From positions 744,001 through 808,000 of the forward strand of contig JAUSMV010000030.1 in assembly GCA_030645235.1 (NCBI GenBank): a DNA stretch of 64,000 nucleotides, in the 5' to 3' direction. The notes below the pieces were generated by a model. The model did not search any database, was not told the origin of the DNA, and saw only the letters and a list, made by a program, of their open reading frames with translations. Every line of letters begins with the position of its first letter. Position 1 is the stretch's first letter. Below are positions 1 to 64,000 of the stretch, in pieces. This DNA is from Parvibaculum sp. Its GTDB lineage: Bacteria > Pseudomonadota > Alphaproteobacteria > Parvibaculales > Parvibaculaceae. Both the position numbers and the translations under genes were made by a program.

Positions 1-1
1 C

Positions 2-127
2 GGCAAAATGACGACGCGTACCGGTGGCCGCCCCGCCGAACAATTCCGCTTCCGCCGCGAAGTGCTGAACGAACGCCCCGCACCGGGCCTGCGCCTCGCG
101 CCGTCCAAAAGCCGTGCGGTGAGTTAG
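2..127 (+). CDS. C-terminal fragment of an unidentified protein, truncated by the window start
   Basis: Frame 2 is open from the window edge to TAG at 125-127 (..GKMTTRTGGRPAEQFRFRREVLNERPAPGLRLAPSKSRAVS*). Confidence 0.45.
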   Translation, partial: GKMTTRTGGRPAEQFRFRREVLNERPAPGLRLAPSKSRAVS

Positions 128-135
128 GCAGATTC

Positions 136-549
136 ATGAAAGATATTTCACTCAAAGCTGTGCTTATCAGTTCCGTTTTCAACTTCGTGCTGATGGTACT
201 GCTCATCATCGTGCTTGGTGCGATCTATACCGCGTACATGACATCAACCAACAGCGCGATGAGCGAAGCCGAAATTATATCTTCATTTGAGGCATCGTGG
301 TTTTCCATGCTCGCGCTTATCGCACCTTTGCCCGCAGGCTATCTCGCCGCATCAATTGCCAAGCGGCGCCCCTATCTCCATAGCCTTTTGTCTTCCAGCC
401 TCAACGTGCTCTGGGGTGTCTTCTGCATGATCTTCCTCGTGCCGGTCACACTCATCATGCTGCCAATGCTCGTCATCAATGTGGCCCTCAGCCTCGCAGG
501 CGGCTGGCTTTGGATTCAAAGACATAAATTTCGTCGTTCGGCTGATTGA
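136..549 (+). CDS. Hypothetical small membrane protein
   Basis: 137 aa ORF with several hydrophobic segments; no family recognised. Confidence 0.6.
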   Translation: MKDISLKAVLISSVFNFVLMVLLIIVLGAIYTAYMTSTNSAMSEAEIISSFEASWFSMLALIAPLPAGYLAASIAKRRPYLHSLLSSSLNVLWGVFCMIFLVPVTLIMLPMLVINVALSLAGGWLWIQRHKFRRSAD

Positions 550-649
550 TCATGTCGGCCTGAAAAACGGCTCATTCCCTTGCGTCAAGGGTCTTCCCAG
601 GTCCTAAGACCTGTCGCCGCAGCTTCATATTTGTGGTTGACGCTTGATA

Positions 650-666
650 ATGCTCAAGCGTAGCAT
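650..666. promoter_or_regulatory. Imperfect palindromic operator-like site (ATGCTCAAGCGTAGCAT) upstream of nadA
   Basis: Same 17-bp architecture as the perfect palindrome at 723-739 (ATGCT....AGCAT). Confidence 0.55.
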
Positions 667-722
667 ATCTCTAATGAAGGCCGGCCCTCATTGGAGGTGT
701 CGGTGTTTTTGATCCCGATAAT

Positions 723-739
723 ATGCTCAAGTTGAGCAT
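723..739. promoter_or_regulatory. Perfect 17-bp palindrome (ATGCTCAAGTTGAGCAT) just upstream of the nadA ribosome binding site; candidate NAD-biosynthesis repressor operator
   Basis: 8-bp arms around a central G; AGGAG follows at 744-748 and ATG at 757. Confidence 0.7.
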
Positions 740-756
740 TATTAGGAGATACGAAG

Positions 757-1830
757 ATGGCACTGGCAGGCGAACTCACCCGCGAAACAGCGCTCGTAAA
801 GCCGAAGGCGCGCGTGTTCAAACCGGTCGATATGCCGGAGCTTGAATACACGCCCGGTCTCGCCAAAGAGATGGCGCCGCTTTATGAAAAAGTGAAGAAC
901 GTCATCCCCTCGGTCGAGTGGCCCTTCTTTGCGCCCTATATCCACGCGATCAACCGTCTGAAGAAAGAGCGCGACGCCGTCATCCTCGCGCATAACTATC
1001 AGACGCCGGAAATCTTCCATGGCGTCGCCGACATTGCAGGCGACAGCCTTCAGCTTGCCAAGGAAGCCACCAAGGTTGAGGCAAGCGTCATCATCCAGTG
1101 CGGCGTTCACTTCATGGCGGAAACGTCAAAGCTGCTGAACCCCACAAAGACCGTGCTGATCCCGGACGTTAAAGCCGGTTGCTCGCTCGCAGATTCAATC
1201 ACAGGTGCCGACGTGCGCCTGCTGCGCGAAACCTATCCGGGCGTGCCGATCATCACCTATGTGAACACGTCGGCGGAAGTGAAAGCTGAAAGCGACATTT
1301 GCTGCACATCATCCAACGCCCTCAAGATCGTTGAGAGCTTCGGCGTTGACCGCGTGCTCTGTATCCCCGACGAATATCTCGCGCAAAACATCGCCAAGCA
1401 GACAGACGTAAAAGTCATTGCCTGGAAGGGTCACTGCGAAGTGCATGAGCGTTTCACGCCTGAAGAATTGCGCCAGTACCGCAAGGACGATCCGAACATC
1501 GTCATCATCGCGCATCCCGAATGCCCGCCTGCCGTTGTGGCAGAAGCTGATTTTTCGGGTTCCACAAGCGGCATGATCGACTGGGTGAAGAAGAACAAGC
1601 CCGCCCGCGTCGTCATGGTGACGGAATGCTCGATGAGCGACAACGTGGCGGTCGAAAACCCCGACGTTGAGTTTGTGCGGCCCTGCAATCTCTGCCCGCA
1701 TATGAAGCGTATTTCGCTCAAGAACATTCTCGACAGCCTCGTCTATATGCGTGAGGAAGTGACCGTCGATCCCCTGATCGCCGGCCGCGCGCGTCTTGCC
1801 GTCGAGCGGATGATCAATCTCAAGAACTGA
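757..1830 (+). CDS. nadA: Quinolinate synthase
   Basis: 357 aa; [37 protein letters not shown] and C-terminal [10 protein letters not shown] motifs; followed by nadB and nadC. Confidence 0.97.
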
Positions 1831-1853
1831 CGAACACGTTTCGAGAGGCTTCC

Positions 1854-3437
1854 ATGTCTCAACGCAAAATAGTTGATGCCGGCGACGTGCTGATCGTCGG
1901 TGCGGGCCTTGCCGGTCTTTTCACAGCATTGAAGCTCGCGCCGCGTGCTGTCACTGTGCTCGCCGCCGCGCCTATCGGTGATGGTGCGTCGAGTGCGTGG
2001 GCGCAGGGTGGTGTGGCTGCGAGCGTTGACGCGGGCGACACACCGGCATCGCATACAGCCGACACTGTTGTTGCAGGTGCAGGCATTGTTGACGAAGGCG
2101 TGATGCTGCGGATCGCACAAGAAGCAGGCGACCGCATCGAAGATCTCTTGCGCCTCGGCGTGCCCTTTGACCGCGACCTCGAGGGCAAACTCTCACTTGG
2201 CCGCGAAGCCGCACATAGCCATCGCCGCATTGTCCGCGTCAGAGGCGACCGCGCAGGCCGCGCCATCATGGAAGCGCTTGTCGCCGCCGTGCGCGCGACA
2301 CCCTCGATCCGCGTCATTGAGGGATATTCCGCCTTTGAACTTATCAAGATCAACGGGCGTATCGAAGGCGTTCACGCGCATGATGCTGACGGCAATGTGT
2401 TGAGCGTATCGGCCCGCGCCACTGTGCTTGCGTCCGGCGGTGTCGGTCAGCTTTTTGCCGTTACAACCAATCCGTTGCAGGCTCAGGGTCAGGGCATTGC
2501 CATGGCCGCGCGTGCCGGCGCTGTCATTGCCGACCCCGAATTTGTGCAATTCCATCCGACTGCCATTGCAGGCCCGCGCGATCCCGCGCCGCTCGTCACC
2601 GAGGCTCTGCGCGGCGAAGGCGCCATCCTCATCGATGGTCAGGGCCGTCGCTTCATGCCTACGGTCCATCCTGACGCTGAACTTGCCCCGCGCGATGTCG
2701 TTGCACGTTCGATCTATCGGGAAATCGCCGCAGGCCGCTCCGTATTTCTTGATACACGCGGCGTGCTTGGCGCGCGCCTGCCGGAAGCCTTCCCGACGGT
2801 TTACGAGAATTGCATCAGTATGGGCATCGACCCTGTGGCCGATCCCATCCCCGTCGCGCCCGCTGCGCATTATCATATGGGCGGCATCAAGGTGGACGAG
2901 CAGGGCCGCACCTCACTCGATGGTCTTTGGGCCTGCGGTGAAGTTTCGTCCACCGGCGCGCATGGCGCAAATCGCCTCGCGTCAAACTCGCTTCTCGAAG
3001 CCGTTGTTTATGGCGCACGCATTGCTGAAGATATTGCGCAGGCAACATTAAACGACATGAGCGCTGACATCCCCGCGCCGCTGCTTGATCCATCTGCGCC
3101 TGTTTCGCCACTCCTCGTCACGCAGCTTCGTCAGATGATGACGGCCAATGTCGGCGTCATCCGCAACCGTGATGCAATGGTTGAAGCGCTTGCCACGTTG
3201 ACGAGCCTTGAACAGACAGTCGGCATGACGAACTTGTTTTCCAATCTCACCACCACCGCGAAACTCATCGCAGCAGGCGCCCTCGCTCGCGAGGAGAGCC
3301 GAGGCGGCCATTTCCGCAGCGACTTTCCGGAGCCGCGCGAGACATGGCGTCACCGCACGGCGATGACCCTTGACGATGCGAACCGCATTACGCGTGACGC
3401 TTCAATGACCAAGACACAAAAAGGCTCCTGTGCATGA
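1854..3437 (+). CDS. nadB: L-aspartate oxidase
   Basis: 527 aa; FAD motif [33 protein letters not shown]-type region, [25 protein letters not shown]. Confidence 0.96.
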
Positions 3438-4306
3438 CACTGATTGATCTCGAGCCTCTGTCGCCGTTGCTTATTGAACCTGCCGTGCGCGCCGCACTCA
3501 TCGAAGACCTTGGCCGCGCCGGTGACATCACAACAGAAGCGACAATCCCGGCAAGCGCCAAAGCGCGCGTTGTCATCCGCGCGCGCGAAGATGGCCGCAT
3601 TGCAGGGCTTGATTGCGCCCGCACGTCCTTCCGTCTGATGGATTCCAATTTGCGCGTCGCCGTCGAAAAGCCCGACGGATCCGACGTGATGCCAGGCGAT
3701 ATTGTTGCCGTGATCGAGGGCAATGCGCGCGCGATCATCACCGGCGAGCGCGTGGCCTTAAACTTCATGGGCCATCTTTCCGGCATCGCGACATCGACAC
3801 GCGAGCTCGTGCGCGTTGTTGAAGGCACTAAGGCGCGCATTTGTTGCACACGTAAAACAACGCCGGGTCTGCGCGCTCTGGAAAAATACGCGGTGCGCGC
3901 AGGCGGCGGTATGAACCACCGTTTCGGTCTTGATGATGCCGTGCTCATCAAAGACAATCACATCGCGGTTGCAGGCGGCGTGCGCAACGCGATTGAGCGT
4001 GCGCGCGCCCGCGCCGGCCACATGGTCAAAATCGAAGTCGAAGTCGATACGCTCGACCAACTCGAAGAGGTCATGTCCATCGGCTGCGAAGTTGTGCTGC
4101 TCGACAATATGTCACCCGATACATTGCGCCGCGCCGTCGCCATCGTCGCCGGTCGCGCGCTCACCGAAGCTTCGGGCCGCGTCACCGCCGAAACGGCAGC
4201 CGCCATCGCCGCTACCGGCGTCGATCTCATCTCCTGCGGTTGGATCACCCATTCCGCCCCCTGTCTTGATTTAGGTTTGGATTTCGACGCCCTCACCGCC
4301 TCCTGA
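3434..4306 (+). CDS. nadC: Nicotinate-nucleotide diphosphorylase (carboxylating)
   Basis: 290 aa; [56 protein letters not shown]; start overlaps nadB stop. Confidence 0.97.
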
Positions 4307-4381
4307 TCGCCCTTCCCCTCCTTCCAAATTTTGCTAGACTGCGGTCTATCGAAATCAAAAAAGCCAAAACGGGGAGAAACG

Positions 4382-5206
4382 ATGGGACAGGCAAACGGAC
4401 GAAAGTCCATTTTCATTACAGGCGCGGCCTCCGGCATGGGCCTCGAGACGGCGCGGCTCTTTCATTCCAAGGGTTGGTTCATCGGCGGCTATGACGTCAA
4501 CACCGCGGGCCTCAAAGCGCTGGAAACCGAAATCGGAGCGGACAATTGCATCGTTCAGACGCTCGATGTCACCGACAAGAAGGCCTATGAGGCCACCATT
4601 GCCGCTTTCGGTAAGGCAACCGGTGGCAAGATGGACCTGCTCTTCAACAATGCCGGCATCGGCCGTGGCGGATTCTTCGACGAAATGCCTTTCGAGGATG
4701 TTCTCGCCGTCGTGAATGTGAACTTTATCGGCGTTCTCAACGGCATTTATTCAGCCATCGGTCTCCTCAAAGGCACGCCCGGCTCGCTCTGCTTCACCAC
4801 CTCGTCCTCGTCGGCCACCTATGGCATGCCGGGCATTGCGGTTTATTCAGCCACAAAACACGCCGTGAAGGGTCTTACCGAAGCCCTTTCCATCGAATTC
4901 CGCCGCTATGGCGTGCGTGCCGCCGACGTGCTACCGGGCCTCATCGATACGCCGATCCTGCCCGCCGGGGCCGCTGCCGGTGCGCCCAAGGAAGGTATGT
5001 TTCGCGCCATCCCGCCGTCAGACGTCGCCAAGGTTGTTTGGGATGCCTATGGCTCGGACACGCTTCATTGGTACGTGCCGCCGGAACTCGTCGAACTCGA
5101 CAAGGCCGCAGGCAACATGCCCGAACTCGTGCGCGAACAGATGGCTACCAATGGTCCCGTCTCGAAGGCCATTGAAGAAGCGCGTATCGCCAATCTGAAA
5201 AAATAA
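4382..5206 (+). CDS. SDR family NAD(P)-dependent oxidoreductase
   Basis: ITGAASGMGLETA, LFNNAGIGR and YSATKHAVKG motifs; start trimmed from ORF 4331 to ATG 4382 (MGQANGRKS). Confidence 0.85.
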   Translation: MGQANGRKSIFITGAASGMGLETARLFHSKGWFIGGYDVNTAGLKALETEIGADNCIVQTLDVTDKKAYEATIAAFGKATGGKMDLLFNNAGIGRGGFFDEMPFEDVLAVVNVNFIGVLNGIYSAIGLLKGTPGSLCFTTSSSSATYGMPGIAVYSATKHAVKGLTEALSIEFRRYGVRAADVLPGLIDTPILPAGAAAGAPKEGMFRAIPPSDVAKVVWDAYGSDTLHWYVPPELVELDKAAGNMPELVREQMATNGPVSKAIEEARIANLKK

Positions 5207-5229
5207 CTTCACACGACACACCAAAAGCC

Positions 5230-5262
5230 AAAAAGGCGGAACCGTGGGGGTTCCGCCTTTTT
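5230..5262. terminator. Bidirectional rho-independent terminator
   Basis: AAAAAGGCGGAACCgtggGGGTTCCGCCTTTTT between convergent genes. Confidence 0.85.
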
Positions 5263-5297
5263 CATTGCCTCACAATGATAACTTCGTATGCCGGATC

Positions 5298-6077
5298 TCA
5301 GCTTTCCGGATCGACCACTTTGTCGGCCGCGCTGCGATAGAACACATGCTGGCCGATCTTGGCGACTTCGACCATGTGCGGTGCCCAATAGGGGTTCACA
5401 TAAGTCGCATGGTAATAGGTCGCCGCACCGATGCTGCTGCGCACTTTGCCCGACAACACATAATGGGCCATGCGCTGGGCTTTACGCCAGGCAACAGCAT
5501 CGCGCTTCTTGTTCATAATATCGGTGCAGGCAAACGAGAACTGGCATTGGCCGGTTTTCACGCCCTGAAACACCACACCACAGATCGTGGAGGGATAGCG
5601 ACCAGACACGACGCGATTAAGCACCACTTCGGCCACGGCACGCTGACCGGCGGCGTGCTCACCACGCGCTTCATAATAGATGCCTTCAACAAGGCAACGA
5701 CGTTCGCGCTCAAGATCAGCGAGCTTAATTTCAATCGTCGGTTTGGCAACCAGGGAGGCCTGCATCATCAGACCGGCTTCGCCGCCCGTGCGAAACACGG
5801 CGGCCTCAGCAACGGGCGCGCGACCGGAGGCGCTAACCGGTACGATATAAGCGACGTTGGCTCGGGCTGCATTTTCAGCGAGGTCAATTTTCAGCGCAAC
5901 GGCGCTGCGGCTGCCCTCAGCCGAAGCCGTGATCACGGGCTTGTCTGCAACCGGCGTATTTGTGAGGCTGACAGCGAACGCACCAGTAACGGCGGTAAGG
6001 CAAAATAAACCAACCGCGACATGTGCCGTGCCAGAAATGATATGGCTCACATCGAGCCATTCTAAAAGTCTACGCAT
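5298..6077 (-). CDS. Cell wall hydrolase (SleB family)
   Basis: RRCLVEGIYYEARGEHAAGQRAVAEVVLNRVVSGRYPSTICGVVFQG...CQFSF is the SleB hydrolase signature; start placed at MRRLLEWL. Confidence 0.88.
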   Translation of the reverse strand: MRRLLEWLDVSHIISGTAHVAVGLFCLTAVTGAFAVSLTNTPVADKPVITASAEGSRSAVALKIDLAENAARANVAYIVPVSASGRAPVAEAAVFRTGGEAGLMMQASLVAKPTIEIKLADLERERRCLVEGIYYEARGEHAAGQRAVAEVVLNRVVSGRYPSTICGVVFQGVKTGQCQFSFACTDIMNKKRDAVAWRKAQRMAHYVLSGKVRSSIGAATYYHATYVNPYWAPHMVEVAKIGQHVFYRSAADKVVDPES

Positions 6078-6821
6078 CGTTCTCCAATCCGACCGCTCTA
6101 GTTGTTCTCTCAGTCCTCGGAGTGACCCGCGCCTTTCCTGCGGTTCACCTGCCCCTTCTTCCGAAGGGTGCTCCTCAACGGTGAGGAGCCTTACGAAGCA
6201 CTGCGTCACAGCTCTGCTGTTCGTGCCAGAGCCCGATGCCTTTCCCGACACCTGGGCATTTACACATTCATTAACTGATGCCGGAAATAGCACAGGGATT
6301 CCGGCCCGACAACGGTTTCTTGAGCCCAAAATTTAACCAATTCGTAATGACGTTGGTTTGCCTCATTTTTTGTCGTTAACGGGCCTGAAAAAACCTGCAG
6401 AAACGCTACGATTTGCCAGATTACATTGCGCGGAATCGTCGCAGTTTGTGCATTCCTGTACAAACCGATTCACGTGCTCATATTGCAGCCGCACACGAAA
6501 ATAATGCCATCCATCATAGGCAGTGACGAAATAGTGCTGATGCCACAACAATCATTTGAATCAGCAAAACGAGCCGGTCGATCTTTATCGCACAATCTTG
6601 TCTTCACTAATCCGACGCACTTTCGCATTCTGTAAGCAGATTATATTTCCGGAACGCAATTTCTTAAATTATTCCTTGTACAAATTAATTTCAATTGATC
6701 CGTAAACGGATTCGAACCAAAACGGATGCGATTCATGTCCCGAAACAGGTCTTTCGGTTGCTCTTTCAGACACCCGTGACAAAGTTAAATTTTGGCCCGA
6801 TTGGTTAACGACCGGACGGCA

Positions 6822-6847
6822 AAAAGGGGCCGCAAACGGCCCCTTTT
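6822..6847. terminator. Terminator downstream of ppdK
   Basis: AAAAGGGGCCGcaaaCGGCCCCTTTT hairpin. Confidence 0.8.
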
Positions 6848-6875
6848 CATTAGATTTTTAAGGATTTTCGGCGCT

Positions 6876-9560
6876 TCAGACGTCGCGCTCCATATTGGCC
6901 GACAGGGCCGACTGGGCGGCCGCCAGGCGGGCAATCGGCACACGATAGGGCGAGCAGGACACATAGGTCAGGCCCACTTCCTCACAGAAGGCGATGGAGG
7001 CCGGGTCGCCGCCATGCTCGCCGCAGATACCGAGCTTGATGTCGGGCCGCGTGATGCGGCCACGCTCGGCGGCAATGCGGACCAGCTCGCCCACCCCCTC
7101 GGTGTCGAGTGAGACAAAGGGGTCCTGCGAGATGACTTTCTTGGAGATGTAATCATTGATGAAACTGGCCGAGTCATCGCGGCTGATACCATAGGTCGTT
7201 TGAGTTAAGTCATTGGTACCAAAAGAGAAAAACTCAGCCGATTCGGCAATTTGGCGGGCCAGAAGCGCCGCACGGGGCAACTCGATCATGGTGCCGATGT
7301 GGTAGCTAAGCTTGGCGTTCTGCTCTTTTTCGACAGCTCCGGCCACTGCCACGATCTTGGCTTTGAGCATATCAAGCTCGGCCTTCATCGCGACAAGCGG
7401 GATCATGATCTCAGGGATCACGGCCTCGCCGGTCTCTTTCGCCGCCTCAAGGGCGGCTTCAAAGATGGCACGGGCCTGCATTTCGTAGATTTCGGGATAG
7501 GTAATGCCAAGACGGCAACCGCGATGACCGAGCATGGGATTGAACTCATGCAGGTCCGAGACGCGGCGCTCAAGCTTGCCTGCCTCAATGCCGGTTGTCT
7601 GCGCCACCAGTTCAATCTCTTCCGGCGTATTGGGCAGGAACTCATGGAGCGGCGGGTCGAGCAGACGGATTGTGACCGGCAAGCCCTTCATAATGACAAA
7701 AAGCTGGCGGAAGTCGTCGCGCTGCATCGGCAGAATCTTGGCCAAAGGCGCGCGGCGGCCCGCCTCGTCGTCAGCCAAGATCATCTGGCGGACGGCGACA
7801 ATGCGGGTTTCATCGAAAAACATGTGTTCAGTGCGACAAAGGCCGATGCCTTCCGCGCCGAATTTGCGGGCCGTGGCCGCATCAAGCGGCGTTTCCGCAT
7901 TGGTGCGGACTTTCATACGGCGATAGCTGTCGGCCCAGCTCATAAGCTTGGCAAAATCGCCCGACAGCTCCGGCTGGAGCATCGGCACTTCACCTTTGAT
8001 GACCTGACCCGTCGAGCCGTCCACCGTGATGATGTCGCCCTTTTTGATCGTCTGGCCCATCACCGTGAAGTGCTCGGCCTTGTAATCAATGCGGATGGAG
8101 CCGACGCCCGAGACGCAGGGACGCCCCATACCGCGCGCGACGACCGCCGCATGGCTCGTCATGCCGCCGCGTGTCGTGAGAATCGCGACAGCAGAATGCA
8201 TGCCGTGAATGTCCTCAGGCGAGGTTTCGATACGCACGAGAACGACATTGCGGCCCTCGGCCTTGGCGGCCGCGGCTTCGTCGGATGAAAAGATCACTTC
8301 GCCCGACGCCGCACCGGGGGAGGCAGGCAAGCCAGACGCAATCACTTCGCGCGCTGCATCAGGATCAAGTGTCGGATGCAGCAACTGATCGAGCGAGGCG
8401 GGATCAACACGCAGCACCGCCTGCTTTTCCGTGATCAGACCTTCAGCGGCCATTTCAACGGCAATCTTCAGCGCCGCTTTCGCCGTGCGTTTGCCCGCGC
8501 GCGTCTGGAGCATCCAGAGCTTGCCGCTTTGCACGGTGAACTCAACGTCCTGCATATCGGCATAGTGCTTTTCGAGCCGCGCGAAATTGGCGAGCAGCTC
8601 GGCATAGACCACCGGCATCGCTTCTTCCATCGAGGGCTTTTTGTCATTGGCTTCGAGGCGCGCAACCTTCGTCAGCGATTGCGGTGTGCGGATACCGGCC
8701 ACTACGTCCTCGCCCTGCGCGTTCACAAGGAACTCGCCATAGATCGCACGTTCGCCCGTTGACGGGTTACGCGTGAAGGCCACGCCCGTCGCCGACGTCT
8801 CGCCCATATTGCCGAAGACCATGGCCTGCACATTGACGGCCGTACCCCAGCTTTCGGGAATGTTATGCAAGCGGCGATAGGTTTCCGCGCGCTGATTGCG
8901 CCATGAACCGAAGACGGCGCTGATCGCGCCCCAAAGCTGCTCATGCACATCCTGCGGGAAAGGCTTGCCGAGTTCCTCCTGCACGATGGCTTTGTAACGA
9001 CCAATGAGGTCGCGCCAATCATCGGCTTTCAACTCGGTATCGAGGTTCAGCTCATGCTCTTCTTTGTAATATTCGAGTACTTCCTCGAAATGATGATGGT
9101 CAACACCCAGCACCACGTCTGAGTACATCTGGATAAAACGGCGATAACTATCGAAAGCAAAACGCTCATCATTGGCGCGCGAGGCGAGGCCCTGCACTGT
9201 CTCATCGTTCAGACCGAGGTTCAGCACCGTGTCCATCATGCCCGGCATTGAGGCACGCGCACCTGAACGGACCGAGACGAGCAGCGGGTTCACCTTATCG
9301 CCAAATGTCGCACCAACCGTCTTGCCGATCGAGGCAAGGGCCACGTCAACCTGGCCGGCAAGATCAGCCGGGTACTGACGATCATTGTCATAATAGGCCG
9401 TGCAAAGTTCGGTGGTGATCGTAAAGCCCGGGGGGACAGGCAGACCAAGGTTTGACATCTCGGCCAGGTTCGCACCCTTGCCGCCCAGCAAATTGCGCAT
9501 CGACGCCGCGCCCTCCGCCTTGCCGTCACCGAAGGAATAGACCCATTTCTGTTCAGCCAT
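6876..9560 (-). CDS. ppdK: Pyruvate, phosphate dikinase
   Basis: 894 aa; LLGGKGANLAEM, ILTTRGGMTSHAAVVARGMGRPCV, GTNDLTQTTYGISRDD, ICGEHGGDPASI. Confidence 0.97.
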   Translation of the reverse strand: MAEQKWVYSFGDGKAEGAASMRNLLGGKGANLAEMSNLGLPVPPGFTITTELCTAYYDNDRQYPADLAGQVDVALASIGKTVGATFGDKVNPLLVSVRSGARASMPGMMDTVLNLGLNDETVQGLASRANDERFAFDSYRRFIQMYSDVVLGVDHHHFEEVLEYYKEEHELNLDTELKADDWRDLIGRYKAIVQEELGKPFPQDVHEQLWGAISAVFGSWRNQRAETYRRLHNIPESWGTAVNVQAMVFGNMGETSATGVAFTRNPSTGERAIYGEFLVNAQGEDVVAGIRTPQSLTKVARLEANDKKPSMEEAMPVVYAELLANFARLEKHYADMQDVEFTVQSGKLWMLQTRAGKRTAKAALKIAVEMAAEGLITEKQAVLRVDPASLDQLLHPTLDPDAAREVIASGLPASPGAASGEVIFSSDEAAAAKAEGRNVVLVRIETSPEDIHGMHSAVAILTTRGGMTSHAAVVARGMGRPCVSGVGSIRIDYKAEHFTVMGQTIKKGDIITVDGSTGQVIKGEVPMLQPELSGDFAKLMSWADSYRRMKVRTNAETPLDAATARKFGAEGIGLCRTEHMFFDETRIVAVRQMILADDEAGRRAPLAKILPMQRDDFRQLFVIMKGLPVTIRLLDPPLHEFLPNTPEEIELVAQTTGIEAGKLERRVSDLHEFNPMLGHRGCRLGITYPEIYEMQARAIFEAALEAAKETGEAVIPEIMIPLVAMKAELDMLKAKIVAVAGAVEKEQNAKLSYHIGTMIELPRAALLARQIAESAEFFSFGTNDLTQTTYGISRDDSASFINDYISKKVISQDPFVSLDTEGVGELVRIAAERGRITRPDIKLGICGEHGGDPASIAFCEEVGLTYVSCSPYRVPIARLAAAQSALSANMERDV

Positions 9561-9603
9561 AGCTCACGCCTTTGTTGGCAGTACCAATTTATCTACTTAC
9601 ATT

Positions 9604-9690
9604 CGTCATGCGCGGGCTTGACCCGCGTATCCACGTCTTTGCCTCAAAAGAAGGAAGGCGTGGATGGCCGGATCAAGTCCGGCCATGACG
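9604..9690. repeat. Palindromic intergenic repeat unit
   Basis: CGTCATGCGCGGGCTTGACCCGCGTATCCACG ... CGTGGATGGCCGGATCAAGTCCGGCCATGACG: outer inverted arms with two internal hairpins. Confidence 0.7.
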
Positions 9691-9711
9691 GTCCTGTTCT
9701 TGGCCAGAGCC

Positions 9712-11901
9712 TCAGCCCTCAACCTTCGAGAAATCCGCCACCGTATGAAGCGCCGCGCGGATCTGCGCGAGCAACTTCAGGCGATTCTCACGGAACCCTT
9801 CGTCATTGACCTTTACATGTTCAAAGAAGGCATCTACCGGCGCGCGCAATTGCGCAAGAGCGCCCATTGCCGCAGCGAAATCCTCTTTCGTCACAGCGGC
9901 CTTTGCCTCTTTCGACGCCACTTCAATGGCATCAAACAAAGCCTGTTCTTCCGGCAACGCGCCCCGATCCGGCACACCGTCAAACGACTTGTCGTCCTTC
10001 TTCTCTTCAATCTTGAGAATATTGACCGCGCGCTTGTAACCGGTGAGCAGATTCGCACCGTCATCGGTTGAGAGGAAAGCCGACAGCGCCTCAACGCGCT
10101 TCACGATGAGCACGAGATCGTCTTGACCTTCGAGCGCGAAGACGGCATCGACGAGATCGTGCCGCGCACCGCGATCACGGAGATAGACTTTCAGACGGTC
10201 AGCGAAGAAGTCCCAAAGTTGCCTAATTTGAGAAAATGCCAATTCAGCTTCTTCATCAGCCCTATCTCTGATGCCCGATTCAATTTTATCCAGCGCATTT
10301 ACAATAACGTCTGCTTCAAATAACGATTTCGCCTTATCAAGAATATTTTCAATATCCGCAAAACCAGCAGCAGCCAAACGTGCTGTGGAATGCCATGTCA
10401 ACGGATGCCAAATTAAATTTCTTTGAGCAACCCGTACATCACTCTCCAAAAGAATTCTGACTATGCCTAGTGCTGCACGACGAAGGGCAAACGGATCTTT
10501 CGATCCCGTCGGCTTTTCATCAATCACCCAAAATCCCGTCAGCGTGTCAATCTTATCCGCCAGCGCGACGACCTTCCCGAGAGGCGTTGACGGCACAGCA
10601 TCCGTCGGCCCCAGCGGCGAATAATGTTCCGCAATGGCGTCGGCGATGTCATCTCCCAAGCCATCTTCGCGCGCATAGTAAGCACCCATCAGGCCCTGCA
10701 ATTCAGGAAACTCGCCAACCATGCCGGACGTAAGATCGGCCTTCGCCAATTCGCCAGCGACCTGCGCCTTGTCAGCATCCGCGTCAGGTACAAAGGCCGC
10801 GAGTTCACGCGCGAGTTTACCAATACGCATCGCCTTGTCATGCACCGAACCAAGCTTCGCGTGGAACACGACCTCTTTCAGTTTCGGCAAGCGGCTCGTC
10901 AGCGTGTGTTTCTTATCCTGATCCCAAAGGAACCGCGCATCGGAGAAGCGCGCGCGCAGCACGCGTTCGTTGCCGTTGACGATGGCTTTGCCGCCGTCGG
11001 TCGCCACAAGATTTGCCACCACGATGAAACGCGGCGCGAGCTTGCCTGCCGCATCGGTCAGCGCAAAATATTTCTGGTTCGCGCGCATCGTGCTGGTCAG
11101 CACTTCCTGCGGCACGGTCATAAAGTCATCGTCGATCTTACCGATGAGCGGCACAGGCCATTCAACAAGTCCAGCCACTTCTCTGAGTAGCGCTTTATCC
11201 TCAAACAATTTGAGGCCCGCTTCTGCCGCGAGCTTCTGCGCGCCTTCATCGATGATTTTTTCGCGCGTATAAGGATCAAGTATGACGAATGCCTTTTCGA
11301 GCTTCGCCTGATAGTCAGCAAAGGATGAAACGTTAAACGCATCCGGTGCCATGAAGCGATGGCCGCGTGTTTTGTCGCCCGACTTGATGCCTTCAATCTC
11401 AAACGGCACAACTTTACCGCCGAACAGACACACAATCGAATGCAGCGGACGCACCCAGCGCAACGTGCCCGTGCCCCAGCGCATCGATTTCGGCCAGGGG
11501 AAATTGCGGATCACATCGGGCACAATCTCCGCAATGAGATCAGCCGTCGCGCGGCCTGCGCGTTCCGTCACGGCGATATAGAAGGCACCCTTCTTATCGT
11601 CCTGCACTGTCGCCTGATCGATTGACGTGAGACCCGCCGCGCGCAGGAAGCCGTCAATCGCCTGTTGCGGCGCGCCGACTTTCGGGCCTTTGCGTTCTTC
11701 TTTAACGTCCGGCGTTTTCTCCGGCAACCCGTCGATCACCAACGTCAGACGACGCGGTGTCGCGTAACCACGCGCATTCAAATTCAGGATGCCCGCATCG
11801 GCGAGCCCTTGTTGCACGCGCATACCCAAGTCATATGCGGCTTGTTTCTGCATCCGCGCGGGAATTTCTTCGGAGAAGAGTTCGAGGAGAAGCTCGCTCA
11901 T
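9712..11901 (-). CDS. glyS: Glycine--tRNA ligase subunit beta
   Basis: [44 protein letters not shown]; glyQ immediately upstream. Confidence 0.95.
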
Positions 11902-12800
11902 GCTGCGTTCCCCTCTTGCGTCTCGCGCCAAGCCTTGGCGCAACCCTTCGCAAGATCGCGCACACGCCCGATATAGGCTTGCCGCTCGGTCACTGAAATC
12001 ACGCCGCGCGCATCAAGCAAATTGAAGTTGTGGCTCGCCTTGATGCATTGATCGTAAGCGGGCAATGGCAGCTTCTTCTCCAGCAGCGCTTTGCATTCTT
12101 TTTCAGCGTCGGCGAAATGCCGGAACAACATTTCCGTATCCGCGAATTCAAAATTATGCGCGGAAAATTCCTGCTCGGCCTGCAGAAACACATCGCCATA
12201 GGTCACGCGGTCGGCACCCTCGGCGCCGTTAAAGTCGAGTTCATAGCCGTTATCCACGCCCTGGATATACATGGCGAGGCGTTCCAGCCCGTATGTGAGT
12301 TCGCCCGACACGGGGTTGCACTCCTCCCCGCCGACCTGTTGGAAGTAAGTGAATTGCGACACCTCCATCCCGTCGCACCAGACTTCCCAGCCGAGACCCC
12401 ATGCGCCCAGCGTCGGGCTTTCCCAATCGTCCTCGACAAAGCGGATGTCATGGTTCTTGGAGTCGATGCCAAGTTCGTAGAGGCTTTGCAGGTAAAGCTC
12501 CTGCAAATTGTCGGGGTTCGGTTTCAGGATCACCTGAAACTGATAGTAGTGCTGAAAGCGGTTCGGGTTGGTGCCGTAGCGACCATCGGTCGGGCGGCGC
12601 GAGGGCTGCACAAAGGCCGCCTTCCAGGGCTTGGGGCCAAGCGCGCGCAGCGTGGTCGCGGGGTGAAACGTGCCTGCCCCCATCGACATATCGTAAGGCT
12701 GAAGGATGACGCAGCCCTGCCCCGCCCAGAACATCTGGAGCTTGAGGATCAGAGACTGAAACGACAAATCGCGCTTGGTCGTCATGTGGGCCGAAGTCAT
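11898..12800 (-). CDS. glyQ: Glycine--tRNA ligase subunit alpha
   Basis: [68 protein letters not shown]. Confidence 0.97.
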
Positions 12801-13012
12801 GGGGAGCCGAAACTTTCAACTTAAGGGTCTGGTCGCCCGTCCGGAATCAGGACAGAACGAGCCATCAGGCGGGCGCAACCTAGCGGGAGGGCCTAGGCAG
12901 GGTCAAGGTTTGGACTGGGGCGGGGCAGGCCTTATAGCCCCATGGGAATTGCCCCTTTATAGTTGGCCCATAAGGGGTCCGGCGACTCTTTAATAAGCAA
13001 ATGAGGTTGCAT

Positions 13013-14509
13013 ATGGCGGACGGCGAAATTCTGATCGGGATGAGTGCCAAACCCGAAGCCCTGCTCCTCAAACTCGCCAACCGCCACGGCCTCGTGACAG
13101 GGGCCACAGGCACCGGCAAAACGGTGACGCTGCAAAAATTGGCCGAAGGCTTTTCCAATGCCGGCGTCCCGGTCTTTGCCGCTGACATCAAGGGCGACCT
13201 GTCGGGTCTTTGCCAGCCGGGTGACGGGGCCGCCCCCTTCGTCAAACGCGCCAAGGAAATCGGCGTTGAGTATGTCTCCGACCGCTTCCCCACCGTCTTC
13301 TGGGACGTGTTCGGCGAGAAGGGCCATCCGGTCCGCACCACCATTTCCGAGATGGGACCATTGCTGCTTGCCCGCCTCCTTGATCTCAACGACACGCAGG
13401 AGGGCGTGCTCAACATTGCGTTTCGCGTGGCGGATGAGCAGGGCCTGCTGCTCCTCGATCTCAAAGACCTGCGCGCCATGCTCGCCTTCGTATCGGAAAA
13501 TGCGAAAGACCTCAGCGCCACCTATGGCAATGTCTCACCGCAATCGGTCGGTGCCATTCAGCGGCAATTGCTCGTGATGGAAAACCAGAGTGCAGCTCAT
13601 TTCTTCGGTGAGCCTGCGCTCGAAATCGCAGACCTGATGCGGGTGGACCGCGACGGGCGCGGCATCGTCAATATCCTCGCCGCCGACAAGCTCATGGACA
13701 ATCCGCGCCTCTATGCGACGTTCCTGTTGTGGTTGCTGTCAGAACTCTTCGAGGAACTTCCCGAAGTCGGTGATCTCGAAAAACCCAGGCTCATTTTCTT
13801 CTTTGATGAAGCGCATTTGCTCTTCAACGATGCGCCAAAAGCCCTGATAGAAAGCGTCGAGCGCGTCGTGCGGCTCATTCGTTCCAAAGGCGTCGGTGTT
13901 TATTTCGTCACGCAAAATCCGCTGGATGTGCCCGACACTGTGCTCGCCCAGCTTGGCAACCGCGTCCAGCATGCGCTGCGTGCCTTCACGCCGCGCGACC
14001 AAAAGGCCGTGAGGGCCGCCGCTGAAACCTTCCGGCAGAATCCGGCTTTCAACACGGAGACTGTGATTCAGGAGCTCGGCGTCGGCGAGGCCCTCGTCTC
14101 CACGCTCGGTCCCAAGGGCGCGCCATCGATGGTCGAGCGCACATTGATCGCGCCGCCGTCAGGTCGCGTCGGACCTGCGACAGACGCCGAGCGCAAAACC
14201 ATCATGGACAATAGCCCTGTGCGCGGTCGCTATGACAAAACCATCGACAGAGAGTCCGCCTACGAACTATTGAACAAGCGGCAGGAAAAGGCGCAAGCCA
14301 AAGCGCGTGACGAGGAAGAAGCTGAGGCAGGAGAAAAAGCCGCCAAACGTGAAACGACCCCGACGCGGGGTCAGGGCCGTGCTTCAACGAGGGCGTCTTC
14401 AACAGAAAGAGTGATTACAAACCTCGCCTCATCGGCGGCGCGCTCCATCGGCACGCAAGTCGGTCGGGCAATCTTCCGCTCGATCCTTGGCAGTATCACA
14501 AGACGCTAA
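13013..14509 (+). CDS. DUF853 / HerA-like ATPase (YjgR-type)
   Basis: Walker [58 protein letters not shown]. Confidence 0.88.
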
Positions 14510-14510
14510 A

Positions 14511-14702
14511 TCAGCGGCGATTTTCCGGCACATAGAAACCGTCTTCAGCCTCGCGCAATGTGCCGAGATCGCGCGGCTCCACGCGGGCCTGAGTCTTGCG
14601 GGCATAGGCCATTTCGCGCTGGCGCTCAGCGGCACGGGCAAAAGCTTTGTAAGCCGAATAGCAAGCCGCAAACAAAACAGCTGCGAAAACGAGTTTGGTC
14701 AT
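14511..14702 (-). CDS. Hypothetical small membrane-anchored protein
   Basis: MTKLVFAAVLFAACYSAYKAFARAAERQ...; N-terminal hydrophobic segment. Confidence 0.5.
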   Translation of the reverse strand: MTKLVFAAVLFAACYSAYKAFARAAERQREMAYARKTQARVEPRDLGTLREAEDGFYVPENRR

Positions 14703-14767
14703 GTTTCCACCTCTCCAAAGACGGGGATTCGTGTCGTAAAGCCCGCCCGATACCCAACTAACCGACA

Positions 14768-15658
14768 TTAAAGGCCAAAACGGGACCAAAGGGAACGGCT
14801 TTCAAGCGTACTGAGCAAGCCTTGGGCCAATTCATTGCCCAATTCAGCACCAAAATGATCGCCGCCACCCAATGAGGTCAGCCCGATGCCCCGTCGCCAG
14901 AAGGGCTTGCGGCCGCCCACCACCCGCAATTTGACCTTATTGCCGAATTTTTCCCGCATTATTGCCCGCAAATCACCCAGCCCGTCGATCAATCCGCGTG
15001 ACTTGGCACCGGACGCTGCCCAGAAGGCACCGGTGAAAAGATCGTCGGTTGTCTTGAGCCGCTCGCCACGCGAGGTCCGCACGAGGTTTTTGAAGCCCTC
15101 GTGGACCTCGGCCTGAAGCTCAAGCAACCGCTTCACGTCATCGGGATTCTCAGGCTTGAAGGGATCAAGCGTCGCTTTGTTCTCGCCCGATGTATGCACA
15201 CGACGCTCGATGCCAAGCTTGTCGATGAGACCGGTAAAGCCAAAGCCTGCTGAAACAACACCGATGGAGCCGATAATCGAGCTTTCATCGGCATAGATTT
15301 CGTCCGCCGCGCAAGCGAGCATATAGCCGCCCGATGCCGCCACATCTTCGGCAAAGGCATAGACGGGAATGCTCTCCTCGGCGGCGAGCGCACGGATACG
15401 CTTATAGATCAGTGATGACTGCACCGGCGAGCCGCCCGGCGAATTGATGACCAGCGCCACGGCCTTGACCCCCTTCATCGTGAAGGCTGCTTCCAGCGGG
15501 TCTGCGACAGAGGCAAAATCAATCCCGCCGCGCAAGGGTGACACAGTACCGATCACACCATTGAGCCGCACAACAGCAACCACAGCAGGTCGCACCCAAT
15601 CGGGAACAAAATGACGACGAAGCGGGGCAGGCAGCAGCGGGGCAATAAAATTTTTCAT
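14768..15658 (-). CDS. S49 family peptidase (SppA-like)
   Basis: VINSPGGSPVQSSLIYKRI, AEDVAASGGYMLACAADEIYADESSIIGSIGVVSAGFGF. Confidence 0.92.
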   Translation of the reverse strand: MKNFIAPLLPAPLRRHFVPDWVRPAVVAVVRLNGVIGTVSPLRGGIDFASVADPLEAAFTMKGVKAVALVINSPGGSPVQSSLIYKRIRALAAEESIPVYAFAEDVAASGGYMLACAADEIYADESSIIGSIGVVSAGFGFTGLIDKLGIERRVHTSGENKATLDPFKPENPDDVKRLLELQAEVHEGFKNLVRTSRGERLKTTDDLFTGAFWAASGAKSRGLIDGLGDLRAIMREKFGNKVKLRVVGGRKPFWRRGIGLTSLGGGDHFGAELGNELAQGLLSTLESRSLWSRFGL

Positions 15659-15674
15659 CAGAAGCTTTCAGACA

Positions 15675-16487
15675 TCAGGCCGGTTGATCGAGACGCAAAG
15701 CTGCTGCATGACGCAACACGCCTTCGGCCCGTTCGCTGAAATGGCCATCCGTTGCATGCAGCACAAGGCCTGATCGCAAAATGAGCGGCGCATTCGATCC
15801 GCGTATACCACGCAGAATGATGCGGGACGCCGGTTTCCCCGCTGCGGGCCACAGGGGGAAGACCTCAATGCCGCCGACACGGCCTTGCAACGCCGACAAG
15901 AGAGCGCCCATGGCGTCGGCGCGATGGATAAAGCTCACCGTGCCTTTGGGCTTTGCCATCGTGCAGAGAAAGCGCACCCAATCATCAATATCTGACCCCA
16001 ATGTGAGATGCGATTGCGCCTTGCCCGCGTCGGGTGAGGCTGACGCCGATGCCGGATCATAATAAGGCGGATTGGCAAACACATGGTCAAAGCTTTGCGG
16101 CTCAAGACCCATTGTCACGAGATCACGCACGGGCGAGCCGATGTCGCCTTCGACAAAAGTCACACGACCCTGCATTGCATTGCGCCGCGCGTTTTCGCGC
16201 GCAAGGGTCACAAGCTCTCCCTGCATTTCGAGGCCAACCACATCAAGCCCCGGCACGCGTGACGCCAGACAAAGACTTGCTACGCCGACGCCCGCGCCTG
16301 CTTCCAGTACGCGCTCGCCTTTGCGCGCATTGATCGAGGCCGCCAGCAGCACAGCGTCGATACCCGCGCGATAGCCCTTCAGCGGCTGCAAGACCTGCAA
16401 GCGATTGCCGAGAAATCCGTCGTCGGAACGCGTCGGCGCGACGATGTCCGTATCTGCATTTGTCAGCGATTCAGATGTGCCGGTCAT
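15675..16487 (-). CDS. tRNA1(Val) N6-adenine methyltransferase-like SAM-dependent methyltransferase
   Basis: VLEAGAGVGVASLCLA SAM motif and NPPY catalytic motif (HVFANPPYYDP). Confidence 0.85.
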   Translation of the reverse strand: MTGTSESLTNADTDIVAPTRSDDGFLGNRLQVLQPLKGYRAGIDAVLLAASINARKGERVLEAGAGVGVASLCLASRVPGLDVVGLEMQGELVTLARENARRNAMQGRVTFVEGDIGSPVRDLVTMGLEPQSFDHVFANPPYYDPASASASPDAGKAQSHLTLGSDIDDWVRFLCTMAKPKGTVSFIHRADAMGALLSALQGRVGGIEVFPLWPAAGKPASRIILRGIRGSNAPLILRSGLVLHATDGHFSERAEGVLRHAAALRLDQPA

Positions 16488-16705
16488 AGCTCACCTCCCT
16501 GTTCGCGCCGCACATCATTAAGGATCGCGTCGGCGCGGATATGGTCATCATCCCCTACCATCATACGCCTTGGCAGCACGCCAAGGGAGCCTTCCAGAAC
16601 ACTCATATGGGCATCCAGCATGAAGCATTCTATGCCTTCTTCGCGCAGACGATGTTCCAGATAGGAGATGAGCACCATATCATTGCTGCGGATCAGTTCT
16701 TTCAT
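16484..16705 (-). CDS. DUF2007 domain protein
   Basis: MKELIRSNDMVLISYLEHRLREEGIECFMLDAHMSVLEGSLGVLPRRMMV; start trimmed. Confidence 0.8.
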   Translation of the reverse strand: MKELIRSNDMVLISYLEHRLREEGIECFMLDAHMSVLEGSLGVLPRRMMVGDDDHIRADAILNDVRREQGGEL

Positions 16706-16895
16706 CGTTTCCCTTTGGCATCTGTCCCTCAGGCGTGTGGCAATCAGGTAACTCACCTGTGACCTTAATACGGGACCTTCATATGAGACCGGATGTCGCG
16801 GCGAAATCAGGCACCAGACTTGCCGCCTACGCCCCATCCTCTTATGCTCGCCCCGCTAGTATTGCATAAGACCACCATGTTTTCAGGAGCGAAAA

Positions 16896-17924
16896 TTGGG
16901 CGTAGTAGTCCCCCTTGATGACGAACGCGGCCGCGGCCACAACGCCGTCGCCCAGTTGCAGTCTCTCGTTGCCAAAGACATGGATGATGTCAACGAATTC
17001 ATCCGTGAGCGGATGGGCTCTGAAGTTCCCATGATCCCGGAACTGGCAAGCCATCTCATCAATTCCGGCGGCAAGCGTCTCCGACCGATGCTCACCATAG
17101 CGGCCTCACGCATCTGCGGCTACAAGGGTTCGGACCACATCAAGCTTGCGGCCAGCGTCGAGTTTCTGCACACAGCAACACTCCTTCACGATGACGTCGT
17201 GGACGAGAGCGACTTGCGCCGTGGCAAGAAGACCGCGCGCATGCTCTGGGGCAATCAGGCCAGCGTGCTGGTTGGTGACTTTCTGCTCGGTCGCGCCTTC
17301 CGCCTGATGGTCGAAACGAAATCTCTCCGCGCGCTTGAAATCATTGCGAACGCCGCCTCCATCATCGCCGAAGGCGAAGTGATGCAGTTGGCCGCCGCCA
17401 AGGATACAAGCACGACCGAAGACGCCTATATGCGCGTCATTCAGGCCAAAACCGCCGCCCTGTTTGCCGCCGCCGCCGAAGTCGGTGCGGTCATCGCTGC
17501 GCGCGCACCCAATGAAGCCGCCGCGCTTGAGAGCTATGGCCGCAATCTCGGCATCGCCTTCCAGCTTGTGGATGACGCGCTCGACTATGGCGGGCGCTCC
17601 GCGACTGCCGCAACGCTTGGCAAAAATGTCGGCGATGATTTCCGCGAGCGCAAAATCACGCTTCCGGTGGTCCTCGCTTTCCGCCGTGGCGACGCCGAAG
17701 AGCGCGCCTTTTGGCAGCGTGTGCTGCAGGATGGAGATCAGCGCGAGGGTGATCTTGAGCATGCAACGCAGCTTCTGGCGCGGCATTCCACCATCGACGC
17801 CACCATCGAACGCGCGCGCCACTATGGCTCGATTGCCAAAGACGCGCTCGCGATCTTCCCTGACACGCCCTACCGTCAGGCGCTGATCGACCTCGTCGAT
17901 TTCTGCATCGGCAGAACTTACTGA
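16896..17924 (+). CDS. Polyprenyl diphosphate synthase (octaprenyl/decaprenyl type)
   Basis: GGKRLRPMLTI, LLHDDVVDESDLRRG, FQLVDDALDYGG; TTG start preceded by AGGAG. Confidence 0.93.
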   Translation: MGVVVPLDDERGRGHNAVAQLQSLVAKDMDDVNEFIRERMGSEVPMIPELASHLINSGGKRLRPMLTIAASRICGYKGSDHIKLAASVEFLHTATLLHDDVVDESDLRRGKKTARMLWGNQASVLVGDFLLGRAFRLMVETKSLRALEIIANAASIIAEGEVMQLAAAKDTSTTEDAYMRVIQAKTAALFAAAAEVGAVIAARAPNEAAALESYGRNLGIAFQLVDDALDYGGRSATAATLGKNVGDDFRERKITLPVVLAFRRGDAEERAFWQRVLQDGDQREGDLEHATQLLARHSTIDATIERARHYGSIAKDALAIFPDTPYRQALIDLVDFCIGRTY

Positions 17925-17926
17925 AA

Positions 17927-18796
17927 TTATATCCGCGGAGCCGCTGCGACCCACCAATCAGGATGGGTCACGCGCAATGCTGCCGCCGCGCGCGTGGCTG
18001 ATGCCTCATCGGCATAAAGACCAAAACACGTGGCACCCGATCCCGACATACGCGCGAGCTTGCAGCCGTCCGTTGCACTCAATGCCGCCAGCACGTCGGC
18101 AATAGCGGGCGCAATTGTCTTTGCAGGGGCTTCGAGATCATTGCCGTGAGCTATGAGCCAGCCGACCAACGCGGCAAGATCAACAAAGTCCGGCACATCC
18201 GGCCCTTCTTCTTTTTCGGCGAGCGGCGCGGCATCAAGCGCCTTGAACACCTCAGCCGTTGAGACGGCCACGCGCGGGTTTACCAGCACCAACCAAAAAT
18301 CAGGCAGAGTGTCGAGCCGCGTCAGCAACTCTCCCTTGCCCCACATCAGGGCAGGCCGCGCCTCAAGACAGACCGGCACATCCGCACCGATGCAAAGCCC
18401 CAATGCCGCAAGTGCATGCGACTTCACAGGATGGTCGTGATAGCGGCAGAGGAGACGCAGCGCAGCCGCCGCATCTGCCGAACCACCGCCAATGCCCGAC
18501 GCCACGGGCACTTGCTTATCGAGCGTAAATTCCGCGCTCGTCGTGAGGCCGGTATATTCGTCAAACAGGCGCACGGCTTCGAGCACGAGATTATTTTGCT
18601 CCCCCGCCAGCAGGCCTGCGAAAGGTCCCGTGATGTTAAGGCTCAATGCAGCAGCAGCTTCGGCGCGCAGGCTCTCCCCGCAATCGACAAAGACGACGAG
18701 GCTCTGCAACTCGTGATAGCCGTCATGACGGCGACCTTTCACTTTGAGCGAGAGATTGATTTTGACCGGGGCTTTTTCCGTGAAGAGGCCGGACAT
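17927..18796 (-). CDS. ispE: 4-diphosphocytidyl-2-C-methyl-D-erythritol kinase
   Basis: APVKINLSLKVKGRRHDGYHELQSLV, PVASGIGGGSADAAAALR. Confidence 0.95.
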   Translation of the reverse strand: MSGLFTEKAPVKINLSLKVKGRRHDGYHELQSLVVFVDCGESLRAEAAAALSLNITGPFAGLLAGEQNNLVLEAVRLFDEYTGLTTSAEFTLDKQVPVASGIGGGSADAAAALRLLCRYHDHPVKSHALAALGLCIGADVPVCLEARPALMWGKGELLTRLDTLPDFWLVLVNPRVAVSTAEVFKALDAAPLAEKEEGPDVPDFVDLAALVGWLIAHGNDLEAPAKTIAPAIADVLAALSATDGCKLARMSGSGATCFGLYADEASATRAAAALRVTHPDWWVAAAPRI

Positions 18797-18801
18797 GGAA
18801 A

Positions 18802-20541
18802 TCAGGAGCCCGTTTCCGATAACGGCTTTTTCAGTTCTGCTGCTTCTGCCGCTTCCAGACCAAATTGCAGCTTGGCTTTCAGCACCGGCACGCGGTCTTC
18901 TCCCGGCTTCATCTCAAGCGCGTGGCTCCACTGGAACCGCGCTTCGATCTTGCGCCCCACCTTCCAGAACGCGTCGCCCAGATGATCGTTGATTGTGCTG
19001 TCGCCGGGTTCAAGCTCCACCGCGCGCTGCAAGACCTGCACGGCATGTTCATAATCACCAAGCCGGTATCGCGCCCAACCGAGACTATCGACAATAAACC
19101 CGTCCGTCGGGCGCAGTTCCACCGCCTTCTCGATCATGGCGAGCGCTTCAGTGAGATGCGTACCCTGCTCGATCCATGAGTAGCCGAGATAATTCAGCAC
19201 CAGCGGATGATCGTCGGACAGTTTCAGCGCCAGTTTCAGATCGCGCTCTGCATCCGCCCATTTGTCCATGCGTTCCATGCAAATACCGCGCGCATAGTAG
19301 AGCGACCAATGCGAAGGCTGCGTCGGTCCGGCAAGTTTTATCGCCAGATCATATTGCTTGGCGGCGTCAGCGTATTTTTCCTTGGCGCGGTAGATGTCGC
19401 CCAGCGCCACATGCGGCTCGATGGAGGCCGGATTATTTTTGGCGAGCTTATTCAGCACATCGATGGCGTCAGCCTCGCGATCCAGATGATCAAGATTGAT
19501 CGCTGTCTGAATACGCGCATTGGAATAGAGCGGCGACGATGATGAGACATGGCTGTATGAGGCGATAGCATCGGCCCATTGCTTCTTTTGCTCGTAGGTG
19601 TCGGCGAGCAATGTATGCGCCACATCAAAATCAGGCCGCATCCAGATCGCCAGACGCAGATAAAGCACAGCCATATCGCTGCCCGATTCCTGTGCGAGCG
19701 CGCTGCCCAAGCCATATAGCGCTTCGGCCACGCCTTGCGATGCGCTGGTGATGAGCGGCTTTAGGGGCTTGCCCGCATTGAGTGTGGCAGCGTCGGCGAC
19801 CGCCAGCGGATGGCGCGGCGAGAGAGCAAGAAACGCATTCACCGTTTCTTTGGCACCGTCCATGTCGCCCTGACGGGTCTGAAAACTTGCATAGGCCTCG
19901 ACGATGCGGATTGAGCCGCCGCCGCTTGCTTCCATTGTCTCGGTATAGGCCGCTTGTGCGCCCTCTTTGTCGCCAAGAAGATCGAGCACTTGCGCCGTGT
20001 GGAACGTGCGGAACAGGTCAAAGGCGGGCTTGCCTTTGAACGTATCGAGCTTGGCAATCGCCACGTCGCGCTCGCCCGCGCCCGCCGCCGCCCAGGCTTG
20101 TGTCAAGGTGCCGACAAGAGCTGCGAAGACGCCGCCTTCAGCATTACCGATTTGCGTCTGTGCTTTGTCATAATCGCCGTCGCGGATGTCATCGAGTGCG
20201 AGAACCAGCCGCGCCATCCGATGGTCGGGCGCGAGTTTGATCAGCTGACGCGCAAGCCTCACCGCGCGGCTCATATCACCGGCATAGGCCGCCGACATGA
20301 AGGCGCGTTCAAGCACGATGGGATTGTTGCCATCGGTCGAGAGCGTCTTGTCATAATATTTTTCAGCGAGGTCAGGCGCGTTCACCGAGCTTGCATAACG
20401 CGCGGCGAGATAATCGCCATAGGCCGTCTCGCTCGCGCGCCCGCCGCCAAGCTTTTCAAGGCTCGCGCAACCGGCAAGCGCCGGAACCATTGTGAATAGG
20501 AGTACCGCCCGAAAAAATCCGGACACGTAATTCAACGCCAT
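18802..20541 (-). CDS. Tetratricopeptide-repeat lipoprotein
   Basis: Lipobox-like N-terminus (MALNYVSGFFRAVLLFTMVPALAGCASL) followed by multiple TPR units. Confidence 0.85.
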   Translation of the reverse strand: MALNYVSGFFRAVLLFTMVPALAGCASLEKLGGGRASETAYGDYLAARYASSVNAPDLAEKYYDKTLSTDGNNPIVLERAFMSAAYAGDMSRAVRLARQLIKLAPDHRMARLVLALDDIRDGDYDKAQTQIGNAEGGVFAALVGTLTQAWAAAGAGERDVAIAKLDTFKGKPAFDLFRTFHTAQVLDLLGDKEGAQAAYTETMEASGGGSIRIVEAYASFQTRQGDMDGAKETVNAFLALSPRHPLAVADAATLNAGKPLKPLITSASQGVAEALYGLGSALAQESGSDMAVLYLRLAIWMRPDFDVAHTLLADTYEQKKQWADAIASYSHVSSSSPLYSNARIQTAINLDHLDREADAIDVLNKLAKNNPASIEPHVALGDIYRAKEKYADAAKQYDLAIKLAGPTQPSHWSLYYARGICMERMDKWADAERDLKLALKLSDDHPLVLNYLGYSWIEQGTHLTEALAMIEKAVELRPTDGFIVDSLGWARYRLGDYEHAVQVLQRAVELEPGDSTINDHLGDAFWKVGRKIEARFQWSHALEMKPGEDRVPVLKAKLQFGLEAAEAAELKKPLSETGS

Positions 20542-20595
20542 CACTCTCGTCTGCCTCTGAACCGAAACGACACCCAAATACAGGCATAAACAAAA

Positions 20596-20624
20596 GGCCG
20601 GTATCCTGCCTCGGAATACCGGCC
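20596..20624 (-). terminator. Terminator downstream of the ETF-QO gene
   Basis: GGCCGGTAT...ATACCGGCC inverted repeat; on the minus strand it is followed by CCTTTTGTTT. Confidence 0.75.
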
Positions 20625-20675
20625 CCTTATGTGCAAGCTTAGACCATTTCCGGCCTTAAGCGAATCTGCCTCAAA

Positions 20676-22343
20676 TCACATATTCGGGTAATTCGGACCG
20701 CCTGCGCCTTCCGGCACCGTCCAGTTGATGTTCTGGGTCGGGTCTTTGATATCGCAGGTTTTGCAATGGACGCAGTTTTGCGCGTTGATCTGGAAACGCG
20801 GGTTGCTGCCGTCGGCCTCGCGGATGACTTCATAGACACCGGCCGGGCAATAGCGCTGCGCGGGTTCGGCAAAGGTCGGCAGATTATAGGCAATCGGGAT
20901 CGCCGGATCTTTCAGCTTCAGGTGCACGGGCTGATCTTCTTCATGGTTCGTCGCCGAGATAAAGACGGACGAAAGCTTGTCGAAGGAAATCTTGCCATCG
21001 GGTTTCGGGTAATCAATCGGCTTGCAGTCTGATGCTTTCTTCAGCGTCTCGTGGTCGGCCTTGCCATGCTTCAGCGTGAAGGGCAGACCGATGCCCAACT
21101 GGTTCATCCACATGTCGATGCCGCCCAGCGGCAGACCGAAGATCGAACCAAAGCGCGTCCAGAAAGGCTTCACATTTCGAACGCGCTTGAGGTCTTTGTA
21201 AACGGGGCTGACAAGATAGGCCGCCGTGTAAGACGTCAACTCATCCGCCGCGCGACCGCCCTTCACCGCGTCAAAGGCCGCTTCCGCGCCCATCATGCCG
21301 GTGAGGATCGCATTGTGGCTGCCTTTGATGCGCGGCAGGTTCACAAAGCCCGCGGCACAGCCGACAAGCGCGCCGCCGGGGAAGGTGAGCTTCGGCACAG
21401 ACTGGAAGCCGCCTTCGGTGATCGCGCGCGCGCCGTAAGCAATGCGCTTGCCGCCTTCAAACGTCTCACGCACGGAGGGGTGCTGCTTGTAGCGCTGGAA
21501 TTCATCAAAGGGCGAGAGATAGGGGTTCTTGTAATTCAGATGGATCACGAAACCGACGGACACGAGATTATCGCCGAAGTGATAGAGGAACGAGCCACCG
21601 CCCGTGTCGTTTTTCAAAGGCCAGCCGAATGTGTGCTGGACGAGACCCTTGCGGTGCTTCTTCGGGTCGATTTCCCAAATTTCTTTGAGACCGATGCCGT
21701 ATTTCTGCGGATCGCGGCCTTCATCGAGCTTGAACTTGCGCGTCAGTTCCTTGGTCAGAGACCCGCGTGCGCCTTCGGCAAACAGCGTGTATTTGGCGCG
21801 CAGTTCCATGCCGCGCGTGTAGCTGTCTTTATGCTCGCCGTTTTTGCCGACGCCCATGTCGCCGGTCGCAACGCCGCGCACAGAGCCGTCTTCATTGTAG
21901 AGAACTTCCGCGCCCGCAAAGCCCGGATAGATTTCGACACCCGCTTCTTCAGCCTTCGTTCCGAGCCAGCGGCAGACATTGGCCAGACTGCCGATGTAAT
22001 TGCCATGGTTCGACATGAAGGGCGGGAAAATGATGTTGGGGATGCGGATCGAACCGGCAGGCCCGAGAAAAAGGAAATGGTCGGCCGTAACCTGCGTGTC
22101 GAGCGGGCAGCCCTGCTCTTTCCAGTCCGGCAACAGCTTGTTCAGACCGATGGGATCAAACACCGCGCCCGACAGGATATGCGCGCCGACTTCCGAACCC
22201 TTTTCGATCAGGCAGACGGAGATGTCGAAATCCTGCTCTGCCGCAAGCTGGCGCAGACGGATCGCAGCCGACAGACCCGCAGGGCCGCCGCCGACGATCA
22301 ACACGTCATATTCCATAAATTCGCGTTCAGGCAGGTCGCTCAT
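20676..22343 (-). CDS. Electron transfer flavoprotein-ubiquinone oxidoreductase
   Basis: MEYDVLIVGGGPAGLSAAIRLRQL; C-terminal 4Fe-4S region QNCVHCKTCDIKDPTQNINWTVPEGAGGPNYPNM. Confidence 0.97.
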   Translation of the reverse strand: MSDLPEREFMEYDVLIVGGGPAGLSAAIRLRQLAAEQDFDISVCLIEKGSEVGAHILSGAVFDPIGLNKLLPDWKEQGCPLDTQVTADHFLFLGPAGSIRIPNIIFPPFMSNHGNYIGSLANVCRWLGTKAEEAGVEIYPGFAGAEVLYNEDGSVRGVATGDMGVGKNGEHKDSYTRGMELRAKYTLFAEGARGSLTKELTRKFKLDEGRDPQKYGIGLKEIWEIDPKKHRKGLVQHTFGWPLKNDTGGGSFLYHFGDNLVSVGFVIHLNYKNPYLSPFDEFQRYKQHPSVRETFEGGKRIAYGARAITEGGFQSVPKLTFPGGALVGCAAGFVNLPRIKGSHNAILTGMMGAEAAFDAVKGGRAADELTSYTAAYLVSPVYKDLKRVRNVKPFWTRFGSIFGLPLGGIDMWMNQLGIGLPFTLKHGKADHETLKKASDCKPIDYPKPDGKISFDKLSSVFISATNHEEDQPVHLKLKDPAIPIAYNLPTFAEPAQRYCPAGVYEVIREADGSNPRFQINAQNCVHCKTCDIKDPTQNINWTVPEGAGGPNYPNM

Positions 22344-22479
22344 CTCGTCTTACTCCTCAAGGCGCACTTAAATGTCCGCCTGTCATCTTTAGGCTCGGCG
22401 CTAACCGTGGCCGTTTATGGTGCCTCGTCCGGATTTGGTCAATATCCGGACAGCCGTGTTAGACTAAGGCACTCAGACT

Positions 22480-23415
22480 ATGGGGCAAGCTACACGCCTC
22501 CCCGCATGGATCAATACGCCCAAGATGACGCATTTCGATGGTTCCGACGAAAATCTGACGCGCGAAGAAGCCTTTGCGCGTCTGTCTTTCTATGTCGAAA
22601 CCGGCGTCACCGACGTTTTCACCGAGACAGTTAATAATCGCTATCAACTGGACCCGAACCCGGCCTCCAAGAATGACGCGAGTGCCGCCCGTTCTGTGAC
22701 AGAGCAAGAATCATCGGGCCGCGCCCTCAATCGTGGCGCATCGCAAAATCCGCCGCCCAGAGCCGTCGCAGACAGCCAAACATTTGCGCTGGATGACAGC
22801 GCCGCCATTGCCACCGCAACGGCCATCGCCGCTCAGGCGACGACGCGCGACGCGCTGCGTGAAGCAGTCAGCACATTTGAAGGATGCACCCTGCGCGCCA
22901 CCGCCAAGAACCTCGTCTTCGATGACGGCAACCCGCATGCGCGCCTGATGTTCATAGGGGAAGCACCCGGCAAAGACGAAGACCTTGAAGGCGTGCCCTT
23001 TGCCGGAGAAGCCGGACGGCTGTTTGACCGGATGCTCGCCTCCATCGGTCTTGATCGCACAGAGGTCTATCTCGCCAACATGCTGCCATGGCGTCCGCCG
23101 GGCAACCGCCCGCCGACGGCCGGAGAGCAGGCCATGTGCCTGCCTTTCATCACCCGCCAGATTGAACTCTGCCAGCCCGACATTCTTGTGTGTGTCGGCG
23201 GCGTCTCCGCCAAGCAATTACTTGGCATAGACACGCCCCTGCCACGTCTCAGAGGCGAGTGGAAAGACTATGCCTATGGCAACGGCGCGCGGATTCCGGC
23301 GCTGACGATTTTCTCGCCCGACTACCTGTTGCGTCACCCGGCGCATAAGCGCCTTGCGTGGCGCGACCTGCTGTCGCTGAAAGCGCGGATGGGGGAGTTG
23401 GGGGCGCGGGGCTAG
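22480..23415 (+). CDS. Uracil-DNA glycosylase (UdgX/type 4-5-like family)
   Basis: ARLMFIGEAPGKDEDLEGVPFAGEAGRLFDRML, ANMLPWRPPGNRPPTAGE. Confidence 0.92.
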   Translation: MGQATRLPAWINTPKMTHFDGSDENLTREEAFARLSFYVETGVTDVFTETVNNRYQLDPNPASKNDASAARSVTEQESSGRALNRGASQNPPPRAVADSQTFALDDSAAIATATAIAAQATTRDALREAVSTFEGCTLRATAKNLVFDDGNPHARLMFIGEAPGKDEDLEGVPFAGEAGRLFDRMLASIGLDRTEVYLANMLPWRPPGNRPPTAGEQAMCLPFITRQIELCQPDILVCVGGVSAKQLLGIDTPLPRLRGEWKDYAYGNGARIPALTIFSPDYLLRHPAHKRLAWRDLLSLKARMGELGARG

Positions 23416-23504
23416 GCGGTAAACTCCGTGTGCGGAGTGTCTTAAAGGGTGAGGCTCAGTGTCGGCTTTGGGACAGGAGCGGACATCAAAAAGTGGAACA
23501 GAAG

Positions 23505-24320
23505 TCAAGCGGAATGACCAAACGTGAGATCAAGCAGTTTCTGCACCGCCTTGGCCTTGATGAAGTAAATTAGCCCGTTTCCAGACCGATTAATTACTCC
23601 GGCGAACTTCAGGACCACCTCGTGGTCCTGAAGTACTGTCGCAAAGACTGGACCACCTGAGAGTCCATTAGGATCGAAATCCATCGGCGACAGGAGCCTG
23701 CATAGCCCTAAGTCAAGGTCCGCGGGTTGCGCCTGCGGCTCACAGGTCATGGACCGGATCACGAGACCCACGTGGTTCTCATCGACGATGTTGTATTTTT
23801 GGTCAACGAACGGGCAACCATATGCGAGGTATGCAACCACATCATCTTTATCACGCAGGAAGTCATTCGAATTTAGCCGGAAGAAGCGCTCCACTAGTTC
23901 ACGATTGGAGGTCGCCTGCGGCGTGAAATCGAATACATATAAATCTTCCGCATCGCCCGGCGGCACGATGTCAGTGGCGCGAAAGCGCGTGAATCCTGCT
24001 GAGCTTAGGTAGCTGCTCCTCTCAGGCACCACGATTCCAACATCTTGCGCCGAAGAATCTTTCACTTGGTGAGCGGTGCAAACAAGGAAATTAGTGCCGC
24101 GATAGTGCAAGCCGGTCGCCGATCCGATCAATTGAACTTCGTACCCATCGACGTTGGTGAATACCACTAGGTTCTGGCCGAACTTGTTGAGGCGAGACTG
24201 AAGCGCGCTTGCAGGAACGAAAAGGTCATGGACTTTCACACTGGTCCATATTTTCCGTCCGACCACCGTTTCGATTTCGGCCCGTCGATTAAGGAGTAGA
24301 ATCAAATTGTTCATCGACAT
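23505..24320 (-). CDS. Trypsin-like serine protease, no evident signal peptide
   Basis: Putative triad context: CTAHQV (His), EDLYVFDF (Asp), NGLSGGPVF (Ser). Likely start MSMNNL at 24320; the ORF extends to 24422. Confidence 0.65.
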   Translation of the reverse strand: MSMNNLILLLNRRAEIETVVGRKIWTSVKVHDLFVPASALQSRLNKFGQNLVVFTNVDGYEVQLIGSATGLHYRGTNFLVCTAHQVKDSSAQDVGIVVPERSSYLSSAGFTRFRATDIVPPGDAEDLYVFDFTPQATSNRELVERFFRLNSNDFLRDKDDVVAYLAYGCPFVDQKYNIVDENHVGLVIRSMTCEPQAQPADLDLGLCRLLSPMDFDPNGLSGGPVFATVLQDHEVVLKFAGVINRSGNGLIYFIKAKAVQKLLDLTFGHSA

Positions 24321-24442
24321 AACCCCAATACTATATGAGATTGAAATGCCGCGCCTTCTCAGCAGCAGACGGATGAAATAGGTCGGATGCACCGAGATAA
24401 GTGCCGAATGTTGTGCTGACAAGGAGAGGGTCGAAACAGACT

Positions 24443-25429
24443 ATGAGTGAAGCGGCTCAAAAGCTTCCCCAAGATCGGCAGATATGGCTTCGAGCATTCT
24501 ATGGGTTCAACCCTGAAGACGCAGGCTACCTCGGCTTCACCCATGAACCTCAGCGCGAATCTGTACTCAAAAATATGCACGATGGCGACTTGGTGCTGAT
24601 CTATGGTGCCGTAGATGATCTGACAGATACATTACTAAAGCGGCAAGCTTTGGGTTTTCTGGAAGTCACAGGGGAGCATTGCACAGACCGAGAACGCTCT
24701 GCACAATCGGCAATTAATTGGAAGGTCGATCATGGCTTCATTGATAGGTGGACGTTTGGAGTAAAAATCCGCCGCGCATGGCGGGTCAAGAACCGAGTCC
24801 ATATCAAGACGATTGCACCTGAAGCGTACAAAAATAAGAACCGGTTTGAGCGAACGACACGTGCATTGCTCCTAACACCCGAAGAGCGCGAACGCGCACT
24901 TAGTCACCCCGTGTATCAGGTCAACGTGTACGGAGAGCCACAGATTCCGGAAGTTAATCTAGCCAATGGGGTAATGGGCGAAATGCTCAAACCTTCGCGG
25001 GGCATTGTCCCTGCATTCGGTACCCGAGCGGCGACATATGAAGATGGCGAAAATATCCTGTATCTGATGACATTGGAAGGTGGCGCAGAAGTGCTACTCG
25101 GTCGAACCGGTCCTCATGTTGGTAAGATATTGGCGAAGGTTGGACGTTCAAATAATCTTAGGCGGAGACTAGGCGAGATTAATAGCGGCTTCCCTGAAAG
25201 AGCCATATTTCGCTGGAAACTCATTGCCCATCAGACTTTTCCGGATGCCTCGACAGCCCATCGATACGAAACTGAGCTGAAGGCGCTATTGCATGCCCAG
25301 TTCACCTCGCAAGGAGGCGAGTTCTTTACTGCAGATCAGCGCGAAATCAATAAAGAGTTCATAAGATTCTGTGCATCAAAAATACCAAAAATAAAAGGAG
25401 CGCCTGGAAAAGCGACTGGTGTGAGATAA
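24443..25429 (+). CDS. PUA/EVE-like N-terminal region fused to a C-terminal GIY-YIG (T5orf172/MUG113-like) nuclease domain
   Basis: N-terminus YLGFTHEPQRESVLKNMHDGDLVLIYGAV; C-terminus ILYLM...AKVGRSNNLRRRLGEINSGFP...HRYETELKALLHAQFTSQGGEFF matches the GIY-YIG/T5orf172 layout. AAGGAGAGG lies upstream of ATG 24443. Confidence 0.65.
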   Translation: MSEAAQKLPQDRQIWLRAFYGFNPEDAGYLGFTHEPQRESVLKNMHDGDLVLIYGAVDDLTDTLLKRQALGFLEVTGEHCTDRERSAQSAINWKVDHGFIDRWTFGVKIRRAWRVKNRVHIKTIAPEAYKNKNRFERTTRALLLTPEERERALSHPVYQVNVYGEPQIPEVNLANGVMGEMLKPSRGIVPAFGTRAATYEDGENILYLMTLEGGAEVLLGRTGPHVGKILAKVGRSNNLRRRLGEINSGFPERAIFRWKLIAHQTFPDASTAHRYETELKALLHAQFTSQGGEFFTADQREINKEFIRFCASKIPKIKGAPGKATGVR

Positions 25430-25507
25430 AAGAGAAGAATTGGCGCGCGTGTCTGAAAGGTTTCTGCACCGCGAGGAGCCGGACGCCCGCCAACCTAGGA
25501 CTGAGCT

Positions 25508-26461
25508 ATGGCCGAGGCACACAACCATCACTACGTCCCTCAAGGGTACTTGCGCGGATTTGCTGCGGGAGTGGGGAGGCAAGCAAAGCTGCATGTCATT
25601 GACATAAAAGACCGACGAGCGTTTTCGACTCTGGTGCGCAATGTGGCGTCACGACGTGACTTTAATCGCCTAGATATCGATGGGGTCGAACCGAATGCAC
25701 TGGAAAAAGCGTACGGTCAGTTCGAGAGTCAAGCATCGGAGGCTATCAAACGGATCGCGACTTCGAGAACTTTCGTCGGCGAAGATCGTGTCATCATTAT
25801 TAACTTGCTCGCGATGTTAATTATTCGCAACCCACGGATGCGAGATAACTGGGCGGGTTTCATGGACCGCCTATGGCGTCTCACTGGCGATATGATGGTC
25901 GCAAAGAGAGAAAGATGGGAAGCTATCACGCGTCAAATGAAGAATGCAGGATATGATATAAACGAAAATGTTAGTTACGAGCAGATGCGCGACTTCGTGC
26001 GAGGGGGCGAGTACGATATTGTCACCGACCGCCATGTCCACATCCGTTTGGAGATCGAGACGCTAGACAAAGTGACCCGCATGCTCGCTTCTCGAAACTG
26101 GCGGCTCAGCATTGTTCCAGACCACTTGGACGATCTAATCACCTGCGACCATCCGGTCTGCCTGATCTCTACGGTGAAACGGCCTGATGGACTTCTGGGC
26201 GGTGTTGGCTACGGCATGACACACACCGCCGTGCTCTTCCCGCTCACGCGCAGGATTTCGTTGTGGGGTTCCTTCGAAGATCGAGAGGAGGTGGTTGAGA
26301 TGCGCAGGGAACAAGTGGCATTTTTCAACACTCACCTAATAAGGAACGCCGAGAGACAAATATACGCTCTGAATGACGATTTTGACTACGTTTGGAACCG
26401 CCAGCTACACCGAGGAACCACGTTCTTGGAGGATTTAAAAAGGGGACCGCACGAAACCTAG
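25508..26461 (+). CDS. DUF4238 domain-containing protein
   Basis: N-terminal HNHHYVPQGYLRGFA motif, LAMLIIRNPRMRD, and later TCDHPV...FPLTRRISLWGSF, typical of DUF4238. Confidence 0.82.
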   Translation: MAEAHNHHYVPQGYLRGFAAGVGRQAKLHVIDIKDRRAFSTLVRNVASRRDFNRLDIDGVEPNALEKAYGQFESQASEAIKRIATSRTFVGEDRVIIINLLAMLIIRNPRMRDNWAGFMDRLWRLTGDMMVAKRERWEAITRQMKNAGYDINENVSYEQMRDFVRGGEYDIVTDRHVHIRLEIETLDKVTRMLASRNWRLSIVPDHLDDLITCDHPVCLISTVKRPDGLLGGVGYGMTHTAVLFPLTRRISLWGSFEDREEVVEMRREQVAFFNTHLIRNAERQIYALNDDFDYVWNRQLHRGTTFLEDLKRGPHET

Positions 26462-26495
26462 GTGCGCACGCTGTTCAACCGCCAATTTGGTTTAG

Positions 26496-26539
26496 GCGCC
26501 CTCTTCGACCGTCTCGCTGCCCTCATAAGCGTTCATGGC
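26496..26539 (-). pseudogene. Relic fragment of an SDR gene (AMNAYEGSETVEEGA)
   Basis: 39/44 identical to 28197-28240 inside the intact SDR gene 28109-28864, same strand and reading frame. Confidence 0.75.
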
Positions 26540-26559
26540 CCCGACAGACCGGTTTCGTG

Positions 26560-27273
26560 TCAGGCACCGAAGCCGCCGTCGATGGTCAGCATCGAGCCTG
26601 TGATCATCGCAGCGTGCGGGCTGGCGACGTAGGCGACAAGTTCCGCGATTTCCTCAGGGTGAGCGTGACGCTTGATGGCCATGAAGCTGTGCATTGCTTT
26701 AGCCATCGGGCCGTCAGCCGGGTTCATATCGCTATCGGTCGGACCTGGCTGGATCGCGTTGACCGTGATGCGGCGGTCGCCAAAGTCCCGGGCCAGCCCG
26801 CGAACCATTCCTTGTAAACCCGATTTGGTCAGCGAATAAGCCGAAAGGCCGGGAAAGGGAATGCGATCACCGTGCACTGAGCCGATCACAATGATGCGAC
26901 CGTCTGCATTCATGTGCCGGGCCCCTTCGACGGCAGCGTGATAGGGCGCGCGGAGGTTTACGTCGAACAAACGGTCAACGGCGTCTGGTTCCAGCGATAG
27001 CGGATCGCCGACAATACCCATACCTGCATTGATGATCAAAATATCCAGCGGGCCGCGCGCGGCTATAGCTTCGGTTTGCGCCGCCCTGTCGGCGCTGTCG
27101 GCCTTGACGATCTCTGCGCCGGACTGCTGCCCCAAGGTCCGGGCCGCCGCCTCGGAACCGAAATAAGTGAAAGCAACCTTGGCGCCTTCACTTGCAAAGC
27201 GGCGAACGATCGCAGCTCCGATTCCGCGACTGCCGCCGAGGACAAGAATGTTCTTTCTTGAGATTTCAGACAC
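26560..27273 (-). CDS. SDR family oxidoreductase
   Basis: NILVLGGSRGIGAAIVRRFASEGAKV, IINAGMG, YSLTKSGLQGM, SMLTIDGGFGA. Confidence 0.9.
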   Translation of the reverse strand: MSEISRKNILVLGGSRGIGAAIVRRFASEGAKVAFTYFGSEAAARTLGQQSGAEIVKADSADRAAQTEAIAARGPLDILIINAGMGIVGDPLSLEPDAVDRLFDVNLRAPYHAAVEGARHMNADGRIIVIGSVHGDRIPFPGLSAYSLTKSGLQGMVRGLARDFGDRRITVNAIQPGPTDSDMNPADGPMAKAMHSFMAIKRHAHPEEIAELVAYVASPHAAMITGSMLTIDGGFGA

Positions 27274-27326
27274 GTAGCCTCCTTAAACCTATTCAGTAAA
27301 CGTTGCGAAGATGCGGAGATCTGCCA

Positions 27327-28046
27327 TCACATCTCAGCCACCATGCGTTTGATGATGTTGGGTGCGATCCGCAGCAACATCGGGAGCTGTCGGGTTGCGC
27401 CGGGCATGGCCATGGGTTGGTGGTTCGCTAATGCCTTGAGGGTGATTTTTGCCACTTTGGCGGGTGCCATCTTTTTCCCCGGAAGGTTTGCGTTCATGGG
27501 CGTGTCTACAGCAGGAGGAAGCAACTCGAGGATATGCGTTCCTCTGGGGGCGAGTTGCCGACGCAGTCCTTCTGCAAAGGCATGTAGCCCCGCCTTAACG
27601 GCGCCATAGGTCGGGGCGCGGGTCGGAGAAACGAGAGCGAAGCCCGACGTGACAAACACGATTGCAGCCATGGCAGGCCAGCGGTTCAGCGCCGCGCCCG
27701 TCAGCTGAATTGGTGCTGTCAGATTAAGAGCGACTTCCTGTTCGAGATCTTGTGTGGCATCCGCGCCGTTCGTGAAGTTTCTCTCGACGAACGTGCCGGC
27801 ATTGTTGATCAGAATATCTAACCGGCCGAAGCGTTCGGCGACGGCATTCAGCATGGCGATCCTTGCGGCGTCGATGGTGACGTCGGCCTGAATAGCCAAT
27901 GCTTTCGGATGCGTGCGGGAGAAGCGCTCAAGCGCTGCCTCTGAGCGCCCGCAAACCGCAACATCAGCACCCTGACTTATGAAGGCGTCGGCAAGGGCCA
28001 TGCCGATACCTGACGTGCCGCCGGTTATGAGGACAACTTGTTTCAT
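27327..28046 (-). CDS. SDR family oxidoreductase
   Basis: VVLITGGTSGIGMALADAF, LINNAGTF, YGAVKAGLHAFAEGLR; start trimmed to MKQVVLI. Confidence 0.9.
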   Translation of the reverse strand: MKQVVLITGGTSGIGMALADAFISQGADVAVCGRSEAALERFSRTHPKALAIQADVTIDAARIAMLNAVAERFGRLDILINNAGTFVERNFTNGADATQDLEQEVALNLTAPIQLTGAALNRWPAMAAIVFVTSGFALVSPTRAPTYGAVKAGLHAFAEGLRRQLAPRGTHILELLPPAVDTPMNANLPGKKMAPAKVAKITLKALANHQPMAMPGATRQLPMLLRIAPNIIKRMVAEM

Positions 28047-28108
28047 CTTGCCGTCAGCTCCTTGTTTGCGAGGGATATGTTTCTTCAATGATTTTGTGGC
28101 TGTTCAGA

Positions 28109-28864
28109 TCACCAGGGGATGGTGCCGAACGTGGCATGCGTGAAGGTTCCCGTCGGTGCGTCCTTGCCGAGCAGCGCCACGCGCACCGCCTCGCGGGCGC
28201 CCTCTTCAACTGTCTCGGTGCCCTCATAGCCGTTCATGGCGGTTCTGGTGAAACCCGGCGAGACGGCGTTGACGCTGATCCCCTCCGCCTCGAGTTCGAT
28301 TGCCATGGCAAGGGTCAGGGCGTTGAGGGCGGTTTTTGACGCCGCATAGAGCGGACTGAAATGCGAGCGGTAGGGGAGCGACCGATCGGAAGCGATGGTC
28401 AGCGATCCGCCGCCGCTGGACACATTGACGATGCGTGCGCCCGGCGTTGCCCGTAGCAACGGAAGCATTGCCTGATAGACGGCCAGAACGCCGAACACGT
28501 TGGTCTCCCAGACCGCCCGCATCTCATCAAGGGGCACCACGCTGGCGCGTTTTGTCTTCGCATATTCGAGCACTGAGCCGGGATGGTCGCCGGTGGTCAT
28601 GATGGCGGCGTTCTGGATCAGCACATCAAGACGACCGAATGTCTTGTGCACTTGTGCCGCCGCTGCCGTGATCGAGGCCTGATCCGTGACGTCGAGCTGG
28701 AGCGCATGGGCGTCGGGGCCAAGCTCTTTGGCCGCTGTCTCGCCGCGCTCAGGGTTGCGCGCGCCAACGAGGACAGTGAAACCACTGGCCATCAGATCCT
28801 TTGCGATCTGGTAGCCAATTCCCTGATTGGCGCCGGTGATCAGGGCGACGGGCTTGTCCTGCAT
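28109..28864 (-). CDS. SDR family oxidoreductase
   Basis: VALITGANQGIGYQIAKDLMASGF, NVSSGGGSL, YAASKTALNAL. Confidence 0.92.
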   Translation of the reverse strand: MQDKPVALITGANQGIGYQIAKDLMASGFTVLVGARNPERGETAAKELGPDAHALQLDVTDQASITAAAAQVHKTFGRLDVLIQNAAIMTTGDHPGSVLEYAKTKRASVVPLDEMRAVWETNVFGVLAVYQAMLPLLRATPGARIVNVSSGGGSLTIASDRSLPYRSHFSPLYAASKTALNALTLAMAIELEAEGISVNAVSPGFTRTAMNGYEGTETVEEGAREAVRVALLGKDAPTGTFTHATFGTIPW

Positions 28865-28926
28865 GGTGATTTCCTGTTTGTTGAACGTGTTGTCAGTGAG
28901 GCCGCGCCGCGGTATGAAGCATCAAA

Positions 28927-28964
28927 CGGAGCATTGTTCCGATTATATACGGAGCAATGTTCCG
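28927..28964. promoter_or_regulatory. Tandem operator-like sites in the divergent SDR/TetR promoter region
   Basis: CGGAGCATTGTTCCG (28927-28941) and CGGAGCAATGTTCCG (28950-28964), 14/15 identical quasi-palindromes. Confidence 0.75.
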
Positions 28965-28989
28965 TTTAACAAGTGGGATATTGGCGTAA

Positions 28990-29619
28990 ATGTCGGGCGT
29001 GCGTTCAAAAGGCGATCAGGCCGAAACCGCTGCGGATACGGGCGGAGACCGGCGGCTGCGCGCCGACGCGAAACGCAGCATTGATGCCCTGATGCAGGCC
29101 GCGCGGGAGGTCTTTGCCAGTTCCGGGGTGGACGCGACCGTGCGCGAGATCGCCGAGCGGGCCGGTGTCGGCATGGGCACGCTTTACCGCCACTTCCCCC
29201 AACGCGCCGACCTGATCACCGCTGTTCTCCACAGCGAAATGGACGCCTGCTCGGACGCTGCGGCGACCCTTGCGGCCAAACATCCGCCCTTCGAAGCGCT
29301 GGCGGCCTGGATGCAGCGCTATGCGGACCTCGTCGGGACCAAGCGCGGACTGGCCAAGGCGCTCAACTCGGGAGACCCGGTGTTTGAAGGTTTGCTCACG
29401 CGCTTTGAGGAGCGGCTTCGCCCCGCCGTCCGGCCGCTTTTTGCAGCTGCGATTGTTGCCGGGGAGATCGAACCGGATACCGATGCCGACGAAATTCTCT
29501 GCGCCGTCTCCAGCCTGTGCATGTCCGCTTACGATGCGAAGCCTGAACATGCCCGACGCATGGTCGCGCTCTTCATCGACGGATTGCGTCGCCCCGTTAA
29601 GGGATCATCGTCTCACTGA
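28990..29619 (+). CDS. TetR/AcrR family transcriptional regulator
   Basis: N-terminal HTH: IDALMQAAREVFASSGVDATVREIAERAGVGMGTLYRHFPQRADLI. Confidence 0.93.
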   Translation: MSGVRSKGDQAETAADTGGDRRLRADAKRSIDALMQAAREVFASSGVDATVREIAERAGVGMGTLYRHFPQRADLITAVLHSEMDACSDAAATLAAKHPPFEALAAWMQRYADLVGTKRGLAKALNSGDPVFEGLLTRFEERLRPAVRPLFAAAIVAGEIEPDTDADEILCAVSSLCMSAYDAKPEHARRMVALFIDGLRRPVKGSSSH

Positions 29620-29695
29620 GGGGACCGGATCGGGGAGTATCCCGCCCCCCTCCCCCCATTAACCCAAAACCCAATTCCTTCGCAGTTGCAGCGAA

Positions 29696-31759
29696 TTGGG
29701 CGAATCAGCGCTTGGCATGACGGTCTTCGTGGCTAGAATGCAGCCCATGCACAGGGGGTCCGTTCCAAAAGGCGAAAGCTATTTGCGCCGCAGCTTGATT
29801 ATTGCTGCATCGCTGACGCTCGGCCTCGGCCTTGCGGGCGCCGCGCTTGCCGCCGCGCCCGTGCCGTTGCAATCACCACTCACAAAAACGGCCGGGGCCG
29901 CGCCCGCAAAGCGCGCCGCAAGTGTTCCGGCGCTCCGTCCCGCCATCATCGAGGCGCCTGCCGACGCAGCGGATGCAGCCGATGCAGCGGATGACGAAGC
30001 CATTGCCGCCCAAATGCCGCAGATGTATTCGCCGCTCTCGCCGCCCATCGCGAGTTCCATGCCGCAATCCGCGCCCCTTTCGGCGCGGGCTAAAATCTGG
30101 AGCCCTGAAGTTCTCAGCGGCGCTGACCGCGAACGGTACCTCAGGATTTTTGCCGCGCAGAAAAAAGGCAATTGGAAAGTTGCTGACAAGCAGATCGCCG
30201 CCCTCGCCGACAAGCGCCTCATGGGCTATGTGCTGTTCGAGCGCTATCTCCATCCGAAATACCGCACGACCTATTCAGAGCTGCGCGGCTGGATGGCGGA
30301 ATATTCCGACCTGCCGGACGCAACACGCATTTACAAACTCGCGCTGAAAAAGAAGACCCGCAAAGCCGCCGCGCCCGCGCGGCCGCAGGTGCGCAAGTTC
30401 CGTCAGCTCACCAGCAACAATTACAATGCCGAGGCCGATGACGGCGATGGCGCGGCGTTCTCGGAGCAGTTTGCCCGTGTCGATGAACGTGTTCGAGAGA
30501 TCGTTCGCAGCCAAAAGGCGCGCGATGCGCTGATCTATCTCAACCAGACCACCATCCGCCGCTCGCTTTCCGATGTTGAATATGACAAGGCGCGCGAGCG
30601 CGTCGCCGCGTCATACTTTATCGAGAATGACAATGAGAATGCCTATCTGACGGCGGACGAGATTGCGCGCGCCCATCCCCGCGACGTGCCCTTGGCCGAT
30701 TGGTATGCCGGTCTTGCCGCCTGGCGCCTTGAACGCTTTGACGATGCGGCGCGCCATTTTGAAAAGCTCGCACGCGCCAACTATGTGTCGGACTGGACGC
30801 GCGCGGCCGGTGGCTTCTGGGCCGCGCGCTCTTATCTCGCCGCCCGCGCGCCCGAACGTGTCACCGAGATGCTCGAACTCTCGTCTGACACGGGAGCAAC
30901 CTTCTACGGTCTCATTGCGTCGCGCCAGCTTGGCCGCGATCTGAAGATTGATTGGGTTGAACCGAGGCTCGATCAGGCGGGCTATGAAGCCCTTGTGCGC
31001 GATGCCGCCGTCGCGCGCGCTGTGGCGCTCGTGCAGATCGGTCGCCGCGATGCGGCGGAACAAGAGCTTGTCCGCGCGCATGGCTGGCTTGATCATTCGA
31101 CCGACGAGGCGCTCATTGCCCTTGCCGCCACGTTCAAACTGCCCGCCGTCGAGTTGCAGGCCGCCAGCAGCGCCGACCTGCCGCAGGCCCGGTTGCGCAA
31201 TGGTGCGATCGCGCTCAATGCCGGTCTCTATCCCGTCCCCAATTACAAACCGAAAAACGGGTTCCGTGTGGACCCCGCGCTCTTCTATGCCGTCATGCGT
31301 CAGGAGAGTAAGTTCCGCCCTGACGCCACCTCCGGTGCCGGTGCGCGCGGCCTCATGCAGATCATGCCGGCCACCGCCAGCCTCATTGCGTCCGACCGCA
31401 CGCTGGCCGGCGGCAACAAGGACAAGCTCCTTGATCCCTCGTTCAATCTCACGCTCGCCCAGAACTATATCGAAACGCTGATGGCGTCGGCGGAACCGCG
31501 CGGCAATCTCTTTATGCTGACGTCGGCCTATAATGGCGGGCCTGGCAATCTGTCGCGCTGGCTTGATGAGATCAATTTCAAAGGCGACCCGTTCCTCTTC
31601 ATCGAGAGCATTCCGGCCGCCGAGACACGCGCCTATATTGAGCGCGTCGTGATGAACTTCTGGATCTACCGCGCCCGCCTCGGCCAGACTTCAACCTCCC
31701 TCGCCGTCAGTGCCTCCGGCGACTGGCCCGTCTATGACGCATTTGAAACCCCGCGCTAA
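29696..31759 (+). CDS. Lytic transglycosylase (Slt-like)
   Basis: YAVMRQESKFRPDATSGAGARGLMQIMPATA ... TSAYNGGPGNLSRW. Confidence 0.93.
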   Translation: MGESALGMTVFVARMQPMHRGSVPKGESYLRRSLIIAASLTLGLGLAGAALAAAPVPLQSPLTKTAGAAPAKRAASVPALRPAIIEAPADAADAADAADDEAIAAQMPQMYSPLSPPIASSMPQSAPLSARAKIWSPEVLSGADRERYLRIFAAQKKGNWKVADKQIAALADKRLMGYVLFERYLHPKYRTTYSELRGWMAEYSDLPDATRIYKLALKKKTRKAAAPARPQVRKFRQLTSNNYNAEADDGDGAAFSEQFARVDERVREIVRSQKARDALIYLNQTTIRRSLSDVEYDKARERVAASYFIENDNENAYLTADEIARAHPRDVPLADWYAGLAAWRLERFDDAARHFEKLARANYVSDWTRAAGGFWAARSYLAARAPERVTEMLELSSDTGATFYGLIASRQLGRDLKIDWVEPRLDQAGYEALVRDAAVARAVALVQIGRRDAAEQELVRAHGWLDHSTDEALIALAATFKLPAVELQAASSADLPQARLRNGAIALNAGLYPVPNYKPKNGFRVDPALFYAVMRQESKFRPDATSGAGARGLMQIMPATASLIASDRTLAGGNKDKLLDPSFNLTLAQNYIETLMASAEPRGNLFMLTSAYNGGPGNLSRWLDEINFKGDPFLFIESIPAAETRAYIERVVMNFWIYRARLGQTSTSLAVSASGDWPVYDAFETPR

Positions 31760-31821
31760 ACGTCGCATATTTCCAGCGACCCTCCGGTCATCCGGCCTCC
31801 CTCCCCAGCGAAAGCCCCTTC

Positions 31822-32352
31822 ATGCCCGGTATTGATGAAACACGTCCCTTCATTCCGTTGAACATTGCCGTGATGACAGTGTCCGACACACGCACGCCCG
31901 AGACCGACAAATCCGGCGATGTGCTCGCCGACCGCGTCACCGCCGCAGGCCACAAGCTTGCGGCACGCACCATTGTCACCGACGATGTCCAGATGATCCG
32001 CCAGCAGCTCCTTTCATGGATTGCTGACGAGCGCGTGGATATTGTGATCTCGACCGGCGGCACCGGCCTTACAGGCCGCGACGTGACGCCCGAAGCCTTC
32101 AAATCCGTCTATGACAAAGAGATCGACGGCTTCTCGGCAGTGTTTCACGCGATCAGCTTTGCCAAGATCGGCACATCCACCATCCAGTCGCGCGCAACCG
32201 CAGGCGTCGCCCATGGCAAATATATTTTCGCCCTGCCGGGTTCCCCCGGTGCCTGCAAAGACGGCTGGGACGAAATCCTCGTCCACCAACTCGACAATCG
32301 CTTCCGGCCCTGTAATTTTGTAGAAATACTGCCGCGCCTGCAGGAAAAATAA
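31822..32352 (+). CDS. moaB: Molybdenum cofactor biosynthesis protein B
   Basis: [58 protein letters not shown]. Confidence 0.95.
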
Positions 32353-32369
32353 CCGGAGAGAACGCCCCC

Positions 32370-32798
32370 ATGCTGAAGGAATTTCGTGAGTTTGCCCTGC
32401 GCGGCAATGTGCTGGACCTCGCTGTCGGTATCATCATCGGCGCGGCCTTCACCACCATCGTCACCTCACTCGTCAATGACATCATCATGCCGCCCATCGG
32501 GGTGCTCATGGGCGGCGTCGATTTCTCCAATTACTTTGTGGCGCTGACCACCACCGATGTCGCGCCCGTCTCCATCGAAGCGGCCAAAACCGCAGGCGTG
32601 CCCGTGCTTGCCTATGGCAAATTCATCAACGCGCTCATCAATTTTGCGATTGTTTCCTTTGCGCTCTTCATCGTCATCCGCCAGATGAACCATCTGAAAC
32701 AGCGCATCGCCAAAGGCGAAGAGCCTGCCGCCGCCGCACCGCCGCGTCAGGAAGTTCTGCTGGAAGAAATCCGCGACCTGCTGAAGGCGCGCGCCTAA
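32370..32798 (+). CDS. mscL: Large-conductance mechanosensitive channel
   Basis: [44 protein letters not shown]. Confidence 0.97.
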
Positions 32799-33541
32799 AC
32801 GCGCTTCAGAATGTAATAGACATAAGAATAATCACCGGCACTTTTCTCAAACACGGTGATCTCGTCTTCTATCTCGTCATAAACAGGTTGCGGCCCGTGG
32901 CGTCGCCGCGCGTCTGCAATCGCGTGTGCCATCGGGCCGTAATAGCTGTCGCGCCAGTCGTCCAGCGGCAGGATCATGGTGCCGATCACTTCGTAGCCCG
33001 CCGCTTCCGCCACCGCGCGGTTCGACGCCACTGTGCCCATCGTCGGATAGGCATTGCCCCAAAAGCTTTCTGCAATCGGCGTGCGCTTTGTCTTGAGCCA
33101 TGTGACTTCCGACACAACCACAAAGCCGCCGCGCTTCACAAATTGTCGCCACGCCTGCAAACCCTCGGCAAAGCCCAACAGATAGATCGCGCCTTCCGAC
33201 CAGATGAGGTCGAAACTTTCCGCGTCATATTCAAGTTCGCCGATATCGCCGCGTTCAAAGGCCAGCCGGTCCTCGCCGATGCCTTCCGCTTTCGCGCGCG
33301 CTGACGCCTTGTCGAGAAACGGCTCGAACAGATCAACCGCCGTGATGTGGCCGTCGCAGACCTCAAGTAGATCAAAGGCCTCCGGTGCCTGCCCGCAGCC
33401 GAGATCAAGCACGCGTGGCTTTGCGGGCAGTCCGCGCAGACAGGCATAAATCTCCTGCGTCGCAGCCTTGCTGCCCGGCCCGTTGCGCGGCAGGGAGAGT
33501 TGCACGTCGAGAAAAACCTTGAACGTATCGGGTGTCATGTC
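32795..33541 (-). CDS. Class I SAM-dependent methyltransferase
   Basis: [37 protein letters not shown] overlap with the upstream gene. Confidence 0.85.
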
Positions 33542-34140
33542 TGCCGGGCTTTCCATCGCAGGTAATCATCGCGCGTATCAATATCGCTCAGCACACCGAG
33601 CATCGCCACGCTCAGGCCCGCGCGCGCGACATTGCGCAACGTATCGTCAAGCGTATGTTCGCAGGACCAGCGCACATCATTAAATATATCAACAATGCGG
33701 GGGCGACGCCGCAACCCGACGAGCCAATAGCCGCCATCGTCCGCAGGACCAAACACAGCTTCATGGCGCCCGAGCGCCTTAAACGCCTCAGCAATATGCG
33801 CTGCCGAAATATCAGGAATGTCGCTCCCCACAATCACAACCGGCCCCACCGGCAGATCGCGCATCAGCCGCCCCATGCGTACACCAAGATCGCCCGTGCC
33901 TTGCGCCAGCACCGGCAAACCATACCGGGCGAACACGCGCTCATGCACCGCGCGGTCCGGCGCGACCGCCACAGCCGTCTGCCAGCGCGGATCATCGCCG
34001 ACACGGCGCAGAACATCATCCGTTGTCTGCCGATAAAACCGTGCGGCAGCGACAGCGCCCAGCCCCTTGGCCAGCCGCGTTTTCACACGCCCCAGTTCAG
34101 GGTGCTTCACCATCACCACAAGCTGCGCGCCCGCGCTCAT
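33535..34140 (-). CDS. TIGR04282/DUF2064-type glycosyltransferase
   Basis: VMVKHPELGRVKTRLAKGLG, VIVGSDIPDISAAHI, FGPADDGGYWLVGLR. Confidence 0.87.
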   Translation of the reverse strand: MSAGAQLVVMVKHPELGRVKTRLAKGLGAVAAARFYRQTTDDVLRRVGDDPRWQTAVAVAPDRAVHERVFARYGLPVLAQGTGDLGVRMGRLMRDLPVGPVVIVGSDIPDISAAHIAEAFKALGRHEAVFGPADDGGYWLVGLRRRPRIVDIFNDVRWSCEHTLDDTLRNVARAGLSVAMLGVLSDIDTRDDYLRWKARQT

Positions 34141-34143
34141 ATC

Positions 34144-34848
34144 TCAGGCGTAGATGCGCGCGATGAAACGCGGCGGCACATGCAGATAATAAAGCGTGAG
34201 GCACAGCGCGTTGCGCGCCATTCGCGTGAGATAGCCTTGCTTCAGATACCGCTCCGGACTCGTCACCGCCTGCGAACGCAGCAGCACAAGCCGCCGACGC
34301 CCGACACGGCGCACAAGGTCCACATCCTCCATCAGCGGCAGCGCGCGGAACCCGCCGAGCTTGTCGTAAAGCCGCCTGTTGATGAGCAAGCCCTGATCGC
34401 CGTAAGGCAATTTGAAGACCGCGCATCTGAACGCCACCATGCGCTCGAGAAACCGCGCCGTGCCGGAAAAATCATCCAGCGTGAAGCGAAACGCGGCGGC
34501 GACTTCCGCATTGCCAAAGCGTCCCGCCGCCACATGCTCTAAAAACTTTTCGACTTCCGCGTCCCAGCCATGTTCGAGAACCGTGTCGGCATGGAGAAAC
34601 AAAAGCCATGTGCCCTTGGCCGCCTTCGCGCCCGCCTGCATCTGGGTGCCCCGACCACGCGGCGCTTTGATAAATTTCGCGCCAGCCGCTTCCACAATGT
34701 CTGAGGTCGCATCGTCCGATCCGCCATCGACAATAATGACTTCGCGCACCAGCCCGTGAACGGCAGCCGGAATCAACGCCGACAAGGCGCGCGGCAGCGT
34801 CTCTTCGGCGTTCAGCGTAGGAATAATGACACTCAGCATGACCCGCAT
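34144..34848 (-). CDS. TIGR04283-type family 2 glycosyltransferase
   Basis: LSVIIPTLNAEETLPRAL, EVIIVDGGSDDAT, GRGTQMQAGAKAAKGTWLLFLHADT, YGDQGLLINRRLYDKLGGF. Confidence 0.9.
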   Translation of the reverse strand: MRVMLSVIIPTLNAEETLPRALSALIPAAVHGLVREVIIVDGGSDDATSDIVEAAGAKFIKAPRGRGTQMQAGAKAAKGTWLLFLHADTVLEHGWDAEVEKFLEHVAAGRFGNAEVAAAFRFTLDDFSGTARFLERMVAFRCAVFKLPYGDQGLLINRRLYDKLGGFRALPLMEDVDLVRRVGRRRLVLLRSQAVTSPERYLKQGYLTRMARNALCLTLYYLHVPPRFIARIYA

Positions 34849-34887
34849 CTTACGTATTGCGATTGCGAAGGGAAGACGCGCAAGAAT

Positions 34888-34902
34888 GTTCTTGTTATGT
34901 TC
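34888..34902. promoter_or_regulatory. Candidate alphaproteobacterial LexA (SOS) box GTTCTTGTTATGTTC
   Basis: Exact GTTC-N7-GTTC match in the intergenic region, 31 bp before the radical SAM start. Confidence 0.65.
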
Positions 34903-34932
34903 TTATGTTGTGATATGGTTTTCTCCAAGGAA

Positions 34933-36129
34933 ATGACCATGACCGCACGTCACGAAACAGCACGCTCCGGCCACCCCGCCCGCACCCCCCCGGCCAATTC
35001 CCCTATTGGTCCATCGGGCGCCCGGCCGCACCGCATGACGGAACCCTACCCCTTCGCACCGAGCGGGGTTCCGCTATCCGGCCGCCGTGGCCGGGGCGCG
35101 CTGACCAATGACAGCGGACGGTTTGAGCCCACGTCCCGCGTCCAGATCGACGATGGCTGGGATATCGACAATCAACCGCCGCCGCTGCGCACCGAAGTCA
35201 CGGCTGAGACCGCACGCACCATCCTGACGCGCAACACCTCGCCCGATATACCCTTTGACCGCTCCATCAATCCCTATCGGGGGTGCGAGCATGGCTGCGT
35301 CTATTGTTTCGCGCGGCCCACCCACGCCTATATGGGATTGTCAGCCGGTCTCGATTTTGAATCGCGTCTGTTTGCCAAGCCCAATGCCGCAACGCTGCTG
35401 GCAAAGGAACTTTCACGCGCGGGTTATGAGCCCGCGCCGATTGCGATGGGCACCAACACTGATCCCTATCAGCCGATTGAGCAGACCTACCGCATCACGC
35501 GGTCGATCCTCGAAGTGCTGTCAGACTTCAATCACCCTATCACGATTGTAACGAAGTCGGCCCGCGTCACGCGCGACCTCGACATTTTAAGCGACATGGC
35601 CAAACGCAATCTCGTGAAGGTCGCTTTGTCAGTGACGACGCTCGACGCCAAACTCGCCCGCACCATGGAGCCGCGCGCCTCCACCCCGTCGCGCCGTCTG
35701 GAGGCGATGAAGCTCCTGTCCTCGTCCGGCGTCCCCGTCGGCGTCATGGTCGCACCGATCATTCCGGCTTTGAATGACGCAGAGATGGAAAAGATTTTGA
35801 CAGGTGCAGCCTATGCCGGCGCGCAGTCTGCGGGTTTCGTCCTTCTGCGCCTGCCGCTCGAAATCAAAGACCTGTTCGACGAATGGCTCAAAGAAAACCA
35901 ACCCGACCGCGCCGAACATGTCATGTCGCTCATCCGCTCCATGCGCGGCGGCAAGGAATATGATGCGACCTTCGGCCAGCGCATGCGCGGCACCGGCCCC
36001 TATGCCTGGCAGATCAGCCGCCGGTTTGAAATCGCCTGCAAACGCCTCGGCCTCTCGCGCGGCAGCTGGAACGTGGACAGTTCCCAGTTCCGCGTGCCGG
36101 GACGGGGCAAGCAGTTAGATTTGATTTAG
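34933..36129 (+). CDS. PA0069 family radical SAM protein (SplB/COG1533-like)
   Basis: INPYRGCEHGCVYCFARPTHAYMGLSAGLDFESRLFAKPN, GTNTDPYQPIE. Confidence 0.92.
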   Translation: MTMTARHETARSGHPARTPPANSPIGPSGARPHRMTEPYPFAPSGVPLSGRRGRGALTNDSGRFEPTSRVQIDDGWDIDNQPPPLRTEVTAETARTILTRNTSPDIPFDRSINPYRGCEHGCVYCFARPTHAYMGLSAGLDFESRLFAKPNAATLLAKELSRAGYEPAPIAMGTNTDPYQPIEQTYRITRSILEVLSDFNHPITIVTKSARVTRDLDILSDMAKRNLVKVALSVTTLDAKLARTMEPRASTPSRRLEAMKLLSSSGVPVGVMVAPIIPALNDAEMEKILTGAAYAGAQSAGFVLLRLPLEIKDLFDEWLKENQPDRAEHVMSLIRSMRGGKEYDATFGQRMRGTGPYAWQISRRFEIACKRLGLSRGSWNVDSSQFRVPGRGKQLDLI

Positions 36130-36192
36130 CACGCCCTTGTGGGGTCGTAGGCGGATCAGAAATTGGTCCGGTGGACCAATTTCCCGCCGGAG

Positions 36193-36220
36193 CCAAAATA
36201 TTCGCCTTCGAATATTTTGG
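36193..36220. repeat. Palindrome flanking the DUF559 gene on its left
   Basis: CCAAAATATTCG-CCTT-CGAATATTTTGG (12-bp perfect arms), followed by GTGGGGGG. Confidence 0.8.
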
Positions 36221-36241
36221 GTGGGGGGACCGGCAGCGAGA

Positions 36242-36610
36242 ATGAAAACAATGCCAAGCCAATTCGCCCGCTTCCTCAGAAAAAATCAAACCGACGCCGA
36301 AAGAAAACTCTGGCGCGAATTACGGTACCTGAAGCAATACGGCTTTCACTTCAGACGACAGGTGCCGATGAGACAATACGTGACAGATTTCATCTGCCAC
36401 TCGGCGAAGCTCGTCATCGAACTTGACGGCGGCCAGCACGATGAAATTAAAGCCATCGCATCAGACGCCCGCAGAACCGCATGGCTCGAAACGCAGGGCT
36501 ATAAAGTACTGCGCTTCTGGAATAATGATGTGCTCTTGAATGTCGAAGGTGTGCAAACCGCGATACGCGCTGAATTGCGCCTCGACTGCCCCCCCACCCA
36601 AAAAATCTAA
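36242..36610 (+). CDS. DUF559 domain protein (Vsr-like endonuclease fold)
   Basis: ARFLRKNQTDAERKLWRELRYLKQYGFHFRRQVPMRQYVTDFICHSAKLVIELDGGQHDE...RTAWLETQGYKVLRFWNNDVL. Confidence 0.9.
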   Translation: MKTMPSQFARFLRKNQTDAERKLWRELRYLKQYGFHFRRQVPMRQYVTDFICHSAKLVIELDGGQHDEIKAIASDARRTAWLETQGYKVLRFWNNDVLLNVEGVQTAIRAELRLDCPPTQKI

Positions 36611-36720
36611 AGAAGATTTTTTGACCTCCCCACAAGGGGGAGGTAAGCAAAAGAATCGAACCAAATCTTCACCTCCCCCTTGTGGGGAGGTCAAAATATC
36701 GAAGATATTTTGGGTGGGGG
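36589..36720. repeat. Composite palindromic repeat right of the DUF559 gene
   Basis: CCCCCCCACCCAAAAAATCTaaaga AGATTTTTT hairpin, then 22-bp perfect inverted repeat (36623-36644 / 36671-36692), then AAAATATCgaaGATATTTTGGGTGGGGG. Confidence 0.85.
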
Positions 36721-36787
36721 TCACGGTATCAACGTCACTCACATCAATTCAGTTGAGCCCCTCTTCCTCAAGCGGCACACTCCGCTC

Positions 36788-37462
36788 ATGCTCACAGATT
36801 CCAAATCCCCACGCCTCAAGCGCGCCGCATCTATCCTGCTGCCCGCCACCCCCGACTACACCTTTGAAACCGAACACGGCGCGCCGCATCTCCGCGTCTG
36901 CGGCATCGACGAAGCCGGTCGCGGCCCTCTCGCCGGTCCCGTCGTCGCCGGTGCCGCTGTCATCGACATGAGCCGCCTCCCGCAAGGCCTCAATGATTCC
37001 AAAAAGCTCAATCACAAGACCCGCGAACGGCTTTTCACCGAACTGATGCAATCAGCCGATATCGGCATCGGCATTGCGAGCGTCGAAGAGATTGACGAGA
37101 TCAACATTCTGCAAGCGACCATGCTGGCGATGACGCGCGCGCTTGCCGCGTTGAAAATCGCGCCCGCTTTCGCCCTCATTGACGGCAACCGTATCCCGAA
37201 ATTTGCGACGCCCGCGCGGGCCATCGTCAAGGGCGACGCCCGTGTGCTCTCCATCGCCGCCGCCTCGATTGCCGCGAAGGTCACGCGCGACCGCATGATG
37301 ATCGAGATGAGCGAAATGCATCCCGGTTATGGCTTTGAAAAACACATGGGCTACGGCACCGCCTTTCACCTAAATGCACTTAAAGAGCTCGGACCCACGA
37401 TCCATCACCGCCGCAGCTTTGCGCCGATACGCAATATGTTGAGTCCGTCGATTCCAAAGTGA
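36788..37462 (+). CDS. rnhB: Ribonuclease HII
   Basis: [43 protein letters not shown]; start trimmed to MLTDSKSP. Confidence 0.95.
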
Positions 37463-37514
37463 CTCGATTTAGTGTGTCAGATTCCGTTAAGTCTTTGATT
37501 CTTGACGCAGATTC
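37441..37514. promoter_or_regulatory. Cluster of six GANTC sites upstream of ccrM
   Basis: GANTC at 37441, 37450, 37461, 37480, 37497 and 37510. Predicted promoter TTGACG (37502-37507) / 17 nt / CATGAT (37525-37530). Confidence 0.75.
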
Positions 37515-37551
37515 CTCGCCCCCTCATGATCCGCCCCTTGTGTAAAAGTAG

Positions 37552-38667
<1,116 letters not shown>

Positions 38668-38734
38668 GAATTTTTCACGCGAAAACACCAACAATTGCCA
38701 CAGGAGATCGGGCGTTTTCATGTAAAGATTATTG

Positions 38735-38750
38735 CTCGCCTATAGGCGAG
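38735..38750. repeat. 16-bp perfect palindrome downstream of ccrM (CTCGCCTATAGGCGAG)
   Basis: Self-complementary, followed by a short T tract after 8 nt; possible terminator. Confidence 0.5.
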
Positions 38751-38816
38751 ACTCGCTGTTTTTGACGGAAAAACGGTGACGTGTGCCGAACATTCAACCA
38801 AGGGCAATTCGCCGTG

Positions 38817-39651
<835 letters not shown>

Positions 39652-39656
39652 AAACC

Positions 39657-39855
39657 GGGGACAGATTTATTTTGCGGGATAAGTATCCGAACGCGAACAT
39701 AATCCCCCATGGGGGATAGTGATTTCGGCTCCGCCCTTTTTGACTACTCGAAGCGAGCTACGATCTCTACATGGAAACCTCGAATCTCTTGCAAGAAATA
39801 CTGATTGCTTCGAGTGTTGCTCGTTGCGTTTATCCCCGAAAATAAATCTATCCCC
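39657..39855. mobile_element. MITE-like element, copy A
   Basis: Terminal inverted repeats GGGGACAGATTTATTTT (39657-39673) / AAAATAAATCTATCCCC (39839-39855), 16/17; 39-bp core (39761-39799) shared with the 59.6 kb locus. Confidence 0.6.
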
Positions 39856-40930
39856 GCCCGCCTTCTATGCCCGCCAGCGCCACGACTTTGCGCATCAGCG
39901 ATGGCAATGCTTCGTCGGCCAGCTCGTCTTGCGCGATCCACACCCCCTCGGCTTTCGTCGCCGTGGCCGCGCTGACCTCGCCGACAAAAACCGTCAGTAT
40001 AAGGTGGAAATGGGTGAATGTGTGCTCGACCAACCCCACGCGCTTTTTCCATTTGGCTTTGAGCGGCGCAAATTCCGCATAGTCTTCCGCCACTGCGTCC
40101 GCCCACGGTGTCGTCGGCACTTCCATCATGCCGCCGAGCAATCCTTTGGCGACGCGTTTCCTGAGCAGCACCGCGCCGTCAGGCCGCGTGACGAAGAAAC
40201 ATGCGCCGTGTCTCACGGGTCGCGCCTTCTTCGGCGCGCGGCGCGGCAATGTGTCGGCGATGCCTTGCGCATTCGCGTCGCACATGTCGATCACGGGACA
40301 GCGATTGCATGACGGGCTCTTTGGCGTGCAGATCGTTGCGCCCAAATCCATCATCGCTTGCGCGAAGTCACCGGCGCGTTTGTCAGGTGTCAGGGTTTCT
40401 GCATGCTCGCGGATTTCGGGCTTTGATAAAGGCAGTGGTGTTTCAATGGCAAAGAGCCGTGTCACCACGCGGTCCACATTGCCATCGATGACGGTGGCGC
40501 ATTTGCCAAAGGCAATGGCCGTGATCGCTGCCGCCGTATAAGGCCCGACGCCCGGCAACTTCTTTAGCTCATCTTCTGTGGACGGAAAGATGCCGCTATA
40601 TTCATTCGCGACCATCTGCGCGCAGGCATGAAGGTTGCGCGCGCGGCTGTAATAACCAAGCCCCGCCCAGCGTTTCATCACATCATCAACGGGGGCGGCG
40701 GCGAGCGCCGTGACTGTCGGCCAGCGGCTCATAAAGTCACGGAAATAATTACCGACCGCCGCCACCGTCGTTTGCTGGAGCATGATTTCAGAAAGCCATA
40801 CCGCATAAGGGTCCGTCGTCTCGCCGGGCAGGAACCGCCATGGCAGAACGCGGGCATGTTTGTCGTACCAGCGCAGCAGCGCGGGCGCGACCGGACGCGC
40901 GTTTTCCTTTTGTTTCCGGAGCTTTCTCAT
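39848..40930 (-). CDS. mutY: A/G-specific adenine glycosylase
   Basis: WLSEIMLQQTTVAAV, LPGVGPYTAAAITAIAFGK, VIDGNVDRV, Fe-S cysteines CTPKSPSCNRCPVIDMC; start trimmed to MRKLRKQKE. Confidence 0.95.
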   Translation of the reverse strand: MRKLRKQKENARPVAPALLRWYDKHARVLPWRFLPGETTDPYAVWLSEIMLQQTTVAAVGNYFRDFMSRWPTVTALAAAPVDDVMKRWAGLGYYSRARNLHACAQMVANEYSGIFPSTEDELKKLPGVGPYTAAAITAIAFGKCATVIDGNVDRVVTRLFAIETPLPLSKPEIREHAETLTPDKRAGDFAQAMMDLGATICTPKSPSCNRCPVIDMCDANAQGIADTLPRRAPKKARPVRHGACFFVTRPDGAVLLRKRVAKGLLGGMMEVPTTPWADAVAEDYAEFAPLKAKWKKRVGLVEHTFTHFHLILTVFVGEVSAATATKAEGVWIAQDELADEALPSLMRKVVALAGIEGGRG

Positions 40931-41005
40931 GGTGTGACTTCTGACGGATTCCGCGTTCCCGTCAACCGGACTCGCACTTGCCGCATTTTCAAAGCAGAAT
41001 GGGCC

Positions 41006-41536
41006 ATGTCCAACAGGTCCGATCATATTCTTGCGCCCAAACGCTTCAGTGTACCGCCGATCGGCACACAGGTGGCGGGCCTGACGCGCGAGCTTTTTCG
41101 CAAACGTGGCTTTGCGGAAGGCCATATTCTGGCCCATTGGCCCGATATTGCGGGCGACGTTATCTCTGATTATTCCGCGCCCGAACGCCTCGTCTATCCG
41201 CGCCGCCCCAATGAAGGGCGTGGTCCCGCAGGCGCGGCGGTGCTCGAAATCCGCGTTGACGGGCCGATTGCGCTCGAAATCAGGCATCTCGAACCCCAGA
41301 TTATCGAGCGCATCAATGCCTATTACGGCTATGCCGCCGTCTCGCGTCTGAAGCTCACCCAGGGCCCCTTGCCCGCCCGCCCCAAGGCACGTCGCCGCCC
41401 CATCAGGGCGCTGTCGCCCACGGAGCGTCAGGGGCTCGCAGACGAGCTGCAACCCATATCGGAACCCGACTTAAAGGACGCTCTGACACGGCTCGGCGAA
41501 CGAATTCTGGGGAGAACTTTGAGAACAAAAGCATGA
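41006..41536 (+). CDS. DUF721 domain-containing protein
   Basis: GFAEGHILAHWPDIAGDVISDYSAPERL; position next to a DsbA-like gene and smc. Confidence 0.82.
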   Translation: MSNRSDHILAPKRFSVPPIGTQVAGLTRELFRKRGFAEGHILAHWPDIAGDVISDYSAPERLVYPRRPNEGRGPAGAAVLEIRVDGPIALEIRHLEPQIIERINAYYGYAAVSRLKLTQGPLPARPKARRRPIRALSPTERQGLADELQPISEPDLKDALTRLGERILGRTLRTKA

Positions 41537-41662
41537 CTCACCCCAAAACCACCAAAAATCGCCCCGAGTCGCGATTCTGGCTCGGAGTCGAGTCAAAGGT
41601 TTGGTTGAGCGGCTGCAAGGCCGACGCCATAATGCGTCAACATCTAGTGGAGAGCGCGTAAA

Positions 41663-42418
41663 GTGAATCAAAATCGAGTTATTGCGATAGTGGTAGCGGC
41701 TGCCTTGGCCATCATGGCGCTTGGCTATTTCGGCTATTCAACCTTCGCCGCCAAGAACAGCACCGCGTCGACGGACGCGACCGACGGGGACCAGGACCGC
41801 TCGCAAATCGAGCAGGAACTGGCCGTTCCCGGTCCCATGGGTGACATGTCGCTGGGCGATCCGAAGGCGCCTGTGCGCGTCTATGAATATGCTTCGCTCA
41901 CCTGCTCGCATTGCGCTGAGTTCAACAAAGACACGTTCCCGTCCTTTAAGAAGGACTATATCGACACGGGCAAAGTCTATTACACGCTGCGCGACTTCCC
42001 CTTCGATCCGATTGCGACAGCCGCCTATATGCTCTCCCATTGCGCCGGCAAGGACCGCTATTTCGGCTTTGTCGATGTGTTATTCTCCACACAGGCCGAC
42101 TGGGCCTTTGTTGAAACGCCGATGGAAGCCCTCAAGGGGATCGCGCGTCAGGGTGGCTTTTCGGGTGAAGCTTTTGAAGCCTGCATGAAAAATGAAGAAG
42201 TCTTCGACCATGTGAAGAAGACGGCAGAGCGCGGTGCACAGACATTTGGTGTGCGCTCGACACCGACCTTCTTCGTCAATGGCGAGAAGGTTGAAGGCGC
42301 CCTTCCCTATGCAGAGTTTGAGACGATTTTGAAAAAGCACATGCCCGGCTACGTCGCCGGTGAGGAAGAGGCGCCATCGCCGACCGGCGAGACAACGCCT
42401 GCTACACCAGAAGAATAA
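41663..42418 (+). CDS. DsbA family thioredoxin-fold protein
   Basis: N-terminal membrane anchor; EYASLTCSHCAEFNKDTFP (CxxC); GVRSTPTFFVNGEKVEG. Confidence 0.92.
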   Translation: MNQNRVIAIVVAAALAIMALGYFGYSTFAAKNSTASTDATDGDQDRSQIEQELAVPGPMGDMSLGDPKAPVRVYEYASLTCSHCAEFNKDTFPSFKKDYIDTGKVYYTLRDFPFDPIATAAYMLSHCAGKDRYFGFVDVLFSTQADWAFVETPMEALKGIARQGGFSGEAFEACMKNEEVFDHVKKTAERGAQTFGVRSTPTFFVNGEKVEGALPYAEFETILKKHMPGYVAGEEEAPSPTGETTPATPEE

Positions 42419-42489
42419 CCGGCAAGGCCAATGGCCTTGCATGAGAGCTAAAGCCCGACCAGTACCAAGACCAAACAGGATCGCCCGAA

Positions 42490-45400
42490 GTGAAATTCAA
42501 TCGTTTGCGCCTTTCCGGCTTCAAATCATTTGTCGATCCGACCGATCTCATCATTGAGCCCGGCCTCACAGGCGTTGTCGGTCCCAATGGTTGCGGCAAG
42601 TCGAACCTTCTGGAAGCCCTGCGTTGGGTGATGGGTGAAAACTCGTTCAAAAACATGCGCGGTTCGGGCATGGAAGACGTGATCTTTGCGGGCACGACAG
42701 GACGCCCCGCGCGTAACTATGCCGAAGTGACGCTCTATATCGATAACTCGGACCGCTCGGCCCCTGCCGCTTACAACGATCTCGACATGATCGAAGTGTC
42801 GCGCAAGATCGAGCGCGACGAAGGCTCGACCTATCGTGTCAACGGACGCGAAGTGCGCGCGCGCGACGTGCAGCTTTTGTTTGCCGATGCGTCAACAGGC
42901 GCTCACTCGCCTGCCCTTGTGCGCCAAGGCCAGATCGCGCAGATCATCGCGTCAAAGCCGATCAACCGTCGCCGCATTCTGGAAGAAGCCGCCGGTATCA
43001 CGGGGCTTTACACGCGTCGCCATGAAGCGGAACTGCGCCTGAAAGCTGCAGAGACAAACCTCACACGACTTGATGATGTTGTGGCGCAGGTAGAAAGCCA
43101 GCTTGCGAGCCTCAAGCGTCAGGCCCGTCAGGCCACACGCTATCGCAATCTGTCGGGGCAAATCCGCGAGACGGAAGCGATCTTCCTGCATCTGAAATGG
43201 AAGCAGGCTGTTGACGGTTTGCGCCACGAAGAAACGCGCCTGAGTGAGACCGACGCGCGCGTTGCCGAACTCACACGCGAAAGCGCTGCCGCCACCATTG
43301 CCGAAGCCGAAGCTGCCGAAACGCTGCCCGCTCTGCGCGATACGGAAGTACAAGAGTCGGCACGTCTGCGTCATCTCACGATTGAGCGCGACCAGCTCGA
43401 TGCCGAAGAAGCCCGTGCACGCGAGCAGGCCCAACGCCTCACCGCCCGTCTTGACCAGATCGGCCAAGACCTTGCGCGCGAAAAAGTGCTGATCGAAGAC
43501 ACGCGCACCGCGATTGCGCGGCTTGATGAAGAAGCCGCCGAACTCACTGAGGCCGATGCCGGACAGGCAAATGCGCAGGACGAAGCGCGCGTGCTCGTCG
43601 ATGAAACGCAGGCGCGTCTCAGCACCAGCGAAACAGAACTCGACCAAACTAACCGCGAAATCGCTGTGCTGACGGCAGAGCGCCAGAGCCTTGAACGCTC
43701 GATTGAAGCAGGCCGCACACGCATCGAACGCTTGCAGGCGCAGCTTGATGAAATTGCATGCGAGCAAGCGACGTTGACAGACGCCGCTGAAAAGCAGGCC
43801 GAAATTGATCTGCAATCGGCAGAACTTGAAGCCGCAGCGCTTGCCGTGAACGAAGCGGAGATGGCCGCGATGCTGGCCGAAGAAGCCCGCACGAACGCGC
43901 AGACAGCGGAGCGCGCCGCGCGCGAACCGATGCAGATTGCCGAGCGTCAGGCGGGCGACCTGTCGGCGCAGGCAAAGACCATTGCCGATCTTTTGGCGCT
44001 TGATGAAAGCGGTCTCTGGCCGCCGATGATTGACGCACTCAATGTTGAGCATGGTTATGAAACCGCGCTTGGTGCGGCAATGGGCGATGACCTTAGTGTC
44101 CCCGGCGATGTGGCGGCCCCTGTCCATTGGGATGCGCTGCCTGATTTCGAAGTGACACCGGCGCTTCCCGTTGGTGCGACGCCGCTAACGCTATTTGTCA
44201 AAGGCCCGCATGCATTGTCGCGGCGCCTGAGCCAAATCGGCGTCGTTGATGCCGCTGACGGCAAGCGTTTGCAAAATGAATTGAAACCCGGTCAGCGTCT
44301 TGTGACGCGCGAAGGCGGCCTCTGGCGTTGGGATGGCTATACAGCCGCCGCCGATGCGCCGACTGCAGCGGCGCGTCGTCTCGAACAGCGCAACCGGTTG
44401 GCTGATCTTGAGATTGAACTCTCAAGTGCGCGTGAGCTTGCCAATGAAGCACGCGCGCATTTCGAAAATGCCCGTGTCGCCGCTGAAGACGCATTGGCGC
44501 AAGAACAAGATGCACGTCGCGGTCAGCGCGAAGCACAGGTGGCACATAATACAATCCGCGAGCAGCTTTCTGCTGCTGAGCGTGCGGCGTCTGCCCTGTT
44601 GCAGCGCGTGGCCGCATTGGCCGAGGCCGAAGAACGCTTGCAGGGTGATCGCGGCGAAGCTGCGCGCGCACTTGAAGAAGCCGCTGCCTCGCTCGAAGCT
44701 TTGCAGCCCGACGAAGAATTGCGTCTGCGCGCCAATGACATGCGCGACACGGTGGGTCAGCTTCGCATTGAACTCACCGAAGCGCGCGCCCGCTACGAAA
44801 GCATGAAGCGTGAAGCCGAAGCGCGCACGCGCCGCCTCGTTGTCATCAGCGATGAACGCCGCGCTTGGGAGCTGCGTTCGGGCAATGCTGAGCGTCAGAT
44901 TTCGACGCTGGAAGAACGCCAGGCCGAGGGTTTGAGCGAGTTGCAGGAACTCGAAGCTGTGCCTGCGATGATCGAAGAGCGCCGCATCGGGTTGCTCGAT
45001 CATATCGGCGCGGCAGAAGCAGCGCGCGGTGCGGCGGCTGATGCACTGGCGCAGGCCGAAGCACGTCTCACGGAATGTGCGCGTCTGGCTAAAACCTTTC
45101 AGGCCCATCTTGGCGAAGCGCGCGAAGACCGCGCCCGCATTGACGGTCTTGTTGAAGGCGGCCGCGAACGTCTGCGCGAAGCGGAAGAGCGCGTGCGCGA
45201 GGCGCTGGAATGCGAACCGGCTGCTGCGTTGGCTCAGGCCAATCTCGAAGACGGGGCTGAACTGCCGACACTTGAGCAGGTGGACGCGAAGCTCGACCGG
45301 TTGAAGCGCGAGCGCGAAAGCCTTGGCGGCGTCAACCTGCGCGCAGAAGAAGAAGCGCGCGAATTTGCCGAGCAGCTTGAGACCATGACAAGCGAGCGCG

Positions 45401-45948
45401 AGGACCTGATCAATGCGATTGCAAAACTTCGTCAGGGTATTGGCAGCCTCAACCGCGAAGGCCGCGAGCGTATGCTTGAGGCTTTTGAGAAGGTGAATGC
45501 GAGCTTCGGACGTTTGTTCACGCATCTGTTCGGTGGCGGCGAGGCGCACCTGAAATTTACAGAATCAGAAGATCCGCTGGAAGCCGGTCTGGAAATCTTT
45601 GCACGTCCGCCGGGCAAGCGTTTGCAGATCATGTCGCTTCTGTCGGGCGGCGAGCAGGCGCTGACCGCTATGTCGCTTATTTTCGCGGTGTTCCTCACCA
45701 ACCCCTCACCCATCTGCGTGCTGGACGAAGTGGACGCGCCTTTGGACGATGCGAATGTGGAACGCTTCTGCGATCTGATGGAAGAAATGAGCCGCACGAC
45801 CGATACGCGCTTCCTCATCATCACTCACCACGCACTGACCATGGCCCGTATGAACCGCCTCTTCGGCGTCACCATGCAGGAACGCGGCGTCTCGACGCTC
45901 GTGTCAGTTGATCTTGAGGGTGCGGAGCGCTATCTCGAGGCGTCGTGA
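42490..45948 (+). CDS. smc: Chromosome segregation protein SMC
   Basis: 1152 aa; LRLSGFKSFVDPTDLIIEPGLTGVVGPNGCGKSNLLEALRWVMGE; C-terminal LSGGEQALTAMSLIFAVF...VLDEVDAPLDDANV. Confidence 0.97.
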   Translation: MKFNRLRLSGFKSFVDPTDLIIEPGLTGVVGPNGCGKSNLLEALRWVMGENSFKNMRGSGMEDVIFAGTTGRPARNYAEVTLYIDNSDRSAPAAYNDLDMIEVSRKIERDEGSTYRVNGREVRARDVQLLFADASTGAHSPALVRQGQIAQIIASKPINRRRILEEAAGITGLYTRRHEAELRLKAAETNLTRLDDVVAQVESQLASLKRQARQATRYRNLSGQIRETEAIFLHLKWKQAVDGLRHEETRLSETDARVAELTRESAAATIAEAEAAETLPALRDTEVQESARLRHLTIERDQLDAEEARAREQAQRLTARLDQIGQDLAREKVLIEDTRTAIARLDEEAAELTEADAGQANAQDEARVLVDETQARLSTSETELDQTNREIAVLTAERQSLERSIEAGRTRIERLQAQLDEIACEQATLTDAAEKQAEIDLQSAELEAAALAVNEAEMAAMLAEEARTNAQTAERAAREPMQIAERQAGDLSAQAKTIADLLALDESGLWPPMIDALNVEHGYETALGAAMGDDLSVPGDVAAPVHWDALPDFEVTPALPVGATPLTLFVKGPHALSRRLSQIGVVDAADGKRLQNELKPGQRLVTREGGLWRWDGYTAAADAPTAAARRLEQRNRLADLEIELSSARELANEARAHFENARVAAEDALAQEQDARRGQREAQVAHNTIREQLSAAERAASALLQRVAALAEAEERLQGDRGEAARALEEAAASLEALQPDEELRLRANDMRDTVGQLRIELTEARARYESMKREAEARTRRLVVISDERRAWELRSGNAERQISTLEERQAEGLSELQELEAVPAMIEERRIGLLDHIGAAEAARGAAADALAQAEARLTECARLAKTFQAHLGEAREDRARIDGLVEGGRERLREAEERVREALECEPAAALAQANLEDGAELPTLEQVDAKLDRLKRERESLGGVNLRAEEEAREFAEQLETMTSEREDLINAIAKLRQGIGSLNREGRERMLEAFEKVNASFGRLFTHLFGGGEAHLKFTESEDPLEAGLEIFARPPGKRLQIMSLLSGGEQALTAMSLIFAVFLTNPSPICVLDEVDAPLDDANVERFCDLMEEMSRTTDTRFLIITHHALTMARMNRLFGVTMQERGVSTLVSVDLEGAERYLEAS

Positions 45949-45965
45949 TCTCTCCATAATCTCGT

Positions 45966-45994
45966 AAAAAGGCTCCCTTTACGGGAGCCTTTTT
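45966..45994. terminator. smc terminator
   Basis: AAAAAGGCTCCCtttacGGGAGCCTTTTT. Confidence 0.85.
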
Positions 45995-46115
45995 CATGCA
46001 TGCCGCCGCGACTCTCCCGCCGCGACTCAGACGGGCGGCGGGGCGGATTGCCGCAGTCGCGAAAGTCGCCTAAAATCTTTTTGTTATCAATGGCTTAAAG
46101 AGTGTTAGCGGGTTC

Positions 46116-46144
46116 TTGACAGGTCTATGGGGCGCAAGTAGGGT
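46116..46144 (+). promoter_or_regulatory. Predicted sigma70-type promoter of the F0 ATP synthase operon
   Basis: TTGACA - 17 nt - TAGGGT upstream of atpI. Confidence 0.5.
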
Positions 46145-46209
46145 GCGCGCGGCTTAAGGCGGGGCTTTATGAGTATTCATGAGCCTTTTGGCACGAGGAG
46201 CGCGGGAAT

Positions 46210-46578
46210 TTGGCTAGCTCAGGTGGCGACAAATTCCCCGACGATCCGGAGGCGAAAGACGGGTTGAAGTCCGATTTAGCGGATTTCGAGGCGAGGCTGC
46301 GGAAAACGCAGAAAGCCCACCAAGAGCCATTGAATAATGCCGGTCGCGGTACGGCCATGGGCATCGCCTTCAGGCTCACCACAGAACTCGTGGCGGGCAT
46401 CATTGTCGGCGGTGGCATTGGTCTTCTTCTCGACAAATGGCTTGGCACGGGGCCCTTGTTCCTGCTGGTCTTTTTCTTCCTCGGCATGGCAGCCGGGATT
46501 TTGAACGTGCTCAAGACGGCCAAGCAGATGACTGCGCAGGCCGAATTGGACGCAAAGAGCGATAATCAGGGTTCTTAA
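46210..46578 (+). CDS. atpI: ATP synthase protein I
   Basis: GMAFRL-type region GIAFRLTTELVAGIIVGGGIGLLLDKWLGTGPLFLLVFFFLGMAAGILNV; upstream of atpB. Confidence 0.88.
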   Translation: MASSGGDKFPDDPEAKDGLKSDLADFEARLRKTQKAHQEPLNNAGRGTAMGIAFRLTTELVAGIIVGGGIGLLLDKWLGTGPLFLLVFFFLGMAAGILNVLKTAKQMTAQAELDAKSDNQGS

Positions 46579-46608
46579 CCGAACCCGTCTAGCGACAGGA
46601 ACACACAC

Positions 46609-47403
46609 GTGTCGGCACAAGAAGCAGCTCACGGCGCAGCAGCAGCGGCTCACGGCGCAGCGCCCTCAGGTGGCCTCGCCATCGACCCGATGCACCAGTT
46701 CCACATCAATACGATTTATCCGATCCATATTGGTGGGTTCGATGTGTCCTTCACCAACTCCGCTCTGTGGATGGTGATTGTGGCGACCGCCATCACGCTG
46801 CTGACAATCTCCGGCATGGGTAAGCGCTCGCTGGTGCCCGGCCGTCTCCAGTCAGTTGCTGAACTCTCCTACGAATTTGTTTCCAACATGCTGCGCGACA
46901 ATGTGGGCGATGCGGGCAAGCGCTTCTTCCCCTTTGTCTTCACGCTCTTCATGTTTGTGCTCTTCTGCAACATGGGCGGCATGCTGCCCTACTCGTTCAC
47001 CGTCACCAGCCACATCATCGTGACCTTTGGTCTGGCGATGTTCATCTTCCTCGGCGTGACGATCCTCGGCTTTGCCGTGCACGGGCTTCACTTCTTCCAC
47101 TTCTTCGTTCCCAAGGGCGTGCCGGCTTTGCTGCTGCCGCTCCTCGTGGTCATCGAAGTCATTTCTTACCTCACGCGCCCCATCAGCCTCTCGGTTCGTC
47201 TTTTCGCGAACATGATGGCGGGCCATACCATGCTGAAAGTATTTGCCGGTTTCGTCATTGCGATGGGCTGGATGGGCGGTTTCCTGCCGCTCGCTTTCAT
47301 GGTGGCCTTTACGGGTCTCGAAATTCTGGTCGCGTTCCTGCAAGCCTATGTGTTTGCGATCCTGACCTGCATCTATCTGAACGACGCGCTGCATATGCAC
47401 TAA
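46609..47403 (+). CDS. atpB: F0F1 ATP synthase subunit a
   Basis: FCNMGGMLPYSFTVTSHI, SYLTRPISLSVRLFANMMAGH; GTG start. Confidence 0.96.
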   Translation: MSAQEAAHGAAAAAHGAAPSGGLAIDPMHQFHINTIYPIHIGGFDVSFTNSALWMVIVATAITLLTISGMGKRSLVPGRLQSVAELSYEFVSNMLRDNVGDAGKRFFPFVFTLFMFVLFCNMGGMLPYSFTVTSHIIVTFGLAMFIFLGVTILGFAVHGLHFFHFFVPKGVPALLLPLLVVIEVISYLTRPISLSVRLFANMMAGHTMLKVFAGFVIAMGWMGGFLPLAFMVAFTGLEILVAFLQAYVFAILTCIYLNDALHMH

Positions 47404-47497
47404 GCTTGTGCCACGCACAGACTAGCCGGGCGACAAGCCCTACGATCAACCTGGAAGAGGCGCATAAGTGCCTCGTTGAAGACGGAGACTAAGGACC

Positions 47498-47725
47498 ATG
47501 GAACCAGCAGCAGCCAAGCTCATCGGCGCGGGCATTGCTTGTATCGCTCTTGCAGGCGCAGGCGTCGGCATCGGCACAATTTTCGGTAACTACCTTGCAG
47601 GCGCTCTGCGTAACCCGGCCGCCGCTCCGGCCCAATTCCCCAACCTGCTTCTCGGCTTCGCGCTTGCCGAAGCGACAGGCCTCTTCGGTCTCGTCGTCGC
47701 GCTCATCCTGCTCTTCGTTATCTAA
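47498..47725 (+). CDS. atpE: F0F1 ATP synthase subunit c
   Basis: IGAGIACIALAGAGVGIGTIFGNYLAGALRNPAAAPAQFPNLLLGFALAEATGLFGLVVALILLF. Confidence 0.97.
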   Translation: MEPAAAKLIGAGIACIALAGAGVGIGTIFGNYLAGALRNPAAAPAQFPNLLLGFALAEATGLFGLVVALILLFVI

Positions 47726-47834
47726 CGAAACAGTCCGTCTTCCGGAATTGGGGATGGGCGCATCATGTGCCCGTCCCCCGCTCCGGCCTGACCCGGAATT
47801 TTTTGAGAGGCTCCCTCACAAGGGTGCGTGACAT

Positions 47835-48320
47835 ATGCCGCAATTAGATTTTGCAACATTCGTTCCCCAGCTTGCCTGGCTCGCGATTGTTTTTCTGACC
47901 CTTTATGTGCTGATGTCGCGCATTGCGTTGCCGCGCATTGCTTCTGTGCTTGAGGGACGCCGCGACCGTATCGCAGGCGATCTCGATAAGGCCGCGCAAT
48001 CCAAAGCCCAGACGGACGCTGCCATTGCAGCTTACGAAAAGGCACTGGCCGAAGCGCGCGCCAAAGCCCACACCATCGCTCAGGCGACACGCGACCAGCT
48101 CTCTGCTGAAACGGAAGCCAAGCGCGTCGCCATTGAAGCCCAGCTCAACGATAAAATTGCCAAAGCCGAAGCCGCTATCAAGGCGACCAAGGAAACGGCG
48201 CTCTCAAACGTCCGCGCTGTCGCCGTCGATGTGGCCGGTGCCATCGTTTCGCGCCTTCTGGGCGAAGAGGCTGACAAGGCCGCAACCGAGCGCGCCGTTG
48301 ACGCCGCTCTGAAGGGCTGA
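47835..48320 (+). CDS. F0F1 ATP synthase subunit b'
   Basis: PQLDFATFVPQLAWLAIVFLTLYVLMSRIALPRIASVLEGRRDRI. Confidence 0.93.
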   Translation: MPQLDFATFVPQLAWLAIVFLTLYVLMSRIALPRIASVLEGRRDRIAGDLDKAAQSKAQTDAAIAAYEKALAEARAKAHTIAQATRDQLSAETEAKRVAIEAQLNDKIAKAEAAIKATKETALSNVRAVAVDVAGAIVSRLLGEEADKAATERAVDAALKG

Positions 48321-48328
48321 GGAATATT

Positions 48329-48835
48329 ATGCACGAAGAACCCGCATCCATTTTTGCAACGGCTGAGTTCTGGGTCGCTGTTTCGTTTTTCCTCTTTGTG
48401 GCGATGGTCATCTATTACAAGGTGCCCGCCATGATCACAGCCGCTCTCGACAAGCGCGCCGATGACATTGCCAAAGAGCTCGACGAAGCCCGTCGTCTGC
48501 GCGAAGAAGCCGAAGCACTCCTTGCCTCCTACAAGCGCCGTCAGGCCGAAGCCATGCAGGAAGCCGACGCCATCATCGCTCAGGCGAAGATTGAAGCTGA
48601 ACGCCTCGCCGAAGAAACACGCGCCGCGATGGAAGCACAGGTTGTGCGCCGTCAGCAGGTTGCAGAAGACAAGATCCGTCAGGCCGAAACAACAGCCATC
48701 GCCGAAGTGCGCTCAGCAGCGGCTGATGTCGCTGTCAACGCCGCCCGCGCCGTCATTGCCGAAAAGGTCGATGCAGGCCGGGACAATGCGCTGATCGAAA
48801 AGTCGATCTCGGAACTGGCCTCGAAGCTCCACTGA
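48329..48835 (+). CDS. atpF: F0F1 ATP synthase subunit b
   Basis: FATAEFWVAVSFFLFVAMVIYYKVPAMITAALDKRADDIAKELDEARRLREEAEALLA. Confidence 0.95.
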   Translation: MHEEPASIFATAEFWVAVSFFLFVAMVIYYKVPAMITAALDKRADDIAKELDEARRLREEAEALLASYKRRQAEAMQEADAIIAQAKIEAERLAEETRAAMEAQVVRRQQVAEDKIRQAETTAIAEVRSAAADVAVNAARAVIAEKVDAGRDNALIEKSISELASKLH

Positions 48836-48860
48836 GCTTCGCTCTCTAAGACACAGACAG

Positions 48861-48889
48861 ACCCCGCCCTTTTCACCGGCGGGGTTTTT
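48861..48889 (+). terminator. Rho-independent terminator after atpF
   Basis: ACCCCGCCcttttcaccGGCGGGGTTTTT. Confidence 0.85.
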
Positions 48890-48946
48890 CTTTGTCCGCT
48901 ACCCGTGCATCCGCTAGCCTTTACGCACATCATTGGGAGAGACGGG

Positions 48947-49729
48947 ATGCTGAACGACTATACGCCGACAGAATTTACGCATGAAGGCAAGACCAAGCCC
49001 GTTTATGTGCGTGGTCACGGACCGGCCGTCATCGTCATGCATGAAATTCCCGGCATCACGCCTGAAGTCGTGCGCTTTGCCGATTGGGTGGTTGATGCGG
49101 GCTTTCGCGTTTACATGCCGCTTCTCGTCGGCAAGGCGGGCGCGCCGATCTCTGCAGGTTATGTCTTGAAGTCGATTGCAACGATCTGCATCAGCCGCGA
49201 GTTTCATGTGCTGGCGAGTCACAGCTCAAGCCCTGTCACCGATTGGCTCCGGGCGCTCGCCCGTCATGCGCATGAGGAGGCGGGCGGTAAAGGTGTCGGT
49301 GCGATCGGCATGTGCTTCTCCGGCAACTTTGCATTGTCGATGATGATGGAGCCTTCGCTCCTCGCACCGGTTCTCTGCCAGCCTTCGATGCCCTTGCCGC
49401 TGGGCGAAGAGCGCAAGTCGGCGCTGCATGTGTCGCCCGCCGAATTTCAATGCGTCAAAGACCGCTGTGCCAAGGGGGCTAAAGTTTTGGGGCTGCGCTT
49501 CAAAGGCGATGTGATGTCGCCGCCCGGCAAGTTTGAAGTGTTACGGCGCGAATTGGGTGCGGGTTTTGAGGGCATCGAGCTTGACGATGATACAGCCAAT
49601 CCGGATTCATTTGGCGGCACGGCACATAGCGTTGTGACGAACGATCTTATCGACAAGGACGGCGAGCCGACGAAGGAAGCGGCCAAGCGCGTGATTTCAT
49701 TCCTCGTAGAGCAATTGCAGACGGCTTAG
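48947..49729 (+). CDS. Dienelactone hydrolase family protein
   Basis: AVIVMHEIPGITPEVVRFADWVVDAGFRVYMP, GVGAIGMCFSGNFALSM. Confidence 0.87.
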   Translation: MLNDYTPTEFTHEGKTKPVYVRGHGPAVIVMHEIPGITPEVVRFADWVVDAGFRVYMPLLVGKAGAPISAGYVLKSIATICISREFHVLASHSSSPVTDWLRALARHAHEEAGGKGVGAIGMCFSGNFALSMMMEPSLLAPVLCQPSMPLPLGEERKSALHVSPAEFQCVKDRCAKGAKVLGLRFKGDVMSPPGKFEVLRRELGAGFEGIELDDDTANPDSFGGTAHSVVTNDLIDKDGEPTKEAAKRVISFLVEQLQTA

Positions 49730-49741
49730 GGCGCCCCGCTA

Positions 49742-50296
49742 TTAAGGAGCAATGACCGTCAGTTCCGGCCATTGCTCTTTCCAGCGCGCGGCTTTGGCGA
49801 GATAGAGATCAGCTTTGAAATTCGGCGCGCGGTTGGGGCGGAGCGTCATTGTCTCAATGTCGGAAAATCCGTGCTGTGCATAGACAGCATGATCCGACTG
49901 AAGCCCGACCATGCAGGCGGGCGCCAGAAAACGGTCGATGCCTTCGCAGGATGATTTGAGCGGCGGATAGGCGGACCCGAATTTTTCTGCATACCAGAGA
50001 TGCACACGGGCCTGATTGCGAATTTCAACATCCACGCCCAAGTCCGCAAAGAGCGCTATGCCACGGTTGATGACTTCGTCTTCCGCCTCCCAACTCGTGT
50101 CGGGGTCGAAGTAGAAAACATCGTAGTCCTTGATGCCATGCGTGATGTCGCGATGGGTCAGCACATTCCACACGCTTTGGAACAGACCGCCGGAGACGAG
50201 CCAGCAATCATTGAGACCGAGCGAGGGAAGTCGCACGAGAATCTCGCTATTCGCAAAGTTCTGGAGCGCATGTTCGACGAACTGCGCCTCCTTCAT
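49742..50296 (-). CDS. Nucleotidyltransferase family protein (DUF925/COG3575-like)
   Basis: DCWLVSGGLFQSVWNVLTHRDITHGIKDYDVFYFDPDTSWEAED, VEIRNQARVHLWYAEKFG. Confidence 0.85.
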   Translation of the reverse strand: MKEAQFVEHALQNFANSEILVRLPSLGLNDCWLVSGGLFQSVWNVLTHRDITHGIKDYDVFYFDPDTSWEAEDEVINRGIALFADLGVDVEIRNQARVHLWYAEKFGSAYPPLKSSCEGIDRFLAPACMVGLQSDHAVYAQHGFSDIETMTLRPNRAPNFKADLYLAKAARWKEQWPELTVIAP

Positions 50297-51531
50297 TTCG
50301 GCAGGTTCGCCGTAATGGCATCAAACAGAGCAAAGGTTTCGCCTTCGCGGTAGCTCGCCTCTGTCGTGTCACTCGCATAGGTGCGATTGGCCGATGTTTT
50401 AACGATGACGAGATCATGCGCCGGATCGACGTAGATGAATTGGTTGTAGATGCCGATTGCAGAATAAGGACCATCGACCGCGCTCGGAATCCACCAGAGA
50501 TAGCCGTAACCCATGCCGAAGGAGGTTTCAGATTTGTTTTCATGCCTGCCGGGCATGAGGTAATCCGCGTCGGGCGTGTGGGATGCCTTCACCCAATCGG
50601 CGGGCACAAGCTCAACGCCGTTCCATTTGCCTTCATTCAAATAGAGCAAACCGAATTTGGCATAGTCACGCGCCGTGACGTTGACGCCGCCTGCAGCAAG
50701 TTCGTTGCCGCTATCGTCGAGCACCCAATAAGCATCGTGCTCCGCGCCGATTTTGGACCAAATTTTCTGAGACAGATAATCGGACGGTGTTTCGCCGGTT
50801 GCGTTTTTCAACACGAGATCCAAAACCTGCGCGTCCATGCTGTTATAGAGATTATAGGTGCCCGGCTCTTTTTCACGTTTCAGCGTTTTCGCGAACTCGA
50901 CCATCGAACCACCGAAAGCGAGCGTACGGCCGAAGCGGGCGATGTCTGAATCTTTGTCGCTGTAATCTTCATTCCAGCCAAGACCTGAAGACATTTGCAA
51001 GGCTTGCTTAATCGTCACGCCATCATAGCCGGTGCCTTTCAGCTCCGGCGCGTAAGTCACGATCTGATCGTCAATGTTTTCGATTTTACCTTCGGCGATA
51101 GCGATGCCGACAAGAGATGAAATGAACGACTTGCCGACCGACCATGAAATCGTGCGCGTGTCCTTATCGGTGCCGAGCCAGTAGTTTTCGGAGACGATCT
51201 TGCCGTGATGGATCACGACGAGCGCGGTCGTGTCGGTCTCCGAGAGAAGCGTCGCCGCGTCGAGTGTCTTGCCCGCATAATCATAGGTGGACGGAAAGGT
51301 CAGCGCCTCGCCAGCCGGAAAAAGGAAAGTCTCACCTGCCCGCGCGATATTCCGCGTCGGGAAAATCGTATTCATGCTGCGGAAGTTCTCAACCTCATCC
51401 GCACCAGAAAACATGGAAGAGACAAATTGCGCGCGTTTGATTTCGCGCATTTTTGCAACGCCGAAAATGGCTGTGCCCGCAACGAGCACAGCAAGTGTTA
51501 CAAGCGCGATGCGCTTTACTGACCAACGCAT
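50293..51531 (-). CDS. Serine hydrolase (beta-lactamase/class C-like)
   Basis: SWSVGKSFISSLVGIAIAEGKI (SxxK), YNLYNSMDAQVL, MGYGYLWWI. Confidence 0.9.
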   Translation of the reverse strand: MRWSVKRIALVTLAVLVAGTAIFGVAKMREIKRAQFVSSMFSGADEVENFRSMNTIFPTRNIARAGETFLFPAGEALTFPSTYDYAGKTLDAATLLSETDTTALVVIHHGKIVSENYWLGTDKDTRTISWSVGKSFISSLVGIAIAEGKIENIDDQIVTYAPELKGTGYDGVTIKQALQMSSGLGWNEDYSDKDSDIARFGRTLAFGGSMVEFAKTLKREKEPGTYNLYNSMDAQVLDLVLKNATGETPSDYLSQKIWSKIGAEHDAYWVLDDSGNELAAGGVNVTARDYAKFGLLYLNEGKWNGVELVPADWVKASHTPDADYLMPGRHENKSETSFGMGYGYLWWIPSAVDGPYSAIGIYNQFIYVDPAHDLVIVKTSANRTYASDTTEASYREGETFALFDAITANLPK

Positions 51532-51540
51532 ATTCTGACC

Positions 51541-53124
51541 CTACTCTGCCGCTTGCTTCGGGGCCGCAGGCTGCCAACGCAACACGGGGTTGCGGGCGGC
51601 GAGCGTTTCGTCGAGACGATGACGCGGCGCGAAATGCGGCGCGCCGGTGAAGAGCGTCTTATCATTGCCCTTCGCGGCCTTGGCGAGATGCTTCAACGTG
51701 CCGATGAACTGATCGAGTGTCTTTTTCGATTCCGTTTCGGTGGGCTCAATGAGCAACGCACCATGAACGACCAACGGAAAATACATGGTCATCGGGTGAT
51801 AGCCCTCGTCGATCATCGCCTTGGCAAAGTCGAGCGTTTCGACGCCGGTGCCTTTGAGGAAGCGATCATCGAAAAGCGCCTCGTGCATGCAGGGGCCTTC
51901 AAACGGTGCGGAGAGATCATCCTTCAACGAAGCGAGCACGTAGTTGGCATTCAGCACCGCATCCTCGGCGACCTGACGCAGACCGTCTGAACCGTGGCTC
52001 ATCATATAAGCCACCGCCCGGACAAACATGCCCATCTGACCGTGGAAGGCGACCATGCGGCCGAAGGGATCGGTACCATCGACTTTAGCTTCGCCCATTG
52101 TTTCGACAAGTTTGAACCCATCGGCACTGTGGACCACATAAGGCAGCGGCGCGAAAGGTGCGAGAGCGGCTGAGAGCACAACAGGACCAGCGCCCGGACC
52201 GCCGCCGCCATGCGGCGTCGAGAAAGTTTTATGCAGGTTGATATGCATGGCGTCGATGCCGAGATCGCCGGGGCGGACGCGGCCGACAATGGCGTTAAAG
52301 TTTGCGCCATCACAATAAAAGTAAGCACCGGCAGCATGAACTGCATCGGCAATGTCGATGATGTCGCGCTCGAACAGACCGCATGTGTTCGGGTTGGTCA
52401 ACATGATCGCAGCAACGTCAGGGCCGAGCTTGGCTTTGAAGGCGGCAAGATCAACACGACCTTCGGCGGTCGCGGGGATTTCATCCACTTTATAGTTCAG
52501 CAACGCGGCAGTTGCGGGATTGGTGCCGTGCGCGGATTCCGGCACAAGGATGCGCGTGCGGGTTTCGGCTTCGCCGCGTGCGGCGAGCGCGGCACGGATC
52601 GCCATCATGCCGCAAAGCTCACCATGCGCACCGGCTTTTGGCGACAAGGCAACAGCGGGCATGCCGGTCAGTTCTTTCAGCCAATGAGCAAGCGTGTCCA
52701 TCAGCTCCAACGCACCCTGCACTGTCTTTTGCGGCTGCAAAGGATGCACATCGCCGAAGCCCGCAAGCCGTGCCATTTTTTCGTTGAGGCGCGGGTTGTG
52801 CTTCATCGTGCAGGAGCCGAGCGGATAGAGGCCTGCATCGATTGAATAGTTCTTGCGTGACAGGCGCACGAAATGGCGCATGACGTCAGGCTCGGACACG
52901 CCGGGAAGACCGATGCGGGCTTTACGTTCCAGCGAGCCGAGACGCGAGGTGAAGGCGTCGGGCTCATCGAGATCGACGCCGCAGGCACCCGGATTATCAA
53001 GTTCAAAAATCAACGGCTCTTCGAGGCGCAGACCACGATTGCCTGTGTAGGTCTGGATGGAGTTTGACGATGTCGCTTCGCCTGCGCCGGTGGGGCGGCC
53101 CTGATTGTTCATGGCTGACATCAC
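51541..53124 (-). CDS. gcvPB: Glycine dehydrogenase (decarboxylating) subunit 2
   Basis: [39 protein letters not shown] (PLP lysine). Confidence 0.96.
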
Positions 53125-54467
53125 AGCACCTCCTTCAACGCGGCGACAAAGGCAGCGCGGTCATCATCCGTGTTGATTTCGGTTGAGGCCACGATGAGTA
53201 GATTTTCGACAGATTTGTCGTTCGGGATAAGACGGCTAGCAGGAAGACCGGCGATCACTTTTTTGTCGGCGAGCGCATCGACAATGCCCGCGGCGGAGCG
53301 CGGCAAACGGATGGTAAATTCGTTGAAGAAGGTTTTGCTTAAAACTTCGACGCCTTTGACGGTCGCGAGCGCGTCGGCAAGTTTCACAGCATTGGCATGA
53401 TTGATGCGAGCGAGACGTTTGAAGCCATCTTCGCCCAGCAGAGAGAGATGGATGGTGAATGCCAAGCAGCAGAGACCTGAATTGGTGCAGATATTTGACG
53501 TCGCCTTTTCTCGGCGGATGTGTTGCTCACGCGTTGAAAGGGTCAGCACAAAGCCGCGTTCGCCGACGGCGTCCACCGTTTCGCCGCAGAGACGACCCGG
53601 CATCTGGCGGACATATTTTGTCTTTGTCGCAAAGAGACCGACATAAGGTCCGCCGAAATTGAGTCCATTGCCGATTGACTGCCCCTCGCCCACGACGATG
53701 TCGGCACCCATGTCGCCAGGAGGCGTCACGAGGCCGAGCGAAATAATTTCAGTGACAACCGCAATAAGCAAAGCGCCCTTGGCATGCGCGGCATCGGCGA
53801 TGGCACGCAGATCAATGAGGTCGCCAAAGAAGGACGGGCCCTGTACGACGACACAGCTTGTATCATCGCCGATGCTGGAGATGATATCTTCGGTTGCGCC
53901 GGACACGGCAGGCGCGAGCGCCTCAACATCATAGCCACCGACTTCGGAAATGTTTTCAACGACAGCGCGGTAATGGGGATGAAGCGTACCTGACAGAACG
54001 GCTTTTTTACGCTTCGTCACGCGATGCGCCATGAGGACTGCTTCGCCGCAAGCCGTCGATCCGTCATACATGGAGGCGTTGGCCACATCCATGCCGGTGA
54101 GCATGGCCACCTGTGTCTGAAACTCGAAAAGATATTGCAGCGTACCCTGCGTGATTTCCGGCTGATAGGGCGTGTAGGAGGTGAGGAACTCCGAGCGCTG
54201 GATCAGGTGATCGACCGTGGACGGTACATGATGGCGATAGGCGCCTGCACCGACAAAGAACGGCACGGAACCTGCCGACACGTTCTTGGCGGCCATAGCC
54301 GACAGCGCGCGGTCCACATCGAGCTCGCCCTTGCGCTTTGGCAGATCGACCAGCCCGGCGCGGCGCGCGCGGACGGGCACGTCGACAAAAAGATCATCAA
54401 CGGATTTCGCACCGATCACACCGAGCATCTCGCGGCGATCATTCTCAGTCAGGGGCAAATAGCGCAT
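53121..54467 (-). CDS. gcvPA: Glycine dehydrogenase (decarboxylating) subunit 1
   Basis: [63 protein letters not shown]. Confidence 0.96.
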
Positions 54468-54491
54468 GGGGAGATTTCCAATACAGAGATA

Positions 54492-54869
54492 TTACGCGAG
54501 GCCTTCGACGAAGGCTTTGTAAGCGTCTTCATCCATCAATTTTGTGAATTCGCTTTTGTCCGAAAGCTTCAGTTTCACGAACCAGCCACGTCCCATCGCG
54601 TCTTCATTGACGCCACCGGGCTGGCCTTCGAGATCTGCGTTGACCTCGACGACTTCGCCTGAGACCGGCGCATAGACTTCGCTCGCGGCCTTGACGCTTT
54701 CAACGACAGCGGCTTCGTCGCCTGCGGCGACGGTCTTGCCGACTTCAGGCAGTTCCACATAAACGACGTCGCCGAGTTGCTCCTGCGCATAGTCGGTGAT
54801 GCCGATGGTTGCCGTGTCGCCTTCAACGCGGACCCATTCGTGCTGGTCGGTAAATCTTATCTCGCTCAT
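54492..54869 (-). CDS. gcvH: Glycine cleavage system H protein
   Basis: [57 protein letters not shown] (lipoyl Lys). Confidence 0.97.
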
Positions 54870-54898
54870 TTCGTTTCCTTGTTCTCTTTGGAATTCAA

Positions 54899-56044
54899 TT
54901 ATTTCGTTGCAGGGCGGTGGAAGCGCTTTTCAACGAACGGCAGCGCCACAATTTTCGCGGGACGGCCTTTGCCGCGCACCATCAACTCAATATCTGTACC
55001 GACTTTTGCATATTCCGTTTCGACATAACCCATCGCAATCGGACCGCCCATTGTCGGGCCGTAACTGCCGCTGGTGATTTCGCCGATAACTTTGCCGGAC
55101 GCATCCGTGATCTCGGTGTGATCGCGCGCGGGGGCTTTGCCATCCGGCAAAATGCCGACGCGCTTGCGCTTAACACCGTTAGCGATCTGATCCATGATGA
55201 TGTTTGCGCCAGGGAAGTTTACTTCAGTGCGGCGGCGCTTGCCGATGGTCCAGCCGAGCGCGCCTTCGATGGGAGTTGTTGTCTCGTCAATATCGTGACC
55301 ATAAAGACAGAGACCCGCCTCGAGACGCAACGAGTCACGCGCGCCGAGGCCGATGGGTTTTACTTCCGGTTCAGCGAGAAGCTTCTTCGTGAGTTCCACA
55401 ACCCTGTCGGCAGGCACGGAAATTTCGTTGCCGTCTTCGCCCGTATAGCCGGAGCGGCTGACATAACAAGGGATGCCCGCCACATCCATGTCCTGCGACG
55501 TCATAAAATCCATCGTGGCGACGGCGGGCGCAAAACGCGCGAGGACTTCAACCGCTTTCGGGCCTTGCAACGCGATGAGGGCGCGGTCGGTAACGCGGTT
55601 GAGCGTGATGCCCTGGGGCAGGTTCGCTTCAATATGGGCGAAGTCCTGATGCTTGCAGGCGGCATTGACGATGAGGAAGAGCGTGCCGTCTTTTTGCGTG
55701 CGCGTGACCATGAGATCGTCGCGGATGCCACCTTTGTCGTTCAGCAGCAGCGTGTAGCGGATGGCACCGGGCGTGAGGCCCGCAATGTCACCCGGCACAA
55801 GGGCCTCGAGGGCGCGCGAGACTGTCGCGTGGTCGGGACCGACGAGAAAGGCCTGCCCCATATGCGACACATCGAACAGGCCCGCCGCCTCGCGCGTGTG
55901 CAGATGTTCGGTCAGCACACCGTCTTTGTATTGAACAGGCATGTCATAGCCGGCGAAGGGCACCATCTTCGCGCCAAGCTCAATGTGGAGCGCGTGCAAA
56001 GGTGTAACTTCGAGAGGGGCTGAGGTGTCGTGATCTGTGCTCAT
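54899..56044 (-). CDS. gcvT: Glycine cleavage system aminomethyltransferase T
   Basis: [50 protein letters not shown]. Confidence 0.96.
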
Positions 56045-56107
56045 CAGGGCTTTCAAGTACGCGCGAATCATCAAGGACTGCCGCTTGACAACTTCACGTT
56101 GCCAGCA

Positions 56108-56318
56108 GCGCCCCCTCTGTCGCGGAACCTGAGAGATTTCGCGGTTTCGGCAATCGCCTGAGCCGCTTACGCCCGTCGGTGAGAACAGCCTAGTCCGGCT
56201 GCTCTGCTTTCCAGAGATTCATCCCCCTGCGGTCCTTTGTGCCTGAGAGTTTCCGGGGCGGTTGCTCCTTCGGCGCCGAAGCTCAATCGATGGCTCCGGT
56301 CTCTCCCGCAGAGTTCAT
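56108..56318 (-). ncRNA. Tandem (two-aptamer) glycine riboswitch upstream of gcvT
   Basis: Minus strand: GCGGGAGAGACC...GCGCCGAAGGAGCAA...CCGGAAACUCUCAGGCACAAAGGACCG...UCUGGAAAGCAGAG, then CACCGACGGGCGUAAGC...GCCGAAACCGCGAAAUCUCUCAGGUUCC...CAGAGGGGG. Confidence 0.92.
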
Positions 56319-56426
56319 GTGTATGGCTCTGTATCGGTAGTGGCGCGATCATATGGACCCCTGCCTTTGAGTCAATTGCGGCAGAGCGGCACGTCGCAGA
56401 ATTCGTGTCTTTTCCACGCTTTTCGC

Positions 56427-57068
56427 TTATTTGGCGCCTGTCGTGGACAATTTCTTGTTGTAGTCGAGCTGGTCTTTGGTCACCTGAAAACCGATCAGAA
56501 ACTCGTAATGACTGCCGTTCCGGGCATCCGTATAGGGAACCACGGTTTCCTCAATACTTTTCAGGAAACGGATCTGGCGGCTGTTGTCTTCAAAGGTGAT
56601 CGGAATGTCATAGAGTTGTTTGCTGACGCGGGTGCCGTCGATACGGGTCACCGCCAAAAAGCCCTTGAGGTTCATTTCGCGCGATGTTGCCGCCGGCCCC
56701 ATTTCCGCACCGCCGTTGAAGGCCAGATCAACCGAAATGGTATAATCATCGGTGTTGTATTCGCATTTCGTGACGGCTTTGGTGATCTCTGCCTTGACGA
56801 TCACGTCGGTCAGGTCCTGACCGGATCCGTTAAAGACGGTGATCCTGTCTGCCCCGTCCAGAACGCCGATGGTCGGACAGGGTTTCGGAGCGGCGCTCTG
56901 AATGGCCTCGAAGGCCTCGTCCTCGTCGCTCCCGCCAAACAAGCCGCAACCGCCCAGCGCCAACGGAGCCACCAGCATCACAGCAAGCGCGAGCCTGCGA
57001 TAAGCGTGGGAGGAAGGGCTTGGCGCGTCTTGTCGCTCTGTCGAAAACGGCATGGTTGGCTTGCTCAT
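56427..57068 (-). CDS. Hypothetical lipoprotein
   Basis: Lipobox-like [11 protein letters not shown] after a hydrophobic stretch; no family recognised. Confidence 0.7.
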
Positions 57069-57210
57069 CTGGTGGGAGGGCGATTCTAAGAAGGAAAGAT
57101 TAGTTGAATTTCATAGTGTTAGGCGGAAATATCCGCCTGATGCAGTGGGCCGCACTTTATCGAAGTGTCCGCTATGCTACAAGCTAAGGCACACCTCAAG
57201 CGAGCCTGTT

Positions 57211-58164
57211 ATGCCTGATATTACACGACCTTTGACATTGATCCTTGCCAGCCCCCGCGGCTTTTGCGCGGGCGTGGACAGGGCTATTCAAATCGTGGAG
57301 AACGCGATCGATAAATTCGGCCCGCCGGTCTATGTCCGCCACGAAATTGTGCATAACCGATTTGTGGTCGAAGCCCTCGAACGCAAAGGCGCGGTCTTTG
57401 TCGAAGAGCTCGATGAAGTGCCCGAAGGCGGCAAAGTGATTTTCTCGGCGCATGGCGTGCCGAAATCCGTGCCCGAAGCGGCGAAGGCGCGCGAGCTGAT
57501 CTATTTTGATGCGACCTGCCCGCTCGTGTCCAAAGTGCATATCGAAGCCGGACGCCTGCAGGAGCAGGGCATGCAAATTCTGCTCATCGGGCATGCGGGG
57601 CATCCGGAAGTCATCGGCACGATGGGGCAGCTACCCGATGGCGCTGTCACGCTCATTGAGACGCTCGCCGATGTCGCAAAGTTTGAGCCCGTTGACGCAG
57701 ACCGCCTTGCCTTTGTGACGCAGACGACTTTGTCGGTCGATGACACGGCGGAGATTGTCGCGGCGCTCAATGCACGCTTTCCCAATATCGTTGCGCCGCA
57801 TAAGGAAGATATTTGCTACGCCACGACCAACCGGCAAGAGGCGGTCAAGGTCATCGCGCCGCGCGCCGAAGCCATGCTTGTGATCGGCGCACCCAACTCC
57901 TCGAACTCGATGCGGCTTGTGGAAGTGGCAGAACGCGCGGGATGTTCTTACGCAGCGCTTGTGCAGCGCGCGGCTGATATTGACTGGGCGGCACTCGGCC
58001 ATCCGCGCACGGTGGGCCTCACGGCGGGGGCGAGTGCGCCTGAAATTCTGGTTGATGAAGTCATCGCCGCTTTCCGCGAACGATTTGACGTGACGCTCGA
58101 AATGGCCGAAACGGTACGCGAGAACGTGCAGTTCAAACTGCCGCGCGCTCTGAGAAACGAATAG
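57211..58164 (+). CDS. ispH: 4-hydroxy-3-methylbut-2-enyl diphosphate reductase
   Basis: [63 protein letters not shown]; start trimmed to ATG 57211. Confidence 0.97.
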
Positions 58165-58177
58165 GAGCGAGAGGCGT

Positions 58178-59143
58178 ATGGCCGTTTACACAGATGTCGC
58201 CGACGAGGAGCTTGAAGCCTTTCTCGAACCCTATGGTCTTGGCACTTTGCTTTCCTACAAAGGCATTGCCGAGGGCGTCGAGAATTCAAACTTCATGCTG
58301 CATACGGATAAAGGTATTTTCTTCCTGACGCTTTATGAAAAGCGCGTTGCCGCAAATGACCTGCCCTATTTTCTCGGGCTGATGGATCATCTTGCGGCCA
58401 AGGGCATCGCCTGCCCTGTGCCCTTGCGCGACCGCAACGGCGTGATGCTGGGTGAGCTTGCGGGACGCCCTGCGGCGCTTATCTCTTATCTCGAAGGCGT
58501 CTCGGTGCGCCGTCCGCAACCGCGTCATTGCGCGGCGGTTGGTCGTGCGTTGGCTGAGTTTCACCTCGCAGGTCGCGACTTTGGCATGGTGCGTAAAAAC
58601 GCGTTGAGCGTGGCGGGTTGGCGGCCATTGTTTGAAGCGAGCCGCGCGCGCGCCGATGAAGTGATGACGGGTCTTGGCGGCGAGTTGCAAAACGAACTTG
58701 ATCTGCTTGAGCGCGAATGGCCGAGCGCATTGCCGCAAGGCGTTATTCATGCCGATGCGTTTCCTGACAATGTGTTTTTCATCGGTGAAAAATTCTCCGG
58801 CATTTTTGATTTCTATTTCGCCTGCAATGACGCGCTCGCTTACGATCTTGCGATCTGTCTCAATGCCTGGTGCTTCGAGCATGATGCCGCGTTCAACATC
58901 ACCAAGGCACGTGCGTTGCTGCAAGCTTATAATGAAGTGCGCCCATTGAATGCTGATGAGCTTGCGGCGCTGCCGCTGCTTGCGCGCGGCAGCGCCGTGC
59001 GGTTTTTGCTGACGCGTCTTTATGATTGGCTCAACCGCCAACCCGGCGCACTCGTGACGCCGAAAAATCCCGTCGAATATATACGCCGGTTGCGTTTCCA
59101 TCGCGGCGTCACATCGCCTGCGGGTTACGGACTCGACATATGA
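58178..59143 (+). CDS. thrB: Homoserine kinase (ThrB2, APH-fold)
   Basis: [60 protein letters not shown]. Confidence 0.95.
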
Positions 59144-59589
59144 CGGCGTTGGAGCATGTTGAGATTTATACCGACGGTGCGTGTTCAGGAAATCCCGGTC
59201 CCGGTGGTTGGGGCGCGTTGCTCACTTACAAAGGCAAAGAAAAAGAAATCTGCGAAGGCGAAGTTCTGACCACGAATAATCGCATGGAATTGTTTGCCGC
59301 GATTGCCGCATTGGAAACACTGAAGCGTCCGTCGCAGGTGAAGCTCCATACGGATTCAATTTATTTGCGCGATGGCATTACCAAATGGATTCACAATTGG
59401 AAGCGCAATGGCTGGCGCACAGCGAACAAGAAGCCGGTGAAGAATGCTGATCTTTGGCAGCGGCTTGAGACAGCCATTGAGACCCATAAAGTGAGCTGGC
59501 ACTGGGTCAAGGGCCATGCGGGACACGATGGAAATGAGCGCGCGGACGAGCTGGCGCGGCGCGGTATGGAGCCTTATCTGAAGCGTTGA
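59140..59589 (+). CDS. rnhA: Ribonuclease HI
   Basis: [66 protein letters not shown]. Confidence 0.96.
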
Positions 59590-59593
59590 GAGG

Positions 59594-59840
59594 CGGAGGA
59601 TAAGTTTATTTTGGGCATGCAATTCGCTCGATGCAGTTGCAATTTCTTGCAAGAGATTCGAGGTTTCCATGCAGAGATCGTTGATCAGTTTGTCGAGCAC
59701 CTAAGCAGGCGACGCGGATGCCAATCCCCAGTTGGGGATAGATTTATTTTTGAAAATTTATCCCGCAAAAATAATCATCGGGTGGGGATAGATTTATTTT
59801 TGAAAAACTATCCCGCAAAAATAGTCCCCGGGTGGGGATA
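59594..59840. mobile_element. MITE-like element copy B with 50-bp tandem repeats
   Basis: Core 59642-59680 is 38/39 identical (inverted) to 39761-39799; GGGGATAGATTTATTTTTGAAAA...TATCCCGCAAAAATA units at 59734-59783 and 59784-59833. Confidence 0.6.
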
Positions 59841-59907
59841 AGGAGGTCTCGCGAAGCGGACCCCCCTCCCTAACCCTCCCCCTCAAGGGGGGAGGGGACA
59901 AGAAAAA

Positions 59908-60393
59908 TTAAATCTGGCCAAGGATCGTGTCGGCACCGGAGACTTTGGCTTCGCCGGGATTGGGTTCTTTGTTGAGCGACTTTACAACACCGTCATCGAC
60001 GAGCATCGAGTAGCGCAGTGAGCGGCGGCCCATGCCGAAGCCGGAGCCGTCGAAGTCGAGGCCGAGCGCTTTGGTGAAGTCGCCATTGCCGTCGCCGAGC
60101 ATGGTCACTTTATCTTCCGCACCCTGAGCTTTGCCCCATGCGCCCATGACGAACGCGTCGTTCACGGAGACGCAGGCGATCTCGTCAACACCTTTGGCTT
60201 TGAAGTCGCCCGCCTTCTGGATGAAGCCCGGCAGATGCTGGTTGGAGCATGTGGGTGTGAAAGCGCCCGGCAGCGCGAAGACCACGACCTTGCGGCCTTT
60301 GAAATAATCGCCTGTCTTGACCGGTGCCGGACCTTTGTCGGTCATCTTCATCATGGTGACGTCGGGAATTTTGTCGCCGATATTGATGGTCAT
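59908..60393 (-). CDS. Peroxiredoxin (Prx5/AhpE-type, redoxin family)
   Basis: MTINIGDKIPDVTMMKMTDKGPAPVKTGDYFKGRKVVVFALPGAFTPTCSNQHLPGF. Confidence 0.95.
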   Translation of the reverse strand: MTINIGDKIPDVTMMKMTDKGPAPVKTGDYFKGRKVVVFALPGAFTPTCSNQHLPGFIQKAGDFKAKGVDEIACVSVNDAFVMGAWGKAQGAEDKVTMLGDGNGDFTKALGLDFDGSGFGMGRRSLRYSMLVDDGVVKSLNKEPNPGEAKVSGADTILGQI

Positions 60394-60480
60394 ATCTGCC
60401 TCCTCATTGAGTGCCACTTTGGACAGCGGCGTTTGTCGTTGGCGGGCATTAAAGACCCAAAAGCCAAACTCTGCCAGTCA

Positions 60481-61329
60481 CTATTCGACTTTTACTTTTG
60501 CTTCGATGGCGGTTTCCGGACCGGCAAAAACCATTGTCACTGTGGTGTCTTTGAGTTTTTGACCTTTGCCAATTTCCACCGGCATTTTGTAAGTGACATC
60601 TGCACCGCTCCGGCTCACCTGCGGCGGACCGAACCAGAAACCACGGGTGACTTCGGGGATGAAAACCGGCGTCCCGGAAACACCCGCCAAAACAACCTGC
60701 AATTCTTCACCGTTCAACTTCGCTGTGACTTTAACGGGCGGCTCGGGTGCTACGGGCACGCGCAGGAGAGACGCGCGGATTGCGCCTCCTTCCGCGTTGC
60801 CGATGATCGCCTGTTCAGACGCCGTCGGAAAAACCGTCAATGCAAGACGCACGGCGTTGGGCACACATATATTATTGCAAACGCCGTAGCTCATGTTGAG
60901 GTGAAGAACGAGAGGTTTTGCGGGATCGGTCACGCGCACCAGAACCGGCCAGATCACTTCACCCGCGTAACCGAATGTTATGTCGCCCTCCGCGTCGAAC
61001 CGCTCCGGCACAGGCCAGAGCAATTCAAGCGTCGTAACATTCTTCGAGGCGGACCAATCGAAGGTCGGCGCAATTCCCGAATCGCCCGGCGCGCGCCAAT
61101 AGGTGTGCCAACCCGGCTTCATCTTCATGCGCAGGCCGATGAGCACCGGCTCGGCGCTCAACGTGTTTCCGGCGATCAGTGTGACTTTTTCGCCTGCGCC
61201 TTTCAGCACCACTTCATCCGCCGCGACGGGCGCGGCAAAGATAAAAAGAGCAAAGAAAGCCGCCAGAAAATGCCAAACGTATGCCGCCATGGCGACAGTT
61301 TCCGAATTTGATTTTACGTTTCTGCTCAT
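60481..61329 (-). CDS. DsbD N-terminal-domain-like (protein-disulfide reductase) protein
   Basis: GLRMKMKPGWHTYWRAPGDSGIAPTFDWSASKNV, NMSYGVCNNICVPNAVRLALTV. Confidence 0.87.
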   Translation of the reverse strand: MSRNVKSNSETVAMAAYVWHFLAAFFALFIFAAPVAADEVVLKGAGEKVTLIAGNTLSAEPVLIGLRMKMKPGWHTYWRAPGDSGIAPTFDWSASKNVTTLELLWPVPERFDAEGDITFGYAGEVIWPVLVRVTDPAKPLVLHLNMSYGVCNNICVPNAVRLALTVFPTASEQAIIGNAEGGAIRASLLRVPVAPEPPVKVTAKLNGEELQVVLAGVSGTPVFIPEVTRGFWFGPPQVSRSGADVTYKMPVEIGKGQKLKDTTVTMVFAGPETAIEAKVKVE

Positions 61330-61471
61330 GTCCGGAGAATAACGCCATGAAGATGGCGACGATATGGCAAAAGAGTTTTGCGTGACACGCGGCGCGCTTC
61401 GCATAAGAATGGACGGGTTAGTTGTGTCAGCCGGTTCTTCCGGCCCCTAGCATGGAGGCAAGTCGTTTCGC

Positions 61472-62092
61472 ATGCGTCATGTGTCAGGTGATCTGAGTTA
61501 CCAGCCGGACGAGGAGAGTTTCCTCGAAGGCAAGATGTTAATTGCCATGCCGACGATGGGCGATGAACGCTTTGCCCGCACGCTCATCTATATGTGTGTG
61601 CACAATCCCGAAGGCGCGATGGGCATTGTCGTCAACAAGCCCGCCCAAAACATCACCATGCCGGAGCTTCTGAACCAGCTCGAAATTCATGTGCCTGACG
61701 GCGTGCCCGACATTCAGCAGCGCGTGATGGCTTGCCCTGTTCTTGCCGGTGGCCCCGTTGAAACGGCGCGCGGCTTTGTGCTTCACTCCCAGGATTATTA
61801 TTCCGAAGATTCCACCCTGCCCGTTGATGACGACATCGGCCTCACGGCGAGCGTTGACATTTTGCGCGCCATTGCGGACGGGCGCGGGCCGGATCGTGCG
61901 TTGCTGGCACTTGGTTATGCCGGATGGGCGGCGGGTCAGCTTGAAGCAGAAATTCAGGCGAATGGCTGGCTCCATTGCGACCCTGACCATGAGCTTTTAT
62001 TCGGCCAGAACATTGCCGCGAAATATCACTGTGCGCTTGCCAAGCTCGGCGTGAATATATCGCTGCTGTCCGGCGAAGCGGGACACGCTTAG
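61472..62092 (+). CDS. YqgE/AlgH family protein (DUF179)
   Basis: [56 protein letters not shown]. Confidence 0.95.
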
Positions 62093-62095
62093 TTT

Positions 62096-63997
62096 TTAAC
62101 GCGGAATATGTCTGGCGATGAAGTCGAGGGCTTCGGTGGACCGCATCGGCTGGCCGAAGAGATAGCCCTGACCGTAATCACACCCCATCGCAGCGAGATC
62201 GTGTGCCTGCTCTTCGCTCTCTGTCCCCTCGGCCACAATCTCCATGCCGAGATCATGGGCGAGCTGCACCATCGAGCGGATGATCAGCGGCGTTTCGCGG
62301 TCCGCCGACATGCCCGCCACAAAGGAGCGATCCACTTTCAACGTGTCGAAGGGAAAACGTTGCAGGTAGCTCAGGCTTGAATAGCCGGTGCCGAAATCAT
62401 CGAGCGACAGACCTGCGCCGAGACTTTTCAGGCGCACCAGAACCTGCGCTGCAAATTCAGGATTCTCCATGACGAGGCTTTCCGTCACTTCAAGTTTCAA
62501 TGTGCCCGGCACAATGTCGATGCGGTGAAGCACGCGCTTCACATCTTCGATAAGATCGTGGCGCAGCAATTGGCGGCTTGAGACATTGACGCTGGCAAAG
62601 AGCGGCCTGTCCTGCGGGAAAAGCTTTTGCCATGTTGCCAGTTCTTCGCTCGCGGCGCGTAGTGCAAAGCGGCCCAACTCGTTGATGAAACCCAGCTCTT
62701 CGGCCAGCGGAATGAAATCATCGGGCGAGAGAAGGCCTCGTTCGGGATGGTTCCAGCGGACCAACGCCTCGAAGCCGCGCACACTGCCGTCCACAAGCGA
62801 CATGATCGGCTGATAATACATTTCGAGTTGCTTGCGTTCGAGCGAGTGGCGCAGATCGCTCTCGACGCTCACCTGATCTTCGGCGTCACCGCGCATTTCC
62901 GTTTCAAAAATCTCGATCTTCGCTTTGCCGCCGCGCTTGGCTCTGAACATCGCAATCCCGGCTTCGGTCAGCAGGTCTTCCGGCGCTTCGTGGCTGTCTT
63001 CGCAGATCGCCACACCGATGGAGGCGGTCGGGAAAACTTCCTTGCCTGCAATCTCAATCGGCTGGGACAGAAATTCCGCAAGCGAGTCTGCAAAGGCCAT
63101 CGCGTCATCGCGATGTGTGCGGGTGGCGAGCAGTACGGCAAACTCATCACCATTGATGCGTGCCACTGTGTCTTCATGCGTGACGAGCGATTCAAGGCGG
63201 CGGGCGATAGCAATGAGCAATGCGTCACCGCCGGAATGGCCGAGACTGTCATTGATGGTTTTGAAGCGGTCAATATCGATAAGTAACAAAGCGGCGCGCG
63301 GACGGTCGATGAGGCCTGTGCGACGGATGGCACGGTCGAGACGGTCCATGAACAGCGCCCGATTGGGCAGGCCCGTCAGACTGTCATGCACGGCGTCATG
63401 GAACAGGCGCTCCTCTGCCACTTTGCGCGCCGTGACATCGCTCACTGTGCCGATGCAGCGCGTGGCGAAAGCCTCGCCGCTCGCTATGCAACTCGCATTG
63501 AGCGCCAGCGTGCGATAGGCCCCGTCGGAATGACGCAGGCGAAACTCGAGGCTGAACGAGACATTGCCGCGATTGATATAGGCATTAATGGCATTGCGAT
63601 AAGTTTCGCGGTCGGCGGGATGCATATGTTCGCGCCACGCGACTTCTGTGCCGCCGAGGCTGCCATGATCGAGGCCCAGCATTGCTTCAACGGAGGGCGA
63701 GACATAGAGCGTGTCGGCGAGAATGTCCCAATCCCAAACGCCCTGACGCGCGCCGGTGAGCGCAAACGCATGGCGCTGCTCGCTGCGGATGGACCCCATA
63801 TCCGCGCGGCGGCGTCCGCCCTGCGCGTGATAGGCGGCGGCAAAAGCAAAGAGCACAAGCGCGATGGTGAAAAGCCCCACCGTGAAGACCGTGCCGACGA
63901 AGGTGCCGGGCAACCAGCCAATGGTCAGGAGGGTTGCGGCAAGGCCTGCCAGCGCAAAAAGCGCGACACCCGGAATGAGAAGCTGCGCCGGACGCAC
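62096..63997 (-). CDS. Membrane PAS-GGDEF-EAL protein; may extend past the window end
   Basis: TM segments, PAS-like region ([21 protein letters not shown]), degenerate GGDEF ([11 protein letters not shown]), EAL domain ([45 protein letters not shown]). Confidence 0.93.
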
Positions 63998-64000
63998 ACC

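Follow-up and report, generated by a model that had tools for sequence, protein, structure and literature searches.

Three genes of interest lie in a 64,000-nucleotide stretch of Parvibaculum DNA (the whole stretch is called the window here). They are a trypsin-like serine protease gene, a divergent gene whose predicted product joins an EVE reader domain to a GIY-YIG nuclease domain (EVE-GIY), and a DUF4238 gene that follows EVE-GIY on the same strand after 78 bp (Table 1). The three ORFs are real, and the original prediction, made from the sequence alone, had their coordinates and strands right. The protease ORF is open to a TTG at 24422 with ATG 24314 as the probable start (269 aa), and for EVE-GIY the likelier start is ATG 24443 (328 aa). 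No sigma-70-like consensus site was found in the divergent intergenic region.

Table 1. Features of the window discussed in the text
Feature	Position	Strand	Evidence or remark
UDG gene, family-4	22480-23415		TIGR00758, 1e-51
Trypsin-like (His/Asp/Ser) serine protease, unclassified family	23505..24422	-	triad motifs
Intergenic region, divergent, 128 bp	24315..24442	.	between protease and EVE-GIY starts
EVE-GIY (predicted EVE reader + T5orf172-type GIY-YIG nuclease)	ORF 24401-25429, gene 24443..25429	+	Pfam, AF2, Foldseek
EVE/PUA-like reader domain	24482..24922 (about residues 14-160)	+	AF2 model, Foldseek, conserved aromatics
GIY-YIG nuclease domain	25052..25333 (about residues 204-297)	+	invariant residues; PDB UPF0213/GIY-YIG match
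DUF4238 protein	25508..26461	+	Pfam PF14022, 5e-40; PADLOC DUF4238-Pers, 4.3e-61
SDR fragment, 45 bp	26495..26539	-	89% identity to internal piece of SDR gene 28109-28864
SDR genes (three) and divergent TetR regulator	26560..29619 (TetR 28990-29619)	- (SDR), + (TetR)	accessory
SLT-domain gene	29696-31759		right of variable stretch
CcrM-type adenine methyltransferase, RAMA domain	37561-38667		PADLOC orphan methyltransferase, 1.9e-198

A variable site next to the UDG gene

The three genes are accessory DNA, as had been proposed. The site is empty in 19 of 20 Parvibaculum relatives, where only 151-312 bp separate the UDG gene from the SLT-gene homologue, and the window has 6.3 kb there, holding the three genes, the three SDR genes and the TetR gene. 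The protease, EVE-GIY and DUF4238 genes have 52.1 %, 49.5 % and 52.2 % G+C, which is below the 58.0 % of the window and the 60-62 % of the UDG and SDR genes on either side. The local drop in G+C reported earlier, 21 of 60 nucleotides at 25921-25980, is confirmed, and all three genes are low in G+C.

The comparison with the 20 relatives places the variable stretch at 23416 to 29695, so that it extends past 26461. Both flanks named in the original prediction, the UDG gene and the SDR cluster, are present, but the SDR cluster does not serve as a boundary, since it is missing here in the relatives. The spot itself is variable, because 19 of the 20 relatives are empty and one genome (G003, L069, about 7472-9923) carries another insert beside the UDG gene, of 2.45 kb, with VOC-, TetR- and GST-like ORFs recognized by eye. 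Six loci (L074-L077, L079, L085) also have inserts of roughly 5 kb after the SLT gene, in the interval from the 29696 homologue to the 31822 homologue. The surroundings of the UDG and SLT genes are thus a variable region in Parvibaculum. From the SDR fragment directly after the DUF4238 gene it seems that the three-gene stretch is rearranged at its right-hand edge and was cut there into an older SDR region. The SDR/TetR block was probably acquired separately from the three genes, since the G+C of the SDR genes is normal. No tRNA, long flanking direct repeats or integrase-like ORF was found at the island.

The EVE-GIY protein and its relatives

In Pfam the EVE-GIY protein matches T5orf172 and MUG113, both of the GIY-YIG superfamily, over the cut-off, and EVE under it (0.0034). 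The AlphaFold model, built on a 25-sequence alignment, has a mean pLDDT of 84 and shows two domains with a low-confidence linker (residues 176-198) between them. The best PDB matches found with Foldseek are the EVE proteins 1zce, 2gbs, 2g2x and 2eve, human THYN1 with 5mC DNA (5j3e) and Sm-McrB-N of S. marinus (6n0s). The first seven matches are all EVE or PUA-like (prob 0.94-1.00) with modest E-values (best 2.8e-3) and with TM-scores kept low by aligning the two-domain model as a whole, and UPF0213, a GIY-YIG protein, appears lower. In the same alignment the GIY-YIG catalytic set (Y207, K232-x-G234, R242 and E276) is invariant, and so are the EVE aromatics F22, Y54, W103 and W113, with F19 almost so. 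The invariant GIY-YIG residues fit an active nuclease. The main matches in a sequence search of the PDB were to influenza haemagglutinin, which we took as chance (E about 0.1), and there was no PADLOC match. The proposal that the middle gene encodes a modified-base reader plus nuclease is therefore supported by its predicted structure and conserved catalytic residues, as well as by the restriction context of its relatives.

We collected these relatives from the genome collection (31), plasmids (2), whole-genome matches (2) and a viral contig (1), and 35 loci were used for the context count after one partial match (L067) was left out. The 35 loci hold slightly fewer independent genes, because L002 (G019) and L046 (P. 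indicum) are one gene found twice with identical scores. This gene is the second copy in the genus, where EVE-GIY was found in two of the 27 members searched, and it has 38% identity and lies at another place. Within the fetched stretches, which reach up to 10 kb per side, hsdM was found in 15 of the 35 loci, hsdR in 14, DUF6998 in eight and Mrr in six. None of the 20 control loci has any of these genes, a weak control because these are one syntenic locus in 20 relatives rather than independent draws. The PADLOC candidates PDC-S18 and PDC-S21 also adjoin EVE-GIY relatives, as does an MmeI-type enzyme in one locus (L053).

Least expected among the side results was to find close relatives of the EVE-GIY gene as part of a recurrent type I restriction operon. 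Six loci (L037-L041 and L089), from Paracoccus, Hoeflea, Fluviibacterium, Fertoeibacter, Zongyanglinia and a viral contig, share a gene order that starts with hsdR, hsdM and hsdS, continues with one or two variable genes and EVE-GIY, and ends with an AAA_15/DUF3696 ATPase gene followed by a gene for a protein of unknown family. The variable genes encode DUF4917 (PDC-S21), DUF5655 (PDC-S18) or, by eye, a further GIY-YIG-like protein. The EVE-GIY proteins of the six loci are among the closest to that of the window (56-64% identity). Overall, the closest relatives (52-64% identity) are in contexts unlike the window's, mostly type I R-M operons, so the EVE-GIY gene of the window is an orphan member of a clade often found in restriction operons. 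Possibly, the arrangement with hsdR, hsdM, hsdS, EVE-GIY and the ATPase is a type I system able to restrict modified DNA as well. The conserved protein 3' of the ATPase has about 310 aa (L038:12669-13601, L089:7683-8615), with no Pfam match for the L037 copy and no PADLOC match for the L038 copy.

EVE/GIY-YIG fusions were described in 2020 as predicted modification-dependent REases (PMC7641849), with the same two domains per chain and the same predicted role as here. In the part of that paper available to us, stand-alone EVE and PIN-GNAT-EVE proteins do adjoin type I R-M systems, whereas the link to type I R-M operons that we see in the relatives is not named for EVE-GIY. VcaM4I (PMC7897488) likewise has an EVE reader and a nuclease in a single protein, but its nuclease is HNH rather than GIY-YIG, and action on modified DNA has been shown for VcaM4I only. 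CMoRE (PD-T4-3), a GIY-YIG type IV enzyme characterised in 2026 (PMC12923530), is also one protein that combines a GIY-YIG nuclease with a modified-base sensor. However, its nuclease is N-terminal with a GIYxY-YIG motif and its sensor has a different fold, whereas the window protein has the reversed order (EVE, then GIY-YIG), an EVE sensor and the motif LYLM...KVG. With these differences and no PADLOC match, we did not assign the window protein to CMoRE.

The DUF4238 and protease genes

Pfam PF14022 covers the DUF4238 protein over its full length (profile 1-281/281), and the PADLOC DUF4238-Pers match spans residues 1-296 (profile 1-297/309). A DUF4238 protein encoded in a P2-phage hotspot was by itself reported to give strong T7 resistance (Rousset et al. 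2022, PMC9122126). That protein of P2-like prophages, itself a single gene, is of the same family as the window protein by the full-length PADLOC match, so DUF4238 stands as a single-gene anti-phage family, and the window protein is a member with predicted activity of this kind. Two of the three components, the EVE/GIY-YIG fusion and DUF4238, are thus of already described kinds. Of 385 genomes sampled in the class, 26 have the family, which was also found on 19 plasmids and on 14 viral contigs, the members on viral contigs having about 33% identity to the window protein. A single-protein scan of the viral contigs gave no match. On the plasmids and viral contigs DUF4238 occurs without EVE-GIY or the protease, and both were absent from the six plasmid neighbourhoods that we read, the flanks of most DUF4238 loci being short (about 1.5-6 kb). 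For the structure predicted from ten sequences (pLDDT 84), Foldseek found no counterpart in the PDB copy searched (best E 0.63). The conserved residues H7, H8, R50, E66, E73, R107 and D214 could be a candidate active site.

The minus-strand gene is, as had been suggested, a divergent trypsin-like serine protease judging from its motifs. CTAHQ (H82), DLYVFDF (D124) and GLSGG (S219) are invariant in four homologues, the window protein among them, and the triad follows the trypsin order (His, Asp, Ser) with a GxSGG motif. Nothing significant was found for it in Pfam, NCBIfam, PHROGs, PADLOC, the PDB, plasmids or phages, an AbiEi match in PADLOC (0.016) being dismissed as chance, and the viral contigs gave no match with the protease alone or with a two-row protease alignment. 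We found no protease homologue in 60 relatives and no convincing match in 384 other genomes of the class. One match came from 398 genomes of the phylum and two more from 298 genomes of an order. Weak matches in three further genomes (G127, G740 and G061, E 7e-4 to 5e-3) were rejected as relatives. The family is thus very rare, and outside the window it was found in three genomes, each time as a lone gene, with 45% (G849), 33% (G744, with one in-frame TAG) and 25% (G888) identity to the window protein. In G849 (L137) the gene is at 8852-9652, about 120 bp from a tRNA-Thr (9769-9844), in G744 a serine recombinase and a tRNA-Ser lie nearby, and in G888 it is surrounded by metabolic genes. No tie of the protease to defence was found.

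One system or independent genes

The original prediction was that the three genes may form one undescribed defence system, and it proposed a search for co-occurrence in which families never found together elsewhere would refute this. We ran profiles of all three families over every locus fetched, in a mostly alphaproteobacterial sample. Outside the window's own locus, no two of the three families occur together in any of the 36 EVE-GIY, 42 DUF4238 and three protease settings, so that within this sample the proposal of a single system is not supported and the refuting outcome named for it was observed. The expected neighbourhood of defence genes was found in part: EVE-GIY relatives do lie beside restriction genes, but the protease showed no such link. 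We consider it probable, at about three in four, that the islet holds an independent type IV restriction enzyme, EVE-GIY, and a DUF4238 defence gene beside an unrelated accessory protease.

Two features count against such independence. EVE-GIY and DUF4238, on one strand and so close to each other, could be co-transcribed, and the low G+C common to all three genes makes their arrival together possible. The same spacing and the similarly low G+C of these two genes, both of them defence-related, would suit a two-gene operon that forms one defence system with the protease as a bystander. We regard this as unlikely, since the 36 other EVE-GIY loci and the 42 other DUF4238 loci have none in common and DUF4238 alone protects in the published assay (PMC9122126). 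A three-gene system with a base reader joined to a nuclease, a DUF4238 partner and the protease as regulator or effector would agree with the compact, low-G+C and accessory locus, and trypsin-like proteases do act in defence (PMC12799240). It is nevertheless very unlikely given that the families are never together elsewhere in the sample, that the closest EVE-GIY relatives are in other contexts, and that the protease relatives are lone genes.

The adjacency of a protease gene and a nuclease gene also recalls the Hachiman and AVAST pairs (PMC12799240), and by this precedent the protease might cleave and activate EVE-GIY as a pro-nuclease, as in HamM/HamA or Avs1a/Avs1b. In those pairs, however, the nuclease is MBL-fold and encoded upstream of a protease that is fused to a sensor, whereas here a lone, unfused protease of 269 aa is divergent from a GIY-YIG nuclease, so the genes were not assigned to the HamM/Avs1 type. 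Aligned with 24 relatives in which the protease is missing, the window EVE-GIY also shows no additional insertion. With no recurring pair, no fusion and no gating insertion, we set this explanation aside as very unlikely. Similarly, it is highly improbable that we are dealing with a rarely assembled system, a protease-controlled type IV restriction module, in which the stand-alone protease gates the EVE-GIY nuclease or DUF4238. If true, this would make the protease the founder of a new, unfused class of defence proteases. Some EVE/PUA-like domains bind RNA, and S. marinus McrB-N, one of the Foldseek matches, has been compared to PUA-like RNA-binding proteins, so the EVE domain might instead recognize a modified RNA base, making the protein a nuclease or toxin directed at RNA and not a restriction enzyme for DNA. 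This is quite unlikely, as the EVE-GIY relatives adjoin DNA restriction-modification genes and the best fold matches include THYN1 with 5mC DNA.

Under the preferred reading of independent genes, EVE-GIY would be a type IV restriction enzyme with a single component. Judging from the EVE-HNH enzyme VcaM4I and from THYN1, its EVE domain may hold a modified base, probably a 5-substituted cytosine, of incoming phage or plasmid DNA, and the C-terminal GIY-YIG domain would cut that DNA. The DUF4238 protein would be a separate single-gene anti-phage protein in the Parvibaculum host, and the divergently transcribed protease an unrelated accessory gene. Host DNA would be spared, its only known marks here being adenine methylation. 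The CcrM-like gene of the window and N6_Mtase matches elsewhere in the same genome point to adenine marks, so that a reader of cytosine modification would leave host DNA alone. Two N6_Mtase genes lie close together on another contig of this genome (C20:3368-8726, L153), with just 26-27% identity to the HsdM linked to EVE-GIY relatives.

These results strike the three-gene candidate from the list of possible systems and contribute a predicted, testable EVE-GIY restriction enzyme and a DUF4238 protein from Parvibaculum. They also suggest that the type I R-M operon with EVE-GIY and the ATPase may be able to restrict modified as well as unmodified phage DNA.
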